A DNA stretch of 64,000 nucleotides, from the IMG/VR virus record IMGVR_UViG_3300026518_000011, positions 1 to 64,000 of that record. One strand, 5' to 3'. Each line of letters starts with the position of its first letter. The stretch's first letter is position 1. Under the pieces are notes generated by a model. The model was not told where the DNA came from, made no database searches, and saw only the letters and a program-made list of their open reading frames with translations. A program made the translations under genes and the position numbers. Shown one piece after another: positions 1-64,000 of this stretch. The DNA is from a virus.

Positions 1-23
1 CTGAATATTGAAGAGTATTTTGT

Positions 24-97
24 GAACCTTTAGCTCAGTCGGTTAGAGCAGATGACTTTTAATCATCAGGTCCTGAGTTCAACTCTCAGAAGGTTCA
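24..97 (+). tRNA. tRNA-Lys (anticodon TTT)
   Basis: The sequence folds as a complete cloverleaf: 7-bp acceptor stem (GAACCTT with AAGGTTC), U8-A9, D stem GCTC/GAGC with GG in the D loop, 5-bp anticodon stem GATGA/TCATC around loop CTTTTAA, and T arm CTGAG/CTCAG with loop TTCAACT. The anticodon TTT reads lysine AAA/AAG codons. CCA is not encoded after the discriminator A. It lies 11 bases upstream of a second tRNA, so both may be cut from one transcript. Confidence 0.93.
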
Positions 98-108
98 CAA
101 AATACTTT

Positions 109-186
109 TGCACTGTAGCTTAGTAGGTCCAAAGCGCACAACTGATAATTGTGAGATCGTAAGTTCGAATCTTACCAGTGCAACCA
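109..186 (+). tRNA. tRNA-Ile (anticodon GAT), CCA encoded
   Basis: Cloverleaf with acceptor TGCACTG/CAGTGCA (U1-A72 closing pair), U8-A9, D stem GCTT/AAGC, anticodon stem CACAA/TTGTG around loop CTGATAA, T arm GTAAG/CTTAC with loop TTCGAAT, discriminator A183 and an encoded CCA at 184-186. The anticodon GAT reads isoleucine. Unlike the neighbouring tRNA-Lys it carries its own CCA. Confidence 0.9.
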
Positions 187-217
187 AAATCACACAGATC
201 ACCGAGAAGGGATCAAG

Positions 218-532
218 ATGAAGAACACGGTTAGTCACCCATTGTCAGCCAAGGTGGCACTATTAAAGGCTCAGGTGAAGCGGTTGGAAGAGGTTCTGAA
301 ACCATTTGCTGATCATTATACAGATTGGGAACAGGCCGGATATGAGGATAATTCTATTCTAGCAGTTGGGAATCTACCAACAAACCTACCATTGACGGTT
401 GGGCATCTTCATGCTGCCAAATCGGTTATCGATGGCATGAGCAGAATGAACGATTATTGTGCCCGTGCAATGCAACAGATTCGTTCTGGTAGCTCCGTGG
501 AAGACACTGTATTAGATTCTACATTACTATGA
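218..532 (+). CDS. hypothetical protein, 104 aa
   Basis: Not recognised. The start follows a purine-rich ribosome site (GAGAAGGGA, about 8 bases before ATG). The N-terminal third is lysine- and leucine-rich and looks helical (AKVALLKAQVKRLEEVL), followed by an acidic, aromatic stretch and a second helix near the C-terminus. There is no signal peptide or membrane segment. It is the first protein gene after the two tRNAs and is separated from the next gene by a new promoter, so it is probably the last gene of the tRNA transcript. Confidence 0.7.
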   Translation: MKNTVSHPLSAKVALLKAQVKRLEEVLKPFADHYTDWEQAGYEDNSILAVGNLPTNLPLTVGHLHAAKSVIDGMSRMNDYCARAMQQIRSGSSVEDTVLDSTLL

Positions 533-608
533 GATGTGACCTTCGTGTCACCTAATGGGATGATAATGTCATACGAAGATGACATTATAAAATTCATTAA
601 TGATAGTG

Positions 609-636
609 TTGACACGCCATACTAGTCCGATATATG
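609..636 (+). promoter_or_regulatory. sigma70-like promoter for the QueC-like gene
   Basis: TTGACA (609-614), 16-base spacer, TATATG (631-636). Transcription would start near 643. The -10 box covers the ATG at 634, so that ATG cannot be the start used from this promoter; translation more likely starts at 670. Confidence 0.7.
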
Positions 637-669
637 GGTGTTGTGATATTGACCTATATAGGATGCCCC

Positions 670-1353
670 ATGACCGATGATACCACATCTCCTACTAAAG
701 CATTAATCTTGCCATGGAGTGGGGGCATGGATAGCACCGCGTTGCTTCTACAACACCTCATTGCTGCAAAGGTCGATCATATTTACACGATGTATATCAA
801 TGTGAGCGGAAATGGGACTAAGGCAAAATGTGAACACTCAGCAATTGACAAGCATATTGAGTCTATCACCGAATCGGACATATGGACTGACCAGTCAAAA
901 ATGAAATGGACCCATGACGTTTATCAAATTAAAGATTATCCCGATGTATCCGTTGAACGGGGATTGATCCAACCATATTGGTGGATGATGTATGCAGCCA
1001 TGCTATCACAAGTCGCTGTGTCTGCATATGATGAAGTTTCGGTCCATATAGGATATGTCCGTGGGGATACTGCATTGACCTATCGTAATGAAATATGGAA
1101 TATGTGGAATGGCCTGTCAGCGGTGATAAACATTGACACACCAGTCCCCCCTTTACTATTTCCATTCAGCGGGATGACAAAGTCCCATATATTGAAACGG
1201 CTAGAGAAATATGAAGGACAATATAATCGGCCATTTGTTGATTCCTGCTGGGTATGTGAGGAACCAGTGACCTTACACACTCCAACTATTCATGGGGTAT
1301 CCAGATGCGGGAAATGTAGACCTTGCCAACGAGACCCTAGATTTTCTACATAA
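670..1353 (+). CDS. QueC-like PP-loop ATPase (7-cyano-7-deazaguanine synthase family)
   Basis: QueC enzymes use ATP and ammonia to turn carboxy-deazaguanine into preQ0, the precursor of queuosine and, in some phages, of 7-deazaguanine bases in DNA. The PP-loop signature SGGMDST lies about 20 residues from the start, and the C-terminal part has the cysteine pattern of the QueC zinc site (DSCWVCEE, then CGKCRPCQRD). The 227 aa length fits the family. The start at 670 is preferred over an in-frame ATG at 634, because 634 lies inside the -10 box and 670 has AGGA just upstream. No queD, queE, folE or base-insertion gene is seen here. A related PP-loop sulfurtransferase or synthetase is the main alternative. 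Confidence 0.8.
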   Translation: MTDDTTSPTKALILPWSGGMDSTALLLQHLIAAKVDHIYTMYINVSGNGTKAKCEHSAIDKHIESITESDIWTDQSKMKWTHDVYQIKDYPDVSVERGLIQPYWWMMYAAMLSQVAVSAYDEVSVHIGYVRGDTALTYRNEIWNMWNGLSAVINIDTPVPPLLFPFSGMTKSHILKRLEKYEGQYNRPFVDSCWVCEEPVTLHTPTIHGVSRCGKCRPCQRDPRFST

Positions 1354-1369
1354 TGATTGAATTCAGCTA

Positions 1370-1398
1370 TTGACTAAAATATGCTGGTGAGATAAGTA
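1370..1398 (+). promoter_or_regulatory. possible sigma70-like promoter
   Basis: TTGACT (1370-1375), 17-base spacer, TAAGTA (1393-1398), about 35 bases before the next start. The -35 is good and the -10 is weak. Confidence 0.4.
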
Positions 1399-1432
1399 TT
1401 GTCACAGTATCAACTAAACAAGGAACATTCAA

Positions 1433-1645
1433 ATGTCAGAAGAACGTAAACCATCCATGCTTGCCCAAATCACTGGCGAGATTAACAAAAATAAACAAAA
1501 CGCTTTGAAAAAAGTGGTCAAGGAAAAAGTTGAGGATTATCTCAAAGCAAAAGCGGCTGCGGATGCCATCCTTGCAGACATCGCTGATACCCTTGAAAAT
1601 TCCGGTGAGACCCCCGAGACCATTGCAGCCATCCTAAACGGGTAA
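1433..1645 (+). CDS. small charged helical protein, 70 aa
   Basis: Not recognised. ATG follows AAGGAAC at a normal distance. The product is very rich in lysine, alanine and glutamate with almost no aromatic residues and looks like one long amphipathic helix followed by a short acidic tail. The next gene begins 6 bases downstream, so the two are co-transcribed. Its size and position in an early-type block suggest a small host-interacting or nucleic-acid-associated protein, but nothing in the sequence decides this. Confidence 0.65.
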   Translation: MSEERKPSMLAQITGEINKNKQNALKKVVKEKVEDYLKAKAAADAILADIADTLENSGETPETIAAILNG

Positions 1646-1651
1646 TCTATT

Positions 1652-2149
1652 ATGGATGCCCCTATAAAATATGGTAGTGATATATTGGTGACACATAACC
1701 AACACTGCACCACTATTATGCAACGGTCAGTTCCTAACACTTATGTGCTGTATCCTAATATCATTTTTGGTCCATTATCGACTACGGTTGATGACATGTT
1801 TCAGAGGGGCTACTGGCTGCAATTGACTGCAACTGGCAAAGATAAATCACTTTACACCACCCGCCGGTGTAAAGTGTATCTTCAAGATACGCAGAATCGA
1901 TACCGAGTTGGTTCTATTAGTTGGAATAAGTTACACGAATTCCGACCACGGGGTGGTTCTTATGATCTATGTCAGGTATTAGACAATCGCAATCTGATAT
2001 CTGCTCATTCCCCCACACGGACCCCATCGGGATACTTCCGACCGGCGGATATATGGAAACCGATTATGGATAAGTATCCCAGAAGGAAAACCAAAACCAT
2101 GATGGGCAATCGGACCCTATTGGAATATATAAAGGATGAACTAGCATGA
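1652..2149 (+). CDS. hypothetical protein, 165 aa
   Basis: Not recognised. A soluble protein rich in Arg, Tyr and Thr; the first half has alternating polar and hydrophobic residues suggesting beta strands, the C-terminus is basic (YPRRKTKTMM). No signal peptide or membrane segment. Its stop overlaps the ATG of the Hint-domain gene by 4 bases (ATGA), so the two are translationally coupled and may act together. Confidence 0.7.
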   Translation: MDAPIKYGSDILVTHNQHCTTIMQRSVPNTYVLYPNIIFGPLSTTVDDMFQRGYWLQLTATGKDKSLYTTRRCKVYLQDTQNRYRVGSISWNKLHEFRPRGGSYDLCQVLDNRNLISAHSPTRTPSGYFRPADIWKPIMDKYPRRKTKTMMGNRTLLEYIKDELA

Positions 2150-2787
2150 GTGACCACCACCATGAAGATCATGAAGATCATGAAGATTCCCCACCCTGCT
2201 TCACCAAGGGGACATATATTCGCACCCAGCTAGGACAAGTGTTAGTGGAAAATTTGAAAGTGGGTGACTTGGTATACACCGAATTCCATGGGTTTCAGGC
2301 GGTGAAATGGATTTATAACCGAGAGTTTCCCGCTGTAGGGGAATTCGCACCTATTAAAATCTGCAAGGGGACCCTCGGGGTTACTAATGATCTCCATGTG
2401 TCACCGGCCCATCGCATGGTAATGAATGATCCATCAATTGAAGTCCTCTTTGGAATCACCAGCGCGCTGGTTGCTGCCAAAGACTTAATCAACGGAGATA
2501 CCATTTACCGGGATACCTCTATGGGGGTCGTGGAATATTTTCATCTATTATTTGACCAACATGAGATATTGGAGGCCAATGGTGCATTATCTGAGAGTTT
2601 TTATCCACATAGTGAGATGCTGGCGAATCTTGGTGATTCCCAGTATGAAGAAATTACGAATATGTTTCCAGAGGTGTTGACCAATGGGACCCCGTTTACC
2701 GTAGCATACCCAGTCTTGGGACCACACGAAGCTGCAGTGGGTGATCACATGTTTGATTTTTCCTCTTGTGGAACGGAGCATAGATAG
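2146..2787 (+). CDS. free-standing Hint_2-type (hedgehog/intein fold) protein
   Basis: Residues from Cys18 onward follow the Hint_2 pattern of bacterial hedgehog/intein-like modules: CFTKGT, then VENLKVGDLVYT, a DLHVSPAHRMV block with its His, and a late HLLFDQHEILEANG..SESFYP block. Hint folds catalyse an N-S acyl shift at the leading Cys and protein self-cleavage or ligation. Here the module is nearly the whole protein (213 aa): only 17 residues precede Cys18, made of a His/Glu/Asp-rich repeat, and no C-terminal His-Asn ending of a splicing intein is seen. It may be a self-cleaving metal-binding peptide, or a domesticated Hint fold. It is coupled by ATGA overlap to the gene before it. Confidence 0.75.
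   Translation: MSDHHHEDHEDHEDSPPCFTKGTYIRTQLGQVLVENLKVGDLVYTEFHGFQAVKWIYNREFPAVGEFAPIKICKGTLGVTNDLHVSPAHRMVMNDPSIEVLFGITSALVAAKDLINGDTIYRDTSMGVVEYFHLLFDQHEILEANGALSESFYPHSEMLANLGDSQYEEITNMFPEVLTNGTPFTVAYPVLGPHEAAVGDHMFDFSSCGTEHR
2161..2187 (+). repeat. 3 x 9-bp tandem repeat (CATGAAGAT)
   Basis: Three perfect copies of CATGAAGAT encode His-Glu-Asp three times in the N-terminal tail of the Hint protein. Perfect short tandem repeats of this kind change copy number easily by slippage without shifting the frame. Confidence 0.9.
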
Positions 2788-2814
2788 ATACCCTAAAAGG
2801 ACAAGGATAATAAA

Positions 2815-3093
2815 ATGAGTAACAGCCATGGCCGGATTGATTGGTTCAATGTATTAATCATCGGTGTGCTATCAGCGATGATGATAGGTGTGGGGGTGTT
2901 GATATTTTCACATGCACCTCAATCCATAACAATCACCAATACTGGGACAGCTACGCTAGTGCACACTTCAATATATCCAGAATGTAACACCGAGATCGAG
3001 TTAACAATGGGGGCGGTAGCTCCTGAATTATTTCGGCTACAGGCAGATTGGACGGCGGAATGCGAAGCTCGGATGAAACAATTGTCTCAATGA
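2815..3093 (+). CDS. small protein with one N-terminal membrane segment, 92 aa
   Basis: Not recognised. After a short charged N-terminus, about residues 12-32 form one strongly hydrophobic segment (WFNVLIIGVLSAMMIGVGVLIF); the rest is polar with two cysteines and a C-terminal charged helix. It looks like a type II inner-membrane protein or one with an uncleaved signal anchor, exposing about 60 residues to the periplasm. ATG is preceded by an AAGGACAAGGA ribosome site. It is the last gene before a new promoter. Confidence 0.7.
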   Translation: MSNSHGRIDWFNVLIIGVLSAMMIGVGVLIFSHAPQSITITNTGTATLVHTSIYPECNTEIELTMGAVAPELFRLQADWTAECEARMKQLSQ

Positions 3094-3097
3094 GGTC

Positions 3098-3127
3098 TTG
3101 ACAAATCAACACGCATTGTGGTATAAG
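3098..3127 (+). promoter_or_regulatory. sigma70-like promoter
   Basis: TTGACA (3098-3103), 18-base spacer, TATAAG (3122-3127). It drives the block of four small genes from 3156. The predicted start point near 3134 leaves only about 10 bases before an ATG at 3144, which favours the ATG at 3156. Confidence 0.75.
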
Positions 3128-3155
3128 AGGGAAACTGATCTAAATGGAGACTATC

Positions 3156-3473
3156 ATGACTGATTCAACGATTGCTGACACCATTCTTTCTCAATTGGGG
3201 GGCAATCGATTTGTCTCCATGACAGGGGCATCCAGTCTGAGCTTCACCGATAACAGCCTGAGCTTCCGATTGAAGCAGCGCGGGATTTGTCGCCCAACGA
3301 ATAATGCATTTGCTGTCCGTATTGTATTGGAATCGGATGACACCTACACGATGACCTTTTTGTTCATGAATTCCAAAAATTGTAATATTTCCGATGATGT
3401 CCATACTGGGCTATATTGGGACATGCTGACCGAAGTGTTCACCCAAGAGACCGGACTGGACACCCATCTGTAG
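3156..3473 (+). CDS. hypothetical protein, 105 aa
   Basis: Not recognised. Start at 3156 is chosen because GGAG lies 7 bases before it; an in-frame ATG at 3144 has a poor ribosome site and falls almost on the transcript start. The protein appears to be a small alpha/beta fold with alternating strands in the middle (DTYTMTFLFMNSKN) and an amphipathic C-terminal helix. First gene of a four-gene early-type operon. Confidence 0.65.
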   Translation: MTDSTIADTILSQLGGNRFVSMTGASSLSFTDNSLSFRLKQRGICRPTNNAFAVRIVLESDDTYTMTFLFMNSKNCNISDDVHTGLYWDMLTEVFTQETGLDTHL

Positions 3474-3482
3474 GAGATCACT

Positions 3483-3788
3483 ATGCCGGATTATGAATTC
3501 AAATGGGTCGAATGGATTGCCCATTGGCCCACGGGAACTAGTCATTGGAACTGGGAATACCTTTATCTTCCCACTGATTCGTCTGTTAGAGATCGGCTGC
3601 TACCAGAAATGGCCGATGATATGCAATCCTACGGAGGGTTTCGTAAAATGACATGGAAATTTGAAACCCCTCCGGATGATTACATCCAAACCGTATTGGA
3701 CCAAAATATTAAACGATGTAAAGGACTACTTAAGATGAATCGGTCTATGAGAAAAACATTGAAGACAGGTAACTCCGGCAATGAGTGA
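3483..3788 (+). CDS. hypothetical protein, 101 aa, paralogue of the next gene
   Basis: Unknown function. It shares a pattern with the protein encoded directly downstream: an aromatic N-terminus with KWV, then WxFETPPxDxI in the middle, then NI...LxxxNRxxRxTL at the end. The likeness is over the full length, so the two arose by tandem duplication. Very rich in Trp and Tyr at the N-terminal half, helical at the end. Its 3' end overlaps the next start by 8 bases. Confidence 0.7.
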   Translation: MPDYEFKWVEWIAHWPTGTSHWNWEYLYLPTDSSVRDRLLPEMADDMQSYGGFRKMTWKFETPPDDYIQTVLDQNIKRCKGLLKMNRSMRKTLKTGNSGNE

Positions 3789-4173
3789 TTATGCAATACA
3801 ATATAAATGGGTAAAATTTTTAAAAGTTCTGGATGATCGGACATGTGAACATTATATGTGGGATTTTCTGGCATTCCCCGCCAATGGGGCAGAATTTGCG
3901 TACCACCACCAAGACCTCATGTGTAGTATGGTAGCCTCCTTGTTGGCCAAATGTGATGATAGTGCCGTGGTAGATATTATATGGGATTTCGAAACCCCTC
4001 CGTATGATATCATCATGACCGAGATCAACGCAAATATCGATCAGATCAATAATTTGACCAACCTTAATCGCCAGCTACGAAATACACTAGACGGATTTAT
4101 TCCCGAAGATAGTGAATATTATAACCGCATGAATTTGGGCGGTGTGACACATACTGAGGAGGATCGTGCATGA
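3781..4173 (+). CDS. hypothetical protein, 130 aa, paralogue of the preceding gene
   Basis: Unknown function. It has the same core as its upstream neighbour (KWVKF, then IIWDFETPPYDII, then NLNRQLRNTL) plus an acidic C-terminal extension of about 20 residues. Overlapping reading frames on both sides show tight translational coupling. It is probably a small soluble early protein. Confidence 0.7.
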   Translation: MSDYAIQYKWVKFLKVLDDRTCEHYMWDFLAFPANGAEFAYHHQDLMCSMVASLLAKCDDSAVVDIIWDFETPPYDIIMTEINANIDQINNLTNLNRQLRNTLDGFIPEDSEYYNRMNLGGVTHTEEDRA

Positions 4174-4402
4174 CCAATATTATTTCTATTGGCCTGTAAT
4201 TATTGATGGTGTGGTTCACCGGAGCTATGCTTTCATCAAGTGTAACATTGGACATGACAATCAGGGTTGTAAACTTTTGGTTCGGGGCATGGTTGATTGC
4301 GTGACCCCTATTGATGATGGTCAAATTCATAGGGTGGATAGTCATCGCATTGGTATTTTTGCGGTGCTGGATTATATTATTGACAAATGGCTATTGCCAT
4401 AA
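4166..4402 (+). CDS. hypothetical protein, 78 aa, GTG start
   Basis: Unknown. The frame opens at GTG 4166, very close to a strong GAGGAGG site (4156-4162). An ATG at 4170 in another frame has better spacing but gives only nine codons, so the GTG frame is taken as the gene; slippage or a leader peptide cannot be excluded. The product is rich in aromatic residues and histidine, with a hydrophobic C-terminal helix (FAVLDYIIDKWLL). Its last codons contain the -35 box of the promoter for the RNA that follows. Confidence 0.55.
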   Translation: MHDQYYFYWPVIIDGVVHRSYAFIKCNIGHDNQGCKLLVRGMVDCVTPIDDGQIHRVDSHRIGIFAVLDYIIDKWLLP

Positions 4403-4422
4403 CACCCCAACATACCTATATA
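4394..4422 (+). promoter_or_regulatory. sigma70-like promoter of the structured RNA
   Basis: TTGCCA (4394-4399), 17-base spacer, TATATA (4417-4422). The predicted start point, about 4428-4430, coincides with the first base of the closing helix of the downstream RNA. Confidence 0.6.
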
Positions 4423-4427
4423 GATGT

Positions 4428-4588
4428 TGATCGTTAGTTTAATTGGAAAACGCTAACTACGAGATAACCGTAAGGACTCTCCTTGTGATTATGGTCTAGT
4501 AGCACCATAATTGGATGATGTGGTTAGAGATAGTTCGTTCACGGTGCTACTACATTGTGAACTGAGGGGTAAAGCCCTGCTACGATCA
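4428..4588 (+). ncRNA. candidate structured non-coding RNA with tRNA-like 5' half
   Basis: This 254-base gap between genes has no convincing coding frame but rich pairing potential. A 7-bp perfect helix joins the ends (TGATCGT 4428-4434 with ACGATCA 4582-4588). Directly inside it come T-A, then GTTT-AATTGG-AAAAC, which has the layout of tRNA positions 8-9 and a D arm with GG. Further in are a hairpin AAGGA-CTC-TCCTT, a 10-bp helix TAGTAGCACC (4497-4506) with GGTGCTACTA (4543-4552), a competing GTTCAC/GTGAAC pairing, and AGGG/CCCT near the 3' end. No tRNA anticodon or T arm and no CCA are found, so it is not an ordinary tRNA. Function unknown. Confidence 0.5.
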
Positions 4589-4603
4589 GCTATAATATAA
4601 TTC

Positions 4604-4632
4604 TTGACAAACAGTATTCCCTCCATTAAGGT
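4604..4632 (+). promoter_or_regulatory. possible sigma70-like promoter
   Basis: TTGACA (4604-4609) with a weak -10 at the 17-base position (TAAGGT) and a better TGTAAT five bases further. It would serve the genes from 4657 on. Confidence 0.45.
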
Positions 4633-4656
4633 GTAATCAAATGGAGGGAATTATAC

Positions 4657-4851
4657 ATGATCACTAAAGACGTAGACTCACTTACCAATTCCTGCATGAT
4701 GGAAATTGAAAAGGTATTCCGCAAGAATGGAATCGCTGCAGTGACCCATCGTCATTACATGGGCAATCGCAAACTTCTTCGTGGGATGATCGAGATGATG
4801 TTGGTTGATGCAGCCATGGATGAAAAAGAATCTGAAAAAGAATCTTCTTAA
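4657..4851 (+). CDS. small acidic protein, 64 aa
   Basis: Unknown. Good ribosome site (GGAGGGAA) before ATG. It is mostly helical with an Arg/His-rich centre and a Glu/Lys/Ser C-terminal tail (DEKESEKESS). Short early-type protein directly behind a promoter; no recognised domain. Confidence 0.65.
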   Translation: MITKDVDSLTNSCMMEIEKVFRKNGIAAVTHRHYMGNRKLLRGMIEMMLVDAAMDEKESEKESS

Positions 4852-4891
4852 TCTGGTTGACCTAGTTAATGCCCCATTATACATATGGTGC

Positions 4892-5782
4892 ATGGAAACA
4901 CTAGAAGATATCAAATCAGCCTTAAATTGGCACAACATCACTATGGGATCAGATGGGATTGTCATCCGATTGGATGAATCCGACATGGGTCTCATACAAG
5001 GGTTGAAATCGAATGATCAGTGCATCTACTTGGATCATCCCGAATTTCAGTCAACCATCGTATCATTCCTCATAACCATATCCCCGACTGAGTGGCATCA
5101 ATACTGGGTATTGGGGGATAAACTCCATCGGGTTGATGGCCCAGCCATGGTCTCGGTAATTGAAACCTCCACGGATGTTTATACCACACGGTTGACTTAT
5201 TACCTGAATGGACTGAAGCATCGCACTACTGGTCCAGCAGAAGTTGTTATCACTGGGCAGAGAACCACCAATATCCACCCACGAACCCTAGATGAGGTAG
5301 GCAGTCATTGGGACGTGGAGGAATGGGATTCATTAACCGCCTATTGGTTCACCATGGGGGTTGAGGCAAACTACCCACTTCCGTATTCGGCAGAATATAC
5401 CAATGGGGTTCGTATATACCACAGTATTGATTCCCATCTACTACTGGATGATTATGAAGATTTCCCAGCTATGGAAGTTGGCCAAGTTGTTGTGAATTGG
5501 ATGGAAGATTCAGAAGCCACCACATTTCGGCCCACTAGTCTTAAATTTGCTGGATATAATCGTCATTACACACAGGGGGTATTTGATCATCACAAATGCG
5601 GACGCCTGATATATGCGAACTGGCTAACCGCAGATGGACCAGTAAGTGCAGCTAATAACGACAATATGCGTGATGACCTATTCCCCAATTGGAACATATG
5701 GGATGGGCCATTTTTTATCAACAACCAAGAACTAGTGTTCACCCTCCAAGAAGTGGCAAAGATAACAAATGATCAACAATAA
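4892..5782 (+). CDS. HRxDGPA-repeat protein, 296 aa (first of three)
   Basis: Contains units of the repeat type WxxxGxxHRxDGPA, seen here as KLHRVDGPAMV and GLKHRTTGPAEVV, with more diverged copies toward the C-terminus (LTADGPV, IWDGPFFINN). Such repeats, with a tyrosine/tryptophan-rich strand and an NG turn between them, are common in phage and giant-virus proteins of unknown role and resemble MORN-type beta-hairpin repeats. Start at 4892 is preferred, since the longer open frame from 4805 would overlap the previous gene by 47 bases. The 3' end overlaps the next family member by 14 bases. Confidence 0.7.
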   Translation: METLEDIKSALNWHNITMGSDGIVIRLDESDMGLIQGLKSNDQCIYLDHPEFQSTIVSFLITISPTEWHQYWVLGDKLHRVDGPAMVSVIETSTDVYTTRLTYYLNGLKHRTTGPAEVVITGQRTTNIHPRTLDEVGSHWDVEEWDSLTAYWFTMGVEANYPLPYSAEYTNGVRIYHSIDSHLLLDDYEDFPAMEVGQVVVNWMEDSEATTFRPTSLKFAGYNRHYTQGVFDHHKCGRLIYANWLTADGPVSAANNDNMRDDLFPNWNIWDGPFFINNQELVFTLQEVAKITNDQQ

Positions 5783-6557
5783 AGAATGGATCGATACCGT
5801 TCGATCCACCCTCCCATTTATCATACATGAAACCGCCACATATAATAGCGGTGATATGGCAAATATTACATTTCCTATGCGATCAAATAAGCAGGGGTTT
5901 GAATTACACATTGATGAGTGGACACACACCGAGATTGATGGACTACCCGCCATGCTACATTTATCAAAGCCTAAATCTATTGGAACCCCTAGCAGACCAG
6001 TGGCACCATCATTAGCACCGGCCCAATCAGCGGTTAATATGGTCATCGTGTGGGTGAAGGAACTAGAGATAATAGAAAAAGGGTTTGACAATATTTCCGA
6101 ATCGTATGCTCCACATAATGCTATAACCATTGCCACTGATGACACATCATTATCAGCGGCAGGCAATTACACCACTTATGGCATCACTCCCCATCGCACC
6201 GATGGGAAACCAGCCATATTGTATATCCAAAATCTTAAAAAATGGTATTCTTCTGATGGACTACACCGGAAAGGTGGTCATCCAGCACTGCGGTCAGACT
6301 ATGTGGGTGCTAAATGGGCCGAAGAGGGCCGCTTATATCGGAGTAATGGTCCACACACGGTTGGTATTGAATCATATCAAGAGTTTCATAAAGACGGGAA
6401 TTACAATGGTATGCGATTTCATAAAATTCATACAGAGTGGGATAGTGATGAACAGGCCGCACATGCAGGAGCAATGGATGGCCCTACCAACCCATTATCG
6501 AATCGATATTTTGGAGATCAAATGGATGAGTTTGCATTTGCTGCAGTTAATTGTTGA
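5769..6557 (+). CDS. HRxDGPA-repeat protein, 262 aa (second of three)
   Basis: Same family as the genes on both sides: PHRTDGKPAILYI, KKWYSSDGLHRKGGHPAL and RLYRSNGPHTV follow each other at about 25-30-residue spacing, with a looser fourth unit (EFHKDGNYNGMRFH). The N-terminal half is not repetitive. It starts inside the 3' end of the previous gene, so they are coupled. Function unknown; repeated beta-hairpins suggest a binding surface. Confidence 0.7.
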   Translation: MINNKEWIDTVRSTLPFIIHETATYNSGDMANITFPMRSNKQGFELHIDEWTHTEIDGLPAMLHLSKPKSIGTPSRPVAPSLAPAQSAVNMVIVWVKELEIIEKGFDNISESYAPHNAITIATDDTSLSAAGNYTTYGITPHRTDGKPAILYIQNLKKWYSSDGLHRKGGHPALRSDYVGAKWAEEGRLYRSNGPHTVGIESYQEFHKDGNYNGMRFHKIHTEWDSDEQAAHAGAMDGPTNPLSNRYFGDQMDEFAFAAVNC

Positions 6558-6582
6558 CGAACCTACATTGATCTGATAGTAT
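6554..6582 (+). promoter_or_regulatory. sigma70-like promoter with very short leader
   Basis: TTGACG (6554-6559) overlaps the stop of the previous gene; 17-base spacer; TAGTAT (6577-6582). The next ATG is at 6589, almost on the predicted start point, so the message may be leaderless. Confidence 0.6.
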
Positions 6583-6588
6583 ACCCAA

Positions 6589-7293
6589 ATGAAACACACA
6601 TTATTAGAATATTCGTCCACGGACAAATTTTTGTTATTGTTTTTGACTAGTGATAAATTGGCCCAATCACCTAGGTCCACCATCACAGTCCATAAGGATA
6701 GTTTTGACCCTGAGGTAATGGAAGGGTTCAAGGATTCATTAGGAATCCCAGACTTGATCTCATGCACCGATTATAAAGTAAATCTTGATGAAGATTACAA
6801 TCTTCATGGATCAATATCAGAAACCGAAGCGGGTAAACAATTCTCATTCGTGGCGATTCAATTGAAACTCATGTGGCTGGATGTGTCCAACACTGCGAAT
6901 GATCCCATTGGGTTTCATAGAGAGCGTGGACCAGCCTCAATCACACTGTGTAATTATAAAACATATCACCACCATGGGGACAGAACTGGATTTTCGTTCA
7001 ACACCAGTCAATATCGGTGGTATTCTAAAGGGAAGCAATTCCGTGCTGCTGGACCATATCTGATAAACACTGGAATGGTTTCAGCCTCAGTCGATTCATC
7101 TGGAAAAATTCGTAGCAATAATAACATAATTGATAAGGTGTATTGGAATCACCCCAGCGATAATACCAACATCATATCATCAGATGTTCACAGAGCATTA
7201 ATCGAGGGTGGGATAAAACTCAATATGATGTCACTAACGGAAAGTGTATTCAAGGATCGACTGGATGAGGCCGCGTTCTATGCCACGGTGTGA
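6589..7293 (+). CDS. HRxDGPA-repeat protein, 234 aa (third of three)
   Basis: Third paralogue of the block. Recognisable repeat units are IGFHRERGPASITL and YRWYSKGKQFRAAGPYLI; the others are eroded. The first 80 residues are unrelated to the repeats and acidic. ATG 6589 is the only good start in the first 40 codons and lies next to a promoter, with no ribosome site between. Function unknown. Confidence 0.65.
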   Translation: MKHTLLEYSSTDKFLLLFLTSDKLAQSPRSTITVHKDSFDPEVMEGFKDSLGIPDLISCTDYKVNLDEDYNLHGSISETEAGKQFSFVAIQLKLMWLDVSNTANDPIGFHRERGPASITLCNYKTYHHHGDRTGFSFNTSQYRWYSKGKQFRAAGPYLINTGMVSASVDSSGKIRSNNNIIDKVYWNHPSDNTNIISSDVHRALIEGGIKLNMMSLTESVFKDRLDEAAFYATV

Positions 7294-7294
7294 C

Positions 7295-7302
7295 CTAAAT
7301 AG
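7295..7302 (+). promoter_or_regulatory. late-type box CTAAATAG
   Basis: Plus-strand copy of the [CA]TAAATA box, 18 bases before the ATG of the structural-looking gene at 7320; first switch from early- to late-type control in the window. Confidence 0.55.
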
Positions 7303-7319
7303 GGGTAGGAGATATTAAC

Positions 7320-7952
7320 ATGGTTTTAACTGCCCCGAATGCTCATAATTACACCACAACCGCTATCACGGTTCATCAGGATGCCAAACTCCAGCAAGAG
7401 GTTGATCTGACAGAGCGTCGAATCCGTAATACCGCTAATCGTGATTTATACGAAATGGTCTATGACGCCCGAATCGTTGGCAACCCATTGGATGATCCCC
7501 AAACCTCGACCACCCTTACAGCACTACAGATCGCCTACAGAGACGCATTCGTCAACGCAGGCTACTCAGTGACCCGTGACGGCGATTCGGGGCTGTGGAG
7601 GATATCCTGGGCCACTCAGGGGGTTGAAAACCGCGTATCCGTGTATATGATACGAACTACCGTAACCCCAGGGGCAGTTAGTCAACTAACGGTCACCGCG
7701 ATTGACGCATTCTTTACCTCACAGATTCCTACTGTGCGCCCGAATACCACCTTTATCAATCTGGGTAATGGGGGGGACATCCCCGAATCGGATTTCGGCG
7801 GAACCAATAGTGTATTTTATGAATATACTGTGGTTACAGAACAACAGGTAGCTGCTACCGATTTAAGTGCATTGCTCCGAACCCATCTGGTAACATCAGG
7901 ATTGGGTTATGTAGACGCACCCAGTAATGTGATGGTGTATAAATTACTCTAA
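7320..7952 (+). CDS. probable structural protein, 210 aa
   Basis: Not assigned to a family. GTAGGAGATATT precedes the ATG. Helical N-terminus followed by strand-rich Thr/Val/Asn sequence, typical of virion proteins. The segment about 85-115 (IAYRDAFVNAGYSVTR...LWRISW) resembles the end of the protein encoded at 59087-59443 (LYREAMNIVISYFSQLGYSITR...WKLQW), so the two share a small domain. Late-type box upstream. Its 3' end meets the convergent lysis genes with a 9-base overlap. Confidence 0.6.
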   Translation: MVLTAPNAHNYTTTAITVHQDAKLQQEVDLTERRIRNTANRDLYEMVYDARIVGNPLDDPQTSTTLTALQIAYRDAFVNAGYSVTRDGDSGLWRISWATQGVENRVSVYMIRTTVTPGAVSQLTVTAIDAFFTSQIPTVRPNTTFINLGNGGDIPESDFGGTNSVFYEYTVVTEQQVAATDLSALLRTHLVTSGLGYVDAPSNVMVYKLL

Positions 7953-8255
7953 CGGGTGAGTTATTTTGTAAACCTTAATAGCAACTGATCCCACGAGTGA
8001 GTAGAATACCCCCATCCATAGGATTGGGAACATAATCATGATCCATAGCACTCTATCACTGACCACTTTGGGAGCGGTTACCAAATCACTAATTCCGGCA
8101 TCTGATAGGGTTTGATAATTAGACAAATATATAGACATAATCTCATTATACATGGTGACCCCTGCCAATGCTGCTATTACAAATAAAATCACACACCCGA
8201 TAATCGAGATGATAATGGTACCGGTTACCGGTGATTTATTTGTATAAAGTATCAT
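7944..8255 (-). CDS. two-TM membrane protein, holin candidate, 103 aa
   Basis: Start at 8255 is chosen because its ATGA overlaps the stop of the o-spanin gene; a longer frame from 8324 would run deep into it. Two hydrophobic segments are clear: about residues 12-34 (TGTIIISIIGCVILFVIAALAG) and 70-92 (RVLWIMIMFPILWMGVFYSLV). Size, two helices and position at the end of a spanin operon fit a holin or another lysis membrane protein, but no holin family is recognised, so this is inference from context. Confidence 0.6.
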   Translation of the reverse strand: MILYTNKSPVTGTIIISIIGCVILFVIAALAGVTMYNEIMSIYLSNYQTLSDAGISDLVTAPKVVSDRVLWIMIMFPILWMGVFYSLVGSVAIKVYKITHPLE

Positions 8256-8524
8256 GCTGGAGTTTCCAATCGGAGTTGGGCGTCTATCAATTGCTGATAC
8301 ACCGCTGATAGAGATTGGGCACATATATGATTATAAGAGTCCAATGTGATTAATAGTTCGGCCACCGTAGCATCGGTTAGGGTAGCCACGTCTGGCATTT
8401 GATCAACTGTTGGACAGTTGAATAATTGAGAATCGGGCATAAACACAGTCGGTTTTGTTACAATAAGATTCGGGGAAGCCGTAGTGCAACCGGATATCCA
8501 TAAAAGTGCGAGTATACGTTTCAT
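8252..8524 (-). CDS. o-spanin-like outer-membrane lipoprotein (Rz1 type), 90 aa
   Basis: The N-terminus MKRILALLWISGC is a lipoprotein signal with a lipobox ending in Cys13, which would be lipidated and sent to the outer membrane. The mature part carries two more Cys and a helical end. Its ATG overlaps the stop of the i-spanin gene (TGATG), the standard order for a two-component spanin that fuses inner and outer membranes at lysis. The rest of the sequence (KPTVFMPDSQLFNCP) is of a kind found in phage Rz1-like proteins. Confidence 0.78.
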   Translation of the reverse strand: MKRILALLWISGCTTASPNLIVTKPTVFMPDSQLFNCPTVDQMPDVATLTDATVAELLITLDSYNHICAQSLSAVYQQLIDAQLRLETPA

Positions 8525-8940
8525 CAATGCCCCACCCTCTGATCGGTTAGTAACTGAATGGCCCCCCGAAGGACTTCTGAAGAATCTCCCCCTGTCAGGT
8601 TCGTGCTACGCAATTGGTCAATAAGTGCAATTCGCTGATTCCTAATGTCCGCAATATTCTTGTTCAATTCGGCAATTCTGGCATTCTGGGCCTGCGTGAC
8701 ATCTGCAAGTCTAGCATCGTATGCTGCTTGTAGTTGATGGGTGAGATCGGATTGTTGTTGGTTGTATTCTGCCAACAATTGATCACGAATGGACTGGTCA
8801 TGGTGCGATAACCAATATTGAAATCCCCCATATAAGATCAACACCAAAGTTGCAACCATTACCAATTTGCCCAACGGCCCACGAAGGAAATTTCCGAAGG
8901 GTAGAAATGCTAATAATTTGGCTGAGAAAAACATAAACAA
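8524..8940 (-). CDS. i-spanin-like inner-membrane protein (Rz type), 138 aa
   Basis: One N-terminal membrane segment (about residues 26-44, VMVATLVLILYGGFQYW) is followed by about 70 residues of Gln/Ala/Leu-rich coiled coil (LTHQLQAAYDARLADVTQAQ). This is the layout of an inner-membrane spanin that reaches across the periplasm to its lipoprotein partner, encoded next by an overlapping gene. A late-type box lies 33 bases upstream. In-frame ATGs at codons 1 and 3 are both possible starts. Confidence 0.75.
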   Translation of the reverse strand: MFMFFSAKLLAFLPFGNFLRGPLGKLVMVATLVLILYGGFQYWLSHHDQSIRDQLLAEYNQQQSDLTHQLQAAYDARLADVTQAQNARIAELNKNIADIRNQRIALIDQLRSTNLTGGDSSEVLRGAIQLLTDQRVGH

Positions 8941-8973
8941 TACCTATACACTGGATGTGGTTCCCCACTATGG

Positions 8974-8981
8974 GTATTTAT
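8974..8981 (-). promoter_or_regulatory. late-type box ATAAATAC (spanin operon)
   Basis: Minus-strand ATAAATAC, 33 bases before the i-spanin start. Matches the box seen before other late-looking genes. Confidence 0.55.
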
Positions 8982-9042
8982 CAATATCATGAGTATCGGG
9001 GGGATCACCAATGGGCCAGTCCACCAACCCCGCCCGCGTGAC

Positions 9043-9050
9043 CTAAATAC
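9043..9050 (+). promoter_or_regulatory. late-type box CTAAATAC (DUF1353 gene)
   Basis: Plus-strand CTAAATAC, 27 bases before the ATG at 9078. Diverges from the spanin box 60 bases away. Confidence 0.6.
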
Positions 9051-9077
9051 TAATGCAAGCTAAAGGGGTATTACATC

Positions 9078-9575
9078 ATGCTTATAGAAAAAGTGGATTA
9101 TGAATTAATGTCCGGTAATAGTGCAGACCCAGGCAACCGACGATACAAATTATTACGAGACTATCCCTTTTGGTATAAAACCCAACGTATTATTATACCT
9201 GAGGGATTTGAATGGGACGGACCCACGGGAGTCCCCTTGGCATTAGGAATGTATGAGATGTGGAAGCAACCTGCCCTCATACATGACTTTATGTATTCTC
9301 GTCACGGGCGTATGCCAAATGGACTAACGCTGACTCAGCAAGAAGCAGATGAGCGTTTTTTCTATCATCTGCGCCTTGGTGGGGTATCTGGGTTTCTAAT
9401 CATCGGAATGCGGCTAGGGTTGAAGAAGCTGTTCACGAGGGCATGGGATGGCACAAACCCCATTTCTAAAACCGCTATGCACAAAACTCTATCACCGTTG
9501 ACCATATCTGGAATAGTGCTGCTCTTAGCTGCCATAGGATATTTCATTCTTCCATTGGTTTTTTTGTTACCCTAA
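9078..9575 (+). CDS. DUF1353 family protein with C-terminal membrane helix, 165 aa
   Basis: The central pattern GFEWDGPTGVP..., PALIHDFMY, then ADERFFYHLRLGGV matches the DUF1353 family of phage proteins, in which conserved Asp and His residues are thought to form an active or metal site. The function of the family is not settled. The last 25 residues are a strong membrane segment (ISGIVLLLAAIGYFILPLVF), which would anchor it in the inner membrane. It sits between spanin and muramidase genes, so a role in lysis or the envelope is possible. Confidence 0.7.
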   Translation: MLIEKVDYELMSGNSADPGNRRYKLLRDYPFWYKTQRIIIPEGFEWDGPTGVPLALGMYEMWKQPALIHDFMYSRHGRMPNGLTLTQQEADERFFYHLRLGGVSGFLIIGMRLGLKKLFTRAWDGTNPISKTAMHKTLSPLTISGIVLLLAAIGYFILPLVFLLP

Positions 9576-10250
9576 TCATTGGGTGGTAATCAATACGCCC
9601 ATAACACTGGCCAGATTGGTTAATTGTGGCTCTAGTCCATCCGCAGCAGCAGGGGTAATTTGATTAACAACCCCCTCTGCTCCAATGATACCCACTAACT
9701 GATGGGTAGGGGTATAAATCGGACAAATCATCATAGACCCCACGCCCATAGTGGATAGATACTGCGAGTTTTCAATCGAATCATTTACATCATTTACATA
9801 GTAGCAATGATCCATTGACAGTGCAGCCACCATCTTGGGGAATATACTCAATGGGATGCTTTGGGTATTAACCAGTTCCCCGCTAATGCCTGCAGTCACA
9901 CTTTCAGCTATTCGTGAAAAATAAATGAAGTGCACCCCATTGATATCCACTTTCCCATTATGAAATTTACTCACATACAGTCGATCCACCCCAAACGAAA
10001 TGCGGCGCTCCTCTAGTATCTTGTTGGTCTGCACAGAACGGGTTAGTGATGCCTCTACCTGTATGTCAGTAGTAGCCACACTTCGTTGATAGATATCCGA
10101 TAGGGTGCTGAAGTTGGTTACTAGGACCGCTAATATTCCGGCCCATGTAATAACGAAGGTGAACACAAACGCCTGCATCACCATTCGATGAAGAGGGGTA
10201 CTTTTGGCGTAGTCCACAAACAGGGTGAGCAATTTTATGAACATCAGCAC
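9576..10250 (-). CDS. membrane-anchored GAF-like domain protein, 224 aa
   Basis: A hydrophobic segment at about residues 25-47 (MQAFVFTFVITWAGILAVLV) is followed by a short polar linker and a domain of about 140 residues with GAF-like features: VSKFHNG, a central helix with Tyr/Asp-rich region, then MMICPIYTPTHQLVGIIGAEG. GAF domains bind small molecules and serve in sensing. No kinase or cyclase partner is fused. It ends exactly where the convergent DUF1353 gene ends. The assignment rests on pattern alone. Confidence 0.5.
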   Translation of the reverse strand: MLMFIKLLTLFVDYAKSTPLHRMVMQAFVFTFVITWAGILAVLVTNFSTLSDIYQRSVATTDIQVEASLTRSVQTNKILEERRISFGVDRLYVSKFHNGKVDINGVHFIYFSRIAESVTAGISGELVNTQSIPLSIFPKMVAALSMDHCYYVNDVNDSIENSQYLSTMGVGSMMICPIYTPTHQLVGIIGAEGVVNQITPAAADGLEPQLTNLASVMGVLITTQ

Positions 10251-10275
10251 AATACCTTACAATAATTCTATAATA

Positions 10276-10283
10276 GTATTTAT
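10276..10283 (-). promoter_or_regulatory. late-type box ATAAATAC (GAF-like gene)
   Basis: Minus-strand ATAAATAC, 26 bases before the start at 10250. Confidence 0.55.
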
Positions 10284-10312
10284 GCCAATTTACACAACAT
10301 CAGGTATATCAC

Positions 10313-10334
10313 CCCACCGCATAACTGCGGTGGG
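10313..10334 (-). terminator. hairpin at end of tail-fibre operon
   Basis: CCCACCGC / GCGGTGGG, 8 bp with a 6-base loop, 13 bases past the stop at 10347. No long T run follows, so termination strength is uncertain. Confidence 0.55.
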
Positions 10335-10346
10335 TATATTAATATT

Positions 10347-10964
10347 TTAAGTTGGCCACCCGAGGGTGTGATCGTATGTAATAATCAGATTTTGATCGGT
10401 CAGTGATGATATTTGACCAATGTGATATAATTTTGTCTGAAAACACGTGTTAACCCACGTAAGCATCGTGCCACCTAATGCAACCAGGTCAGCGGGTGTC
10501 ATAACCACTGGGGTGTTGGCTGCATCATTCCATGTAAACCCCGTAGGTATTGGTAGCCCGTTGACAATAGCACTTGTCACGCCTGTGATGTTTTGTCTCG
10601 CCCCGTCATCACCATACCATTGATGATTATTCCATGCAAAGGTCCCAAGTAGGTAAGTATCGTGGAATTCTTTAATAATCATGACCTTATGAGCAATAAC
10701 ATCTGAAAGTATCAATGGATGTAATATGATAGTCTCATCTACCACGGTCCCATTGATCGTATATGTCTGACTGTCAATAGTATCATATCCTGCACGAATG
10801 ACTGTAGTATCTGGAACCATCTGATACCAGCCCAGATCAATGAGTTCAGTCGGGGTTAATGTGGTCATATCATACAGCATCCCATTCAGGGGATTTGTCC
10901 ACGTAGTCGGTAGATCAACGGGACCCGATATGATTTTGTTATCCGCTACACGAAAATATTGCAT
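10347..10964 (-). CDS. tail-fibre-associated protein with DUF4376-like domain, 205 aa
   Basis: The C-terminal half has the DUF4376 pattern of phage tail-fibre and fibre-assembly proteins: FAWNNHQWYGDDGARQNITG, then GFTWNDAANTPVVMTPADLV and a helix MLTWVNTCF. The N-terminal half (YFRVADNKIISGP...PLNGMLYDMTTLTPTELIDLGWY) resembles the start of tail-fibre assembly proteins. Last gene of the fibre operon, 2 bases after the preceding gene. Probably a chaperone or accessory part of the distal fibre. Confidence 0.65.
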   Translation of the reverse strand: MQYFRVADNKIISGPVDLPTTWTNPLNGMLYDMTTLTPTELIDLGWYQMVPDTTVIRAGYDTIDSQTYTINGTVVDETIILHPLILSDVIAHKVMIIKEFHDTYLLGTFAWNNHQWYGDDGARQNITGVTSAIVNGLPIPTGFTWNDAANTPVVMTPADLVALGGTMLTWVNTCFQTKLYHIGQISSLTDQNLIITYDHTLGWPT

Positions 10965-10966
10965 TA

Positions 10967-11551
10967 CTATGCCCTCTCTATCATCACATTACATGATCCA
11001 GCAATTGTTTTTTGGTCACGACGGGTCAACTCTTTGGCCCGAATATCAACCGTGTCCCCCTTAGACACCTCTAACAGGTATTGGAGCGGCGTGGTGGTAT
11101 TACCCGCTGAACGAAGTCTGTGATAACCAAACGCGCATGACCCCGCCAATTCCTTTCCATTTAGAAAGATTGCGTATTCTGAAATTTGTCGAGCATTGGA
11201 TGTAATTCCCACAGAAATATTTGCCCGTATGGAATACCACCCATCCCTATCAATCGTGATGCCACGAGTTTTGCTATCATATGAATATTCCAAATCCTCC
11301 CGAACAATGGTTGGGAATGGGATAGGCTCGTAAGTAGATGTGAGATACTGCACAGTGTTTCCGTTATGTCGGAATAGCTTTCCTGGGTATCCGCCCACAA
11401 TTGCATATCGCTGCAACTCTGCCAATTGAATGGGGGATATAGTCATACCGTTGTCAACAATAAATTGTGTCAACTCACTGATACCTAATCGGGCCACCCC
11501 ATCCAGTTTTTTGCGATCATGGTAATCTAGTTCTTCTTCTTTATCACTCAT
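10967..11551 (-). CDS. tail-fibre/adhesin protein with C1q-like tip, 194 aa
   Basis: The C-terminal 120 residues look like a jelly-roll tip (DRDGWYSIRANISVG...EYAIFLNGKELAGS) and end in GDTVDIRAKELTRRDQKTIAGSCNVMIER, which matches the end of the fibre protein encoded at 13007-13858 (GDTVEIR...TTIANESSILFER). The N-terminal part is acidic and helical. It is probably a small receptor-binding or fibre-cap protein in the operon. Confidence 0.6.
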   Translation of the reverse strand: MSDKEEELDYHDRKKLDGVARLGISELTQFIVDNGMTISPIQLAELQRYAIVGGYPGKLFRHNGNTVQYLTSTYEPIPFPTIVREDLEYSYDSKTRGITIDRDGWYSIRANISVGITSNARQISEYAIFLNGKELAGSCAFGYHRLRSAGNTTTPLQYLLEVSKGDTVDIRAKELTRRDQKTIAGSCNVMIERA

Positions 11552-12496
11552 TTAGTTCACATACACCGCTATAAATCTTTGGGTGCCTCCATTTTGTGGA
11601 ATAATACCAGGCATAATATTTGGTTGTGCAGGATTCAGCGATCCAGCAACAGGAATGGTGGAGATGGGATTAGAAATGTTATCCCAATCTGCAGGTAATG
11701 CAGATGGAAGCAGATACGTGGTTACGGTCCCGCCTGCCCCACCATCACTGGTGTATATACTTTTGTAGGTACCTGCTCCAATGGTAACAGTCTGTGCATT
11801 ATTGCCTGCGGTCCCCACGGTCCCGTTATTCCCATATAGCCCCCACAGGGAAGTTGTTGATGCATAATACACCGATAGTTCAAATTGTGCATATTGTGCA
11901 GCAGACGCTTCATTCGTAGCAGTGGATGCTATACCAATCATCATATTAGCCGTAGGTCGGGAATAGACCCACTGAAGCGTTCTATTGGTGCCACGGACCC
12001 ACTGCATTGATTCAAATTTTACCCATGAGGACCATGGTGCTAGTCCGGTGAAAAATAATCCGGCGGCATCACGGGTAGCAGTCATAGAAGCATGATGACG
12101 GATATTGCTACCAGCCGCATTACCAATAGTCAATACCGCACCACCCAGTCGTAGGTCCACCCAAGGAGTGGCGAAAATCTGTAATGCCCCAGTGGAAACC
12201 ACAGTGCCACCCGCATTGGTAACTGTAATGTCAAAAAATGCCTGAACCGCTCCTGACGTTATGTTTACAATCACCTGATTGACATTGACCACTGTCATAG
12301 AGTTCACAGTTGACCCCCCCACAATCACTGTCATAGATGGAGTAAACAGACCGCCATTGATTGTAATATCAACAGTCGAATTCGGAGGAACTACCGTTGG
12401 GGATGAGGACGTGATATATGGTGGGGGAAACGACGACGGAATTTGTGGGAATTGGGCAGTCGTTGGGGTCAATTGGGAATATCCAGAAAATGCCAT
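11552..12496 (-). CDS. tail-fibre protein with IPT/TIG domain, 314 aa
   Basis: Residues about 25-110 form an IPT/TIG immunoglobulin-like domain (PPYITSSSPTVVPPNSTVDI..., VIVNITSGAVQAFFDITVTNAGG). The rest is Gly/Ala/Thr/Ser-rich with strands, like a carbohydrate-binding fibre tip. Start at 12496 is used because the ATG follows one base after the stop of the upstream gene; the longer open frame from 12523 would overlap it. Function: adhesion to the cell surface, by inference. Confidence 0.65.
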   Translation of the reverse strand: MAFSGYSQLTPTTAQFPQIPSSFPPPYITSSSPTVVPPNSTVDITINGGLFTPSMTVIVGGSTVNSMTVVNVNQVIVNITSGAVQAFFDITVTNAGGTVVSTGALQIFATPWVDLRLGGAVLTIGNAAGSNIRHHASMTATRDAAGLFFTGLAPWSSWVKFESMQWVRGTNRTLQWVYSRPTANMMIGIASTATNEASAAQYAQFELSVYYASTTSLWGLYGNNGTVGTAGNNAQTVTIGAGTYKSIYTSDGGAGGTVTTYLLPSALPADWDNISNPISTIPVAGSLNPAQPNIMPGIIPQNGGTQRFIAVYVN

Positions 12497-12497
12497 G

Positions 12498-13007
12498 TTA
12501 TATAGCCCTCCAATCGGTACCATCTGACATTACCGATAGTGTTGTTAAGGTATTACCTATGAGATTAACACTGGTATACCCATCAATAGTGCCCGTTGCA
12601 GTAGTTAAGAGCACATCATTAGCCGATGCTTGCTTAATCTTGATAATTTTACCGTCATGTCCTGCGGGCGTAGGAAGGGTTAGAGTCTGTGCAGCAATCC
12701 CTGTGAATACAACAACATCTGTCGTTGGTAAAATGGTTGCGGTGGTCGCAAGGGTCTCAATCATCGGAGAAGGGGTTTCTGGAATTTGGCCCAATGATTT
12801 AATGATCACCCCATCACGCTTGACCACCACGTTACCTGCGGTCATTGCGGCCTGCAATGATGCAGCCGTCTGTAAATCTTCGATAGTCCAGAAATCGGAC
12901 AATATATACCCGACTACTGGATGGGTAAACACAACCGCGCTATTGGTGGTATCGATCAGTTCAGTAATGGTTGTGGTAACCACTGTATCTAACGTTATAG
13001 TAGCCAT
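12498..13007 (-). CDS. tail-fibre-like protein, 169 aa
   Basis: A Thr/Val/Ile-rich beta protein. It has a short helical middle (IEDLQTAASLQAAMTAGNVVVKRDG) and a C-terminal module TLPTPAGHDGKIIKIKQASANDVLL...LSVMSDGTDWRAI, which follows the common phage-fibre pattern in which repeated strand-turn units end with a Trp before the tip. It starts in a TAATG overlap with the previous gene. No catalytic domain is seen. Confidence 0.6.
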   Translation of the reverse strand: MATITLDTVVTTTITELIDTTNSAVVFTHPVVGYILSDFWTIEDLQTAASLQAAMTAGNVVVKRDGVIIKSLGQIPETPSPMIETLATTATILPTTDVVVFTGIAAQTLTLPTPAGHDGKIIKIKQASANDVLLTTATGTIDGYTSVNLIGNTLTTLSVMSDGTDWRAI

Positions 13008-13858
13008 TATGGACCCTTCCGCTCAAATAATATACTTGATTCATTTGCAATCGTAGTCAAGCCAGTGCCTGCTATCCTCGTCGATCTAATCTCAACAGTA
13101 TCGCCTACAGCCAGTTGTGCCAAGACGGTGCGCCCAGCAGTGTTTTCACCAACCGCAACTGTTCGATGGTATGAATAAGCTGCAGATGATGCATATGCAC
13201 CACCATTGACAAACAACTGATGAAATCCACCAGTCCGGCTATTATTACTACTATCAGCAGATACCGTATAGGTAATCGCGTATAACCCTGCTCGATTAAC
13301 CGTGACCACTCCGGTGCCCCCAATGGTGAAATCAGCATTGACAAAACGGGCAGTGGATATGTTAATCACTTTAGCAGTAGCATTGAGAATCTGTGCCACC
13401 CCAGAATATGCCTCAAACACTGATGGGCTGGACCAAGAGGTGACTCCAACTCCATTAGTGGTAAGAACATCTCCATCCCCACCATCGGCCACAGGTAGTG
13501 TCCATATCTGATTGGCCGCTACCGCATCCGGTGCTTTAAGACCTACATAATTGGTCCCATTAGCGGCCAACTCAGTAAATCGGAGGTCTGTGGTCTCCCC
13601 CACACCGGTGCCAGATGGAAGAATTGCAATCCCCCCAATCGCTCCAGCGCCCGTATGGGTTCCGGCGGTTAGATTAATACTTCCGCCTGTAGTGGCACCA
13701 CTAGCAGCAATCAGATTGACGCTACCACCACCTAACGTGGTTGATGATACTGCCCTAATAGATATATCCCGAACATTGGTTTTAGATATAGTGGGGCCTT
13801 TTTTGCCCACGAAGAACGAATTAAAACTGGTCCCTCGCAATTCATATACTGATGCCAT
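13007..13858 (-). CDS. tail-fibre protein with C1q-like tip, 283 aa
   Basis: The middle carries the cassette VGLKAPDAVAANQIWTLP...GDVLTTNGVGVTSW that recurs in two other fibre genes of this cluster. The last 130 residues look like a C1q/TNF-type jelly roll (VNRAGLYAITYTVSAD..., FHQLFVNGG, LAQLAVGDTVEIRSTR) and share their end with the protein encoded at 10967-11551. It is a likely trimeric fibre shaft plus receptor-binding tip. Confidence 0.65.
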   Translation of the reverse strand: MASVYELRGTSFNSFFVGKKGPTISKTNVRDISIRAVSSTTLGGGSVNLIAASGATTGGSINLTAGTHTGAGAIGGIAILPSGTGVGETTDLRFTELAANGTNYVGLKAPDAVAANQIWTLPVADGGDGDVLTTNGVGVTSWSSPSVFEAYSGVAQILNATAKVINISTARFVNADFTIGGTGVVTVNRAGLYAITYTVSADSSNNSRTGGFHQLFVNGGAYASSAAYSYHRTVAVGENTAGRTVLAQLAVGDTVEIRSTRIAGTGLTTIANESSILFERKGP

Positions 13859-13889
13859 GCGCTAATCCTGTCATTGGGTTTGTATGTCG

Positions 13890-13897
13890 ATATTTAA
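13890..13897 (-). promoter_or_regulatory. late-type box TTAAATAT
   Basis: Minus-strand variant of the late box, 32 bases before the start at 13858. Confidence 0.4.
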
Positions 13898-13918
13898 TAT
13901 CGTCAGGAATGCAATAGT

Positions 13919-13936
13919 GAGGGGCCACAGCCCCTC
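13919..13936 (-). terminator. hairpin between fibre genes
   Basis: GAGGGGC / GCCCCTC, 7 bp with a 4-base loop, 15 bases past the stop at 13951. It lies just upstream (in reading direction) of the next late-type box, consistent with a boundary between two transcripts. Only a weak T stretch follows. Confidence 0.5.
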
Positions 13937-13950
13937 GCCGATATTTAGAT

Positions 13951-15399
13951 TTATGGCTGGATATACTGGACAATTACCGTTGCCGCGCCTGATGCTGGAG
14001 CATTCGCCGATGATACGGTAGCAATCACCGGAGTAGCGGCGGCATATGTATGATGGACATCAGTGCTATATATAAAGGCCAATTCAGGGTCATTAGCCGT
14101 ATCTACCATCAATTGAGACGATAGACCAGCATCACCAATGGCAATGGTTTCTGGCGAACTCCAAATCGTGGTAACATCGATTGATACTTTAATTACAATC
14201 CCACCAGCCGGAACAGACCCAATAGTCTGGACTGCACCACCGTTAAAGGTAACAGGACCAGAGACAGTAACCACTGACCCACTCGGGGGTAATGGTGCGC
14301 CCCAAATAGCATCGGTGCCATCTGACTGTAACACCTGACCAGCAGTACCTAATGGCAATGCGGCTAATGAGTTGGCCAGATTGGATACAAGGATATCACC
14401 GCGTGTGTATACCCCCAGTCCGGTGCCGCCATTCACTTCATTTAGGATGCCGGTGACCGAGTTAGTGCCATCAGCGAGATTGATCTGACCCCATACGGGC
14501 AGCCCAGCCGTAACCACCATGGCATTACCGTTTGTCCCAATAGCCAACTCATTGACCTTATTATTGGTGTTATCAGCAACGATCATGGAACCATTGGCGA
14601 ATGCAGTGATATTAGTATTCAGACCACCATTTAGCTTTGGTAGCAGACCAGTAATGGAATTGACATTAGCAAGGTCTAATGCCCCCCACGTAGCCTCTGT
14701 TCCTACGACACCAGCAGAAATAAGCGTTTGCCCACCCGTTGCTGAGCTATTGACTATCAGGTTGTTAGTCCCGTTAACCGAAATTGTTGAGGCACCAACA
14801 TTGCTATTCATAACAGTGCCAACCATGGACAACCCAACACCTGCTGAAATCACACCAGCAGCAGAGAATTGAACCCAATTAATAGGACTGGTGCCAATCG
14901 TAATGACACCATCCGAGGTCACTACCCATCCGGTATCAGCAAGGGATGTTCCCTCTTCTATGAATACGAATGACCCACCATTGAGTTCAGCACCAGTATC
15001 CGCATCTAGTGATCTGGTGGGTGTGCCAGCAGTAACATCATAGATACCGTTCTCACTTGCAGTAGCTTGGTTTTTGATCAGAATGCGATCACCAACGGCC
15101 AATACGATGCCATCGATTGTGGAACCAGCAGCAAATGAGGTGGCTAATGTCCCAGCAACCGTGGTTCCTACCCGAACTGAGTTTTTAGCATCCACACCGG
15201 ATGCAAGGCTATCCACATAGATTTTGGAAGCCGCATCATTATTGTTGACCGGAGTCGTGGGGACCCGCATCTGGGCAAGGATTACCCCATCAGATGTTGA
15301 TTCAAAATGATCCACATTCCATACGACCGACCCACCGACTTTTCCGTATTGTAACGAACTCCCCACACCGACGAGAGTATAATCTTTCCTATTTGCCAT
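13951..15399 (-). CDS. large tail-fibre protein, 482 aa
   Basis: Near residue 55 it has the fibre motif NNNDAASKIYVDSLASG, typical of phage fibre N-terminal regions, followed by about 350 residues of Gly/Asn/Thr-rich shaft with repeated short units (NSITGLLPKLNGGLNTN, NSVTGILNEVNGGTGLG). The C-terminal 100 residues (SVPAGGIVIKVSIDVTT..., VDTANDPELAF, AATVIVQYIQP) are paralogous to the end of the next gene upstream. It is probably part of the long or short tail fibre. Confidence 0.7.
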   Translation of the reverse strand: MANRKDYTLVGVGSSLQYGKVGGSVVWNVDHFESTSDGVILAQMRVPTTPVNNNDAASKIYVDSLASGVDAKNSVRVGTTVAGTLATSFAAGSTIDGIVLAVGDRILIKNQATASENGIYDVTAGTPTRSLDADTGAELNGGSFVFIEEGTSLADTGWVVTSDGVITIGTSPINWVQFSAAGVISAGVGLSMVGTVMNSNVGASTISVNGTNNLIVNSSATGGQTLISAGVVGTEATWGALDLANVNSITGLLPKLNGGLNTNITAFANGSMIVADNTNNKVNELAIGTNGNAMVVTAGLPVWGQINLADGTNSVTGILNEVNGGTGLGVYTRGDILVSNLANSLAALPLGTAGQVLQSDGTDAIWGAPLPPSGSVVTVSGPVTFNGGAVQTIGSVPAGGIVIKVSIDVTTIWSSPETIAIGDAGLSSQLMVDTANDPELAFIYSTDVHHTYAAATPVIATVSSANAPASGAATVIVQYIQP

Positions 15400-15414
15400 T
15401 GTTGCTCATCTCCA

Positions 15415-16608
15415 TTAAGGTATAATATAATCCACGATCACTCGTGCAGCGCCCGCTGTAGGAGCGCCCGTAATTGTTGCAATAATTTGTGTTGCGGCAA
15501 TATATGAAACATTGGCAACTGTCGTATAAGTATTTATCGCCAGTGGATCATTGGCTACATTAGTCATCAATCGATCAACCAATCCCGCATCGCCAATATC
15601 AATCAGGGTCCCTACGGAATAGGCGGATGTGATCTCCAACGATATAGCTCTGACAAATGCACCCGCTGGGAGTATTGCACCGATGTTGTATGACCCAGCA
15701 GTCCCCAATAGGACATTTCGTTGTTGATTCGCCACAGTAGCGGCCACTCCGCCCGCTGCCGCTACTACGTCAGATACTGTGGCTCGTTCAATCGATGTAG
15801 AACTTTGATTATACACCAATAGGCTATCAGTGCCAACCAATGGATCAGATAACCCACCCACCCCGATGATATCATGATCAACAGTAAGGGTATTACCACC
15901 ATCGGTGATTGTTACGGCAGTGCCAGCAGTGAATACTCGGGCATTTGGGAGTCCTGCATCAGCAATGAGAGTTAGATATTGAGCAGCAGCAGGACTTGAT
16001 GTGGTGCCTGACCCTGCCACATACCCAACGGGCATCCATACCCCATTAGCTGGGGTTCCCAAATAGGCCAGTTGGGATAATGATTCCTGTGAATATATAC
16101 CAAGGGTAACTGTTGCGGTGCCAACACTATCAGTGACCGTGATGGCCCCACCAGTGGCATGAGAGATCACCAGAACGTCTGCCACGGCCTGTGCTACGAT
16201 ATTGGGGATACCTACCGCATTAATGTCAGTAGCGACCTGTGCTGGCGTATATGGGGCACTCAGGGTCACTGACTGGCCGTTGATCAGTAATACGTCCCCC
16301 GCTGTTGCCGTTCCATAGGGGTATCCAGCAATGGTATTACCTGCTGGTGCCACTGGGGCACTCAGTGGGAGTTTCATCCATAACCCTACAGAAACAGGCA
16401 ATTGTCTATTCTGTAGGATGGTGCTAGGGACGTCAGTATTATCGATCAGTATTAGATCACCAGGTCTGCCATAATCCATCGGGGGCACTGTATTACCCCG
16501 CCCCACAGTTAAAGGGCCGAATTTTAATGCGGACTTGGTAACTTTTAGGTTATCTGGTCTATGAATCTGTCCGTCATAACCATGACTCGTAAAAAATGGA
16601 TTTGGCAT
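15415..16608 (-). CDS. tail-fibre protein, 397 aa
   Basis: Begins with an unusual aromatic/basic N-terminus (MPNPFFTSHGYDGQIHRPDN), followed by strand-rich Thr/Ala/Gly sequence with a probable beta-helix shaft. The C-terminal domain (LPAGAFVRAISLEIT..., TNVANDPLAINTY, AARVIVDYIIP) is paralogous to that of the neighbouring gene at 13951-15399, showing exchange or duplication of the tip. A late-type box lies 22 bases upstream. Confidence 0.65.
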   Translation of the reverse strand: MPNPFFTSHGYDGQIHRPDNLKVTKSALKFGPLTVGRGNTVPPMDYGRPGDLILIDNTDVPSTILQNRQLPVSVGLWMKLPLSAPVAPAGNTIAGYPYGTATAGDVLLINGQSVTLSAPYTPAQVATDINAVGIPNIVAQAVADVLVISHATGGAITVTDSVGTATVTLGIYSQESLSQLAYLGTPANGVWMPVGYVAGSGTTSSPAAAQYLTLIADAGLPNARVFTAGTAVTITDGGNTLTVDHDIIGVGGLSDPLVGTDSLLVYNQSSTSIERATVSDVVAAAGGVAATVANQQRNVLLGTAGSYNIGAILPAGAFVRAISLEITSAYSVGTLIDIGDAGLVDRLMTNVANDPLAINTYTTVANVSYIAATQIIATITGAPTAGAARVIVDYIIP

Positions 16609-16629
16609 ACCGTTGATATTCTCCTACCA

Positions 16630-16637
16630 GTATTTAG
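16630..16637 (-). promoter_or_regulatory. late-type box CTAAATAC
   Basis: Minus-strand CTAAATAC, 22 bases before the start at 16608. It lies in the loop between the inverted repeats CTCCTAC and GTAGGAG (16621-16656). Confidence 0.6.
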
Positions 16638-16663
16638 ATAGTTTCACTAGTAGGAGAGATTGA

Positions 16664-17464
16664 TCATTTGGTGGGTGGGGTATTAGTTAGTTTAGTCCAT
16701 GTCATAGCCCCTACCACACCATCTGGGGTTAATCCCCGTTTGGTTTGGAATCTACGAACTGCATTAAATGTGCCATTACCGAAATCTCCATCAACGGTGA
16801 TACGGGACCCCTGCTTCACCAATAAGTCCTGCAATTGCCTAACCGCAGCGCCACGATTACCTTTACGCAATACGATGGGGGTTCGTCGTCCCGTTGACCT
16901 ACGATGGGTTTGTTCGGCAATATGTGCTTTAGCCCCATAATTTCCACGGATGATACGTGCGTATGCAGGTGCCTGACCGGTACCATTATACCGTTCGGCA
17001 AATGTTAACCAATCCTTAGCCCGCAGATAGGTGTCCAGTTTCCATGTCTTCAACAGAGTCACAAACGCATCTAGGTGAGCATCACCAGTGTTGGCCATGG
17101 CAACGACCATTGATCTGGCCGAGTCATATCCGGCATCTTTAGCATTGAACCCCATAATCTGCGGGCCACCAAACGATGTTGCTCGTAGTGCAGCATCAGG
17201 AGACTTTGCGAATGCTGCACGGAACATCGCCTCTCTACGACCAGATGCAATCTTTAGGCTATCCCGCCAGTTAGTTTTCGCGTTGGGCATTTTGTGTGGT
17301 TCAAACCGACGAATCACTGACCCATCACGTAAGAAGAATCTGCCAGAAGATTCGGCCATAAACACCGCTTCTACTGCTGCTGCTTCACAATTCAAATATT
17401 TTGCTGCACGGTCATATGCGCCTGCACTCATTGGGGTGTGTTTCCCCAGCCATGGTAATGTCAT
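16664..17464 (-). CDS. endolysin: N-acetylmuramidase plus peptidoglycan-binding domain
   Basis: Residues about 15-180 match the DUF3380 N-acetylmuramidase family: catalytic Glu38 in VEAVFMAESSGRFF, then RRFEPHKMP, SFGGPQIMGFN and FAERYNGTGQAPAYA. These enzymes cut the peptidoglycan sugar backbone. After a basic linker, residues about 200-262 form a PG_binding_1 domain (LRKGNRGAAVRQLQDLL, DGDFGNGTFNAVRRFQ, LTPDGVVGAMTW). No signal peptide is present, so a holin is needed for release. It sits between fibre genes rather than next to the spanins. Confidence 0.88.
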   Translation of the reverse strand: MTLPWLGKHTPMSAGAYDRAAKYLNCEAAAVEAVFMAESSGRFFLRDGSVIRRFEPHKMPNAKTNWRDSLKIASGRREAMFRAAFAKSPDAALRATSFGGPQIMGFNAKDAGYDSARSMVVAMANTGDAHLDAFVTLLKTWKLDTYLRAKDWLTFAERYNGTGQAPAYARIIRGNYGAKAHIAEQTHRRSTGRRTPIVLRKGNRGAAVRQLQDLLVKQGSRITVDGDFGNGTFNAVRRFQTKRGLTPDGVVGAMTWTKLTNTPPTK

Positions 17465-17490
17465 GAATTTTATCCCCTATATACGAACAA

Positions 17491-17519
17491 ATAGAGGCCC
17501 AACCAAATTGGGCCTCTAT
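17491..17519 (-). terminator. strong hairpin upstream of the endolysin gene
   Basis: ATAGAGGCCCAA / TTGGGCCTCTAT, 12 perfect pairs with a 5-base loop, followed on the minus strand by a T-rich stretch. It can end the 829-aa fibre transcript, yet it lies downstream of the late-type box at 17522, so it would also be at the 5' end of any transcript from that box. Confidence 0.7.
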
Positions 17520-17521
17520 CC

Positions 17522-17529
17522 GTATTTAT
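17522..17529 (-). promoter_or_regulatory. late-type box ATAAATAC
   Basis: Minus-strand ATAAATAC, 57 bases before the endolysin start with a 12-bp hairpin in between, unlike the simple spacing at most other boxes. Confidence 0.45.
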
Positions 17530-17549
17530 CCTATAACTGATTACTGCCC

Positions 17550-20039
17550 TTAGTTGACAACATTAGCCGATAGTTGTTTAATGGCCACCCAGTTGGCAGT
17601 AGCACCATTTTGTGTTGCACGTGGATTAGCCTCGTTGGTTCTATAGGTCACAGCCACCGTATCTGTTGCTGCCATGTTCAGTGGGCCAGTTGACAGGTTG
17701 AATGCGGACCCTAACTGCGCATTGGTGGAACTATATTTCTGGGTTGCTACCGCAACCGCATTAACCAATATTTGCACAGTATAGGAGGCCGAGTTGACAG
17801 AATTCGTGGCATCTACATTACACGTAATCTCATAAACTCCCGCATGTGGGATAGTAAACCCGTTCGTGGTGGTGCTGGCAACAGCAGCATTGTCAAATTC
17901 TACCACATCATACACTAGTTGTGTAACATTATTACCCGTAAGGGTTTGTGCAACAGAGTTTGACATCTTAGCCATGATTGCTGGAGTAACTACCGCATCT
18001 TCTGGTCTTACCACGGTTGACTCACTCAGTTGAGTGACCGCCATCCATGATGATGCACCAATGTCACCAATAGCCCCGCCTATCCGCTGTAATACTACTG
18101 CCATGTTGACCACAGGAGTTACGGTGATTCTACCAAAGAATGGTGAGGTCTGAGGCCCAGGGTCATTATTAGACGCAGACGAGAAAATCTCCCCCAACGG
18201 GGAATTGGTGAGGATATCATAGAACTGAACATCAATAACGCCTGTTGCCAACCCTGGGTGAACTATTACTGCCTCTAACTCATATGTATTACCGGCAGTC
18301 AGTCCGAGGATTGCACCACCTGCATCTAATGATAGTCCGCTACCATTACCATGTAATGTTTCATTCCACACTACATGGCTACCAACCCCAATATTCGTAG
18401 TGGCGGTAGTGGATACCTGCAAACGGGATAATGGTTTTGGGACTATCATCCCTGGGTTAACTACACTAGCCGTAGGAAGCTCTGTGACCGTCAAATACGT
18501 ACCAGGTCCAGCGTCACCGAGCGGGGATGCAACATCTACATATATACCAATATCCACATTTGCAGTAGGGGTATACACCGTGGTCATGGAAGCCATAGAC
18601 GCATTATTAGTATTCGCGTTAGTGGATTCTAACGCGATCTGACTACCAATTTTAACCCCCGCACTGGTTTGTACATTCCACAACGAGTAACTACTTGCAG
18701 TCGTTAACAATCGCACACCCGCTTCGATTTTATAGGTCTTTCCGGCCACCAATGTTACCAAACCCGTGGTTGTTAAACCCTCTGTGATATTTTGTGATCC
18801 AGACGTCGTTTCCATCACCAGCGGAACACCTGCAGCTACGTTGACCACAGAAGTGCGTCTGCCACTCACGCTACCCAATGGGGTGGGGACTACGGTTCCT
18901 GCCATAACTGTTTCAGTGTCAGGCAACTGGATCACTTCTAAAGCAGCAAATGCCACATTACTAGCAATACTACAATACGCTGATAATGATAATACATCCC
19001 CAGCCACTAGCTCATAGGTGTTATTATCCACTAGCGAGATTGTACCGTTACCAACAGTGCTTTCGGCATATGAAATTGATGCTGAATTTTTAATGATGGA
19101 AGTTTGATGTATTACCGCATTATTTACATTTTGGTATTGACTAGAAACTCTATAGGTACCGGTCCGCTTAATCGTTACATGACTTCCTGCGCTAACCATA
19201 CCACCTATGTCATAATCTATTGTATCCAGAACAATCGGAGTCCATGTGCCTGCAGGAAGCGACTGTGCAGCGGTATGATGGGCACGGGTACGGTGTAAGG
19301 TGGTCTGTGACGAGGCCCCTAAGACCGTAAGGTCCCACTTCCCATTACCGGTATCTATGGCCAGAACCATTTCACCATCGGAGACCACCGTATAAGACCC
19401 ATCAAGGATTCCATTCAACGATTCCCCCACCTGCACCTTAAGAGTCACGTTATTGGTGGATACGGTCTCCCCCACAAAAATATATCGACGCTGCGTCCCT
19501 GTGGCCGTAGGGAGCGTAAAATTAAATGCCCCACCAGAGGCGTTTAGATTATAGATTCCCTCTCCCGCATCAGCATCAGCAGTAATAGACCCATGTTTGG
19601 TCAACCCACCAGATGCGGTCAGACCTGTATCAGCGGAAGTTGTCCATACAACAGTAGGTGAAGTCTTAGTTTGGGTAAAATCGAGCACCCGCGTATCGCC
19701 TGCCACTAAAGTTATTGATGCAACCGGAGACCCATCCGCCCGCGTATACCCGCTGGATAGCACGAATGTTCTAGCCACGGTATCTAAGTTCGTCAGCCGA
19801 AGGGTCATATTTTTTGCACCCCCGACGTTTATAGGATTATTAACCGTGACATTCCCCGTAGAATTCCCATCTATCACCAAGGCAAACGATCTGTGCCCGT
19901 TAAATAAATCTACATTGAACGGATTGCCAGTAGTTGCAGCCGTAACTGGGATATTAATGTCATACCCAGCCGCTGTAATGTTACTACCAGCGGTTAATCC
20001 ACGAGCAACGGTAACGTCACCCTTAATATCATATGCCAT
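17550..20039 (-). CDS. very large tail-fibre protein with repeated jelly-roll modules, 829 aa
   Basis: After an N-terminal beta region with a shaft-like domain (to about residue 250), the protein has four C1q/TNF-like modules of about 130 residues, each with an aromatic strand such as VTIKRTGTYRVSSQY, VAGKTYKIEAGVRL, TAGNTYELEAVIV and IPHAGVYEITCNVD. Between modules come linkers of the form VVxPxxxVxPxxL (TVMAGTVVPTPL, SVVNPGMIVPKPL, TVVRPEDAVVTP). This suggests a bead-on-string adhesin with several binding tips. It lacks the N-terminal motif of the other fibre genes. Ribosome site GAAAGGAGAATGA is strong. Confidence 0.7.
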   Translation of the reverse strand: MAYDIKGDVTVARGLTAGSNITAAGYDINIPVTAATTGNPFNVDLFNGHRSFALVIDGNSTGNVTVNNPINVGGAKNMTLRLTNLDTVARTFVLSSGYTRADGSPVASITLVAGDTRVLDFTQTKTSPTVVWTTSADTGLTASGGLTKHGSITADADAGEGIYNLNASGGAFNFTLPTATGTQRRYIFVGETVSTNNVTLKVQVGESLNGILDGSYTVVSDGEMVLAIDTGNGKWDLTVLGASSQTTLHRTRAHHTAAQSLPAGTWTPIVLDTIDYDIGGMVSAGSHVTIKRTGTYRVSSQYQNVNNAVIHQTSIIKNSASISYAESTVGNGTISLVDNNTYELVAGDVLSLSAYCSIASNVAFAALEVIQLPDTETVMAGTVVPTPLGSVSGRRTSVVNVAAGVPLVMETTSGSQNITEGLTTTGLVTLVAGKTYKIEAGVRLLTTASSYSLWNVQTSAGVKIGSQIALESTNANTNNASMASMTTVYTPTANVDIGIYVDVASPLGDAGPGTYLTVTELPTASVVNPGMIVPKPLSRLQVSTTATTNIGVGSHVVWNETLHGNGSGLSLDAGGAILGLTAGNTYELEAVIVHPGLATGVIDVQFYDILTNSPLGEIFSSASNNDPGPQTSPFFGRITVTPVVNMAVVLQRIGGAIGDIGASSWMAVTQLSESTVVRPEDAVVTPAIMAKMSNSVAQTLTGNNVTQLVYDVVEFDNAAVASTTTNGFTIPHAGVYEITCNVDATNSVNSASYTVQILVNAVAVATQKYSSTNAQLGSAFNLSTGPLNMAATDTVAVTYRTNEANPRATQNGATANWVAIKQLSANVVN

Positions 20040-20066
20040 AATTCATTCTCCTTTCAAGAGAAAACA

Positions 20067-20086
20067 GGGGGATATTACTATCCCCC
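20067..20086 (-). terminator. rho-independent terminator
   Basis: GGGGGATA / TATCCCCC, 8 bp with a 4-base loop, followed on the minus strand by TGTTTTCTC. Closes the 20097-22349 gene. Confidence 0.7.
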
Positions 20087-20096
20087 AACAAAGTTG

Positions 20097-22349
20097 TTAG
20101 CTAATTACGATTCGCCCAGCAAAACGAGCATCTGGGGTAGAGATGACTTGCATTTCAACATCTCCGTTAGCAAATATTGTAAGTTTATTCACGGTCACCA
20201 AGAAGTAATTTCCCAATCCATCACTCTGATACGTTTGGACAATTGATGGGGACGTGATCCCATGAGCGGTGGCCAGTATTTTATTGGAATATACCCCGCC
20301 AGATACTGTCCCCCAATCTGTGGTAGCATTAAATACTGTCACCGAAGGAGATTGTGGCGGTGTGGACCACCCCAGTTTGCCAGCACCATCGGTATCAATA
20401 AGAACTTGACCGGTGGCAGTGGGGCCAGCAGCGGGCAATGTAATCGTATAAGCCGATGTAACTGATGCTGGCGCAGTAAATCCTATAGCAATAGAATTAG
20501 CACCAATCAGTGATATTGCACCACCTGTAACACCATCACCATTACTGATACTAACATCATTGCCAACCCCGTTAGTGGTTAGGGAGATTCCTTTACCTGC
20601 TACTGTAATAGGCTGCGAGGTCCCACCATCCAGTGTTATTGCGCCTGTTGACTTGATATCAAGTGCTTTGGCAACCGGACTCAATACACTAAAATCAAAA
20701 CCATTCAATGATATGGTCCGAACAGAGGACAATACCGCATTTGTAGTCTCGATCCAATTAACGGCAGGTGCCGGTTCCTGAATAAGAGTTACTACCCCAG
20801 AATTGTCTGAATAATATACGTGAGTGATTGGGTCAGTGTTAATATTCGTACCAGTGTAATAGATAAAGGTGTCAGTATTATTTGGTCCATTAAACACTGC
20901 AATTTCCGCAGGGGTTGGATTACCGGCGGTGGCCGGAGCTACTGCTGAATCTTTGGCGAATGCCCGATCATTGCCAGCATTCAGTGGTTGCCATTTGTTA
21001 CTAGTGCGGTCCGAATAATACGCACGGCCTAAAATGTTGTCAACCCCCCAACGAACCCCAGCAGGAACTGGGCCACTCAATGCGGTTGGACTCTCAATCA
21101 CCTCATTCACTGGCGCTGTTGCATAATGTAGCCCATCAGTGCCAATAGTCAGACTATTGCCAATATCTGCTGATACCCCTTGTGCAGGGTGTTTGTGGTC
21201 TTCTCGTACTAAATTGCTACTTACACCCACTGCACCAACACCATCGGTAGCTGCTGGTGAAATCGCACTGGCTAAGACGAAGTCCATACTTTCAAATTCA
21301 GCAATCTTTTTCCATGCAGTTCCGTCCCATACATACATAGCAGCACCAGCGGTAACTGTAGCATCACCAGATGCATCTACCACATAAGCAATATCACCGA
21401 TTAATTGTCCGGTTGCTGCTGCCATTGCTGCACTATTCGCAAATACATCTTGATTAGTTGCAATCGTATGAGGGGAGGTAAGCTCGGTGACTGTCCCAGA
21501 GACATCCACATGATATACATAGGTAGGAGCAGACGCGGGTAGATCATCGCCGGTGTAATACAAGATAGCGTCAGTATAAGGACCTGTCAGGGCAAATGCA
21601 GTGATTTCCCCCACCGTGGGCTGACCAGCGGTCGCTGGAGCAACGGTGGTATTATCCGCATGGACACGATTATTTGCAACCGACGCTAATGCTACCAATT
21701 TTCCATCAGCGCCAGATGTAATTATATTACCAGCATCAGTGGAAATCAGATTGGTAGGGCCTGCCATATGCAAACCGTCGGTACCTACGGTCAAAAGTTG
21801 ACCTGCATCCGCAGATACGCCTTGTGCAGGATGTTTGTGGTCTTGTCTCGAAACTTTAGGAGATACACCAATTGCGCCGGTGGCATTATTAGCCGCAGGG
21901 GATACCCCCGTAGCATACACCACCGATATTCGGGAATCAATATCTAACTGCAACTCCACCAATGCAGCCTGAACATCCGTTGATGTAAGATTACCAACAG
22001 GTGTGACAGTAATTTCGGCACCTATATAATCTCCAGCAACCGCTACCACATTGCCCGTACGGCCAAATACCGATGCTACTGCACCCCCACCCCCACCACC
22101 ACCAGTGGCACCCCATGTGGTCCCACCATAGGTCTCCAATTGAGAGGTAGTAGTATTCCAGATCAATAGTCCTGCAACAGGGGATGGAATAGCATCTCGC
22201 TGCGCGGTGGTCAATCGAGCAGTAAGAAAGCCACCGTTAGTATCTTCAATTTGAATAACCGCCGATGGTTCACCAGCGGTTCGGGCATTTACGGCATTGT
22301 TTCCCACCATAACTGGCTTTAGGCGGTATTTACGATTCGGGTCAGACAT
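20097..22349 (-). CDS. large tail-fibre protein, 750 aa
   Basis: The N-terminal 85 residues (NRKYRLKPVMVGNNAV, PSAVIQIEDTNGGFLTARLTT, QRD, GLLIWNTTTSQLETYGGTTW) are a homologue of the start of the gene at 23346-24791 and probably form the attachment end. Then come repeated shaft units: twice SVVYATGVSPAAN/ISPAATDGVGAVGVS...DHKHPAQGVSAD, and twice VAPATAG.PT..EI..F.GP. The C-terminus has TLPAAGPTATGQVLIDTDGAGKLGW, the recurring fibre cassette, then a strand-rich tip. A late-type box lies 33 bases upstream. Confidence 0.72.
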   Translation of the reverse strand: MSDPNRKYRLKPVMVGNNAVNARTAGEPSAVIQIEDTNGGFLTARLTTAQRDAIPSPVAGLLIWNTTTSQLETYGGTTWGATGGGGGGGAVASVFGRTGNVVAVAGDYIGAEITVTPVGNLTSTDVQAALVELQLDIDSRISVVYATGVSPAANNATGAIGVSPKVSRQDHKHPAQGVSADAGQLLTVGTDGLHMAGPTNLISTDAGNIITSGADGKLVALASVANNRVHADNTTVAPATAGQPTVGEITAFALTGPYTDAILYYTGDDLPASAPTYVYHVDVSGTVTELTSPHTIATNQDVFANSAAMAAATGQLIGDIAYVVDASGDATVTAGAAMYVWDGTAWKKIAEFESMDFVLASAISPAATDGVGAVGVSSNLVREDHKHPAQGVSADIGNSLTIGTDGLHYATAPVNEVIESPTALSGPVPAGVRWGVDNILGRAYYSDRTSNKWQPLNAGNDRAFAKDSAVAPATAGNPTPAEIAVFNGPNNTDTFIYYTGTNINTDPITHVYYSDNSGVVTLIQEPAPAVNWIETTNAVLSSVRTISLNGFDFSVLSPVAKALDIKSTGAITLDGGTSQPITVAGKGISLTTNGVGNDVSISNGDGVTGGAISLIGANSIAIGFTAPASVTSAYTITLPAAGPTATGQVLIDTDGAGKLGWSTPPQSPSVTVFNATTDWGTVSGGVYSNKILATAHGITSPSIVQTYQSDGLGNYFLVTVNKLTIFANGDVEMQVISTPDARFAGRIVIS

Positions 22350-22382
22350 CTAAGGTTCTCCACAATAACATTTGGTATAATG

Positions 22383-22390
22383 GTATTTAG
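22383..22390 (-). promoter_or_regulatory. late-type box CTAAATAC
   Basis: Minus-strand CTAAATAC, 33 bases before the start at 22349. Confidence 0.6.
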
Positions 22391-22411
22391 GAGAGACTGA
22401 GTTCCCACAAA

Positions 22412-23344
22412 TTATCCAATTTCGCGCACCCATCCAACTGTTGCATTGACGTAGATATATCGGATCGAGAAATGATTTACGGTGATGACATCATCAACTG
22501 CTGCACCATAAAAATTATAACCGCTGGTAGTGGGTTGAAACGTTACATTATTGGCAATCACATTCCCACCAACGTCGATTATGTGAACCCGTGTCCCCGT
22601 AACCACAGATGGACCAGCGGGGGGGATGACATTAATTGGAACCGTGGTGGTATCCACAAACTCAATCGTATCATATGGTGTAGCATATGAGGAGGTATGG
22701 ACCAGAGGATTTACTGCGCCCCCACCCACCCATGACAGATTACCTGCCCCATCAGTGGTTAAGGTGTTACCTGCCGCCCCATCCACAGCAGGTAGCGTGA
22801 ATGTAACACTGGTGGTTACAGCATCAGGAGCTTTCAAACCAACATAGCCACTATTTATCCCATATAGTTGTATCTCATGAGTCTCATTAGGCGCTGCGGT
22901 GCCCGATGAGTAAAATCGAGTAATTAATTGACTGGTGCCTATTTTTGAGATAGCAATCGCATTAATCCCGTCCACTCCCATTGATAACAGACCACTGGAT
23001 GCTGAATAACTGGTAATCCCATTGACAGTCTGAACCTGCATCCTTGCTGAACCGGACGATGATCCTAGAAAGGTGGCAGAGTTTCCTGATGCCACATTTT
23101 TTGTCTGCATCAGGAGTACACCTATCGTTCCCACTCCGTGTAGACCGATGGATGAATTTATGGTAGGATTGATAAACTCCACACCAACCCCTGGTACCGT
23201 AAATCCGGCCAATCCCGACCCTGAAATTTTTATAGCACCCGTCTGTGCCACCGAGGTCACTGACAACCCATTGCCAGTGCTGATAATCATGTTATTAGTA
23301 ACATCTGGCCCAGCAGCAATGATACGATCATTTGTATTTGGCAT
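22412..23344 (-). CDS. tail-fibre protein, 310 aa
   Basis: Start at 23344 is used: its ATG follows the previous stop by one base and has GGAAGG upstream, while the longer frame from 23383 overlaps that gene. Shaft-like Gly/Ser/Thr-rich N-terminal half, then the shared cassette VGLKAPDAVTTSVTFTLP...NTLTTDGAGNLSW and a 90-residue beta tip ending in RYIYVNATVGWVREIG. It lacks the attachment-type N-terminus of its neighbours, so it may be a distal fibre segment. Confidence 0.68.
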   Translation of the reverse strand: MPNTNDRIIAAGPDVTNNMIISTGNGLSVTSVAQTGAIKISGSGLAGFTVPGVGVEFINPTINSSIGLHGVGTIGVLLMQTKNVASGNSATFLGSSSGSARMQVQTVNGITSYSASSGLLSMGVDGINAIAISKIGTSQLITRFYSSGTAAPNETHEIQLYGINSGYVGLKAPDAVTTSVTFTLPAVDGAAGNTLTTDGAGNLSWVGGGAVNPLVHTSSYATPYDTIEFVDTTTVPINVIPPAGPSVVTGTRVHIIDVGGNVIANNVTFQPTTSGYNFYGAAVDDVITVNHFSIRYIYVNATVGWVREIG

Positions 23345-23345
23345 A

Positions 23346-24791
23346 TTATATATTCCTTCCAGTTTCCAGCCAGAATGATCCATCCCACATGAGATTTAAG
23401 ACTGAAGATTGGCCCAATACGATAGAGCCATTTAAGATAAGTAGTCCTGCACTATTATACTGAACCGTATTGGTATTGTTGCCGCCAATCACTGTCAATC
23501 GTTCCCCAACAGATGTCCCAAGCGTAAATGGTATCGCAACGGTCGCCACCACCGGACCCCCTAACCCCTCCACGAATACGATATTCTCGTTAGCGACGGT
23601 CGGTAATATGATTGTAGTCAGTCCGTCAGTGGCCACTGGCACTGTGCGGCTTCCGACCACTGTGGGGGTATTGATAGTAGCCACCCATGATAGATTACCC
23701 GTCCCGTCGGTGGTTAGGGCGTCCCCCGTAGCCCCGTCCGCTGCTGGAAGGGTCCACACCTGATTGGAGGGCGCATTTATAGGACCCTTAAATCCTACAT
23801 ATCCGTTGTTGCCAGTTCCTGTCCCATCCTTAAACCGTAACTCCCCAGTAGTAGGTGCGATTGGATCGGCCCCAATAACCACCCACCCAAAATTGGCTGC
23901 ACCCCCCGTTGATGATCTCCCCGGTTGTAATAGGACCAATCCGCCCACACCGGTGTTTGTTGTTCCGCCCTGCAACGTCGCAGGGCCACCATCCCCACTA
24001 CCTAATGACCCACCGCCGCGTATCACGGATGCACCACCTGTGCCAGATACACTACCACCCAGACCACCCGAAATAATCACTTGGCCACCAAACCCAGTTG
24101 TGCCGCCATCTCCAGCAGTTTGAATGATTCTACCCCCCTGCGAGGTGTCAGTGTTTCCTGCATCAATAATGATATCCCCACCGCTACCAATAGCCCCAGC
24201 GGGTTTATCAGCAGTGCGTATAGTAATCTTACCAGCCTGCCCCGCTAATATACCAGAGCCACCAGCGGCAATCATAATATTGCCACCATTACCAGAATCG
24301 GCCCCACTACCACTAGTAATACTGATAGGAGTCCCTGCGGTGTTACCAGCAGCCAGTCCACTAGATGCAGTAATGTTGATACCACTAGTGGACCAACTCA
24401 ATTGATTAGTAAGACCAGTATAGTTACCAGTATTGTCACCGATATCCAACGTTAGGGTATCATTGTCTGCCGTTTTTTCCACAGACAGCCTAGTGTCACT
24501 ATCGGCATCTACCATGTCAGTGATATTGACTGCACCACCACTACTGAGAGGAACCCATGTGATCCCGTCATAGTATTCAAACTGGGTGATATCCCAATTC
24601 CAGATCAACAACGCCGGTGTGGGTTGTTGAATCAAATCCCGCTGAACTGTGGTCATCCTAGCAGTCAAGAAACCACCATTCGTGTCATCGATGTGTATTG
24701 CAGCCGAGGGTTCCGGAACGGCACGTGTCTGGACCGGATTATTTGAAACCATAAATGGCTTCAAGCGGTGTTTACGATTATACGCAACCAT
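23346..24791 (-). CDS. tail-fibre protein with Gly-rich shaft, 481 aa
   Basis: Shares its first 85 residues with the 750-aa fibre protein (NRKHRLKPFMVSNN, PSAAIHIDDTNGGFLTARMTT). Residues about 150-300 are Gly-rich with repeated GG[AG]xx[IL]xxG units (GGNIMIAAGGSGIL, GGRIIQTAGDGG, GGQVIISGGLGG), as in polyglycine-type or beta-helical fibre shafts. The cassette VGFKGPINAPSNQVWTLP...DALTTDGTGNLSW follows, then a tip. First gene of the fibre run, with a late-type box 27 bases upstream. Confidence 0.7.
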   Translation of the reverse strand: MVAYNRKHRLKPFMVSNNPVQTRAVPEPSAAIHIDDTNGGFLTARMTTVQRDLIQQPTPALLIWNWDITQFEYYDGITWVPLSSGGAVNITDMVDADSDTRLSVEKTADNDTLTLDIGDNTGNYTGLTNQLSWSTSGINITASSGLAAGNTAGTPISITSGSGADSGNGGNIMIAAGGSGILAGQAGKITIRTADKPAGAIGSGGDIIIDAGNTDTSQGGRIIQTAGDGGTTGFGGQVIISGGLGGSVSGTGGASVIRGGGSLGSGDGGPATLQGGTTNTGVGGLVLLQPGRSSTGGAANFGWVVIGADPIAPTTGELRFKDGTGTGNNGYVGFKGPINAPSNQVWTLPAADGATGDALTTDGTGNLSWVATINTPTVVGSRTVPVATDGLTTIILPTVANENIVFVEGLGGPVVATVAIPFTLGTSVGERLTVIGGNNTNTVQYNSAGLLILNGSIVLGQSSVLNLMWDGSFWLETGRNI

Positions 24792-24818
24792 CTTATAACT
24801 TTCCCATCAATTACGTGG

Positions 24819-24826
24819 GTATTTAT
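24819..24826 (-). promoter_or_regulatory. late-type box ATAAATAC
   Basis: Minus-strand ATAAATAC, 27 bases before the fibre start at 24791; it overlaps the stop codon region of the upstream gene. Confidence 0.6.
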
Positions 24827-25533
24827 GACATCTTGGAGATTATCCATTCATTCAGTGATTCATCAGTTGCGGCCCTATCCGTATCATCTTGATCAGCACC
24901 AGTGGTCTCTTGGGCATTATCCGCTGCATCAATAGCATCCTGTTGGGCTTTCTGATTTTGGGTAATACTGCGATGAATAAAATAATCAGTAATGACCTCT
25001 TCCGAATATGGGACTTTTCGCGTTGTGGTGGGAAATACAATGGAAAAATCTTCAATTTGCAAATTTGACAACAATGACACTTGCTCCATCATATCCTGTA
25101 GATCATCGAACTGAAATTTTTCTCGCTGCATTTCTACATATACGATAGAGGTATCTGGTATAGTATCAGAATCTCCATACGCGACATCTAACACCCCACG
25201 ACATTTCATAACAAAATCCCTGAATGGAATAACCGCAGAGGATACTCCCTTGATGAAAAACGCAAAGACGATGTTATTGGTCTCTGGATCGCCTGGCACA
25301 TACTCATCGATACTCAACTGAGGTAATAGAATGTAGCGTAAATCGCCAGCCACCAGTCCTTCAGTTAGCATACGAAATAATTTTTGATCATCCGTGTCAG
25401 GCACGGACTCATAGATGTTTGTAAATGCAGACCCCATCTGATCGATATGAAAATCGGCATCCCACCGATTGTCAAACTTTATGGATGGCACATACTCACC
25501 AGTACCACCATTACGGATCACCCAATGCATCAT
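24823..25533 (-). CDS. unknown, probably virion-related protein, 236 aa
   Basis: Not recognised. A mixed alpha/beta protein with a hydrophobic core in the middle (NNIVFAFFIKGVSSAVIPFRDF) and an acidic, low-complexity Gln/Asp/Ala-rich C-terminal tail (AIDAADNAQETTGADQDD). Overlaps the upstream gene by 4 bases and lies directly ahead of the fibre genes behind a late-type box, which suggests a tail or baseplate role. Confidence 0.6.
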   Translation of the reverse strand: MMHWVIRNGGTGEYVPSIKFDNRWDADFHIDQMGSAFTNIYESVPDTDDQKLFRMLTEGLVAGDLRYILLPQLSIDEYVPGDPETNNIVFAFFIKGVSSAVIPFRDFVMKCRGVLDVAYGDSDTIPDTSIVYVEMQREKFQFDDLQDMMEQVSLLSNLQIEDFSIVFPTTTRKVPYSEEVITDYFIHRSITQNQKAQQDAIDAADNAQETTGADQDDTDRAATDESLNEWIISKMS

Positions 25534-25991
25534 AGTGCCTCCAATGCCTGATCAGATAGCTCTTCAATCCGGTCTTTGTTTGTTTTTTCGATCTGGTCTA
25601 GGCTCTGTTTAAGGATCGTAAATGTTACCAGTTTACCATTCTGATGGGTCTTCACCGTGACCTTACCCTGTCCAATAGCGTCGTTCACCCGCTTAGCCCC
25701 CCGTAGATCAGTATCGTTGGACACCAGTAGAGTCACGGTGATCCAGAATTTCTCAACCACGGGCTTACCTATGACTTGGGCAGTATCCCACCCTTTGAAC
25801 AGATATATGTCATGTTGGTCTAGGAATTCTTCAAACATATACAAATAGTTCATCAAGGTGGTGTCACCTCCGAGGTTTGCCATTACTTCGTCACGATCTG
25901 ATTCCATTAATAAAAACTCGGATAACGAATCGTCATCTTCATTTAGCATAACCTCGATCATTTGGTTAAATGTATCAATATCACCAGTCAT
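25530..25991 (-). CDS. unknown protein, 153 aa
   Basis: Not recognised. Start at 25991 is preferred over 26012 because GAGGG lies at the right distance before it. Acidic N-terminal half (LNEDDDSLSEFLLMESDRDE), mixed alpha/beta middle, helical C-terminus with DQIEKTNKDRIEELSDQ. Translationally coupled (ATGA) to the 236-aa gene after it; a late-type box lies 24 bases upstream. Confidence 0.6.
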   Translation of the reverse strand: MTGDIDTFNQMIEVMLNEDDDSLSEFLLMESDRDEVMANLGGDTTLMNYLYMFEEFLDQHDIYLFKGWDTAQVIGKPVVEKFWITVTLLVSNDTDLRGAKRVNDAIGQGKVTVKTHQNGKLVTFTILKQSLDQIEKTNKDRIEELSDQALEAL

Positions 25992-26015
25992 AGCGCATCC
26001 CTCATATTGCATATG

Positions 26016-26023
26016 GTATTTAG
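26016..26023 (-). promoter_or_regulatory. late-type box CTAAATAC
   Basis: Minus-strand CTAAATAC, 24 bases before the start at 25991. Confidence 0.6.
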
Positions 26024-26061
26024 GTATTATTTAAAACATATCTAAGGGAAAATATTAATAC

Positions 26062-26090
26062 TTGACTATCTGGCCATCTATGGATACACT
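26062..26090 (+). promoter_or_regulatory. sigma70-like promoter
   Basis: TTGACT (26062-26067), 17-base spacer, TACACT (26085-26090). The predicted start point falls at about 26097, next to an ATG at 26100, so the downstream ATG at 26124 with AGAGGA before it is the likelier start. Confidence 0.65.
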
Positions 26091-26123
26091 ATCACATATA
26101 TGACCCCAATCAGAGGAACCCCA

Positions 26124-26420
26124 ATGACAAGTATTCATCCATCAATGCTGGAAACCGTATCTAAGGAATTGGATACCCTACGAGTGGCGCAAACAGTATT
26201 ATCCAATATTCGGTCTAGCAAGGGGTGGGGCGATTCCCAATCTATCACTGGTAGCATTGGCAACCCATCAGACACTATCCTGATTACCATAGATATATCT
26301 GATGCATTGACACGAAACGAGCGTGATACTATTATCGGTATATTGGCGAATGGACAAGCACGGGTTGTTGATCGATTGACATCCCGCCTAGAGTCCGATT
26401 ACGGGATTACCATAGGATAG
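26124..26420 (+). CDS. hypothetical protein, 98 aa
   Basis: Unknown. Starts at 26124 behind AGAGGAACC. A long helical N-terminus (LETVSKELDTLRVAQTVLSNIR), then two beta strands and a C-terminal helix with DRLTSRLESDYG. Early-type promoter and a terminator at its end make it a single-gene unit or the head of a short operon. Confidence 0.65.
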   Translation: MTSIHPSMLETVSKELDTLRVAQTVLSNIRSSKGWGDSQSITGSIGNPSDTILITIDISDALTRNERDTIIGILANGQARVVDRLTSRLESDYGITIG

Positions 26421-26434
26421 GGGTAATCCTTTTT
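26404..26434 (+). terminator. rho-independent terminator overlapping the stop codon
   Basis: GGATTACC / GGTAATCC, 8 bp with a 10-base loop, followed by TTTTTC. The left arm is inside the last codons of the preceding gene. Confidence 0.7.
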
Positions 26435-26480
26435 CTCCTGCTATAAGGGTATTAGCAAAACCAAAGGGAGGAACCCAATC

Positions 26481-26651
26481 ATGGAATTTTCAAAGACAAT
26501 CGTTGTTACTCGTAGCATCGAGATTGAAGTTCATCCTGATCTGATTGCTGATGATCTCTATCTGGTATATTCCCGTTGGAGTGATCGTAAAACTTTTCAG
26601 TGTAGGTTCATGACTAGTGATATGATCAAATATAGGGGGTCACCCCAATGA
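26481..26651 (+). CDS. small hypothetical protein, 56 aa
   Basis: A short gene with a strong ribosome site (GGGAGGAAC) before ATG. The product, MEFSKTIVVTRSIEIEVHPD and onward to YRGSPQ, has two beta strands at the start and a basic middle. A TATAAG about 40 bases upstream may be its -10. Its stop overlaps the next ATG (ATGA), which supports it as a real gene. Function unknown. Confidence 0.65.
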   Translation: MEFSKTIVVTRSIEIEVHPDLIADDLYLVYSRWSDRKTFQCRFMTSDMIKYRGSPQ

Positions 26652-26836
26652 ATATTGCATTTAGCCAATACACTCTTAGTGCAATTAAAAATATCGGGAC
26701 ACCCAAATGCCCCGATAATATCAAAGATTTTGCATATCAAATGTTTCTAACACATCCAGATATTAGCATAGAACGGATACGTTTCATATGGAATGCGATT
26801 CAAGAATGTGATATAAATTACGATGGCCCTACATGA
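26648..26836 (+). CDS. small hypothetical protein, 62 aa
   Basis: Unknown; helical, with a central pattern FLTHPDISIERIRFIWNAIQ. Coupled by a 4-base overlap to the 56-aa gene. It ends two bases before the convergent phoH gene. Confidence 0.6.
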   Translation: MNIAFSQYTLSAIKNIGTPKCPDNIKDFAYQMFLTHPDISIERIRFIWNAIQECDINYDGPT

Positions 26837-26837
26837 A

Positions 26838-27545
26838 TCACACAACCATTCCATTATCTGGCCAGTGATTTAAAATTTTAGCCACCGTGGGGTGCCGAAC
26901 TACATCTGCATTGGTGAAATGGGTGAATGCGATTTCATCTATTTCACCAAGAATTGATTCGGCCACGTGGAAACATGATTTATTCCCTACATCACTTTGA
27001 ATGGGATCACCAGTGATAACCATTTTGGACCCATAACCCAATCGGGTCAATAGCATTAATAGATTATCTTTAGAGGCATTTTGCATTTCATCAGAAATGA
27101 TAAACGAGTTGTTGAAGCTCCTGCCCCGCATATACGCCAATGGAACAATTTCGATTTTTCCCTCCACTAAATGTTGCTTAATCGTATTGGGGTTCCAGTA
27201 GGTTTTGAAGGCATCAAATATAGGCTGAAGATATGGGTCCATTTTTGCTGCAATGTCTCCGGGCAAAAATCCTAAGTCTTCCCCACCTGCGGTAACGGCT
27301 GGGCGGCAAATGACAATTTTATCTACCTCTTCATTGATTAATGCTTGCATGGCTAATAATGATGCTATGTAGGACTTTCCGGTCCCTGCGGCTCCCATAC
27401 CGAATGAAATGTCATGGGATCGTATCGCTCGTATGTAATCCTTTTGTGTATCATTTCGAGCTTTGATTTTTAACTCAACACGTGTCCGTGGAACTGGTTC
27501 GAATACTTGTTGATCGCGTTTGGTCTTACGGCGCTTTTTGGCCAT
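26838..27545 (-). CDS. phoH: PhoH-like ATPase
   Basis: PhoH-family P-loop ATPase, 235 aa, the usual size for phage PhoH. Walker A is GAAGTGKS (about residues 51-58), Walker B is FIISDEMQNAS, and the family motifs ICRPAVTAGGEDLGFLPGD and MVITGDPIQSD are present. PhoH proteins are RNA-associated ATPases, some with helicase activity; the phage role is unknown. Start at 27545 (MAKKRR) is set by AGGAGG eight bases upstream; an in-frame GTG three codons earlier overlaps that site. Upstream are a small hairpin and a late-type box. Confidence 0.92.
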   Translation of the reverse strand: MAKKRRKTKRDQQVFEPVPRTRVELKIKARNDTQKDYIRAIRSHDISFGMGAAGTGKSYIASLLAMQALINEEVDKIVICRPAVTAGGEDLGFLPGDIAAKMDPYLQPIFDAFKTYWNPNTIKQHLVEGKIEIVPLAYMRGRSFNNSFIISDEMQNASKDNLLMLLTRLGYGSKMVITGDPIQSDVGNKSCFHVAESILGEIDEIAFTHFTNADVVRHPTVAKILNHWPDNGMVV

Positions 27546-27602
27546 AGATACCACCTCCTAAGTAGTTATGGAGCAGCCCGATGAGTCGCAGACTCCTCAC
27601 AA

Positions 27603-27610
27603 GTATTTAT
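27603..27610 (-). promoter_or_regulatory. late-type box ATAAATAC (phoH)
   Basis: Minus-strand ATAAATAC, 57 bases before the phoH start. A short hairpin, GAGTC-GCA-GACTC, lies in the leader between box and ribosome site. Confidence 0.5.
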
Positions 27611-27648
27611 GCTACCGAGTATAATAATACATCCAATATAATTAGTTC

Positions 27649-27677
27649 TTGACGAATCGGTAATGGCCAGCTATACA
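27649..27677 (+). promoter_or_regulatory. sigma70-like promoter
   Basis: TTGACG (27649-27654), 17-base spacer, TATACA (27672-27677). Drives the 53-aa gene and the DUF932 gene. Confidence 0.7.
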
Positions 27678-27711
27678 TGATTTTAAGCAACCAACGGACA
27701 AGGATTTTACC

Positions 27712-27873
27712 ATGATGACACTGCGTGATATTTTGGACATGATGACCACGAAAGAGATTTTTGAAAATTATGTATATCCGTATTTCAACGGTGGTGGGCC
27801 ATTGTATAAGGCCGCACTTGAGGAAATCGAAAAACGATATAATGCGCTGGAACAAAACACACAAGGGGTATAA
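27712..27873 (+). CDS. small hypothetical protein, 53 aa
   Basis: A short gene ahead of the DUF932 gene, starting MMTLRDILDMMTTKEIFENY and ending one base before the next ATG. It is helical with a GGG turn in the middle (YFNGGGPLYKAALEEIEKRY). AAGGATTT precedes the start. Its tight spacing between promoter and DUF932 gene supports it; the function is unknown. Confidence 0.6.
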   Translation: MMTLRDILDMMTTKEIFENYVYPYFNGGGPLYKAALEEIEKRYNALEQNTQGV

Positions 27874-27874
27874 C

Positions 27875-28951
27875 ATGCTACAACACTCACCATTGATGGT
27901 ATCCACCATGGCACAAACCAGCAACGATAAACTACCCTGGGATGATGTGGGAACCCGTCTCAGTGATGGACGAAACCTCCCCCAGACACTACGGGAGGCC
28001 CATCTCGACTGGGACGTCATCAAGCGCCCCGCGTGGGTAGATATCGCATCATATGGCGATTCTGACGAAGCTGATGTGATGGCACCAAATGGTGCACCAA
28101 TGCATCCGACTCGTGTCAAAGGTAACTATGTAATGCTTCGGTCCGATACTATGGAACCAGTGAGTCCGTTTGTTGGCCCACGGTATAAACCTATTCAGAA
28201 TTATGACGCCTTTAAGGTCTTTCAGGATTTTTGTGAGGCAGGGAACATGACTATGGAAACTGCTGGGTCTCTGTCAGGTGGTGAACACATCTGGGGATTG
28301 GCAAAAATCAATGGGGAATACCAACTATGTGACGGGGAGTTCATCAGCGGCTACTTTCTATTGATTCAGTCCCATATCTATGGTAGCTCCCTGAAGGCTA
28401 TGTTTACCCCTGTGCGGTATCCTGGTGGACACATGTTGGTTCAGTCAGTGAACCGTAGCGTTGTTGGTCAGAAAACCTATACTATGCCCCACTCCCGCCA
28501 TTTTAATGAAAGTCGTGTTTCGGAGATTCATGAAGTCATGGGGGTAGCCGAGCGGGAGCTTGATCATTTCATCAAGGAGGCACGGACCATGACCCAACGG
28601 ATGGTATCTGATGAAGCGGTGATCCGTTACTTTATTGAGGAGTTTAATCCCACATTGCACACGAAGGTCCAAAACGGGGTAGTAGTGATTCCAGCGGGTA
28701 TGAAAATTTCTGATCTGACCGATTGGGAATGGTCCAACCGCAATATGAAGCGGGTGCCCCAATATATGGAATCATATGCTGGGGCCGACCTACCCACCTG
28801 TCAGGGAACGGCGTGGGGAGTAATGCAGGCAACTAACAATTTCTATGATCATGAAATTGGAGTAAACCCAGACACTCGATTGGTCAGTGCATGGATGGGA
28901 CCAAATGCTAAAAAGAAATTAGCTGCCGCCGCTCGGGCACAACAAATGTAG
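27875..28951 (+). CDS. DUF932 family protein, 358 aa
   Basis: Matches the DUF932 (phage/plasmid-like) family: VMLRSDTMEPVSPFVGPRYKPIQN, the region EAGNMTMETAGSLSGGEHIWGLAK, and SVNRSVVGQKTYTMPHS are in the family order. These proteins occur on phages and plasmids; the function is not established. The open frame runs further upstream, but ATG 27875 has AAGGGG before it and follows the 53-aa gene by one base, so it is the likely start. The C-terminus is helical and Ala/Lys-rich. Confidence 0.75.
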   Translation: MLQHSPLMVSTMAQTSNDKLPWDDVGTRLSDGRNLPQTLREAHLDWDVIKRPAWVDIASYGDSDEADVMAPNGAPMHPTRVKGNYVMLRSDTMEPVSPFVGPRYKPIQNYDAFKVFQDFCEAGNMTMETAGSLSGGEHIWGLAKINGEYQLCDGEFISGYFLLIQSHIYGSSLKAMFTPVRYPGGHMLVQSVNRSVVGQKTYTMPHSRHFNESRVSEIHEVMGVAERELDHFIKEARTMTQRMVSDEAVIRYFIEEFNPTLHTKVQNGVVVIPAGMKISDLTDWEWSNRNMKRVPQYMESYAGADLPTCQGTAWGVMQATNNFYDHEIGVNPDTRLVSAWMGPNAKKKLAAAARAQQM

Positions 28952-28952
28952 C

Positions 28953-28981
28953 TTGACATTATGGATATCACCTATTATAAG
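28953..28981 (+). promoter_or_regulatory. sigma70-like promoter
   Basis: TTGACA (28953-28958), 17-base spacer, TATAAG (28976-28981). An ATG at 28961 lies inside it, so the next gene must start downstream. Confidence 0.75.
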
Positions 28982-29011
28982 TGGGTGATATCAACACTGA
29001 TGGGGGTAATC

Positions 29012-29278
29012 ATGATTTTTGGAAGAATTGCACAATTACGGAAGGATTTTCTGAATGTTAAATTTCATGGCACAACTCGTGATGAGTTTTTCCAAGTGCG
29101 GGATTTAGCATCATCTATTATTCGTGACATCCCCACAGAAGTAAGCCGTATTTATGAGAGTGCCCCACGCGTTCATGGTGCCCGTCAACATGGCCAATTG
29201 GATTTACTTGATCAATGGAAATCGTGCGCCTCCAATATTATGGACCAGTGTGAAAACGCTGCTATGAAAATCATCTAA
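29012..29278 (+). CDS. small hypothetical protein, 88 aa
   Basis: Start at 29012 (MIFGRIAQL) has GGGGG five bases upstream and lies after the promoter; the longer frame would start within the promoter. Basic, helical, with RDLASSIIRDIPTEVSRIY in the middle. No recognised domain. A strong bidirectional terminator follows 6 bases after the stop. Confidence 0.6.
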   Translation: MIFGRIAQLRKDFLNVKFHGTTRDEFFQVRDLASSIIRDIPTEVSRIYESAPRVHGARQHGQLDLLDQWKSCASNIMDQCENAAMKII

Positions 29279-29284
29279 CAAAAT

Positions 29285-29308
29285 AAGGGGGCCATAATAA
29301 GCCCCCTT
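29285..29308. terminator. bidirectional terminator
   Basis: AAGGGGGC / GCCCCCTT with an 8-base loop between two convergent genes; A- and T-rich flanks let it work in both directions. Confidence 0.75.
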
Positions 29309-29331
29309 TGGTATAATTTTGTGTTTATGAA

Positions 29332-29565
29332 TTATTGCCTAAATTTATATGTAGCAATGCCAGAACGTTCTAGCATTGCTACGGTATCTGGGTCAGTGTA
29401 CGGGTCAAATATGGACTCTTGACTACCCAACTGATCAATGGCTTCAACAATTTCTGCACCACTGTTAAATCGCAATGAGTTCCGTTCTGCCTCTGTGATA
29501 TTACTCCTAGAGGCCGTAACGATAAACGCCTTAATATCGTATAACAGATCAACAGCTTCTGACAT
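29332..29565 (-). CDS. hypothetical protein, 77 aa
   Basis: Unknown; two helices with an acidic middle (SQESIFDPYTDPDTVAMLE). Its ATG overlaps the stop of the 332-aa gene by one base (TAATG), so both are translated from one message. Confidence 0.6.
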   Translation of the reverse strand: MSEAVDLLYDIKAFIVTASRSNITEAERNSLRFNSGAEIVEAIDQLGSQESIFDPYTDPDTVAMLERSGIATYKFRQ

Positions 29566-30563
29566 TAAAATACACGCCGAGGTTTGTCAAGCATGCCAGA
29601 CAGACGTTTGATTTCCTGCATTTCAATCTCATCTTCGGTCATACCATCCGTGAACAACGCCTGCTTGGCATTACCAACATGGGGGATTGTTCCCATCCAC
29701 GCCTCAGTAAGATCATCCTCAGCAGGGACCGCTTTGGGCTTCCTATACTTCGGACGGGGGCCACCACCTTGCTTAGCACGACTTTTATCTGCCATGGCAT
29801 TACGGCGCTTCTGACGACCTTTTTGTCGGGTTTCTTCTGAACCTTCATCCACTGGTGCTTCCATGTCATCACCCTCAGGTGCATCAAATTCATCATCCAT
29901 GGGTTCGTCATCAAAATCACCACCATCGGATGCACCCATCATGTCTTTCAGGGTTGCCATCACATCAGGAATATCTGCCACATCCAACGTTCGGTCATCA
30001 GCCGCAGTGTCCGAGATGGCTTGAGCAATCGTTTCAAACTGCTCCTCGCCAAGATTTGCTGCAGCCACCCCCGTGAGGAGTTTAACCAAAAAATCTTGGG
30101 TTACTGCAATTTCACCAGCAGCCATATCATGCTCCATACAATCTCGATCAAGGGACTCAGCCTCATCAAATGTAAAACCTTCGTTCATTTCATCATCACT
30201 TTCATCTTTTTTCGATTTCTTATCCCATGGCGTGTCATCCCCGCCAGCGGGCTTCGGCTTTGTAGATTTAGGGGCGGGTTTAGATTTACCAACAGATTTG
30301 CCGCCACCGACTGAGGCTTTTCTGGATGGTTCATCCATGGATACTACCGAGGGGGTCTTAGGGGCATCAGCGGGACCACCAGTTTCCATGTGGGGATCAG
30401 TTGAAGCCCCGTGATCACCACCAATACCACTGAGTGGAGAATCCGAGTCACTCTTAAATCCGTCAGTGTTTGTTAAAATCGTGTCACGGGGGGCTGGGGC
30501 CAGCCCATTGTCGGATTCAAGCAATGCTAGGTGATCTGCACCGGTCATAATGTTTCTTGACAT
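29565..30563 (-). CDS. acidic, low-complexity protein, 332 aa
   Basis: Not recognised. Long disordered stretches: a Gly/Ser/Pro/Asp-rich N-terminus, a Lys/Pro/Ser-rich segment near residues 85-120, a helical middle (about 150-200, LVKLLTGVAAANLGEEQ), then a very acidic run (GDFDDEPMDDEFDAPEGDD) next to a basic run (RQKGRQKRRNAMADKSRAKQ). Such charge-segregated proteins are often assembly scaffolds or internal head proteins. A late-type box 35 bases upstream supports a structural role. Confidence 0.6.
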   Translation of the reverse strand: MSRNIMTGADHLALLESDNGLAPAPRDTILTNTDGFKSDSDSPLSGIGGDHGASTDPHMETGGPADAPKTPSVVSMDEPSRKASVGGGKSVGKSKPAPKSTKPKPAGGDDTPWDKKSKKDESDDEMNEGFTFDEAESLDRDCMEHDMAAGEIAVTQDFLVKLLTGVAAANLGEEQFETIAQAISDTAADDRTLDVADIPDVMATLKDMMGASDGGDFDDEPMDDEFDAPEGDDMEAPVDEGSEETRQKGRQKRRNAMADKSRAKQGGGPRPKYRKPKAVPAEDDLTEAWMGTIPHVGNAKQALFTDGMTEDEIEMQEIKRLSGMLDKPRRVF

Positions 30564-30598
30564 ATTAGTTCCCTCAAGCCAAATGGGTAATTATATCC

Positions 30599-30606
30599 GT
30601 ATTTAG
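30599..30606 (-). promoter_or_regulatory. late-type box CTAAATAC
   Basis: Minus-strand CTAAATAC, 35 bases before the start at 30563. Confidence 0.6.
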
Positions 30607-30637
30607 GGAACTACTAGATATTATCCATTAAAACACA

Positions 30638-30673
30638 ATACGGCCAGCGATTTTGAAAAATCGCTGGCCGTAT
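30638..30673 (-). terminator. strong rho-independent terminator
   Basis: About 17-bp inverted repeat containing CGGCCAGCGATTTT and its complement. The A/T inner part and T-rich flanks allow action on either strand; it closes the 30692-31450 gene. Confidence 0.75.
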
Positions 30674-30691
30674 TTCAACTTCTATAACGGA

Positions 30692-31450
30692 TCACACAGG
30701 GGGATTGTGGGTCATACTAATGGTAAATCCGTCCCCAGCATCTACATCAATGCTTACATTTCCATGAGGAATAATTGCCACGACATTCTGGAAAGCATCA
30801 TTCACTGCGGTTAGCAGCCCCATGCCTTCGATATTGGTGGTATCCACTACCATAGCCTGATCACGGGTCTGTGGAAAGGGTGTTTCCCCGAACCCACCCG
30901 ATGCGGAGGCGTGGGGGACCTCATTCATCTCTATTTGTTCAAACGGAACCCCATCAATGACGTCCATCTCTGATCCCGCCATGGTCTGCACATCTTCTAC
31001 CACGGGAGTGATGTCCCCTACCATCGTATCAGTGACCGTCTCTGGTGATGATTTATTCTTTGCCACTTTGAATACATTATTCTTCTTCCGAGAACGGTGA
31101 GCCATATAATGTTTGGCATCCTTCAGTGACATGAAGATTGAATCAGGAAGTTTGGCCAGTTCTCCGGTTTCATCTTGTTCCCGTGCTAGATAATTAACCA
31201 CTTTCACCGCAGTCTTTCCGTCAATTCCCATATCACATAGCTTCACATATTTTTTGCGCTCAGACATTGTGGGCACCGGAATATTCAACAACGATGCGGT
31301 CATGAACATATCATCCACAGGGATATATGCTTGTGGATTGTCCAACACTGCCAACACATTTGCATGAGCCTTAATTCGACTCATCAGCATATATCGACAT
31401 TCTTTGATCATTGTAGTTTTGCGGGGGGTTTTTGTCTTCGTTTTTGCCAT
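30692..31450 (-). CDS. unknown protein, 252 aa
   Basis: Not recognised. Start at 31450 (MAKTKTKTPRKT) has AGAGGA upstream; the longer frame runs into the promoter. Basic helical N-terminal half with a helix-rich segment (ERKKYVKLCDMGIDGKTAVKVVNYL) that could bind nucleic acid; the C-terminal half is acidic with strands. It follows a sigma70-like promoter and is upstream of nothing else before a terminator, so it is a single early-type gene. Confidence 0.6.
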   Translation of the reverse strand: MAKTKTKTPRKTTMIKECRYMLMSRIKAHANVLAVLDNPQAYIPVDDMFMTASLLNIPVPTMSERKKYVKLCDMGIDGKTAVKVVNYLAREQDETGELAKLPDSIFMSLKDAKHYMAHRSRKKNNVFKVAKNKSSPETVTDTMVGDITPVVEDVQTMAGSEMDVIDGVPFEQIEMNEVPHASASGGFGETPFPQTRDQAMVVDTTNIEGMGLLTAVNDAFQNVVAIIPHGNVSIDVDAGDGFTISMTHNPPV

Positions 31451-31480
31451 GATAGGTCCTCTAACTGTTCTAATACCCAT

Positions 31481-31509
31481 AGTATAATGACCCACACGGT
31501 AAACTGCAA
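31481..31509 (-). promoter_or_regulatory. sigma70-like promoter
   Basis: Minus strand: TTGCAG (31509-31504), 17-base spacer, TATACT (31486-31481), about 30 bases before the start at 31450. Confidence 0.65.
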
Positions 31510-31523
31510 GTGCTTGCGGAATA

Positions 31524-32447
31524 TTATTGTTCAGATTCCATTTCGTGCAATTTAATCAAACACGCACAGAGGGTAATATCGGGCAACCCAGCCTGTGAAT
31601 GGCGATGCAAGTATTCGGCAATAATTAGTATAGCTTCATCCTCTAACTCCCCAAATACCTCGGATTGTTCATACAATACACGATATGCCCGTTCATACTC
31701 ATCTGGTCGCATGGCAGCTACCAATGACCGTGCTGCAGCCACGTCAAACTGATTGACCACTTCCATCATCTGCAGTTCCCATGGAGCCTTATGAGCTTCG
31801 TCGGTTGGCTCCACTAATACCCCATCAACTACAGACCACTGTAGGTCACTAATTGCGTGTCTTAGGTTTGGATAATTTACACGAACAATCTCCAATAGGC
31901 GGTTAATGGATTCATCCGATGATGCGTCTACCTCTTCTTGGTCAAGTATATCCAACAATCGTTCTGTAAAATCGGTATCATCCAATCCATCAACTACAAT
32001 CTCCCACAATCGGCCTTTTAGGGGATCAATCATTTTTTCTGGACGATTGCAGGTAAAAATAAAACGAACATCATCGACATATCGATCTACTACATTTCGC
32101 AGCGCCTCTTGGGCATCCACAGATAATCGGTCAGACTCATCCATTACAATTAGTTTGAGGTCGTTCCACCCACCAGCTTCACAAAATCCCACGATCTCAT
32201 CACGTATTGAATCTACACCAGACCGAAGACTTGCAGGTATGAACTTGATATCCGCCCTATCTTTCAACATAGCCCTGATAATACGGGTCATGGAGGTCTT
32301 TCCGGTCCCAGTAGGTCCAGACAGTAACAATGATGGGTATGCTAATGGATCAACAATCCATGCATCTAATTTATCTTTGGTTTCGGCACTAGACCAAACG
32401 AATTGGTCTAAATCCGTGGGACTATATTTTTCATACCATAGCTGCAT
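31524..32447 (-). CDS. 44: sliding-clamp loader ATPase (T4 gp44 type)
   Basis: AAA+ clamp-loader large subunit that opens the sliding clamp and puts it on DNA. Opens with the family start LWYEKYSPTDLDQFV; Walker A is GPTGTGKT (residues 44-51), Walker B is LIVMDESDRLS (DESD 103-106), and a sensor-like FIFTCNRPEKMIDPLKGR follows. 307 aa is close to T4 gp44 (319 aa). The small partner gp62 and the clamp gp45 are not seen in this window. Overlaps the preceding coiled-coil gene by one base. Confidence 0.9.
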   Translation of the reverse strand: MQLWYEKYSPTDLDQFVWSSAETKDKLDAWIVDPLAYPSLLLSGPTGTGKTSMTRIIRAMLKDRADIKFIPASLRSGVDSIRDEIVGFCEAGGWNDLKLIVMDESDRLSVDAQEALRNVVDRYVDDVRFIFTCNRPEKMIDPLKGRLWEIVVDGLDDTDFTERLLDILDQEEVDASSDESINRLLEIVRVNYPNLRHAISDLQWSVVDGVLVEPTDEAHKAPWELQMMEVVNQFDVAAARSLVAAMRPDEYERAYRVLYEQSEVFGELEDEAILIIAEYLHRHSQAGLPDITLCACLIKLHEMESEQ

Positions 32448-32872
32448 CAGTAATAATCCCCTATTATTTGATCTATTGCAATCGTGCAGGGTTCAATATG
32501 AACCCTAACGCCTATATGGGTAGTGTTGTAACTGGATGGATTAGCCCAATGACTGACTCTTGGGGTCGCTCTAATATTACCAGAAAACCTACTACGATAT
32601 TTCTCAGGTATTGATGAGTCTATCATTTTAGGTAATATATCATCTAACTTATTTTGCAATGCCTTCGTTAGTGATACCAAAACATGACTACTTGATGATC
32701 CATTAGCGCATCCATCTGATCTTCCCCGCTGATACTCAGCATTCAACTGTTTTTCACACCGCTGTTCAATTTCCCATTCCATGGTGGTTTCTTGAAGTTT
32801 GATCCACGATTCTAATTTACTAATCGTGGATTCCAATTGTTTAATGCGATCATTGTCAGAGGTCACGGGCAT
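32447..32872 (-). CDS. coiled-coil protein of unknown function, 141 aa
   Basis: Start at 32872 (MPVTSDNDRI) is chosen since the longer frame would overlap the GroES-like gene by 143 bases; the remaining overlap is 17 bases. The N-terminal part is a coiled coil (IKQLESTISKLESWIKLQE), the middle is Ser-rich (ANGSSSSHVLVSL), the end has a strand-rich tail. It sits between the GroES-like gene and the clamp loader, where T4 relatives may carry gp62; there is no visible likeness to gp62, so no name is given. Confidence 0.5.
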   Translation of the reverse strand: MPVTSDNDRIKQLESTISKLESWIKLQETTMEWEIEQRCEKQLNAEYQRGRSDGCANGSSSSHVLVSLTKALQNKLDDILPKMIDSSIPEKYRSRFSGNIRATPRVSHWANPSSYNTTHIGVRVHIEPCTIAIDQIIGDYY

Positions 32873-33287
32873 GCCATGTTTCCCAATCCGGATATAGTCG
32901 TGCGATCTGCTGCTGTTCAAATTCAGTAGGTTCGTTGGACTCAACCCCAAGAATATCTTCAAAAGGAATAGACCAAACCTTGCCAACTTTTTTCCCATTA
33001 ATCATTGCAGACATCCCACGGGTCCACTTCAATTGGTCTAGTAGCACCTTACTCCCCAGAGGAAGCGTCTCAGACCGCTCCAGTTGATCAGAGATGGCCA
33101 ACACGATGGCCCAGCGAGGTCTTACCCCCTGATGCTTGACATGGATGTTACGGTCCTTGTCAGCGGATGAGTCATCGAGTAGATAGAATTTTTTCCCACC
33201 AAGCATTCTGGTAGTATCCCCGTCGTCGTAGATGCCAACTAGAACGCGTGTATGAAGCGGCTTGATGCCGACTAGACTTTTTGCCAT
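32856..33287 (-). CDS. GroES-like co-chaperonin candidate, 143 aa
   Basis: The order of motifs suggests a GroES fold: IKPLHTRVLVGI at the start (GroES: IRPLxDRVLV), a mobile-loop-like segment, then HQGVRPRWAIVLAISDQ and LPLGSKVLLDQLKWTRG, matching the GxVxAVGxG...VxxGDxVLF part of GroES. Phage GroES-like proteins such as T4 gp31 replace the host co-chaperonin when the capsid protein is folded by GroEL. 143 aa is longer than GroES (about 95 aa) and gp31 (111 aa). A different SH3-like barrel is possible. Confidence 0.5.
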   Translation of the reverse strand: MAKSLVGIKPLHTRVLVGIYDDGDTTRMLGGKKFYLLDDSSADKDRNIHVKHQGVRPRWAIVLAISDQLERSETLPLGSKVLLDQLKWTRGMSAMINGKKVGKVWSIPFEDILGVESNEPTEFEQQQIARLYPDWETWHARDL

Positions 33288-33313
33288 TATTTATCTCCAA
33301 TGTTACTGAATGG

Positions 33314-33342
33314 CAGATAATTAATCCCACCCGCGTTTACAA
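33314..33342 (-). promoter_or_regulatory. sigma70-like promoter
   Basis: Minus strand: TTGTAA (33342-33337), 17-base spacer, TATCTG (33319-33314), in the 57-base gap before the GroES-like gene. Confidence 0.55.
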
Positions 33343-33344
33343 GA

Positions 33345-35108
33345 TCAGACGTCGTTTTTCGTCAACAAATATCCATAATATGATTTTCCACGGGTTCGAG
33401 CAACATAATCGAGATTCACCTCCTGTTCATATTGCCACGTGTTGGGTTTAACATATGGTGGATATAGGCAGCTTGGGTCATACATGAACGCCCGTTCCGC
33501 CTCCAACCCCTTGGCCTTATGGATGGTAGAGCATACTACAGCACTTTCGATATTATCATCCGAAAATAGAGATTCTATATCCTTGATAATCGATGTCACT
33601 TTCCCGTCTGTATTAGCAGTGATGAATACACGAATGGATTTGGCCCGATCCTTGACCCGCTGCATAGCATCCTCATTATCAGGATCATCCCGATAGATCA
33701 TAGCGACCTGATCGGTTTCCCATTCGTCCAACTTTTTTACCAAAGTAATCACCCGAACCCCATCACAGGTCATTTTAGGCATTTTCTTCCCTGGTTTTTT
33801 GGGATTGGGGACCCAGTGTTTTTCTGCAACACAATCATCGATGATCCTAATTAGGCCATCACCGATATTCCGACCCTTTACGAATACTGATACCCGTTGG
33901 TTAATCAGACCATATGCGAATTCAATCAATGGGGCATTATTCCGGCATAGCACCAAATCCTGTGGTTTAAAGGTCTGGGCATCCCAATCGGTTAATCGTG
34001 CTACTTCGCCCTCTATTGCAGTAGCAGCCCACTCGATCACTGGCACCAATTCCTGTGCATGGCGGACCAACGCCTTTGAGCATCGATAAGTGATTGACAG
34101 CGGTAATTTCTTCACCCCGAATAGTGTTGAAAACTTCTCAAATGCATTAGTGTCACTGCCCCGAAAACCATATAGTGATTGGTTTTTGTCGCCTACCCCA
34201 CACACGATACCATTTGGCCGCAACACCATTTTGATCAATTCTAGGTCTACCGCATTCACATCTTGCACCTCATCGATGAACACTATGTCCTGTGTGGGCT
34301 TAGTCAAACTATTACCGTTAGGGCGTTTGCACACCGTGAGCCATTTCTGGTCATCAAAATCAATGGTATTGGTGTCATAGATATTCGAGTCACTAAATGA
34401 GATAGCCAATACGTCCCGAACCTTCTGATATACTGTAGGCCGGATCACCGGATCGATCATCCATCCATGGTGGACACAAATCTGGGTCAATGTGTGGTCT
34501 GTAGCCGATAACCCATTCACACCAACCCCATCAGACACCCCAACCGGAATTACCCCCATGGATTTGCACATATTGACCAACTGTTTGACATCTTTCCCGT
34601 ATTGGTCCTGTTGTTGAAAATTTAACTCTTTGCGAATGATCGATTGGGTTCGATAATTACTGAGACCAATCTTACCAACCCCTATCCCTTTAAGATATGG
34701 CATCAATAGTTTGAACCCCAATCCGTTCAAGGTTTTGGATTCCACATGGTGGGGGAGCCGTTCTTTCAGTTCATCAACAATGGACTTATTAAATGCCAAA
34801 AATATAGAATTTAATGATCGGGGGATCAGATTGGCCGCAGCTACCGCAGTGGACGTTTTCCCGCTACCCGCTACTGCACTAATGGCAACACTGACGGTTG
34901 GTTTACCAGTCTGGTAGTTGACGATCTGCTCGTTTAAATGGGAGAAGATGTTACACTGCAATGGGCTGGCATTGGTCATACCGGTTTTTATCTTAATGAC
35001 ATCATCACCATACTCAGGAGTTTCTGGAACAGCTAGATCAGCGAACTCCTCAGGCTCCTCTGCCATTGATTTGATGCGGTCTCGTAGGCGGTCTCGTTTT
35101 GTTGCCAT
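33345..35108 (-). CDS. SF1 (UvrD/Rep-like) DNA helicase, 587 aa
   Basis: Superfamily 1A helicase motifs in order: AVAGSGKTST (motif I, about 80-85), FLAFNKSIVDEL (Ia), VFIDEVQD (II, 279-283), GVGDKNQSLYGFRGSD (III, about 307-320), LSITYRCSKALVRHA (IV), and STIHKAKGLEAERAFMY near the end (V). Such helicases unwind DNA 3'-5' at forks or in repair and may stand in for T4 Dda or UvsW. The start at 35108 (MATKRD) is preferred to a TTG at 35171, because that TTG is part of the promoter -35 box. Confidence 0.85.
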   Translation of the reverse strand: MATKRDRLRDRIKSMAEEPEEFADLAVPETPEYGDDVIKIKTGMTNASPLQCNIFSHLNEQIVNYQTGKPTVSVAISAVAGSGKTSTAVAAANLIPRSLNSIFLAFNKSIVDELKERLPHHVESKTLNGLGFKLLMPYLKGIGVGKIGLSNYRTQSIIRKELNFQQQDQYGKDVKQLVNMCKSMGVIPVGVSDGVGVNGLSATDHTLTQICVHHGWMIDPVIRPTVYQKVRDVLAISFSDSNIYDTNTIDFDDQKWLTVCKRPNGNSLTKPTQDIVFIDEVQDVNAVDLELIKMVLRPNGIVCGVGDKNQSLYGFRGSDTNAFEKFSTLFGVKKLPLSITYRCSKALVRHAQELVPVIEWAATAIEGEVARLTDWDAQTFKPQDLVLCRNNAPLIEFAYGLINQRVSVFVKGRNIGDGLIRIIDDCVAEKHWVPNPKKPGKKMPKMTCDGVRVITLVKKLDEWETDQVAMIYRDDPDNEDAMQRVKDRAKSIRVFITANTDGKVTSIIKDIESLFSDDNIESAVVCSTIHKAKGLEAERAFMYDPSCLYPPYVKPNTWQYEQEVNLDYVARTRGKSYYGYLLTKNDV

Positions 35109-35142
35109 CGGTGGTTTACCCCCTTGATTTGATTCAGTTACG

Positions 35143-35171
35143 AATGTAATATCAAGGGGTGATGCTGTCAA
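35143..35171 (-). promoter_or_regulatory. sigma70-like promoter of the helicase gene
   Basis: Minus strand: TTGACA (35171-35166), 17-base spacer, TACATT (35148-35143). Directly follows the stop of the upstream gene. Confidence 0.7.
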
Positions 35172-35570
35172 TTACTTTTTGGGCTTTTTAAGTTTACCCA
35201 ATAGATTACCGAGTTCGGCATCTGCCGCTGTATTACTCGCGGACTGTCCCTTTGATGCGGGTTTCTTCGCAGCTTTAACCTTTACCCCCGTAATATCATT
35301 TAGGGTGGTCGCTGTACCATTTTCGGTGAACGACGACTTCATCGCGGTATCACCAACAGTGACAGGATGTGTATCCATCACTGGTGGGACTGTGGTGCCC
35401 CCCGTTGGCACAAATCCACGAACACTTGGGGTTGTATTGACTGTGGGATTATACCCAGCATTTGCCCGTGTGGATTTTTCCTGCTTGCCAATGGGCTGCG
35501 CACCCCTAGAGATTAAGTCATCCATATTGAGAATTGCTCCACGAGCTGTAGTTACCATTCCATTCGCCAT
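35172..35570 (-). CDS. unknown, low-complexity protein, 132 aa
   Basis: Not recognised. Thr/Gly/Pro/Val-rich and probably disordered, ending in a Lys-rich tail (GNLLGKLKKPKK). Behind a late-type box (27 bases upstream), so likely a virion or assembly protein. Confidence 0.55.
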   Translation of the reverse strand: MANGMVTTARGAILNMDDLISRGAQPIGKQEKSTRANAGYNPTVNTTPSVRGFVPTGGTTVPPVMDTHPVTVGDTAMKSSFTENGTATTLNDITGVKVKAAKKPASKGQSASNTAADAELGNLLGKLKKPKK

Positions 35571-35597
35571 TGTTGATCCCTCTGATAGCTGATATTA

Positions 35598-35605
35598 ATA
35601 TTTAG
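35598..35605 (-). promoter_or_regulatory. late-type box CTAAATAT
   Basis: Minus-strand CTAAATAT, 27 bases before the start at 35570. Confidence 0.55.
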
Positions 35606-35609
35606 GATG

Positions 35610-35903
35610 TTACCCGTTGAGTATCCTACGATATGCCTCACGGTCACACAAAAACCTCTGATACCCGCCGATCACTTGTTCGGTAATTGAATCCTGCTCA
35701 ACCATCATGACGACCATAGATTTGGGAATTAACATTTCGTCACATTCAGCACTAGGCCACCAATCACCACCAATGGTATGGTCATTAACTACCAATCGAG
35801 GCATAGTCACTACGAATGAATAATTACCTGATGAAGTCTCATCCATTCGAATAAATTTAGCGATTACCGTTTCACCCGTTGATAGTTTATATAAGTGAAT
35901 CAT
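35610..35903 (-). CDS. Sm-like barrel candidate, 97 aa
   Basis: The pattern KLSTGETVIAKFIRMDE, then a strand FVVTMPRLVV, a short WWPSAECDE, LIPKSMVVMMVE and a C-terminal helix (GGYQRFLCDREAY) resembles the small phage proteins with an Sm/Hfq-like start (KLxSGExxIxxV). A second protein of the same outline is at 37830-38189. Coupled by ATGA to the DnaE-like gene. The fold assignment rests on pattern only. Confidence 0.45.
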   Translation of the reverse strand: MIHLYKLSTGETVIAKFIRMDETSSGNYSFVVTMPRLVVNDHTIGGDWWPSAECDEMLIPKSMVVMMVEQDSITEQVIGGYQRFLCDREAYRRILNG

Positions 35904-36439
35904 TTGTAGAATTCCTCCATGGGTATGTCATATTTTACCGGATCAACCTTATTGGCCCCAATCAGGAACATCACCAGACTAGCACACGAAGACCCCCGCC
36001 CAAGACCCCAAACTATATTGTTGTCCCTCAACGAATCGGTGATATAAATCAAACACCGAATGAATGGTTCCATACTAGTTTCAGCCACCCGAATCATTTC
36101 CATGTCTAATCGGACTTCGTATTCATCCGGTAATCCCATTGAGGAAAGTGCAGCATAACAATAATCAACCACAACAATATTTTTATAATCCTCAGGAATA
36201 TTCCAATCATACGATTTTAGTGATGGTCCCATCACGTTATCGTCTTTGATCCACTGTTTTGCACTATCTCCGGTCCCGTGGATCATATGGTAACGAGTAA
36301 TGTCATCATGCTGGGCAAACATTAACTCCGAAAAGTCTAAGCCATTGAGGGCCATATTCACTAAGAGTTTATGTTTAACCGCAACCGACCCCGTATCAGT
36401 GATATACCGATCATCAAGTTCTAACAGTGAGCTACTCAT
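35900..36439 (-). CDS. DnaE/PolC palm-like fragment protein, 179 aa
   Basis: The C-terminal 40 residues (NNIVWGLGRGSSCASLVMFL, then IGANKVDPVKYDIPMEEFY) match the bacterial DNA polymerase III alpha motif GRGSxxGSLVAYxLGITxVDPxxYxLLFERF, which forms part of the palm and nucleotide-binding site. The first 140 residues are helical and not recognisable as the rest of DnaE. The frame has its own start and stop, and the gene after it starts normally (ATGA overlap), so it looks like a stand-alone small protein, not a sequencing break. Catalytic Asp residues of the palm are not seen. Confidence 0.55.
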   Translation of the reverse strand: MSSSLLELDDRYITDTGSVAVKHKLLVNMALNGLDFSELMFAQHDDITRYHMIHGTGDSAKQWIKDDNVMGPSLKSYDWNIPEDYKNIVVVDYCYAALSSMGLPDEYEVRLDMEMIRVAETSMEPFIRCLIYITDSLRDNNIVWGLGRGSSCASLVMFLIGANKVDPVKYDIPMEEFYK

Positions 36440-36467
36440 ATATGTTACCCCAAACGAGTGTAATTAG

Positions 36468-36475
36468 ATAAATAC
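36468..36475 (+). promoter_or_regulatory. late-type box ATAAATAC
   Basis: Plus-strand ATAAATAC, 31 bases before the only long plus-strand late gene of this part (36507). Confidence 0.6.
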
Positions 36476-36506
36476 GTTATAAGTCATACTGACTATATAA
36501 GATATC

Positions 36507-37796
36507 ATGAGGGAATTCCAAGTGTCCAAACTCAGCATTCAACTTGTCCAAGAACATCTTCTGACCGAATCAGAGGAAATGAAACCAAGTTACGATACCA
36601 TGTCCGCCCCGAATGGTAAATCCCGCACAATCGACAAACCTAAAAATTTATCAATTACACGGACAGCTATCAAGCAGATTGAGGTTCCCACCAGTCATAA
36701 AGGCAAAAATCCTAGGAAGACTGCGGGAAAGGTAAAGGGTGGGATTCCTACAGCAAAGACCGCTGAGGAACTTTACAACCAACTATCAGTTCCTAAAATG
36801 AGTGCTGCAAAAAATCAAAAGAGTCCGGCATCACCAAAAGTGGTTAGTCGGAAAACAAATCAGACATCAAAGCAAACCGTAGTGAAAAATCCAATTAAAC
36901 GCACCGATGGCGGAAAGTCCGGTAATGCAGGTATCCCCGCTGCGGACTATGCTGACGTATATACCAAAAAGATGCCCCACGGGGGATCAACACTTGGGAC
37001 CACTGGCGGTAAAAAGGTTCCAGAAGTGAATGCCCCAAAGGCTGCTAATCTCAGAGGGACCACCAATGGTCGCATAGCTCCGGCCAAAATCAGGTCCCAG
37101 AAAGCGAATCAGTCGGTCCCACAGGTCACTTATGGCAAAGGTTTCGTATCATCCCCATCGGATGCCCCTGCGAAGATCAAAGTGGCAAAACACGTCAAGG
37201 GGCATAACGTAATGGAATCGGTTAAGATCATGATCAACGGAACACCAAAGGCTACCTTTGGTGTTATCCATAAGGATGTGGCCGCGAAACTAGTGGAGAG
37301 TTACAAAAAGTTTGGATATGATGTAGAACTACATCGGGCAGACTCCTCTGAATGGAAACAAGATCGTGCATTACTAAAGAAAATCTATGAATCCATGGAT
37401 GCCTACTACAACGGTGCCCCTCGTACCGCCCAGAAGCTCCGTAAAGCCGCTATGGACCGATTCTTCGCAGTATCCCAATCAGACTACAATACCATGTATG
37501 AAAGCCGTCAACAATTCTCCAGAACGCTTAAAGCAGCTTTCAGCCGTATCATGGAACAGGCTGATCTAAAATATCGCAGATCGCTCAATGTTGTCGAAGG
37601 GCTGGCCCGTGTAGAAGCAGGTGACAGCGTAATAGATTTAGATATGATTACACAAGCCCGTGACACTAATATGGCATTACGGAATTTCCGCAATGAGATT
37701 GTTGAAGAATACGGGTTTAATGCAAAAATGAAACATGTGTTCATTAATGGCCGAAAATACCACGCCGATGATATCCAAGAGTGGTGCAGCAAATAA
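36507..37796 (+). CDS. basic protein with disordered N-terminal half, 429 aa
   Basis: Not recognised. The first 235 residues are Lys/Pro/Ser/Thr/Gly-rich and disordered, with many short basic clusters. From about residue 240 a folded part follows: VKIMINGTPKATFGVIHKDV (strands, resembling small nucleic-acid binding folds), then a helical domain rich in Arg, Gln and Tyr to the end. Strongly basic overall. Late-type box upstream and the opposite orientation to its neighbours. Possibly a DNA-binding protein packaged in the head, but that is inference. A perfect palindromic terminator follows. Confidence 0.6.
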   Translation: MREFQVSKLSIQLVQEHLLTESEEMKPSYDTMSAPNGKSRTIDKPKNLSITRTAIKQIEVPTSHKGKNPRKTAGKVKGGIPTAKTAEELYNQLSVPKMSAAKNQKSPASPKVVSRKTNQTSKQTVVKNPIKRTDGGKSGNAGIPAADYADVYTKKMPHGGSTLGTTGGKKVPEVNAPKAANLRGTTNGRIAPAKIRSQKANQSVPQVTYGKGFVSSPSDAPAKIKVAKHVKGHNVMESVKIMINGTPKATFGVIHKDVAAKLVESYKKFGYDVELHRADSSEWKQDRALLKKIYESMDAYYNGAPRTAQKLRKAAMDRFFAVSQSDYNTMYESRQQFSRTLKAAFSRIMEQADLKYRRSLNVVEGLARVEAGDSVIDLDMITQARDTNMALRNFRNEIVEEYGFNAKMKHVFINGRKYHADDIQEWCSK

Positions 37797-37797
37797 C

Positions 37798-37825
37798 AAC
37801 ATGGGGACCAATTGGTCCCCATGTT
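37798..37825. terminator. palindromic terminator between convergent genes
   Basis: 28-bp perfect palindrome centred at 37811/37812 with arms of 14 bases (AACATGGGGACCAA), followed by TTCTTT. Begins two bases after the stop of the plus-strand gene. Confidence 0.8.
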
Positions 37826-37829
37826 TTCT

Positions 37830-38189
37830 TTAACTTGATCCGTTGAAACCTGACAAGTCCAACCCCTGAAGTGTTGATGCAGCCATAATACTGCCGGTTT
37901 TTTGGGTATATTTCTCAATCATATCAGATGATGGGGCAAGCGCCATGATCACATGTGCGGCATCGATCCATACCTCATCATCACATTTGTGTAGGGGATA
38001 ACCATACTCCAATACTGAGATTTCAAATCCATTGGGTGTTGGCACAGGCACAAACATACGAGGTTTGTTACATTTCACCCGCAGAGTGCTGACATCGACC
38101 TCAATGATGCGGGTCATAAAATCCTTACCATTGACCAAATCCAACGTTACGATGTCGCCTACGTGTTTTCTGAGTGTTTCCAGTTGCAT
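37830..38189 (-). CDS. Sm-like barrel candidate, 119 aa
   Basis: Starts with a helix and two strands of Sm type (VGDIVTLDLVNGKDFMTRIIEVD, then LRVKCNKPRMFV), a proline-rich turn, a second strand pair and an AHVIMALAPSSDMIEKY...TGS tail. The outline is the same as the 97-aa protein at 35610. Small Sm-like proteins of unknown function are frequent in T4-like phages. RNA binding is possible but not shown. Confidence 0.45.
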   Translation of the reverse strand: MQLETLRKHVGDIVTLDLVNGKDFMTRIIEVDVSTLRVKCNKPRMFVPVPTPNGFEISVLEYGYPLHKCDDEVWIDAAHVIMALAPSSDMIEKYTQKTGSIMAASTLQGLDLSGFNGSS

Positions 38190-38212
38190 AATAATCCTTT
38201 CTGAAATAATAA

Positions 38213-38242
38213 TAATGGCCTATGAATTACCATAGGCCATTA
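38213..38242 (-). terminator. hairpin terminator
   Basis: TAATGGCCTATG / CATAGGCCATTA, 12 bp with a 6-base loop, followed on the minus strand by an AT-rich tract (TTATTATTTC). Closes the 38266-38931 gene. Confidence 0.65.
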
Positions 38243-38265
38243 TGGGTGTCAATGAACAAAAAGTA

Positions 38266-38931
38266 TTATTCAGGACGATCTGCTTCAACCACAACTACTG
38301 ATGGTTCTGCAGAACCATCAGTAGTTGCCGCAGATTTCTTCTTAGTACCACGCCTCCGTGGCGCTCGTTTAGGTGCAGGTTTTTTGGCAGGTGCATCCAT
38401 GGCAGTCAACTTCTCAAGGATAGCCTGCTGAGTAGCAGCAAGGGCGGTCAGGGCATCTACCATGGCAGTATCTGCTGGCACAGATGCCGGTGCGGGAATA
38501 GCAGCGGGGGTCACAGTGTCGGGGGCCACAGGGTCAGGGGCGATGGTTTTAGGCTCAATACTTTCCCCATACCCACTGAACAGTGCTTTTTGAGATGGAT
38601 CGTAGAAGTTGATTTCCTTCATCGTAAGTTTACGTACCTGTGACGAACGACCAGTCACGCCCTGCCGAATCAAATGGGTTTGCCAATCCACACCACTAGG
38701 GTGATGGGTGGTTTCCAATATTGATTTCCCACTCGTCCCTAGCAGGTAGTCTTGTCCTTGAGCAGCATCACTCAATGCGATCTGTTTCAATGACTGTGAT
38801 TCACTCGCAGGCATGGCTGAGGGGAATGCCACCAGCACCTCATTACTGGTTGCTCGATGACCCAACAGGATCACCTCTTCCCCACTTGGACTAATCGTTG
38901 CAAAGTGGCGGGATTTTGTCTCATTACTCAT
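38266..38931 (-). CDS. unknown, probably virion-associated protein, 221 aa
   Basis: Not recognised. Start at 38931 (MSNETKSR) overlaps the previous stop by 8 bases; the longer frame is rejected. A mixed N-terminal domain (about 1-125), then an Ala/Pro/Thr-rich linker, a helix (VDALTALAATQQAILEKL) and a highly basic AKKPAPKRAPRRRGTKKK tail. The 3' end holds a 36-bp perfect palindrome. In an operon with the 92-aa gene behind a late-type box. Confidence 0.58.
   Translation of the reverse strand: MSNETKSRHFATISPSGEEVILLGHRATSNEVLVAFPSAMPASESQSLKQIALSDAAQGQDYLLGTSGKSILETTHHPSGVDWQTHLIRQGVTGRSSQVRKLTMKEINFYDPSQKALFSGYGESIEPKTIAPDPVAPDTVTPAAIPAPASVPADTAMVDALTALAATQQAILEKLTAMDAPAKKPAPKRAPRRRGTKKKSAATTDGSAEPSVVVVEADRPE
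38292..38327. repeat. 36-bp perfect palindrome inside a coding region
   Basis: CAACTACTGATGGTTCTG followed at once by its exact reverse complement, centred on CTGCAG, with no loop. It lies 26 bases before the stop codon of the 221-aa gene and encodes part of its last 20 residues. Confidence 0.95.
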
Positions 38932-39202
38932 TGGCAGGAACCTCAACATCATTAGCGGCTTGAGCAGCAGCTTGAGCAGCGGCTTGTTGCTGTCGTAGTT
39001 TCATCACTTCATCATCGAAGTTCTTACCCGTGGCTTTTTCAATCGCGCCTACCAGTGAGCTTCGGCATTTACCTACAACCTCAAACTCATTAGGCTGGAT
39101 AACACCAGATGCAGCAGACTTTTCCATCAGTTGTAGGGCGATCCACGCATCCTGTACGGTCATTCCATCCAATGATGTGGCCTGTTCTTTCTCGTCAAAC
39201 AT
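38924..39202 (-). CDS. hypothetical protein, 92 aa
   Basis: Unknown. All-helical, with a Gln/Ala-rich C-terminal stretch (LRQQQAAAQAAAQAANDVE) likely to be a coiled coil. Its sequence (DAWIALQLMEKSAASGVIQPNEFEVVGKCR) has no recognised motif. Precedes and overlaps the 221-aa gene, and a late-type box lies 67 bases upstream. Confidence 0.58.
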   Translation of the reverse strand: MFDEKEQATSLDGMTVQDAWIALQLMEKSAASGVIQPNEFEVVGKCRSSLVGAIEKATGKNFDDEVMKLRQQQAAAQAAAQAANDVEVPANE

Positions 39203-39269
39203 ATATAATCCTCGCAGTTTGTTAAACGTATATCACAACAATCAATAGGTTGATCATTTTGATGCACGA

Positions 39270-39277
39270 GTATTTAG
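39270..39277 (-). promoter_or_regulatory. late-type box CTAAATAC
   Basis: Minus-strand CTAAATAC in the 152-base gap between clpS and the 92-aa gene, 67 bases before the latter. Confidence 0.5.
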
Positions 39278-39354
39278 GCAACTGCGCATTTAATTTGGTT
39301 ATATTTGACGAGATTTCATATTTATGGCGCAAGTTTTTTACATAATAAATATTT

Positions 39355-39663
39355 TTACAATGGTTCAATAACTGCTCGTAGTGGATATTCATTATCGCGT
39401 GATAATGCTGCCACATATGAGATTTTGGTTTCAGCCACTTCCAGTGTGTAAACCCCCGCCACGGCCTTACCAGAGTGGTGGACTTGGCGGGTTAGCACAA
39501 TAGCCTCTTCTACGGATTTATGGAACACCTCAACGAATAACGTGGTGACATAATCCATGGGGGTAAAGTCGTCATTCAATATGACCACCACCCATTTTCG
39601 TGGTGCCTTATCCCGAGGCTCTAGTTCGGGCGGTCGATCTACTACTTCAATCGGATTTACCAT
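39355..39663 (-). CDS. clpS: ClpS-like protease adaptor
   Basis: ClpS binds the N-domain of ClpA and delivers proteins with destabilising N-termini (N-end rule). The fold signatures are present: WVVVILNDDFTPMDYVTTLF (NDD plus hydrophobic pocket) and VHHSGKAVAGVYTLEVAETK. 102 aa matches the family. Its ATG sits one base after the stop of the phosphoesterase gene, so both are in one operon behind a sigma70-like promoter. A phage copy could redirect the host ClpAP protease or block it; neither is shown by sequence. Confidence 0.88.
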   Translation of the reverse strand: MVNPIEVVDRPPELEPRDKAPRKWVVVILNDDFTPMDYVTTLFVEVFHKSVEEAIVLTRQVHHSGKAVAGVYTLEVAETKISYVAALSRDNEYPLRAVIEPL

Positions 39664-39664
39664 A

Positions 39665-40891
39665 TTACCGGATCAGCTTTGACACAGCCGGTGAATTTTT
39701 TGCATTATTCAGACGATTATCCAGATCGGCCCGTAGTGATGGATAGAATTCATCTACTCTCCGCTCGTAGAACTTCCCACCCATTTGACAGCATGTATCG
39801 CCAACATATGTGTAATCGAATACGGTACGCTGCATTTGGGTGTCAATGTGAGCAGTGATAAACCCAAGGTTCCATCTACGTCCATCTGTATAACTGGCAT
39901 TGCGCTTATGCATACCACCAGTTTGGTGCCATTCAAAGCTCCCAAAAATAGGATTCATGTAGGTGGTCACATTGTGGGCATGGTGGTGCCCGTGGAACCC
40001 AGCACATGTCACACTGACCTGTTTGGGCGGATGATGACGAACCCATAGACTATTCCAGTATAGCCGTTCAGACTCCAGAACTTCTTTTTTCAACTGTGCA
40101 TCCGTAAACGCGAACAAATCGCCCTTGGCGATATAGTTGATATCGTATCGATCCAAACATAGGAGTTCACGAATCCCCATGTCATGGAATTCGCTGGCCA
40201 ACAGGGTGGCTAATCCGGCATTATTTTCCACAGTATGACGGGCGATTCGGGCCTCATGATTTCCTTCAATAAAATCAAATTGGCAATTAGGCCCAACGAC
40301 TTCTCGCATCTCCCCCATCATATCGTGGGCTTTATGCATACGCCCGATCATATCCCACTCACGGGGATCATCAAAATGTTTAGAAAATTCGGGGGCATCA
40401 AATAGATCACCATTGATAACCAACACATCCGGTTTGACCGCATGCAATTTTTCGATAAACATCCGATAGGCAAACGGGTCACATTCAACATCGTGTAAAT
40501 CCGACACGCCCATGACAACCTTATACCGTTCCCCATTTTCAGGACGTGTGTATATATCACCCCACGACAATCTTTCCTCAGACGCAGTGCGTAGATGGTC
40601 TACACGCGCATGTTTGCTACCCGCATTGATCAACTTACGAGCAGCAGCCGTAGTAGCGAACCCACACAATTCCTTAAACGCCCCCCAGTTCATGGGGAGT
40701 TTTTCCCACGGGTCGGTGATTCCGATTTCATTTTGCAGCTTAGCCCGCAGATAATTGCGGCTCATCGTATCGCCAGGATATTTTGCATCCAACTCTTTGG
40801 CATATGCTACAAGTTCATCAGTGGTTGGTAACGATGGGTCTTTGAACCAAACACTGTGCGGATTAGTGGGGGTCTTCTTAGGGTTCACCAT
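39665..40891 (-). CDS. calcineurin-like metallophosphoesterase, 408 aa
   Basis: The metallophosphoesterase motifs are in order: VSDLHD, VLVINGDLFDAPE, FIEGNHEARIARH and FHGHHHAHNVTT. These bind two metal ions and hydrolyse phosphoesters; phage members include DNA-repair nucleases and protein phosphatases. The N-terminal 110 residues (LRAKLQNEIGITDPWEKLP...) look like a DNA-binding or helical add-on. Start at 40891 is set by AAGGA; a TTG three codons earlier is not needed. Likely operon with clpS. Confidence 0.82.
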   Translation of the reverse strand: MVNPKKTPTNPHSVWFKDPSLPTTDELVAYAKELDAKYPGDTMSRNYLRAKLQNEIGITDPWEKLPMNWGAFKELCGFATTAAARKLINAGSKHARVDHLRTASEERLSWGDIYTRPENGERYKVVMGVSDLHDVECDPFAYRMFIEKLHAVKPDVLVINGDLFDAPEFSKHFDDPREWDMIGRMHKAHDMMGEMREVVGPNCQFDFIEGNHEARIARHTVENNAGLATLLASEFHDMGIRELLCLDRYDINYIAKGDLFAFTDAQLKKEVLESERLYWNSLWVRHHPPKQVSVTCAGFHGHHHAHNVTTYMNPIFGSFEWHQTGGMHKRNASYTDGRRWNLGFITAHIDTQMQRTVFDYTYVGDTCCQMGGKFYERRVDEFYPSLRADLDNRLNNAKNSPAVSKLIR

Positions 40892-40920
40892 GTTAGTCAA
40901 TTCCTTATACTATATATCCA

Positions 40921-40948
40921 ATATAATGCATCATCTAGCGGTTACAAC
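40921..40948 (-). promoter_or_regulatory. sigma70-like promoter (phosphoesterase-clpS)
   Basis: Minus strand: TTGTAA (40948-40943), 16-base spacer, TATATT (40926-40921), about 30 bases before the start at 40891. Confidence 0.5.
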
Positions 40949-40969
40949 CCCCTATGACCACTATATCTA

Positions 40970-41371
40970 TTAATCAATGTTTTCCATCGGGATATCCCAT
41001 GAATAATCCGATGGTTTTGCTGAATTGATTGCAGGCTTAGCAAATGGTTCATCGGGTTTAGTTGGCTCTTCGACGCGCTTACTCAAGATCATAGCAGCAC
41101 GTTGTTCCACCTGTTGGATGTAATGGACCAATGTTTTTGTTTGCTTCGACCCAATAGTAGCATGTTTCTGATAATTATCAAAAAGCTCCTGTCTCAGTTC
41201 CTGCAACTCGTTATACGTGCATTCATTGATAATTTTCTTTTTACCCATGATAGCTTGTTGTTCCGCCCGCAATTCTATCCCCTCGTCAATAGAATGTGAT
41301 GCCAGTAGAGATTGATTAATCTCTACTAATCTATTCCGGTCGCCACGGGATAAAAATGTTGGAGACAGCAT
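40970..41371 (-). CDS. helical protein of unknown function, 133 aa
   Basis: Not recognised. Gln/Glu/Leu-rich and almost fully helical (LQELRQELFDNYQKHATIG, VHYIQQVEQRAAMIL), with a Pro/Lys-rich C-terminal tail. Its ATG overlaps the previous stop by one base (TAATG). Last gene of a run of six coupled minus-strand genes. Confidence 0.58.
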   Translation of the reverse strand: MLSPTFLSRGDRNRLVEINQSLLASHSIDEGIELRAEQQAIMGKKKIINECTYNELQELRQELFDNYQKHATIGSKQTKTLVHYIQQVEQRAAMILSKRVEEPTKPDEPFAKPAINSAKPSDYSWDIPMENID

Positions 41372-41667
41372 TATGTGTTATCACCCATATTCTCAACAAA
41401 CAGACGATAATCATTGCAATAAAAATTGGCCATGGTATCCAATGTTACATGCTGTCCCACATAATTGGCATAGGTGCGGGCTTGCTCAATCGCATATGCC
41501 ATAGCGGGTCCAGTATCGGTGAACCCATTGCGCTCGTCCTCTCGTTGAGCATCATTGATACTAGAACTTGCGTCCAAAAACATAACACGGCCATCGAAGG
41601 TTTTATCAATCCGCAGTAGGTGCAGAACGCGCCCTCTATCGGTTTCGGTCACATATGTAGCAGCCAT
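41371..41667 (-). CDS. hypothetical protein, 98 aa
   Basis: Unknown. Start at 41667 has AAGGAAC upstream. Two strands at the N-terminus, then helices with AMAYAIEQARTYANYVGQ. Coupled to both neighbours. Confidence 0.58.
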   Translation of the reverse strand: MAATYVTETDRGRVLHLLRIDKTFDGRVMFLDASSSINDAQREDERNGFTDTGPAMAYAIEQARTYANYVGQHVTLDTMANFYCNDYRLFVENMGDNT

Positions 41668-41680
41668 CAAAGTGTTCCTT

Positions 41681-42400
41681 TTAGGTTAGGGAAATTGTAA
41701 TACCACCGACCATTTTATAGTCCGCATTATTGATACTAATGACATATCGGTGTGTTGCGGCAGTATCAATCGTCGTATATTGATCAGATGTGTATTTCGT
41801 TATTACTACAATGATCGGATGATCAGCAGTAATATAATAAGCATCGATGTTCCATGTAGAGTCCAATGCATATAGGTTTTGTGCAGCCACCAACGCCACC
41901 GCCCGAGGGTCGTGGTGATATCGACCACCTACAATAGAAGCACGAACCGCTATTCGTTGTGTAGAATCAAGGTAGGCACCATTAGTCACATTACCAGAAA
42001 CCGCCCCAATTGAAACAAACTCTAACGGAAGTGGTCTCAGTTGGTTCTGCACAAACGCCGTCAACCCGCTCTTCATTTGGGCCATAACATCAGCATCCGA
42101 TAGACCAGCCGATAAATTCGCCACACATTCCACATTCAAATTGACTGACACACTCGCTGACAACCGATACATATGAGAGGATTGGTCAGCGATAATCCCA
42201 CTCACTGCGGTATCTGGAGTAGCTCCATTTGCGGGTTGACCTTCACCTGTTGATGGTTGACCCGAATTCGCCACCCATCCCCCAGCATCAGATAGATATT
42301 TATCAACCAATACCACAGAACTATCATAGGTCTGCGATGGTAGTTTAGACATCAATAGGGTGGCAGTAGTAAGTTTCCAACCATTAAGGGTCAAGGCCAT
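41681..42400 (-). CDS. probable structural protein, 239 aa
   Basis: Not recognised. A Ser/Thr/Ala-rich protein with alternating strands; a Gly/Pro/Asn/Gln-rich loop near residue 55. The C-terminal half (LYALDSTWNIDAYYITADHP) suggests a beta-sandwich. Its start overlaps the previous stop (TGATG) behind GGAG. Its place in the coupled minus-strand run fed by the late box at 43665 suggests a virion component. Confidence 0.55.
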   Translation of the reverse strand: MALTLNGWKLTTATLLMSKLPSQTYDSSVVLVDKYLSDAGGWVANSGQPSTGEGQPANGATPDTAVSGIIADQSSHMYRLSASVSVNLNVECVANLSAGLSDADVMAQMKSGLTAFVQNQLRPLPLEFVSIGAVSGNVTNGAYLDSTQRIAVRASIVGGRYHHDPRAVALVAAQNLYALDSTWNIDAYYITADHPIIVVITKYTSDQYTTIDTAATHRYVISINNADYKMVGGITISLT

Positions 42401-42888
42401 CAGATGCTCCTACCAATTCCGTCAAAAATCACATCAGCCCGAGGGTCATCAGATTTGTTTAACGCCCTGAGGCATTTGGTCAGCGATTGCTTAGTATTGA
42501 ACTGAACCAATGTGGAATTACCAACCTCTGAGTATACAAAGTCATTTGACTCAAGAAAACTTTTAAACGGCATGGGAAGCGTGATTGAGTATGGGTATTC
42601 CACACTCTCGGTGATCGATTTCATCGTGGGGCGCTTATACCCTTCCATGGTATTTCCCACAACACCCTGAGACGCCACAGATTGCCCGCCTATAGAGGTC
42701 TTCTTCTTTACCGTCACCACCTCCGTATCCTTGGGAGGTTGCCCTCCAGTGGCCGTAGAAATGGCCTGCCCCGCACTAGCTGCACTCACCGTAGTGGTGG
42801 TGTCAGATGTTGTAGAACCAAGGGCTGTATCTTTTACATCTACTTCGTAATCCGTCTCTTTAATTTTTTTACGTCTTTTCGCCATCAT
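42400..42888 (-). CDS. unknown protein with basic N-terminus, 162 aa
   Basis: Start at 42888 (MMAKRRKKIK) has GAGGA about 7 bases upstream; the longer frame overlaps the gene before it. Basic start, then a disordered Thr/Ser-rich part (GSTTSDTTTTVSAASAG), then a folded C-terminal 80 residues (YPYSITLPMPFKSFLESND). Function unknown. Confidence 0.55.
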   Translation of the reverse strand: MMAKRRKKIKETDYEVDVKDTALGSTTSDTTTTVSAASAGQAISTATGGQPPKDTEVVTVKKKTSIGGQSVASQGVVGNTMEGYKRPTMKSITESVEYPYSITLPMPFKSFLESNDFVYSEVGNSTLVQFNTKQSLTKCLRALNKSDDPRADVIFDGIGRSI

Positions 42889-42895
42889 ATGGTCC

Positions 42896-43243
42896 TCAAT
42901 GTAAAGTAACAAATCTAGCATCATGGGTATCAATACCTACACGTGCCATTGGGGTATTATTGTCATCATTCAGATAATACAAAAACCCTTTGGTATCATC
43001 TGGATCAACCTCAATAACCGTGGCATCAGGTATTTGGGATTCCAATAATTGATTCACTACCTGTTGGGTATATCCCATTGCGATTGGAAATGATGTAAAC
43101 GCCTGTGACACTAATGTCTCCCCAGCTTGAATAGTTCCATCATATATAGGATGTTCGTGATTGTATTCAACCACTATGGTAAAGAATATACCATCTGGTG
43201 GGTGATCCCCGTATATGATGCCACGATTAATCGCATCGTCCAT
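42896..43243 (-). CDS. hypothetical protein, 115 aa
   Basis: Unknown; a small alpha/beta protein with an Asp/His-rich part (HDARFVTLH at the end, DPDDTKGFLYYLNDDN in the middle). It follows the previous gene by 9 bases, in the same operon. Confidence 0.55.
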   Translation of the reverse strand: MDDAINRGIIYGDHPPDGIFFTIVVEYNHEHPIYDGTIQAGETLVSQAFTSFPIAMGYTQQVVNQLLESQIPDATVIEVDPDDTKGFLYYLNDDNNTPMARVGIDTHDARFVTLH

Positions 43244-43252
43244 ATTTAATCC

Positions 43253-43639
43253 TTATTCGGAAAGCATTTCGTTAACCAGTGACTCCATCATAGATGTGGT
43301 CACTGCGGTTCTTGCTCTGGTCTGCGGCCCAGACGTTTTGGTAGGGGCCTGTATAATAGCAGTCCGTTTTGCCACAGGTCGCTGAAATCCATCATTTGGG
43401 TTCCACGAAAAAATGGGTGCTGCCCGTTTTCGTGGATTTACCGTAAATGTTTCTTTCTGATTATTTCGACTAATGGTGCCAACAAAATTGGGACCAACCC
43501 GATCCACACTAATCAGATATGGATAACCGGATTGATCTCGATCGATTTGCCCATCATGGTTAAGATCATCAAGTAGTGATTTAACCCGTGGATGGAGATC
43601 AAACACAACCGTTGCATATATACTTGGATATTCAGCCAT
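43253..43639 (-). CDS. hypothetical protein with EF-hand-like loop, 128 aa
   Basis: Residues about 25-36 (DLNHDGQIDRDQ) have the 12-residue D-x-N-x-D-G-x-I-D-x-x-[DE]-like calcium loop of EF-hands and dockerins. The rest is beta-rich with a basic, disordered C-terminus. The single loop may be a chance match. First gene of the operon, with a late-type box 25 bases upstream. Confidence 0.55.
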   Translation of the reverse strand: MAEYPSIYATVVFDLHPRVKSLLDDLNHDGQIDRDQSGYPYLISVDRVGPNFVGTISRNNQKETFTVNPRKRAAPIFSWNPNDGFQRPVAKRTAIIQAPTKTSGPQTRARTAVTTSMMESLVNEMLSE

Positions 43640-43664
43640 TTCAACTACCCCTTATGATTCCTCA

Positions 43665-43672
43665 GTATTTAG
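43665..43672 (-). promoter_or_regulatory. late-type box CTAAATAC
   Basis: Minus-strand CTAAATAC, 25 bases before the start at 43639, just after the end of nrdJ in reading direction. Confidence 0.6.
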
Positions 43673-43703
43673 GGAACCACAAGGGGTCATCCTTAGTGAA
43701 CAA

Positions 43704-46700
43704 TCATGAACATTTACTTGATCCACACTGTGTGCATTTCGAACACCCCTCAGAAAATACTATTTCTGTAGATTCGCAAATCTCACACACTGCACCATCG
43801 ATCACTTCACCATCCTTAACGTATGAGGACAGGAACTTTTTCACTTGAAACAGAAATGACCCTACGATGATATCATCAAGTTTATCTAATTCAAATACGA
43901 TATTCTTAATCAACACCCCGTGCCGAAGATTCAATGACACCACCCGAGCGATCTTAGATGAGTTACTGTCAGATGCAATCTTGCTCACAGTATTGTTGAT
44001 ATGAGTATCAGGGATGCCTTTATCCCTCGCCAACTCAAGCAGGGCATCAATTGCACTAGACGTCTGCACCGTTTTTTCGACCGCATTCGTATGCACGAAC
44101 AATGCCAATGGTTCAGTTTGGTCATGATTGTGTAATACCGTAAGATACCACTTACGCCCTTCTGCCCGCAACACTTTCATGGTGGCAGGAGAAGAGTCTG
44201 GCAGTTTAACATCATCCATGATGATTTCCTCATCACTACCAGCTTCAGATGGTGCCTCCGACAGAACCGACGTCATAGTCCCACTACGATAGGTTGTAAT
44301 CCCCTTGATATACTTTTCCTTATACGCATCGAGATAAACATCCTCGAATTGATCAAAAGGAAAATCATGTGGAAGATTCACAGTGTTATGAGACACCAAG
44401 CCATCAATGAGATACGTGTGGGTGTTTTCCACCTCAATATCATAGACCTCGTGTGGACCAATGGCTGATACACTGACAACTTTGACACCATACAAAGTAT
44501 CATCATATGGAATATCATGTTTATCTAAGAAATTACTTCTAACAAAATTATCGCGCTTCATACTATTGCGCATTGATCTCCTATCAGTGATTTCCTGTAT
44601 ACCATGACCAAAATTCGCCAAAATTTCATCCACCCGAGATTGGTCAATGTATCTCGGCCACACCCCATCTTTACATACTACCCTCTTATGGGCCTCCAGC
44701 GGAACAAATGGATGATTGCCATATACTGCACATGAGTATGCAGTATCGCTTAATACCCCCGTAGCTACATGCTTTTGGCCTTTATAGTAAGGTAATCCCA
44801 TGCCTGCGACCATTGTAGCTAACCCGTCTGCAATATTCTGCGAATACCCTTCATACAAAACTAGTTTCGTTGGAGGATTAAGATACCCATCTAGTGTAAT
44901 GCCGTTGATATATGCCCGTTGTATATGATGGGGAGATGCCAAAATTTGTGGGGGGATAATTTTTCCCACACACCCCTTCCCGAAATTTTCATTCAAATAT
45001 TTTACCAACGGGCGAGAATGAATAACGTGGGTTATCACCCCAGTTCGTTCATCTACACTATGCGCAGGTTTGACACCAAACAGAGACTCCATTAATGAAT
45101 CTGCAATTATACCTACAGACTCGTCCTTCTCTACAATACCAAAAGAATTCACGTTAGTAAAACCGTCTGCTGCAAACATTCCTAAAAAGGTAGCATACGA
45201 CTCCGTCATCACGGTGGGAACAGTCACCTTATTATATGTATGGTATGCAGAAAAATCCAATGATGGCATTGATATCATTGTTGCTTCATCTACGGATATA
45301 GCAGCGGCCTTAAATAGCACATAGCTGCCGACAGCCAATTCAGTGGGTTTCATGAACCCATGATCGGTTTTCAGTTTGTGATTTTCAGAGCATTTGATAG
45401 TTTGGCCATTGCTCATCGTAATTTCATAACACTCAGCAACGCCCCCATAATAATGTGAAGTTACCTTTTGATGATCCCCATTTTCATCACATACGTAATA
45501 CTCACGATTCGGGTCAATGAACGTGTCAGGTGCCTCAAAGCCATCAGAAAAATCCTCAATTGGAATAGCTCCGTGGTTTGTATTAATCATTGTTCCAGCA
45601 ACCACACACTTGCTTAGTGATGAATCTATCCACTTAGCAAACCCTTTCAGATCACTTACATGATCATCAGGTGTCAGAGACATCGCCGTAACAGCCCAGG
45701 TTGCGTCAGCATCCCATTCTCCACGATCCATTAACCACTTTACTCCATAATCGATGCACGGCACCTCTTTAGTCAATCCTCGGTTTCCGTCAATCTTATA
45801 CACCACGCCCTCATGCTCACCACGAAGAATATCCTCATCACCCTCTTTGGCCCATTTGAACAACTCAGTTTCATGCATCTCACCCTGCCAAAATTTAGGG
45901 GTACGCGACATTATAGAATCCGGCGTTTCATTTACAATAACGGTGCGGATATAGGATTGTGCAAAGATTGGTTCAATACCTCCTGACACCACATTAGAAA
46001 AAATAGAGGTATTCCCTGTAGGCTGGCATGACATCAATGCGGAATTGCGGATACCAACCCTGCGCAACTTATCCATATATTCATCAGATAGACCAATCAT
46101 TTTAATATACTGGGTATTCGCATGTTTCTCAGGATCACACCCAATAAACATACCTTTTTCCTCGGCCAGATCAATTGATGCTTCATGACAAGTGTGGGCA
46201 TAAGTCTTCATGATGAGTTCACGAAGTTCTGCTGCCTCATCAGATGCAAATTTGATTTTCATCATGTAGAGCATCGATGCCCATCCCATGATGCCACACC
46301 CAATACGGCGCTTCTCTCTCACATATTGTTCATACTCCGGCAATGGCAGTCTTGTATATGAATTTACATTATCCAAAAACCGAACCAACGTACGAACCAT
46401 GGTAGTGAATTTATCATAGTTGAATGTTCGATCTTCGTTTACGAATTGTGTTAAATTAATCGATCCTAAATCACAAGACCCACCAGGTGGTAGTAGTTGT
46501 TCACCGCAGTTATGAATCATCACCCCATTTGAATCAAATGCGTTAATACCAGGAACTTGACAGTCATATACGTCCATTACCCCGAGGTGTTCCATACCTT
46601 CGAATGTTGCTATTTTCTGTTTGCTATATGGCCCACGGGTATATTGTTCTAAGATCGCAACAGCCTTATTCTGTTTTTCGTAATCCTCAAATCCAATGGT

Positions 46701-48992
46701 ATTCACAAAGGTTGGAATATTGTCAGCCGATACAATTAATTCGTATTGTGCTTTGCACGGGTAATGCTTTTGTCCACCCTTACCGTCTGGTAATAGTTTA
46801 TCTGCTGCATCCCGCCGTAAATATAACTTACTGAACACCCCGACCCGTATCATCATTCGCTGAACTTCTTCTAGCATTGGTTTATCTGATTGAGACAATC
46901 GTATAGAGAAGCCCTTATCAGCATTTCCCTGCACTGAGCCATCAGCGTCAAATAAACCAGAAATAAACCCTTTATGGAATTCTGAGGAAGTTTGAACGAT
47001 AGTCGGTGTTATTTCTTTTGTGACGATACCAAATTTATGCAATAATTCTTGAACCATTTTATTGGTCATACGATACTCACCGCGACCTTTAATATGAATC
47101 CATTCCCCGCCGACAATCTTAGACACTTTTTCCATTATTGCATCAGCACCATCATTGGAAAAATTGGTTTGGTCATCTCCGTGCCAAACACATATATGAC
47201 CTTTACCCGCTGAGATATACCCATCACCAAAAAGAAGTCCTAGGATGTAGCCCTCATCCTTAGAGCCAATCCCATCCCATTTGGCATCACTGTGATCATG
47301 TATTACAACTCTGTCATTTTTTTGCATATCTTTCATTGGAACCCATTCGATAGACTTCTTACCAATGGGCATGGTGGCAATAAGATGATCTGCGGTTGCA
47401 TCCACAGAGAACCCCTCTTTGGTGATCATGCGGTATACATCTTTGGTGCCAGTTTTGAAAAACCCTGCATCTGTTGTATCATAGGGGGTGCCGTCTACCA
47501 GCAAGGTAGTGGGTTTGCCGATAAGTTCAGCAACGAGCTTGGGACCATTGATGGTTTGAATGCATGAATAGTCTGGAACGCATGGATTACTCGCCGTTAA
47601 TGTATTTCCATAATTATATGAGTAGTATTCATTGGCTCGATCCAGAAACATGATACCAGGTTCTGCACGATTATAGGTGGATTTCATCATCAAATCCCAT
47701 AACCATAGCACTGATACGGTGTTGTGAACCACAACCGGATACCCCAATGATTTCCACTCCTTTAGATCACCCTTCCATGTGGTATCGTATTCTGGATGTG
47801 TTGTATCGGGGAATACCAAATCCCACTTTAGATCCTCACCAGTGGCTTTAGCCTTAATTACCAATTCCATAAATTCATCCGTGGCATTTACGGACATATT
47901 GAATTTAGTCAATCGTCCCGGAGTTTGCTTAGCTTGGATGAATTCAATAATGTCAGGATGGTGCACATCAAGGATGCTCATCATCGCACCCTTTCTGATT
48001 TTCTTTTTAGCCCTCGTAGTAGATGCTTTAACTCCACTACCAGATGTTACAATTTTGGAAGATACATCAAATAGCTCCATAAACGCTATCGATCCAGGAG
48101 AATCTACCCCCACCCCTTCAATAAAGGTGCCGCGCGGGCGCAGCGCAGAGAAATTGTGCCCCCAGCCGCCTTCACTTTTCAAGGTCTGTGCCTGATCAGT
48201 CAGTGTTTCATAAATCCCAGCAATCGAATCTGGTGAATTCTCGATATGGGGTGAGACAAAACAATTATGGACTACAATATTATTAATAACGTAACTCTCG
48301 TCCTCATCAACCGAGATATTATAAACAATTCCGTTAAAAAATTCTACAGATTTGGTAATATCTCCATCATACATACATTTTTTGACATCCAAATACATTA
48401 CACCATTATCATGATGTATACCATCAACATCATCTCCAATGGTATTGTGCCCGAATACCAATTTAGTATTATCTTCAGAATTTACCCAAGAACCATCTGG
48501 TTGATAAAATGGATGTTCTTGGGTCACTGTAATATCTACAGGCAAATGCGGTGACGAGTATCTATCGATATCGCAAGACACGTCTCGTTGCATTGTGTTA
48601 ACCACCGATTTGTAGCTACCAGTATGGGTCAACACCAGATCACCAACCCTGATGTCTTCGATGGGGACCAGTCCCTTATTCGTGGTTACTAGATTACCAG
48701 CAGGAAAACAATTTATTAAAGTTGTGCCCTCGAATTCAGTTCCCGCATTGGTATAAATACGCCCCCCTGTGGTAGCAGTAAAATTGGTCAGCATATTATA
48801 GAATCGATCATGCCAGAGGTCTTTTACCGATTCATCCTCAACCGAGGCGATTGCGCCAGCTACTCGATGAAAGGTATCATTGATATCATTATCGGTATGA
48901 TATTTATATGTAGATTCCCACACCTCCTCAGCAAATGGATTAGTAAATTGTGTTTTCGGCATATTTGTGAAGGTGGGGGTGCTGTCAGCCAT
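43704..48992 (-). CDS. nrdJ: class II (adenosylcobalamin-dependent) ribonucleotide reductase with three inteins, 1762 codons
   Basis: Makes deoxyribonucleotides using a B12-derived radical. Without the inteins the protein is about 847 aa, with class II features: LIN|CFVSPHIENS (first redox cysteine), NP|CGEQLLPPGGSCDLGSIN (finger loop with the radical Cys and the second redox Cys), ALMSCQPTGNTS, SK|TVNLPHDF and KGITTYRSGTM. The last 30 residues have a Cys cluster (CEIC...CSKCTQCGSSKC), typical for class II enzymes. Vertical bars mark intein insertions; all three lie in conserved active-site segments. No class I small subunit is seen nearby. Both a late-type box and a sigma70-like promoter precede it. 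Confidence 0.93.
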   Translation of the reverse strand: MADSTPTFTNMPKTQFTNPFAEEVWESTYKYHTDNDINDTFHRVAGAIASVEDESVKDLWHDRFYNMLTNFTATTGGRIYTNAGTEFEGTTLINCFPAGNLVTTNKGLVPIEDIRVGDLVLTHTGSYKSVVNTMQRDVSCDIDRYSSPHLPVDITVTQEHPFYQPDGSWVNSEDNTKLVFGHNTIGDDVDGIHHDNGVMYLDVKKCMYDGDITKSVEFFNGIVYNISVDEDESYVINNIVVHNCFVSPHIENSPDSIAGIYETLTDQAQTLKSEGGWGHNFSALRPRGTFIEGVGVDSPGSIAFMELFDVSSKIVTSGSGVKASTTRAKKKIRKGAMMSILDVHHPDIIEFIQAKQTPGRLTKFNMSVNATDEFMELVIKAKATGEDLKWDLVFPDTTHPEYDTTWKGDLKEWKSLGYPVVVHNTVSVLWLWDLMMKSTYNRAEPGIMFLDRANEYYSYNYGNTLTASNPCVPDYSCIQTINGPKLVAELIGKPTTLLVDGTPYDTTDAGFFKTGTKDVYRMITKEGFSVDATADHLIATMPIGKKSIEWVPMKDMQKNDRVVIHDHSDAKWDGIGSKDEGYILGLLFGDGYISAGKGHICVWHGDDQTNFSNDGADAIMEKVSKIVGGEWIHIKGRGEYRMTNKMVQELLHKFGIVTKEITPTIVQTSSEFHKGFISGLFDADGSVQGNADKGFSIRLSQSDKPMLEEVQRMMIRVGVFSKLYLRRDAADKLLPDGKGGQKHYPCKAQYELIVSADNIPTFVNTIGFEDYEKQNKAVAILEQYTRGPYSKQKIATFEGMEHLGVMDVYDCQVPGINAFDSNGVMIHNCGEQLLPPGGSCDLGSINLTQFVNEDRTFNYDKFTTMVRTLVRFLDNVNSYTRLPLPEYEQYVREKRRIGCGIMGWASMLYMMKIKFASDEAAELRELIMKTYAHTCHEASIDLAEEKGMFIGCDPEKHANTQYIKMIGLSDEYMDKLRRVGIRNSALMSCQPTGNTSIFSNVVSGGIEPIFAQSYIRTVIVNETPDSIMSRTPKFWQGEMHETELFKWAKEGDEDILRGEHEGVVYKIDGNRGLTKEVPCIDYGVKWLMDRGEWDADATWAVTAMSLTPDDHVSDLKGFAKWIDSSLSKCVVAGTMINTNHGAIPIEDFSDGFEAPDTFIDPNREYYVCDENGDHQKVTSHYYGGVAECYEITMSNGQTIKCSENHKLKTDHGFMKPTELAVGSYVLFKAAAISVDEATMISMPSLDFSAYHTYNKVTVPTVMTESYATFLGMFAADGFTNVNSFGIVEKDESVGIIADSLMESLFGVKPAHSVDERTGVITHVIHSRPLVKYLNENFGKGCVGKIIPPQILASPHHIQRAYINGITLDGYLNPPTKLVLYEGYSQNIADGLATMVAGMGLPYYKGQKHVATGVLSDTAYSCAVYGNHPFVPLEAHKRVVCKDGVWPRYIDQSRVDEILANFGHGIQEITDRRSMRNSMKRDNFVRSNFLDKHDIPYDDTLYGVKVVSVSAIGPHEVYDIEVENTHTYLIDGLVSHNTVNLPHDFPFDQFEDVYLDAYKEKYIKGITTYRSGTMTSVLSEAPSEAGSDEEIIMDDVKLPDSSPATMKVLRAEGRKWYLTVLHNHDQTEPLALFVHTNAVEKTVQTSSAIDALLELARDKGIPDTHINNTVSKIASDSNSSKIARVVSLNLRHGVLIKNIVFELDKLDDIIVGSFLFQVKKFLSSYVKDGEVIDGAVCEICESTEIVFSEGCSKCTQCGSSKCS
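44385..45608 (-). other. intein 3 of NrdJ (408 aa, LAGLIDADG endonuclease, residues 1129-1536)
   Basis: Begins Cys1129 (CVVAGTMINTNHGAIPIEDF) after SLSK, with block B SENHKLKT. Endonuclease motifs are FLGMFAADGFTN (about 1269-1280) and a degraded AYINGITLDGYLN (about 1360-1372). Ends HTYLIDGLVSHN1536 with Thr1537 as +1 residue, giving the conserved SKTVNLP when removed. Confidence 0.9.
46509..47582 (-). other. intein 2 of NrdJ (358 aa, LAGLIDADG endonuclease, residues 471-828)
   Basis: Begins Cys471 (CVPDYSCIQTINGPK) between NP and CGEQ, with block B ATADHLIATMP. Two LAGLIDADG motifs: YILGLLFGDGYIS (about 582-594) and FISGLFDADGSVQ (about 676-688), both with the acidic residue. Ends MIHN828. 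The +1 Cys829 is the thiyl-radical cysteine, so an unspliced protein cannot act. Confidence 0.92.
48264..48710 (-). other. intein 1 of NrdJ (mini-intein, 149 aa, residues 95-243)
   Basis: Begins Cys95 (CFPAGNLVTTNKGLVPIEDI, block A), has a TQEHPFY block B, a block F-like FFNGIVYNISVDEDESYVI and ends VVHN243 followed by Cys244. No LAGLIDADG endonuclease region; the space between blocks B and F is too short. The +1 Cys is the catalytic redox cysteine of the reductase (CFVSPHI). Confidence 0.9.
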
Positions 48993-49027
48993 AGGATATC
49001 CTAGATTATGAATAAGTTATTGCGTAA

Positions 49028-49055
49028 TAGATAGCCACTAAAAGTTGGTCTTCAA
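49028..49055 (-). promoter_or_regulatory. possible sigma70-like promoter of nrdJ
   Basis: Minus strand: TTGAAG (49055-49050), 16-base spacer, TATCTA (49033-49028), about 35 bases before the nrdJ start. Confidence 0.45.
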
Positions 49056-49068
49056 GTGGTCGGTAGGA

Positions 49069-49076
49069 CTATTTAT
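49069..49076 (-). promoter_or_regulatory. late-type box ATAAATAG
   Basis: Minus-strand ATAAATAG, 76 bases before nrdJ, further than usual for this box. Confidence 0.35.
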
Positions 49077-49118
49077 GGTCATATTGTAATTTTTATAATG
49101 TTCTTGATTCGTCCATAT

Positions 49119-49150
49119 TATGTGGTGGATTTTAGACAACCCACCACATA
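49119..49150 (-). terminator. hairpin after dnaJ
   Basis: TATGTGGTGG / CCACCACATA, 10 perfect pairs with a 12-base loop, 7 bases after the dnaJ stop. There is no T run, so it may act as a processing or stability element between dnaJ and nrdJ. Confidence 0.5.
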
Positions 49151-49157
49151 TAGTTCA

Positions 49158-49961
49158 TTATGCATCTACAATAGTTTTGATGGCATCGGTCTGATCTGGT
49201 GTCAACTCTGGCACGATCAGAGACACTACAAGGTATGCATCCCCATTTGATCCATACCGCTGGGGCAACCCCTTATTCGGGAGTCTGATGGTTTGGCCTG
49301 ATCCGATACCATTGGGCAATGCTACTTTGACTTTACTCCCTGTTGGGAGATCAACATCCACCTTATTACCAAATAGTGAATCAAATGCATCCACCTCGAT
49401 ATGCATGTAAATGTCAGCACCATTTATCTGATACCCACTATCTTCGGCGTTTTCTGGATATATGCGGAGAATTAGGTTATCAATACCATCAAATCCGTGA
49501 TCTTCCTTAGGGATGATAATCTGCCCACCCACGGGTGTATTTGGGGGCACGTCGATTTTTACAATTTCCGTAGACATCATGAATCCCATGAATCCCATAC
49601 GGGTGTTCTGCACCTGCGGGACCTGAATGGGAACATTCATGGACCCGCCGTTGATCAATACGTCAATTGGGACCCCAACATTACCTGTGATATTCTGTGA
49701 CTGGGGCGGTCTAGCAGGACCTCTGTGACCAAATGGGTTATACCCACCAAATCCCTGTGGTTGTGGATTATCATATGCCGCTTTTTTGTCCGGTTCCTTT
49801 AAGGTGTCGTAGGCTTCATTTACTGCCTTAATCGCGTCTTCTGCGTTTTCTGTGTCCGCATTAATATCCGGGTGTAATTGCTTAACTTTACTGCGATATG
49901 CTTTTTTGATTTCAGCAGCAGTGGCGGTGCGATCAACACCAAGAGTTTCGTAATAATCCAC
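49158..49961 (-). CDS. dnaJ: DnaJ-like (CbpA-type) co-chaperone, 267 aa
   Basis: J domain at residues 1-65 with HPD at 30-32 and the start MDYYETLGVDRTATAAEIKK, followed by a Gly/Phe-rich linker (PQGFGGYNPFGHRG) and two C-terminal substrate-binding domains (INGGSMNVPIQVP, VGGQIIIPKEDHGFDG, SLFGNKVDVDLPTG, IRLPNKGLPQRYG). The zinc-finger cysteine domain of DnaJ is missing, so it is of the CbpA type. It stimulates Hsp70 ATPase; a phage copy may recruit host DnaK for replication or assembly. RBS AAGGAATCG. A TTGACA box lies at 50019-50024 region but its -10 is weak. Confidence 0.9.
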   Translation of the reverse strand: MDYYETLGVDRTATAAEIKKAYRSKVKQLHPDINADTENAEDAIKAVNEAYDTLKEPDKKAAYDNPQPQGFGGYNPFGHRGPARPPQSQNITGNVGVPIDVLINGGSMNVPIQVPQVQNTRMGFMGFMMSTEIVKIDVPPNTPVGGQIIIPKEDHGFDGIDNLILRIYPENAEDSGYQINGADIYMHIEVDAFDSLFGNKVDVDLPTGSKVKVALPNGIGSGQTIRLPNKGLPQRYGSNGDAYLVVSLIVPELTPDQTDAIKTIVDA

Positions 49962-50021
49962 AATACGATTCCTTATTTTTTGATTCAGTCATGGTTGATC
50001 TACGTGATATATCAATCGGTG

Positions 50022-51293
50022 TCAAGCCGATGAGTGACTATCCACATATGCACGGACGGTAGGAGTGGGGGTTTTGATCTCACCAATGGCTTCCCCATTT
50101 TGGGAAACTGCTGCTAATTGAACCTGCTCCGATGGGTTATCTATAAATTTAATGGCTTCCCCATTTTGGGAAACTGCTGCTAATTTAACCTTTTCGGATG
50201 GGGTCTTAATATATTTAATAGCATTTCCATTTTGGGAAACTGCGGCTAATTGAACCTTTTCGGATGGGGTCTTAATATCGTAAATAGCATATCCATATTG
50301 GGAAACTGCGGCTAATTGAACCTTTTCGGATGGATTTCTGATATAGGCAAGGGGCGCTCCATTTTGGGAAACGGCGGCTAATTGAACCTGCTCTGATGGA
50401 TTATCAATAAACTGGATGACATACCCATTTTGGGAAACTGCTGCTAATTTAACCTTTTCGGATGGGGTCTTAATATATTTAATGGCTTCCCCATTTTGGG
50501 AAACTGCGGCTAAATAGAATGCCTCAGATGGATTTGGTATAAATTGAATTAGCTCAATAAACCCACCCATAATCCATTTCTCAAAAGGTAATTTAGTGGA
50601 TGTCCACTTCGCGGCTTCAAATTCTTGATAATCATCCTGAGTGATTTTTTCATCTTGATCATTCAGAAATTGTGAAGATTCAACATGCAGTTGTAATTTC
50701 GTCCCATTATGAATAATAACGTATAATGGGCCTGTTTTAGAATAATGATCAAAATAATTTTCACTATCAGTAGCAGCCGTGCACCATCTGGTCCCCCTAC
50801 CCCAAAAAATTGATGCTTCCTCAGTTTCAGGAATCACAATCATCCCGTCTTGTCCCTGATAGACCATTTTAGATTGATTTAATATCTCTTGTTTATATGC
50901 TCGTTGTTGAGCTTTGCCACTTATTGGTTCATCGGCATCTTTAAATTCATCTACAAGTTGCTCTAATTGTGATAACGATTTGATCTGTCCAAGATCTTTG
51001 ATCGATAATTTAGATTTGAATTTATTGAATAGATTCAATGCCATTTGTAATCTACTGAAGTCTTCGTATCGACGAATTCCACCTTTTAGATATGTTCTGA
51101 TGATCCATAAAGTGTATGACTGATTACGAGATGGATCAACATTAATAGCGTGATTTATGAACCCCTTAATAGTGGTTTCATCAGGATCATTTTGAAACGA
51201 TGGGTCATCAGATAGGCGATCATGCAGGCGGTTTCCCAATTGTAGATACGTTTTATCTACATCTACTGCTTCTATCAAATCTAATAATCTCAT
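50022..51293 (-). CDS. protein with WCTA domain and seven 22-residue repeats, 423 aa
   Basis: The N-terminal 245 residues have a helical part and a domain with the phage-typical segment FWGRGTRWCTAATDSENYF, then LYVIIHNGTKLQLHVES. From residue 255 seven near-identical 22-residue units follow: PSE.V.LAAVSQNG.AI.[YF]I., resembling DUF4116-type repeats. Two consecutive helices per unit would give a solenoid, probably a binding surface. It begins MRLLDLIEA, like other M[KR]L-type starts in this genome. Downstream of the GNAT-like gene with which it is co-transcribed. Function unknown. Confidence 0.65.
   Translation of the reverse strand: MRLLDLIEAVDVDKTYLQLGNRLHDRLSDDPSFQNDPDETTIKGFINHAINVDPSRNQSYTLWIIRTYLKGGIRRYEDFSRLQMALNLFNKFKSKLSIKDLGQIKSLSQLEQLVDEFKDADEPISGKAQQRAYKQEILNQSKMVYQGQDGMIVIPETEEASIFWGRGTRWCTAATDSENYFDHYSKTGPLYVIIHNGTKLQLHVESSQFLNDQDEKITQDDYQEFEAAKWTSTKLPFEKWIMGGFIELIQFIPNPSEAFYLAAVSQNGEAIKYIKTPSEKVKLAAVSQNGYVIQFIDNPSEQVQLAAVSQNGAPLAYIRNPSEKVQLAAVSQYGYAIYDIKTPSEKVQLAAVSQNGNAIKYIKTPSEKVKLAAVSQNGEAIKFIDNPSEQVQLAAVSQNGEAIGEIKTPTPTVRAYVDSHSSA
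50070..50531 (-). repeat. seven tandem 66-bp coding repeats
   Basis: Seven in-frame units of 66 bases encode residues 255-408 of the 423-aa protein. The DNA units keep the phrase that encodes AAVSQNG almost without change, so they spread recently by unequal exchange. Confidence 0.85.
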
Positions 51294-52010
51294 CTACTCT
51301 TCCCTATTGACCATACCCTGAGGGGAATGAACGCTTTGGGGGCGGATGGACCCTGCCCCTCGCTTCATAATATTCCCACCAATGCTCTGAAATCCGTAAC
51401 GCCCTAATAGATATACGATTTCTTCGGTCATATCAACTATCTGTATTGACAAATTTGCGGAGTTGTGGTCTGCTTCTGCTACTATCTGACTCAACATCGC
51501 TGATAATATCTGTCCACGATAGTTTTGATCAGCATCAGTATCGTACTCTAGGTTGTTAATAACCCCATCGATGACTTTAGCAAATCCAATGGAGTTATCA
51601 CGGTCATCTACTATCTCATATTCGTTAGATAGGGTGCCAGCAAATGGTCTGCGGATGGTCTCCACCACTTTACGAGGATTTATCCTAGGTGGCTTCCCAC
51701 GGGCACTGAGAGCCTTCACAGAGGCGATCACCTGCTTCTTGGGGGGCCTACGGGACAATTTGATTTCTCGGTCCTCTACAGGACCATTCTGGAGGGGCAT
51801 ATCATCCTCTGGGCCGAAGTGATCCAATGGTGCGAATGATGCAGACTCCTCAACATCAGCCTCTTTAGCCAATACTTTTTTATCCCGTCTAGCACCAATT
51901 CCTTGTGGTTCATCATAGGACTCCCACCCACCAACATACTTTTTAGGATCATCTGTGCCAGATGATTTCATTGTGGTGGGTGCAGCCGATTTTAGTTCAT
52001 GCAGTTTCAT
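51294..52010 (-). CDS. protein with C-terminal GNAT-like domain, 238 aa
   Basis: Residues about 130-215 have the outline of a GNAT acetyltransferase fold (IGFAKVIDGVINNLEYD..., DQNYRGQILSAMLSQIV, YLLGRYGFQSIGGNIMKR, then GSIRPQSV); the acetyl-CoA loop is degenerate (NYRGQIL for RGxGxG/A). The N-terminal 130 residues are disordered and basic. Start at 52010 (MKLHELKS) is preferred over a GTG at 52025. The start is only 4 bases after a late-type box. Possibly a virion protein carrying an inactive or weak GNAT domain. Confidence 0.55.
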   Translation of the reverse strand: MKLHELKSAAPTTMKSSGTDDPKKYVGGWESYDEPQGIGARRDKKVLAKEADVEESASFAPLDHFGPEDDMPLQNGPVEDREIKLSRRPPKKQVIASVKALSARGKPPRINPRKVVETIRRPFAGTLSNEYEIVDDRDNSIGFAKVIDGVINNLEYDTDADQNYRGQILSAMLSQIVAEADHNSANLSIQIVDMTEEIVYLLGRYGFQSIGGNIMKRGAGSIRPQSVHSPQGMVNREE

Positions 52011-52014
52011 GCTA

Positions 52015-52022
52015 ATATTTAG
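52015..52022 (-). promoter_or_regulatory. late-type box CTAAATAT abutting an ATG
   Basis: Minus-strand CTAAATAT ends 4 bases before the ATG at 52010. The same close arrangement occurs at 57779. Confidence 0.45.
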
Positions 52023-52026
52023 CACA

Positions 52027-52200
52027 TTACTTCACTGTGATTACACTCTCCAAGTCAGTAATGGCAGACGCAATCCACTTTCGTTGATCAACCTTCTGTG
52101 GATCACTACCACCTTTTGACTCGATTTCTTTAATCAGGTCATCCAACAGTTTCCAGTCGGCCTTGTATTCGTCAATAAGTGATTGCACTGTAATGGACAT
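52027..52200 (-). CDS. small protein, 57 aa
   Basis: Short frame with a strong ribosome site (AAAGGAGAT, 8 bases before ATG). The product begins MSITVQSLIDEYKADWKLLD and is helical with a Lys/Gly/Asp-rich centre. It begins 4 bases after the topoisomerase subunit gene ends and is in the same transcript. Function unknown. Confidence 0.65.
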   Translation of the reverse strand: MSITVQSLIDEYKADWKLLDDLIKEIESKGGSDPQKVDQRKWIASAITDLESVITVK

Positions 52201-52203
52201 AAA

Positions 52204-53553
52204 TTATATCTCCTTTAGATATACTGATTTCAATCGTTTAGGACTCTTAACGATCTTGCTATATTTAGTCAATGCAGATAATGCAGTTTTTAATTTTTGC
52301 TCTGCACCAACCTTGCCCTCTTTGGTAAACCTATACACTGGCAGATTAACAATCTTGTCAACAACACTCTTATCTAAGGATAATGATTTTGCCAATATTG
52401 ACTGCTCTACTCTATGGGTTAAATCTTTACGTGTTTCAATATCATTGATAGATTCGGCAACTGGTGGACTATCCCCCACTGGATCAAAGCATGATAGAAA
52501 ACATCGTTCATAATCGACTACTACATTCTCCTGTTGAATCATCCATTCATATCGCTGCACATACAAGGACAGTCGCCAATTAACAAAATCCGTAATCAAA
52601 TCTTGTGCACTGTGATATTTGATCACATGATCACCAGATGGACCCAATACTGTCAGATTTTCCGTTTCGCTAGTTATGATTTTGAACAGCACCAATAGCT
52701 TATCCCGTGTCATCCCCTCTAAATCCTTACGAGCGAATTTAACCATAATGTCAATACCGTCCGTACTATTATCAACAAACGATTTTATACCACCAGTTTG
52801 CTCCAATTCAATTAATCTGGCTACCACTGTAGACAATGACATACTTGGGGGAATTTCGGTGATCCTAACAGTAGTAGTGTTGACGATGTCTACAATACCA
52901 CGGATATAGTAACGATTAGGCTTGGAATGATCGGGTATGATTTCGCAACCGTTCATGGTATAATACGGCAATACCCTTGATGTAACCTCTCCGTCGGTCA
53001 ATACCTCGGATACTGCGGTTCTCAAGTCATCGATATTCCGTGGCAAGATATTGGTGGCAAACCCAACTGCAATACCTCGGATGCCGTTCAATAGCACCAA
53101 TGGCAATCTAGGCAGGAAGTTACGAGGCATTTGTTTTGATCCATCATAGTTATCACACATTGGACAGATATCGATATCAATATATAATTCCTGCTCTGCG
53201 AGTTTCGATCTTCGAATTTCCGTATAACGGGGTGCACCAATACCATCCACCGGAGACGTCCGTGTACCAAACGCTCCCTCACCCTGTAATAGTGGATAAT
53301 TGTTCAGATATGGTGCGGCCAATCGAGATAATGCGTCCCCCGCCGATGCGTCACCGTGTACATATAGCCCCGAACTCATCATATGTCCCACTACCCCAGC
53401 GGTTTTAACCGGCTTGACCTGATCCTTCATCAACCATAGGGCTATCCGTTGTGACTGCTTTAGGCCATCGGTGATGGAGGGTATTGCTCTACTCTCCATC
53501 ACATATGTTGAATATTCGTGTGATATGTTTAGGATATATTCACTTGTGGTCAT
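52204..53553 (-). CDS. 52: DNA topoisomerase II medium subunit (T4 gp52 / GyrA type)
   Basis: The DNA breakage-reunion subunit of the phage type II topoisomerase. RAIPSITDGLKQSQRIALW, the region SSGLYVHGDASAGDALSRLA, and GEGAFGTRTSPVDGIGAPRYTEIR match gp52/GyrA; Tyr110 in APRYTE is the catalytic tyrosine that links to DNA, with Arg109 next to it. The family motif NILPRNIDDLRTAV follows. At 449 aa it is near T4 gp52 (442 aa) and lacks the GyrA C-terminal wrapping domain. In one operon with the ATPase subunit gene, 53550 ATGA overlap with the unknown gene between them. Confidence 0.92.
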   Translation of the reverse strand: MTTSEYILNISHEYSTYVMESRAIPSITDGLKQSQRIALWLMKDQVKPVKTAGVVGHMMSSGLYVHGDASAGDALSRLAAPYLNNYPLLQGEGAFGTRTSPVDGIGAPRYTEIRRSKLAEQELYIDIDICPMCDNYDGSKQMPRNFLPRLPLVLLNGIRGIAVGFATNILPRNIDDLRTAVSEVLTDGEVTSRVLPYYTMNGCEIIPDHSKPNRYYIRGIVDIVNTTTVRITEIPPSMSLSTVVARLIELEQTGGIKSFVDNSTDGIDIMVKFARKDLEGMTRDKLLVLFKIITSETENLTVLGPSGDHVIKYHSAQDLITDFVNWRLSLYVQRYEWMIQQENVVVDYERCFLSCFDPVGDSPPVAESINDIETRKDLTHRVEQSILAKSLSLDKSVVDKIVNLPVYRFTKEGKVGAEQKLKTALSALTKYSKIVKSPKRLKSVYLKEI

Positions 53554-54182
53554 GCGTCAGCCAATGATGCTAGGATTTCATCTTCCACATCAGGGAAATG
53601 TTTACCAACGAATTGGATAACCTCCATGACCGAAAATGCCGCACCATCACCACGATACGCCCCCACCGGACTATCTGAATATCCCGGAAATAAAGGGATA
53701 TAGCCGTTTTTCCCAATCTTAGCACCGCTTGGTGTTGGAAAGAATACTCGCCGGATCGTAGTCTCGCCCATTACTTCGGATTCTGCCTGCTCTAGTGCAC
53801 ACCGGGTATATAACACCACAGCCCGTTGTTTAACCTCTAAGAGTGCTTCTGGGTCTTCAACACCCCGCTTTACCCCATACTTGGCTTTGCGTTCCCGTAG
53901 GGGCTGTATGGACTGCAACCAGTCCAGCAGAGTCATATCCCCGAGTTGGGTATAATCGAGGTTAATTCCCGAGGGCAGTTCCCCATGATTGTTATAAGCG
54001 GCCAGTTGGATTTCAAATGGGATGTCCGGCCCGCCCAGGTAGGCTTTGCTCAATCGGATATACTCATCCATGTCTGATTGGGACAGTGCGGCTTTATGGT
54101 CAACCGTGGACATACCCACATCAGCAGTGGGTGGAGTATCGGTGTCAGGGTATGTGATAACAGGGGATGCGGTAGTAGCCAT
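53550..54182 (-). CDS. unknown protein between the topoisomerase genes, 210 aa
   Basis: Not recognised. Low-complexity Thr/Asp/Pro N-terminus, then helices rich in Leu and charged residues (MDEYIRLSKAYLGG, LRERKAKYGVKRGVEDPEALLEVKQRAVV) and a Gly-rich segment. Its stop overlaps the gp52-type gene (ATGA), so it is translationally coupled to it and may be a partner or assembly factor. A late-type box lies 24 bases upstream. Confidence 0.58.
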   Translation of the reverse strand: MATTASPVITYPDTDTPPTADVGMSTVDHKAALSQSDMDEYIRLSKAYLGGPDIPFEIQLAAYNNHGELPSGINLDYTQLGDMTLLDWLQSIQPLRERKAKYGVKRGVEDPEALLEVKQRAVVLYTRCALEQAESEVMGETTIRRVFFPTPSGAKIGKNGYIPLFPGYSDSPVGAYRGDGAAFSVMEVIQFVGKHFPDVEDEILASLADA

Positions 54183-54206
54183 ATTATTGGTCCTATAGGG
54201 TTGAAT

Positions 54207-54214
54207 TATTTATG
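54207..54214 (-). promoter_or_regulatory. late-type box ATAAATAA
   Basis: Minus-strand ATAAATAA, 24 bases before the start at 54182 and right after the large-subunit stop. Confidence 0.4.
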
Positions 54215-54215
54215 A

Positions 54216-56117
54216 TTATGATAGCCACTTTTGCCTATCTTTTGATCGAGTTGGATTAAAAATCAAATCTATGGACTCCGATAATTTACCATCATCCAGT
54301 AGTGGAACCAACTTCGGAGCAACCAACAGGGTTTTCCAATCTGCCTGTGTCAATCTGGCCAAGCCCTTAGCACGAATGATTTGCCAACCTTTCCAGTCAG
54401 ATGGGTCAAAATTCGCGTAATCCGAATCATATACATATTGTCGGTCTTTACCTTTAACTAATATCACCAATGGGGTATCGAAATCGAAAATGAACGGATT
54501 GTTGCTATCCATAAAGAGTTCGGGCCAATGGGTATGAAAGAATGCAACCAACTGGGATGTGATATTTTTACCATCATGATCAGCATCAGTAGTTATATAA
54601 ATCTTCCCATACCTAAGATGCATCCGATTTGCGGGTTCCCCGAGTTTCAAACCAATCGCAGTCATAATATTGGTTAATGACTCGCTGGCCAGAATGGCTT
54701 TTGGGGTAGCCCCGTGGGTGTTCATGACTTTCCCACGTAATGGAAGCCCACCATGAATCGTGGCATCCCTTGCGGATACGATGCCCGACAACGCCGACTC
54801 TCCCTCAGTGATATACAGGATACACTTCTGCCGATTTTTTCCCGTAGCGTCTCTAAGAGTTGGAATCTTGGTTTTTGATAATTTCTTTTGGTCCTGTTTC
54901 AGTTGCCTACTATTCGTTGCCTGTGTCCGGCGACTGCAACGATCTATTACGTCAGCCACCCATTTAGGATTCTTTCTAATAAACCCCTTCACATCGGATT
55001 CAAAAAAACCGGATTTGATTTCAGATTTAATCTCCGACACCAATCGGGTCTTAGACTGAGAATCGAAATGTGGATCATCCATCACGGTGATATTATACAG
55101 CAATACCCCATGAGTGACATCTTTACGTGTCAATATTGGAGGACCATTAGGTTTGATCTTCAATGCTGCCTTTGCCGTTGTGTCCAAATGCTTAATCAAT
55201 CCGGTGTAAAACAGATTACGAAATTCGTCTACATGGGGACCGCCTAGGAATGTTGGAATATTGTTGACCAAACTATGAATGTGCTCGTCATCTACCACTC
55301 CAGTAACTGCATAAAATTTGGCATGGACCCGATCAGTCTGAGTCTCTAACATTACCGGAATGTGACCAACTGTATTAGGTGGGAACATGGTTGATATCAC
55401 TGGGTCACGACCTTCATTTAATCGCAACTTGCTGCCGTTGAACCACACAGAAACATCGGGATTGGCTATAGCAATGTCCCACACCCGTGACTCAATGAAC
55501 TCCAACGGAAGTTCCATAATAGGCCATACCTTTCGGGATGGCACGAATACCACTTGGGTCCCGGTGAATCCATCAGTGCACGGTTCAGTAATAGGACCAT
55601 TAGTTTTATGGATATCAACCTTTCGATAAACCCCTTCGGTCCACGATTGACTAAAATGGGTGTTATCCCGCCATATCTGTAGATCAAACCGCTCAGACGC
55701 AAAATTGACAATGGCTGCACCTAACCCATTAACCCCTGCAACCGTTCCACGTTCATCAAAATTCCGACCACTTCTGGGATTACTCATCATATATGATGCA
55801 GCAGGCCCCTTACCGACTGATGGAATCTCGTGGATAGGTATCCCACGACCATTATCTTTAACCTCAACCCGTAATGTATCAGGGTCGTATGAAATCCAAA
55901 TCGTATCGCCATGACCGTGCGCAGAAATTTCATCCATTGAATTATCAATGATCTCTCTCACTGCGGTGTATAGGCTCGGGACCCATGTGAGTTCTTTAAT
56001 CTCAACAACGGACCCATTAAAACACATCACATTTTGTGTATGTGGCTCACGTGATCCCAAATACATCTCCAGTCGAAGTCTAGCGTGATTATAGTCCGAC
56101 AAAGTGCGTTCAGTCAT
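54216..56117 (-). CDS. 39: DNA topoisomerase II large (ATPase) subunit (T4 gp39 / GyrB type)
   Basis: GHKL ATPase domain with VREIIDNSMDEI (about 53-64), VKDNGRGIP (86-94) and AGVNGLGAAIVN, then a transducer region and the TOPRIM domain with YITEGESALSG, PLRGKVMNT and ITTDADHDGKNIT, the acidic residues that bind magnesium at the cleavage site. In T4 this part is split as gp39/gp60; here it is a single 633-aa protein. Upstream RNase H gene ends 14 bases before its start, so they share a transcript. Confidence 0.92.
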   Translation of the reverse strand: MTERTLSDYNHARLRLEMYLGSREPHTQNVMCFNGSVVEIKELTWVPSLYTAVREIIDNSMDEISAHGHGDTIWISYDPDTLRVEVKDNGRGIPIHEIPSVGKGPAASYMMSNPRSGRNFDERGTVAGVNGLGAAIVNFASERFDLQIWRDNTHFSQSWTEGVYRKVDIHKTNGPITEPCTDGFTGTQVVFVPSRKVWPIMELPLEFIESRVWDIAIANPDVSVWFNGSKLRLNEGRDPVISTMFPPNTVGHIPVMLETQTDRVHAKFYAVTGVVDDEHIHSLVNNIPTFLGGPHVDEFRNLFYTGLIKHLDTTAKAALKIKPNGPPILTRKDVTHGVLLYNITVMDDPHFDSQSKTRLVSEIKSEIKSGFFESDVKGFIRKNPKWVADVIDRCSRRTQATNSRQLKQDQKKLSKTKIPTLRDATGKNRQKCILYITEGESALSGIVSARDATIHGGLPLRGKVMNTHGATPKAILASESLTNIMTAIGLKLGEPANRMHLRYGKIYITTDADHDGKNITSQLVAFFHTHWPELFMDSNNPFIFDFDTPLVILVKGKDRQYVYDSDYANFDPSDWKGWQIIRAKGLARLTQADWKTLLVAPKLVPLLDDGKLSESIDLIFNPTRSKDRQKWLS

Positions 56118-56131
56118 TCGTAACCCCCATA

Positions 56132-57175
56132 TCAGGCATAACTGCGTGATAGCATATTAGTAAATCGATCAGCCTGTTTGATTAGTTTCATCAACCGATA
56201 TTTGCTACAGAATTTAGCAAAATGTGCCCCCACCATTCTGGCCCGCTTTTTCTCTATAGCGGTCATGATGGCCTCGTCCATAATGTCAATCACATATTGC
56301 GGTTGGTCGGTTAGATCAATCAGATGCTTATTAAACTCATACTGATCCCTAACTGAGTGTTTCTCCCCATCTTTGCCCCAAGTAGAATTGATGAAATTAT
56401 TATACTCCTCCACCGATCCTTCGAATGCTTTGCGCATTTTAGTTGTGTAGACCCGTGGGTATGCTGATCGAATGTTATCACTGGTATCCCCACGGATACA
56501 TTTCTCAAACAATTCCCATTTGGGATCAAATGTCATAATGACATCATTTTTATCCAACTTAGGGTACCATGGTTGGTCATGAATGACCACCTCATCAACC
56601 CCCTTAATGGATCGCTTATCTTGGTGGAATACCCCATCAATAGTGTATAAGATATGAGCCATGGGGTTGTATAAATCCACCCCATCACGGACCAGTTGCT
56701 TAAAATCCCCATCCGCAGAAATAATTACATGGCTATCATCGTCATGTAGCTGAACCCAGCGGGCAATAAAATCATCTGCCTCCACCTGATCGGCATTCAA
56801 CACTGTCACGTTAGTGTATCCGTATAAAAACTCCTGCAACCGATCAATAAGATCAATAACCAATTCGTGATCATGCTCTTCTGCAGGAGTTTTTACTTCA
56901 CTACGGCGATGGCCTTTATATTCAGGATATATTGCTCGTCTCCATGATTTGGCATCAAACATAATAACGCAATGATCGGATTGGAATTTCGTGAAAGCGT
57001 TCAAAATCCCCTGCATCACATTGGTGAGTATCAACCCAATGCGATCAGCATCTGGATTAGCCACGGGGTTATCCCCAAATGGATCATGATAGGTAGAATT
57101 CATCTTCGTCGGACTAGCGACTGAATGTTTAGACCTATGGACCATATTGGATATATCAACTAAGCAATGTTTCAT
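56132..57175 (-). CDS. rnh: RNase H / 5'-3' exonuclease (T4 Rnh type), 347 aa
   Basis: A FLAP/5'-nuclease fold protein that removes RNA primers from Okazaki fragments. Metal-binding acidic residues fall in the expected segments: CLVDISNM, IMFDAKSWRR, NADQVEADDFIARWV, VIISADGDFKQL and DTSDNI; the Arg/Lys-rich RRAIYPEYKGHR is the helical-arch start. T4 RNase H has 305 aa. The start at 57175 (MKHCLVDIS) is preferred because the longer open frame would lie over the putative -10 box. Confidence 0.88.
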   Translation of the reverse strand: MKHCLVDISNMVHRSKHSVASPTKMNSTYHDPFGDNPVANPDADRIGLILTNVMQGILNAFTKFQSDHCVIMFDAKSWRRAIYPEYKGHRRSEVKTPAEEHDHELVIDLIDRLQEFLYGYTNVTVLNADQVEADDFIARWVQLHDDDSHVIISADGDFKQLVRDGVDLYNPMAHILYTIDGVFHQDKRSIKGVDEVVIHDQPWYPKLDKNDVIMTFDPKWELFEKCIRGDTSDNIRSAYPRVYTTKMRKAFEGSVEEYNNFINSTWGKDGEKHSVRDQYEFNKHLIDLTDQPQYVIDIMDEAIMTAIEKKRARMVGAHFAKFCSKYRLMKLIKQADRFTNMLSRSYA

Positions 57176-57187
57176 TACCAATATGTA

Positions 57188-57196
57188 GTATACCAA
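57188..57196 (-). promoter_or_regulatory. possible extended -10 promoter of the RNase H gene
   Basis: Minus strand TGG-TATACT, an extended -10 with TATACT at 57193-57188. The -35 region is not recognisable at the right distance. It lies 13 bases before the start codon. Confidence 0.35.
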
Positions 57197-57213
57197 TTGT
57201 CAATAACAAGGCA

Positions 57214-57774
57214 TCATGACCGCTTATGTTTGAATTTTTGTCCAGGTTTCACTTTGGATTGCGGCTGCTTCCTCACCTTAGGCTTCCCACCTTTAGTGGC
57301 AGGATTGGATTTCACTGCCGCCTTCTTATATTTCATGACCTCATTTACAAACGATTGCATTTCATATGCAGCAATAATTGTAGGGTCACTAGGGTTAGTC
57401 CTACGAGCCAATGTCTGTTGATCGATCTTAATTTGAATTTGATTAGCTAAGTTAGATAGGGCCTGCATATCCATATCCATGATCACTGCCGGATTGGTAA
57501 TTGCAGACGGATTGTCATGCACATAGTTCTGGATATAGTTGTGCCCCTGCAACCTGCTCATCAGATCGCTGTCTACGGGCTTGTCAGGACCACCAGTGGC
57601 ATCCGGTCCCCCCATGCCCATATCAGCATCAGGGACATTCTCAGGCCCCTCAGATGACCCACGTTGTGCTGCAATGTCATCAGGGTCAAGGCTCCCATCG
57701 TTTTTGATGTCCTTGGAGGTTTTTTCCAATTCACGATCAATAGGATTTTGTGGGTTCAGTTCATATAGTTTCAT
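57214..57774 (-). CDS. unknown, probably virion-associated protein, 186 aa
   Basis: Not recognised. Begins MKLYELNPQNP, close to the MKLHELKS start of the GNAT-like protein at 52010. The N-terminal half is Asp/Gly/Pro-rich and disordered, the middle helical (LSNLANQIQIKIDQQTL), the end very basic (KPKVRKQPQSKVKPGQKFKHKR). Charge separation and the late-type box next to its start suggest a head or assembly protein. Confidence 0.58.
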   Translation of the reverse strand: MKLYELNPQNPIDRELEKTSKDIKNDGSLDPDDIAAQRGSSEGPENVPDADMGMGGPDATGGPDKPVDSDLMSRLQGHNYIQNYVHDNPSAITNPAVIMDMDMQALSNLANQIQIKIDQQTLARRTNPSDPTIIAAYEMQSFVNEVMKYKKAAVKSNPATKGGKPKVRKQPQSKVKPGQKFKHKRS

Positions 57775-57778
57775 ATTC

Positions 57779-57786
57779 GTATTTAG
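57779..57786 (-). promoter_or_regulatory. late-type box CTAAATAC abutting an ATG
   Basis: Minus-strand CTAAATAC contains the stop codon of the upstream nuclease gene and ends 4 bases before the ATG at 57774. Confidence 0.45.
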
Positions 57787-58532
57787 CCAATCATTGTCAA
57801 CATTGCTTCAAGAGAATCAAGTTTGGACAAATCATCTGCGTAAAAATTGATGAGGATTTCTGCCCATTTCAATTTATACTCATACATCATAGCTTCATCC
57901 ATTACCACGATATGTGATTGGGCGGGTTTGTTGTATTCTTTATTGGGGCGTATTGAGAAAAAGTTGACCCCTATATCACACTTAATGCCGTACTGGTTTT
58001 CTACGGCTAGTGAATATGCGGCCATTTGGAGCCGATAATTCTCTAATTGGTCAGGTGGTTTTATATATTTGGCGGTCTTGTAATCCATGATAGCAGGTTT
58101 TCCAGCATATACCCCAACAAGATCAGTCCGCCCGGCATATAGGTCCATGAAATGGAGAGGCATCTCAACCGCCCATACCTCTTGTAATTTCTGCCACCCG
58201 AACATTCGAATGACCTTTGCCATTGATTTACCAATAGCCTCTAGTTCCGATCCATCATAGGGAAAATCTCGTTTTAACAGATGCGCCTCTAGCATGTCAT
58301 GCATATACGTGCCAATAGTGGTGGCTTCGAGACTTATCCTATCGGCCTCTTCCTCACCAACCCGTTCTCTCCATTCATCCAGTTCTGGGTGTGGGAGGGT
58401 TCCAAGAATCGTGGTTACGCTCATAGCCGGACCAGCAGGGGTATGATACACTCGCTGACCCGTTGTTGCATCGGTGTCTGCCTCGATTTCGTCCCATTTA
58501 ATGGTATCGAGTTTTAATTTATATCTAGCCAT
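57783..58532 (-). CDS. PD-(D/E)XK nuclease (RecB/Cas4-like), 249 aa
   Basis: The motif GRTDLVGVYAGKPAIMDYKTAK places D...(D)YK in the PD-(D/E)XK order: Asp in GRTD, then Asp-Tyr-Lys. The N-terminal part (TTIGTYMHDMLEAHLL) and the later QMAAYSLAVEN match the RecB-like single-strand nuclease fold. Such phage nucleases act in recombination, repair or host DNA breakdown. No cysteine cluster for a Cas4-type iron-sulfur centre is present. Confidence 0.75.
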   Translation of the reverse strand: MARYKLKLDTIKWDEIEADTDATTGQRVYHTPAGPAMSVTTILGTLPHPELDEWRERVGEEEADRISLEATTIGTYMHDMLEAHLLKRDFPYDGSELEAIGKSMAKVIRMFGWQKLQEVWAVEMPLHFMDLYAGRTDLVGVYAGKPAIMDYKTAKYIKPPDQLENYRLQMAAYSLAVENQYGIKCDIGVNFFSIRPNKEYNKPAQSHIVVMDEAMMYEYKLKWAEILINFYADDLSKLDSLEAMLTMIG

Positions 58533-58562
58533 CCATCCTATATAAGTCGATGTTAGCCTTGA

Positions 58563-58937
58563 TCAACCACCAATCACTTCCAAATTTGGAAACTGTTCCC
58601 GCAAATCATTCCGATAACGACTATTGGCGTAATATTCACCATGCTGATCGCGCACAACCCAACGACCGGACATTGGCACCATGTATTCATATTTGCTGTC
58701 GATCTGCACCTCGCCTTCTTCACGACGGGCATGAAAGGTAATACCCGTCAGTTCGAACAGATTACGAATAACCTGTGAACAATTTTCACCATGCGCGTTG
58801 ATGTCACCGTTGATCTCGGGATCAGTGCGACCACAGCCAGTGCAACATCGGTATGGATTGTCTCCACCCATTGGTCGTGTTTCATATCCAGTCCACAGTT
58901 TATCATGTGCGATTGTATGTGAGGGGAAGGTAGCCAT
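58563..58937 (-). CDS. unknown protein with zinc-ribbon-like cysteines, 124 aa
   Basis: The N-terminal half has CCTGCGRTDPEINGDINAHG followed by ENC, giving C-x2-C and H-x3-C that could bind one zinc. The remainder is alpha/beta with basic residues. Preceded by a sigma70-like promoter and not overlapping a neighbour, so it is a single early-type gene. Function unknown. Confidence 0.6.
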   Translation of the reverse strand: MATFPSHTIAHDKLWTGYETRPMGGDNPYRCCTGCGRTDPEINGDINAHGENCSQVIRNLFELTGITFHARREEGEVQIDSKYEYMVPMSGRWVVRDQHGEYYANSRYRNDLREQFPNLEVIGG

Positions 58938-58973
58938 GGTTGATATCTCACTATATTATGCTTCGTTAACTCC

Positions 58974-59002
58974 GGTATAGTGAAATACTGGTGGTTTGTC
59001 AA
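58974..59002 (-). promoter_or_regulatory. sigma70-like promoter
   Basis: Minus strand: TTGACA (59002-58997), 17-base spacer, TATACC (58979-58974), about 35 bases before the start at 58937. Confidence 0.75.
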
Positions 59003-59020
59003 GAATTAAATTGTGGGTAG

Positions 59021-59066
59021 ATAAAACTAAAGCCCCAGCATTTTTCTACTGAGGCTTTAGTTTTAT
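59021..59066 (-). terminator. strong terminator
   Basis: ATAAAACTAAAGCC / GGCTTTAGTTTTAT, 14 bp, plus inner pairs. It separates the 59087 operon from the promoter of the next gene. Confidence 0.75.
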
Positions 59067-59086
59067 ATCAACATATTACGGCGTGA

Positions 59087-59443
59087 TTACCACTGGAGTT
59101 TCCATTCAAAGAAGTTAGTCACACCCACCCGCTTACGCGTAATACTATATCCGAGTTGGCTAAAATAACTAATTACTATATTCATCGCCTCCCGATACAA
59201 TTTGTCTGCGGCAGTATCATTGTTAAACGGGTCATTAAATGCATTAAAATATGCAGTAGACGTGGTCATGGGAGTAGATGAGATAAGCACCTCTAACCCT
59301 CCTCCAGACGCAGCGGTGTCAACCAATTGCTGTAGCTGATTGACCTCCAGCAGGATAGTGTTACCACCCGATGCTTGACCAAGTGCTATCTGTCTGGCTT
59401 TACTAGCCCCGTAGAACCCATCTTTCATATTAGTGAATTGCAC
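59087..59443 (-). CDS. hypothetical protein, 118 aa
   Basis: Unknown; it shares a short pattern with the protein at 7320-7952 (LYREAMNIVISYFSQLGYSITR...FEWKLQW). Helical with an acidic Asn-rich part. The frame opens at GTG 59443, two bases after the previous stop; ATG 59428 is an alternative start. Co-transcribed with the 362-aa gene. Confidence 0.55.
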   Translation of the reverse strand: MQFTNMKDGFYGASKARQIALGQASGGNTILLEVNQLQQLVDTAASGGGLEVLISSTPMTTSTAYFNAFNDPFNNDTAADKLYREAMNIVISYFSQLGYSITRKRVGVTNFFEWKLQW

Positions 59444-59445
59444 GA

Positions 59446-60534
59446 TTAGAGTTCCTTCATTGGGCGCTCTTCATCATCCCCACCGATGGATACATCATCC
59501 ATCGGGTCATCACCCATTGCGTCCATCGGGGATTTCATATCATCCCCGCCCATGGACATGGATGGCCCACCACCAGTAATATCGTTAGTAGCATTTGACA
59601 ATGCGGCTTTAAGGTCTGTTAGCGCGGTGACTGCGGAATTCAGGGGTTCTCCCAGTGCCTGTTGGAGTGGCTCAATAACACCCTCATCGCCCGCAACTTT
59701 GGCTTGAGCCATAACTTCAATACCACTACTGGACAATTTGGCCAGATTGGAAATCATACTATCGACTTGACCGGACATTTCCTGAGCAGCAGAAACCATT
59801 TCAAATTGGTCCATACTACCCTCATCAAATTCTCGCAGGATTTTAGTAAATTGGCGCTGCATACCTTGGATATGATTCATTTTTGTATCCTCACGACTTT
59901 CGATCATTAATTTGAGTTTTTCTGGGGCGTCCATTTCCCACGCCCATGGCCCCTCCCACCGATCATCACAGTAGGATTCAATGCGGCTGAGTGCTCCATC
60001 AGAAGACTCAGTGATATGTTGGAATGAAATTTCATTCAGTGCATCACTACGACCATCTGCCATACCGATGTAAATATTACGGAAATCATCTTCCGTCCCA
60101 TACCGGAGAACCTGTGAGGCTTTCATTACTGGGGCAGATTCCATAAACGGCAACCATCCAGTAAATTTTGCCCCCATGAAGATGGCCTTTTTACCTTCCA
60201 CCAAAGACCCATACCGGGTTACGTCAGTGTAATAGGTTGAACCCACGACCAATCGCTCTTTGTCCATCTTATCTTTTTTTTCATTCATTACGGTGCGAAT
60301 GGCTTCAAGAATCAAAGACTCTTTGACAAATTGCTCATCACTCAGCCATGACCCATATCGGCCAGTTTTCATCAGATCAATGGACTCCTGCCGGTTACGC
60401 GCATGAGCGGATAATCTATTGGTAGTCATTGAGGCATATTGAGACAGATCGATTGAGCTATCGATATATGATAGATCAATCTGCAATTTATCCAGAATAT
60501 GCTGGTTTGTTTCTTTTAAGTATGTCAGCGCCAT
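59446..60534 (-). CDS. unknown, probably virion or assembly protein, 362 aa
   Basis: Not recognised. Largely helical with polar, charged segments in the first 330 residues (ALTYLKETNQHILDKLQID, DAPEKLKLMIESREDTKMN, then helices of Ala/Leu/Ser), followed by a Met/Gly/Asp-rich low-complexity C-terminus (SMSMGGDDMKSPMDAMGDDP). A late-type box is 25 bases upstream. Resembles internal or scaffold-type proteins in composition only. Confidence 0.55.
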   Translation of the reverse strand: MALTYLKETNQHILDKLQIDLSYIDSSIDLSQYASMTTNRLSAHARNRQESIDLMKTGRYGSWLSDEQFVKESLILEAIRTVMNEKKDKMDKERLVVGSTYYTDVTRYGSLVEGKKAIFMGAKFTGWLPFMESAPVMKASQVLRYGTEDDFRNIYIGMADGRSDALNEISFQHITESSDGALSRIESYCDDRWEGPWAWEMDAPEKLKLMIESREDTKMNHIQGMQRQFTKILREFDEGSMDQFEMVSAAQEMSGQVDSMISNLAKLSSSGIEVMAQAKVAGDEGVIEPLQQALGEPLNSAVTALTDLKAALSNATNDITGGGPSMSMGGDDMKSPMDAMGDDPMDDVSIGGDDEERPMKEL

Positions 60535-60559
60535 GCGTGTGGTCTCCGAAGGTTCATGG

Positions 60560-60567
60560 GTATTTAG
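60560..60567 (-). promoter_or_regulatory. late-type box CTAAATAC
   Basis: Minus-strand CTAAATAC, 25 bases before the start at 60534; it contains the stop codon of the previous gene. Confidence 0.6.
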
Positions 60568-61349
60568 TCCAAACCGAGTTTGGCATTGACCTCTGATAGT
60601 TTAGCCTCACATATCGATACCTTATTGGCATTTCCCGCCCGTTTGGCCCATGTTTTTTCTTGCATCAATTTAACGTGGCGATCATAAAGACGGTCAATCA
60701 TTCCGACTCGCGGATCATCAGGGTTTTGTGTGGCGGTGATCACTTTTGCAATTTTCTCTGCAACCGATGCGATGCGATATCTTTTTCCGGTGGTCATACC
60801 GGACAGTGAATCCTCCACAACAAATACAGGAACTCGTTTTCCATTACGCAATGTTGCTGATTTTTTAACAACCCCCCACCCATCTTGAACCATGGGTTGG
60901 TATGCGGCTTGCTCCATCATCATAGTATCCGCATTAGGATTCATATATGCGTCATTAATCATATTGGCCGCACCCTGCTGGACCACATGACCCATAGCAT
61001 GTTGCATCCGCATCAGGGATTTTGCGGATTCTACTGCAACAGGGTCTTTATCAGCAAGCCCAATCGAACATAGATCGTTTAAATCTAATCCACCCATTTC
61101 TTCAATCGCCTGCGACAATTGTAGTGATCGTCGGTTCTCTTGTGCTTCACGTAGTCGCACATCCTCAGGCGCAGCGCCGATTCCACCACCATATTTTCGC
61201 CCTTCATTCATCACCCCATCATTGATATTACGGGTCTGTAGGCCCGTTTCGGAAATATCTCGCTGGGATTTATCCAATGTGGTAGATTGTGCAGTTCTAA
61301 TCGCCTGTGCTGCTGACTGTTCCAGTAGTGCATCATAATCGTCTGACAT
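60564..61349 (-). CDS. unknown, probably virion-related protein, 261 aa
   Basis: Not recognised. Helical and Gln/Ala-rich first half (LQLSQAIEEMGGLDLND), a Met/Asn-rich loop, then a short beta part (SATLRNGKRVPVFVVED), and a basic helical end. In one transcript with 61353-61949 upstream (3-base gap). Confidence 0.55.
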   Translation of the reverse strand: MSDDYDALLEQSAAQAIRTAQSTTLDKSQRDISETGLQTRNINDGVMNEGRKYGGGIGAAPEDVRLREAQENRRSLQLSQAIEEMGGLDLNDLCSIGLADKDPVAVESAKSLMRMQHAMGHVVQQGAANMINDAYMNPNADTMMMEQAAYQPMVQDGWGVVKKSATLRNGKRVPVFVVEDSLSGMTTGKRYRIASVAEKIAKVITATQNPDDPRVGMIDRLYDRHVKLMQEKTWAKRAGNANKVSICEAKLSEVNAKLGLD

Positions 61350-61352
61350 AGT

Positions 61353-61949
61353 CTACATTCCTCTTGCTTTTTTCAACCGTTGATTCGCCTTGCGCACTTT
61401 TCGGGATACAATATTGGTTAATCTAGTTTTGCTTTTGGCCTTAGCCGTTTTTCCCTTAGTGGCTCGTTTAGATATAGCCATCTTCATCCGCTTTTCAACA
61501 CTTGGATATTGTAAGCATTGATTAGGGTCCGAAACTTTTCGGCCATTCTTGGCACCACCCAGACATTTATACTTACGGGTGATTTTATTTGTCTTGGGAT
61601 TACGGGAATAAATTGAAATAGCTGCCTCAGTAAATTTGGAGCGGTACGATACTAACAAGTTGAGATCGGTATTGGTGCTGTCCATCACCTTCACCTCTTC
61701 TGCAATCTGTTTCATCCAATTCAATATCATGCGTTTGATAATCGGTATACCCATAGTTTCACTACTGGCGTTTTCGAACCCAGAAAATCGAATATGAAAA
61801 TACCCATCTTGTTCTACTATATTCTTTAATCTAATAGCATTAGGACTAGTCATGGTAGGGGATTGGGTTTGCATAGCAGAAACTTTATCTGGATCATTAA
61901 CCATTCGCTTCCACGCTTTTGCAATCGTTTGAAAATTCAATTCATCCAT
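61353..61949 (-). CDS. unknown basic protein, 198 aa
   Basis: Not recognised. The middle is a mixed fold with strands (DGYFHIRFSGFEN, TEAAISIYSRNP), followed by a cluster CLGGAKNGRKVSDPNQC and a very basic helical tail of about 40 residues (KRATKGKTAKAKSKTR). The tail suggests nucleic-acid contact. Late-type box 19 bases upstream. Confidence 0.55.
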   Translation of the reverse strand: MDELNFQTIAKAWKRMVNDPDKVSAMQTQSPTMTSPNAIRLKNIVEQDGYFHIRFSGFENASSETMGIPIIKRMILNWMKQIAEEVKVMDSTNTDLNLLVSYRSKFTEAAISIYSRNPKTNKITRKYKCLGGAKNGRKVSDPNQCLQYPSVEKRMKMAISKRATKGKTAKAKSKTRLTNIVSRKVRKANQRLKKARGM

Positions 61950-61968
61950 ATCAATAATACCTCAATGA

Positions 61969-61976
61969 GTATTTAC
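61969..61976 (-). promoter_or_regulatory. late-type box GTAAATAC
   Basis: Minus-strand GTAAATAC, a one-base variant, 19 bases before the start at 61949. Confidence 0.45.
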
Positions 61977-61984
61977 CTAAAACA

Positions 61985-62009
61985 ATGGGCGGGGTATTAC
62001 CCCGCCCAT
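61985..62009 (-). terminator. rho-independent terminator
   Basis: ATGGGCGGGG / CCCCGCCCAT, 10 bp with a 5-base loop, then TTGTTTT on the minus strand. Closes the 62037-62675 gene. Confidence 0.8.
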
Positions 62010-62036
62010 AGAACCATTTACCAACTATGTGTTGAA

Positions 62037-62675
62037 TTACTGACCGATGTAGGTAACACTCAGGCCGGATACGCCAACCCCGACGCCACCCCCGGCATTA
62101 TCAAGGGCTGGAGCACCAGCGGTTGTTTGGCCATCAGGGAGCACGATTGCACCACCCGTGGATAGATCACCGAATGGACCAGTAACACCTGCATCATAGG
62201 TCACTGTAGACAACGAGTCAACCAATGCTTGTAGACCGGGTTTGGTTTTAACTGTAGTCATACCACCCACCCCAACGGTATCAGTGATATTGGTGGCCAG
62301 ATGTTTGACCAGCGTGGTATTGGCAGGCCATGCATTATTGAAGAATTCGCCTGTAGAGTCTTGCTCATATGTGACGATAATTGCAGGCGCAAAGTTTGCA
62401 GTAGCACCAGCAGTGGCAAAACTGTCTGCGGCCAATTCTACACCAACTGGAATAGCATAAGCAGACAGGGCACGGACTACGCGATCAGTGCGGAGTTGGG
62501 CAAGCTCCTGATTGGCAGTTGGTGTGCCAGTCAGTTGACCATATTGTGGATATTGGCCGGAACGACCTTTGAACATCCCGAACAGAGCCGCATTGGCATC
62601 ACCGGCATTGGTTGGCTCAATCCGAAACCGAACAGTTCGGTTAGTATTTGCGGCATTTACATTGTATGTTGACAT
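62037..62675 (-). CDS. probable structural protein, 212 aa
   Basis: Not recognised. Ala/Thr/Gly/Val-rich, strand-rich, nearly free of Lys and Cys, with a Gly-rich C-terminal region (NAGGGVGVGVSGLSVTYIG). This composition is typical of capsid decoration, tail-tube or fibre proteins. Single-gene unit with a strong ribosome site (GGGAGACAAC) and a strong terminator, both signs of high expression. Confidence 0.6.
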   Translation of the reverse strand: MSTYNVNAANTNRTVRFRIEPTNAGDANAALFGMFKGRSGQYPQYGQLTGTPTANQELAQLRTDRVVRALSAYAIPVGVELAADSFATAGATANFAPAIIVTYEQDSTGEFFNNAWPANTTLVKHLATNITDTVGVGGMTTVKTKPGLQALVDSLSTVTYDAGVTGPFGDLSTGGAIVLPDGQTTAGAPALDNAGGGVGVGVSGLSVTYIGQ

Positions 62676-62723
62676 TAGTTGTCTCCCATTGGATAGGTAT
62701 AATATTAAAATAGTGCCACTGCC

Positions 62724-62732
62724 ATTATATCA
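62724..62732 (-). promoter_or_regulatory. possible extended -10 promoter
   Basis: Minus strand TGA-TATAAT with TATAAT at 62729-62724, about 50 bases before the start at 62675. No clear -35. A CTAAATAA box also lies farther upstream at 62776-62769. Confidence 0.4.
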
Positions 62733-62836
62733 CACAAAGTATGGTCGAACTACACGGCGGCATCATTATTATTTAGCATGATTATGACAAAACGGGGGCC
62801 AAAATGGATAAGTGGGATAATATTTACCCCACTAGG

Positions 62837-63076
62837 TCATTTATCACGTTCAGTGTATTTGCGGTATATCCGTTTGAATTTTGAAAAATCATCATCCTTA
62901 ATCGCACGAAACCACGCTTTCATCATTAAATCGAAGGATTTATCATCATCTCCCACTTCTTGGCGTAATAATTGTAGAAATCGGACCCCCACATTCAATG
63001 AGCTTTCGGCACGGGATTCAAGACCATTGCCAGAATAACGGGTGATTTCATCAAAGAGTGATTTTCTATTATCCAT
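62837..63076 (-). CDS. small hypothetical protein, 79 aa
   Basis: Not recognised. Helical with a charged C-terminus containing DDDFSKFKRIYRKYTERDK, a pattern that resembles small phage head-region proteins (DFxKFKR). It is the last clear phage gene before the junction near 63.1 kb. A late-type box lies 5 bases before its ATG. Confidence 0.55.
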   Translation of the reverse strand: MDNRKSLFDEITRYSGNGLESRAESSLNVGVRFLQLLRQEVGDDDKSFDLMMKAWFRAIKDDDFSKFKRIYRKYTERDK

Positions 63077-63081
63077 AATGG

Positions 63082-63089
63082 GTATTTAA
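63082..63089 (-). promoter_or_regulatory. late-type box TTAAATAC
   Basis: Minus-strand TTAAATAC, 5 bases before the ATG at 63076. Confidence 0.4.
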
Positions 63090-63095
63090 CTCATA

Positions 63096-63246
63096 CTATA
63101 CCGGATTACAACCATCGGGACTTGCCACGTGCAAGAAATCCTTGGCCGCTATCCCACCGTGCAGCTCTGCTTGTTTCAGGTAGTCGCGAAACGCCCCCAA
63201 GGGACGCCTCTTGGTATTCCTTAATCTCAAAATTGACCGCAGCCAT
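63096..63246 (-). pseudogene. frameshifted, truncated 5' end of type III restriction gene (res)
   Basis: The frame from ATG 63246 begins AAVNFEIKEYQEASLG, the start expected of a type III Res subunit, and then loses its sense. If one base of the run of five G (63194-63198, C on the plus strand) is left out, the frame continues AFRDYLKQAELHG, the usual Res text. It then diverges, and the shifted frame stops at about 63096. So there is a one-base frameshift and a loss of the rest of the gene. It begins one base after the mod stop, the normal mod-res order. Confidence 0.65.
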
Positions 63247-63247
63247 A

Positions 63248-64000
63248 TTATGCCCCCTCAATTTGATAGGGTATTTGCTTGAAGGTAACGCCAGCCTCTG
63301 CCAGTCGTTCCTTGTCCACGGTGCATCCTTCGCCATAGACAATCCAGCCGCCCTCAAACCCATCGGGGGGCGCTGGCAGTGCCGCCATTGTATCAGGCGT
63401 CAACACATTGCCAGACGCTTCCCGAGCAAAGCCGGGTTCAGCGGGGGAGAAAAGTAAATAGACCGCTTTGTCCTGATAGTGCCCCAAATAAGGGGAGTCC
63501 CCCAAGGCATTGGACGGGATTGGCACACCGCATTCGGCAAAGAACACATGGGCGGCCAAGTCGGGGAAAGTCACACCGCCGTCGATATCACCAAATTCGT
63601 TGAAGAGTGGCACGCCAAGGCGGCAATAGCGGAAACCGCCGCCAAGCCCATCCACGGGTTTGGCAGGCTCGCCGCCTTTGTTATAGCCATGGATCACACG
63701 TTTTAGCCGTTCGGCAGTGATATCAGGGGCAATCTGTTCATCCATTTCCACAAGAATGAATTTGCGGTTGCCGCCATCTTGTTTGTTGAGGTCAAGAACA
63801 GCGTGGCCTGTGGTGCCAGAGCCGGCGAAGGAATCTAGGATTAGGTCGTTAGGACTCGTCGCAACTTGAATGAGGTAAGAGATCAATTGTTTTGGCTTGG
63901 GATACGTGAACGATAGCCCCATGTCTTCGATTTCAGATCGCATCTTTTCTGTGGTGCTGAACCCGCGAAGCACTGAAAGAATGTTTCGAGTGGTTTTTGG
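63248..64000 (-). CDS. type III restriction-modification DNA methyltransferase (mod), 3' part
   Basis: Open to the right edge of the window. DSFAGSGTTGHAVLDLN is the AdoMet-binding FxGxG motif of beta-class N6-adenine methyltransferases, and the text before it (PKPKQLISYLIQVATSPNDLIL) and after it (RKFILVEMDEQIAPDITAERLKRVIHG) fits Mod. The last 140 residues are the usual long C-terminal region (GGGFRYCRLGVPLFNEFGDI). The catalytic DPPY motif would lie beyond the window. Codon choice is clearly more GC-rich than in the phage genes. Confidence 0.85.
   Translation of the reverse strand, partial: PKTTRNILSVLRGFSTTEKMRSEIEDMGLSFTYPKPKQLISYLIQVATSPNDLILDSFAGSGTTGHAVLDLNKQDGGNRKFILVEMDEQIAPDITAERLKRVIHGYNKGGEPAKPVDGLGGGFRYCRLGVPLFNEFGDIDGGVTFPDLAAHVFFAECGVPIPSNALGDSPYLGHYQDKAVYLLFSPAEPGFAREASGNVLTPDTMAALPAPPDGFEGGWIVYGEGCTVDKERLAEAGVTFKQIPYQIEGA

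Follow-up and report, generated by a model that had tools for sequence, protein, structure and literature searches.

A tRNA-like structured RNA in a probable jumbo phage fragment and its possible relation to insert-bearing phage tRNAs

In the open-access literature searched, introns in phage tRNAs were first reported for the Lak megaphages, where they were called enigmatic and described as conserved, and where one may contain a tRNA gene of its own (Devoto et al., 2019, PMC6784885). Insert-bearing phage tRNAs are consequently a known kind. The paper on the Agrobacterium jumbo phage Atu_ph07 makes no mention of introns; a tRNA search of records related to the DNA analysed here returned two matches of 119-122 nt in this phage (MF403008.1). 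Both, at 68160-68280 and 323906-324023, are complete tRNAs with anticodon loops of 53-55 nt that hold a structured insert, and removing the insert would restore normal loops, Gln (UUG) for the former and Tyr (GUA) for the latter. As read from the sequence, the gene at 68 kb has a promoter-like TTGACA-17-TATATT and a terminator-like hairpin after its CCA. Atu_ph07 is in culture and its host strain is known, which makes insert removal directly testable.

A pattern scan of IMG/VR followed by a stringent filter yielded 19 further insert-bearing tRNAs at 16 viral loci beyond Atu_ph07. Apparent 'intron tRNAs' of 150-250 nt in tRNA clusters turned out to be mostly tandem-tRNA chimeras or noise and were filtered out. 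The insert-bearing viral tRNAs are otherwise complete, with anticodon-loop loops or inserts of 34-93 nt, several of which contain a T-arm-like mini-tRNA. The same pattern applied to bacterial and archaeal genome contigs gave at least one insert-bearing tRNA, in an archaeal record, among the matches listed: these tRNAs are found on many viral contigs and are nearly absent among the listed bacterial loci caught by the pattern. The insert-bearing tRNAs include:

L028 6907-7024 (Atu_ph07 323906-324023), insert-bearing tRNA
L052 8160-8280 (Atu_ph07 68160-68280), insert-bearing tRNA
L190, L108, L125, L171, L175, L183 and others, further insert-bearing tRNAs

Six inserts, representing two tRNA types on four contigs, differ in the letters of the outer stem and of the T-arm-like stem, yet both stems are fully paired throughout. 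The outer stems of the Tyr type read AGAGGC/GCCTCT, GATACT/AGTATC and GAAGCT/AGCTTC, and the T-like stems of the Gln type and the L125 relative read GTGG/CCAC, GAAG/CTTC and GGAG/CTCC. Such an insert is laid out as a mini-tRNA, in which the outer stem is followed by either a small hairpin or an unpaired segment, then by a T arm and, in five of the six, by AGTAA. Two other arrangements were seen. At L097 14444-14593, an apparent whole second tRNA with CCA is nested in the anticodon loop of an outer tRNA, and five tRNAs on two contigs (L138 1608-1842 and 4379-4488, L195 4442-4685) carry an insert consisting of a short hairpin and then ACAGCAA, which may represent another class of small tRNA introns. 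A T4 Rnl1-type RNA ligase was found in all 13 other jumbo records tested, and RtcB in none of the 13. This fits the joining of cut anticodon loops in insert-bearing tRNAs, but it is weak evidence because such ligases are common in T4-like phages generally.

The window, meaning the whole 64-kb stretch of DNA that was analysed, belongs to a 73,928-base IMG/VR phage record. Its topoisomerase subunit has its best matches in the metagenomic phage G001 (58%; IMGVR_UViG_3300026302_000005, 376 kb), the closest relative found, and, at about 44%, in the jumbo phages Atu_ph07 and Phosso. In all likelihood, the record is therefore part of the genome of a jumbo phage. The window carries two real tRNAs, tRNA-Lys and tRNA-Ile, at 24 and 109. 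Close to them, at 634-1353, lies a QueC-like protein (PHROG 1550), which suggests a modified guanine in DNA or tRNA. Further downstream, an earlier note had proposed a structured RNA of about 160 nt with a tRNA-like 5' half; over the 161 nt of 4428-4588, its features are as follows:

4428-4434, + strand: 5' strand of an acceptor-like helix, TGATCGT, pairing 7/7 with 4582-4588
4435-4436, + strand: UA, as at tRNA positions 8-9 (from the sequence)
4437-4451, + strand: D-arm-like GTTT-AATTGGA-AAAC with 4/4 pairs and with A14, R15, G18G19 and A21
4453-4460, + strand: 5' strand of an extended anticodon-stem-like helix, CTAACTAC, 8 bp with 4520-4527 in both the MFE and centroid structures
4461-4481, + strand: predicted hairpin H1 (MFE), GAGA/TCTC with inner CC[GTAA]GG, a GNRA-type tetraloop
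4488-4511, + strand: hairpin H2, stem strands ATTATGGT and ACCATAAT (8/8 bp) around the loop CTAGTAGC
4520-4527, + strand: 3' strand of the predicted extended anticodon-stem-like helix, GTGGTTAG
4528-4532, + strand: AGATA, 5 nt where a tRNA has its variable region
4537-4562, + strand: predicted hairpin B, 10 bp (two of them G-U) with hexaloop CTACTA, reached via a short linker after AGATA
4565-4578, + strand: predicted hairpin AGGG-GTAAAG-CCCT (MFE) in the place of the T arm, with no TTCRA loop
4582-4588, + strand: 3' strand of the acceptor-like helix, ACGATCA, followed by GCT and not CCA

Minimum-free-energy folding, which the earlier note had proposed as a check, gave -49.7 kcal/mol for 4428-4588 compared with a shuffle mean of -37.1 (z -3.3), better than 200 of 200 dinucleotide shuffles. 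A tRNA-like model drawn by hand places 47 nested pairs in the 161 nt with no mismatches, at -45.2 kcal/mol excluding a loop-loop contact. By this modelling, the window RNA is a real structured element. The perfect 7-bp helix, the U-A and the D-arm-like element that had been claimed were all found in place, and G26 of the tRNA numbering is present as well. The proposed tRNA-mimic layout was supported in its likeness to a tRNA but had missed the extended anticodon stem: CTAAC extends to eight pairs, CTAACTAC/GTGGTTAG, which enclose an insert of about 60 nt. GNRA-type hairpins resembling H1 can also be read in the G001 RNA described below (CTC[GTGA]GGG) and in an Atu_ph07 RNA (AG[GTAA]CT).

The earlier note had also described two mutually exclusive pairings, a 10-bp helix and a GTTCAC/GTGAAC pair. 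Both exist, the former as perfect complementarity between 4497-4506 and 4543-4552 and the latter at 4537-4542/4557-4562. Their exclusivity, however, applies only to the full 10-bp form: the two complementary segments are mostly loops of the intact hairpins 4488-4511 and 4537-4562, so that a kissing contact of 6-7 bp is compatible with both hairpins. The hexaloop CTACTA of hairpin B is fully complementary (6/6) to TAGTAG of the H2 loop (P 0.0012 in shuffled loops), and H2 and B probably lock by a kissing-loop contact. In 3 of 2000 shuffles of the gap, hairpins arose that had stems of 6 bp or longer and eight complementary loop bases, which is not a clean p-value, the criteria having been chosen after the sequence was seen.

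The tRNA resemblance was evaluated by scanning both strands of the 64 kb for a tRNA-like 5' half with an acceptor partner, which matched only at 24 and 109 (the real tRNAs), at 4428 and at 60536. Among 2000 shuffles of the gap, 7 produced a tRNA-like 5' half with a 7-bp acceptor partner; as these criteria too were set with the sequence in view, this is not a clean p-value. A rough gene tiling showed nine further gaps of at least 120 nt in the window; for some ten gaps in all, it is rather unlikely that any one of them would match by chance. A covariance model built from the window RNA alone (R1) was then applied to related and tRNA-bearing loci totalling 1.76 Mb. With E values up to 10 allowed, there were seven outside matches. 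Six of them overlapped ordinary tRNAs called by ARAGORN, although such tRNAs account for no more than about 2.3% and 6.3% of the bases in the loci searched; on locus L326, nothing rose above noise. Both the scan and the identity of these matches support the claim of a structured non-coding RNA with a tRNA-like 5' half, and the tRNA resemblance holds up beyond its first description.

The surroundings of the RNA were less in line with the earlier note. The gap indeed has no good coding frame, with no open frame above 45 aa within it, whereas the promoter assigned to the RNA was not borne out: its 9/12 matches, without the final T, are not above chance, and the region holds 3 promoter-like sites compared with 3.0 expected from shuffles. 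No terminator for the RNA was found at the locus. The features bearing on this are:

4394-4422, + strand: TTGCCA-17-TATATA, the proposed promoter, at chance level
4604-4609, + strand: TTGACA, likely the -35 of a separate promoter of the next gene, and also seen before the homologue of that gene in G001 and G016
4657-4851, + strand: the next gene, 64 aa and real, with relatives at 45-56% and 39% identity

The window RNA ends 68 nt upstream of this 64-aa gene, and it could accordingly be a structured RNA unrelated to tRNA, namely a leader or riboregulator of the 64-aa mRNA or a free sRNA, whose tRNA-like 5' half arose by chance. The 10-bp pairing competing with hairpins H2 and B could act as a switch in such an RNA, and the scan match at 60536 indicates that the 5'-half motif alone can arise by chance. 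Against this, the acceptor, the D arm and the spacing of the anticodon stem are all consistent with one another, and the R1 matches are tRNAs; moreover, the next gene apparently has its own TTGACA, as do its homologues in two relatives where the RNA is absent from this place. In G001 and G016, a protein gene sits directly upstream of the homologue in place of the window RNA, so the RNA belongs to a variable region that separates the tRNA genes from the next gene, and is not a conserved leader. An RNA with no tRNA ancestry is hence considered unlikely, but it deserves some weight. A perfect 11-bp hairpin at 4617-4650 (TTCCCTCCATT/AATGGAGGGAA) contains GGAGGG, the Shine-Dalgarno-like sequence of the 64-aa gene, and could serve translation control of this gene or be an operator.

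An Rfam search matched no family even at E 10, in agreement with the earlier statement that no known family is recognised. The note had missed, though, that the layout has kin, namely the complete tRNAs of related jumbo phages whose anticodon loops carry inserts. A tmRNA (RF00023; no Rfam match, and no tmRNA in a default ARAGORN run), a group I intron (no Rfam match) and a bacterial Y RNA (YrlA; no match to the Rfam library at E 10) were rejected. No DNA relatives of the RNA were found in phages or plasmids, its exact 21-nt core had no match in IMG/VR, and no close sequence homologue turned up in the collections searched, including related phages. Going through single neighbouring proteins gave nothing or a false match, locus L002 being a stretch within an unrelated 807-aa frame.

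With tRNA (RF00005), the RNA shares the acceptor helix (7/7), the D arm (4/4, with A14 and G18G19) and the position of the anticodon stem. In contrast to the 7-nt anticodon loop with U33 of a tRNA, about 60 nt are enclosed and position 33 is A; where a tRNA has a T arm with a TTCRA loop, there is AGGG-GTAAAG-CCCT and no T stem adjoining the acceptor strand. At 161 nt and without CCA, it is unmatched by the Rfam tRNA model and was not called as a tRNA by ARAGORN, which with introns allowed and lowered thresholds produced only mutually contradictory calls on the window. Since the T loop, U33 and CCA are absent, annotating this tRNA-like RNA as a functional tRNA would be inappropriate.

These differences bear on two explanations in which the RNA is a more ordinary tRNA gene. 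It could be an intron-bearing pre-tRNA from which the anticodon-loop insert is removed, with the ends joined by a phage T4-type RNA ligase, to give a working tRNA. The position and size of the insert fit the insert-bearing class, phage tRNA introns are published (PMC6784885), and the ligase distribution given above is compatible with it. The missing T stem and T loop (by eye, no T-stem partner adjoins the acceptor strand), the A at position 33 and the missing CCA make this explanation improbable, and the ligase adds little, being common in T4-like phages; none was found in the 74-kb fragment that carries the window. Alternatively, a former insert-bearing tRNA may have lost its T arm and decayed into an inactive pseudogene, as the loss of T arm, U33 and CCA and the failure to find the RNA by sequence in relatives might suggest. 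Decay should bring mismatches, though, and the 47 pairs in 161 nt have none, in a fold far better than those of shuffles; a pseudogene is thus also rather improbable.

A decoding role is unlikely because the window RNA has no T loop, an A at position 33 and no anticodon loop, while its unbroken helices argue against a dead gene; together, these points favour a tRNA mimic that tRNA-handling enzymes could bind. My best reading, with about even confidence, is that a jumbo phage here encodes a structured, tRNA-derived RNA which probably does not decode and which represents a remodelled form of the insert-bearing phage tRNAs. Such an RNA would have retained from its tRNA ancestor an acceptor-like helix, the D arm and the position of the anticodon stem, with a three-way junction (GNRA-capped H1 and long H2) substituting for the anticodon loop, hairpin B occupying the place of the variable arm, and a hairpin without a T loop substituting for the T arm. 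If expressed, its acceptor/D-arm face might let tRNA-handling enzymes bind it, the insert would make it unusable for translation, and it may act as a stable tRNA mimic or decoy, e.g. for host tRNA-cutting defences. Taken by itself, the decoy step carries much less certainty, and the complete scenario, a kissing-loop-held non-decoding RNA that evolved from an intron-bearing tRNA into a tRNA mimic against tRNA-targeting host defences, is tentative and on the whole doubtful. If the best reading is true, the window RNA would show how an insert-bearing tRNA can turn into a new kind of structured RNA.

The window RNA is best filed beside the insert-bearing phage tRNAs without full membership. Like the Lak tRNAs, it has a phage tRNA body with inserted extra sequence, and the insert is correctly placed; the Lak tRNAs, however, are called as tRNAs with the insert in an otherwise complete tRNA, while here the remaining tRNA is incomplete, with T loop, U33 and CCA missing, an insert that forms a three-way junction, and an extra arm. 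With the Atu_ph07 tRNAs it shares acceptor, TA, D arm, anticodon stem and an insert made of a small and a longer hairpin; it also resembles them as a solo gene with its own promoter-like sequence, the one at the window RNA being at chance level. The Atu_ph07 tRNAs differ in their canonical T arm, a T-arm-like hairpin within the insert and a restorable anticodon loop. Synteny with the Atu_ph07 RNA at 68160-68280 was dropped because it was based on one 28%-identical protein.

The nearest counterpart lies in G001 (locus L027, 3359-3525), where an RNA of ~167 nt adjoins a tRNA-Ile and has acceptor, D arm, anticodon stem, T arm and CCA. Its insert is a three-way junction with a GNRA hairpin and a long hairpin, and an arm with the hexaloop TCCTAG is complementary over 5 bp to its H2 loop (P 0.014 in shuffled loops). 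The two RNAs are alike in overall layout, loop-loop complementarity and tRNA-Lys/Ile neighbourhood, but the G001 RNA has a canonical T arm and CCA, is GC-richer and shows little sequence similarity. Homology is suggested by architecture and neighbourhood but not proven, since R1 aligns with the G001 RNA end to end but weakly (5.9 bits) and scores ordinary tRNAs of the same cluster as high or higher. This result counts against the best reading, as do the failure to find a close homologue, the missing T loop, U33 and CCA, the protein gene in G001 and G016 and the silence of the Rfam tRNA model and ARAGORN on the window RNA.

Elsewhere in the window, a Hint domain (PF13403, E 1e-42) makes up most of the small protein at 2146-2787, with no obvious surrounding host protein, the 1762-aa ribonucleotide-reductase-like frame at 43704-48992 has several apparent intein-like insertions, and the protein at 50022-51293 contains several repeats, nearly identical to one another, that follow the pattern PSEKVQLAAVSQNG.AI.YI.
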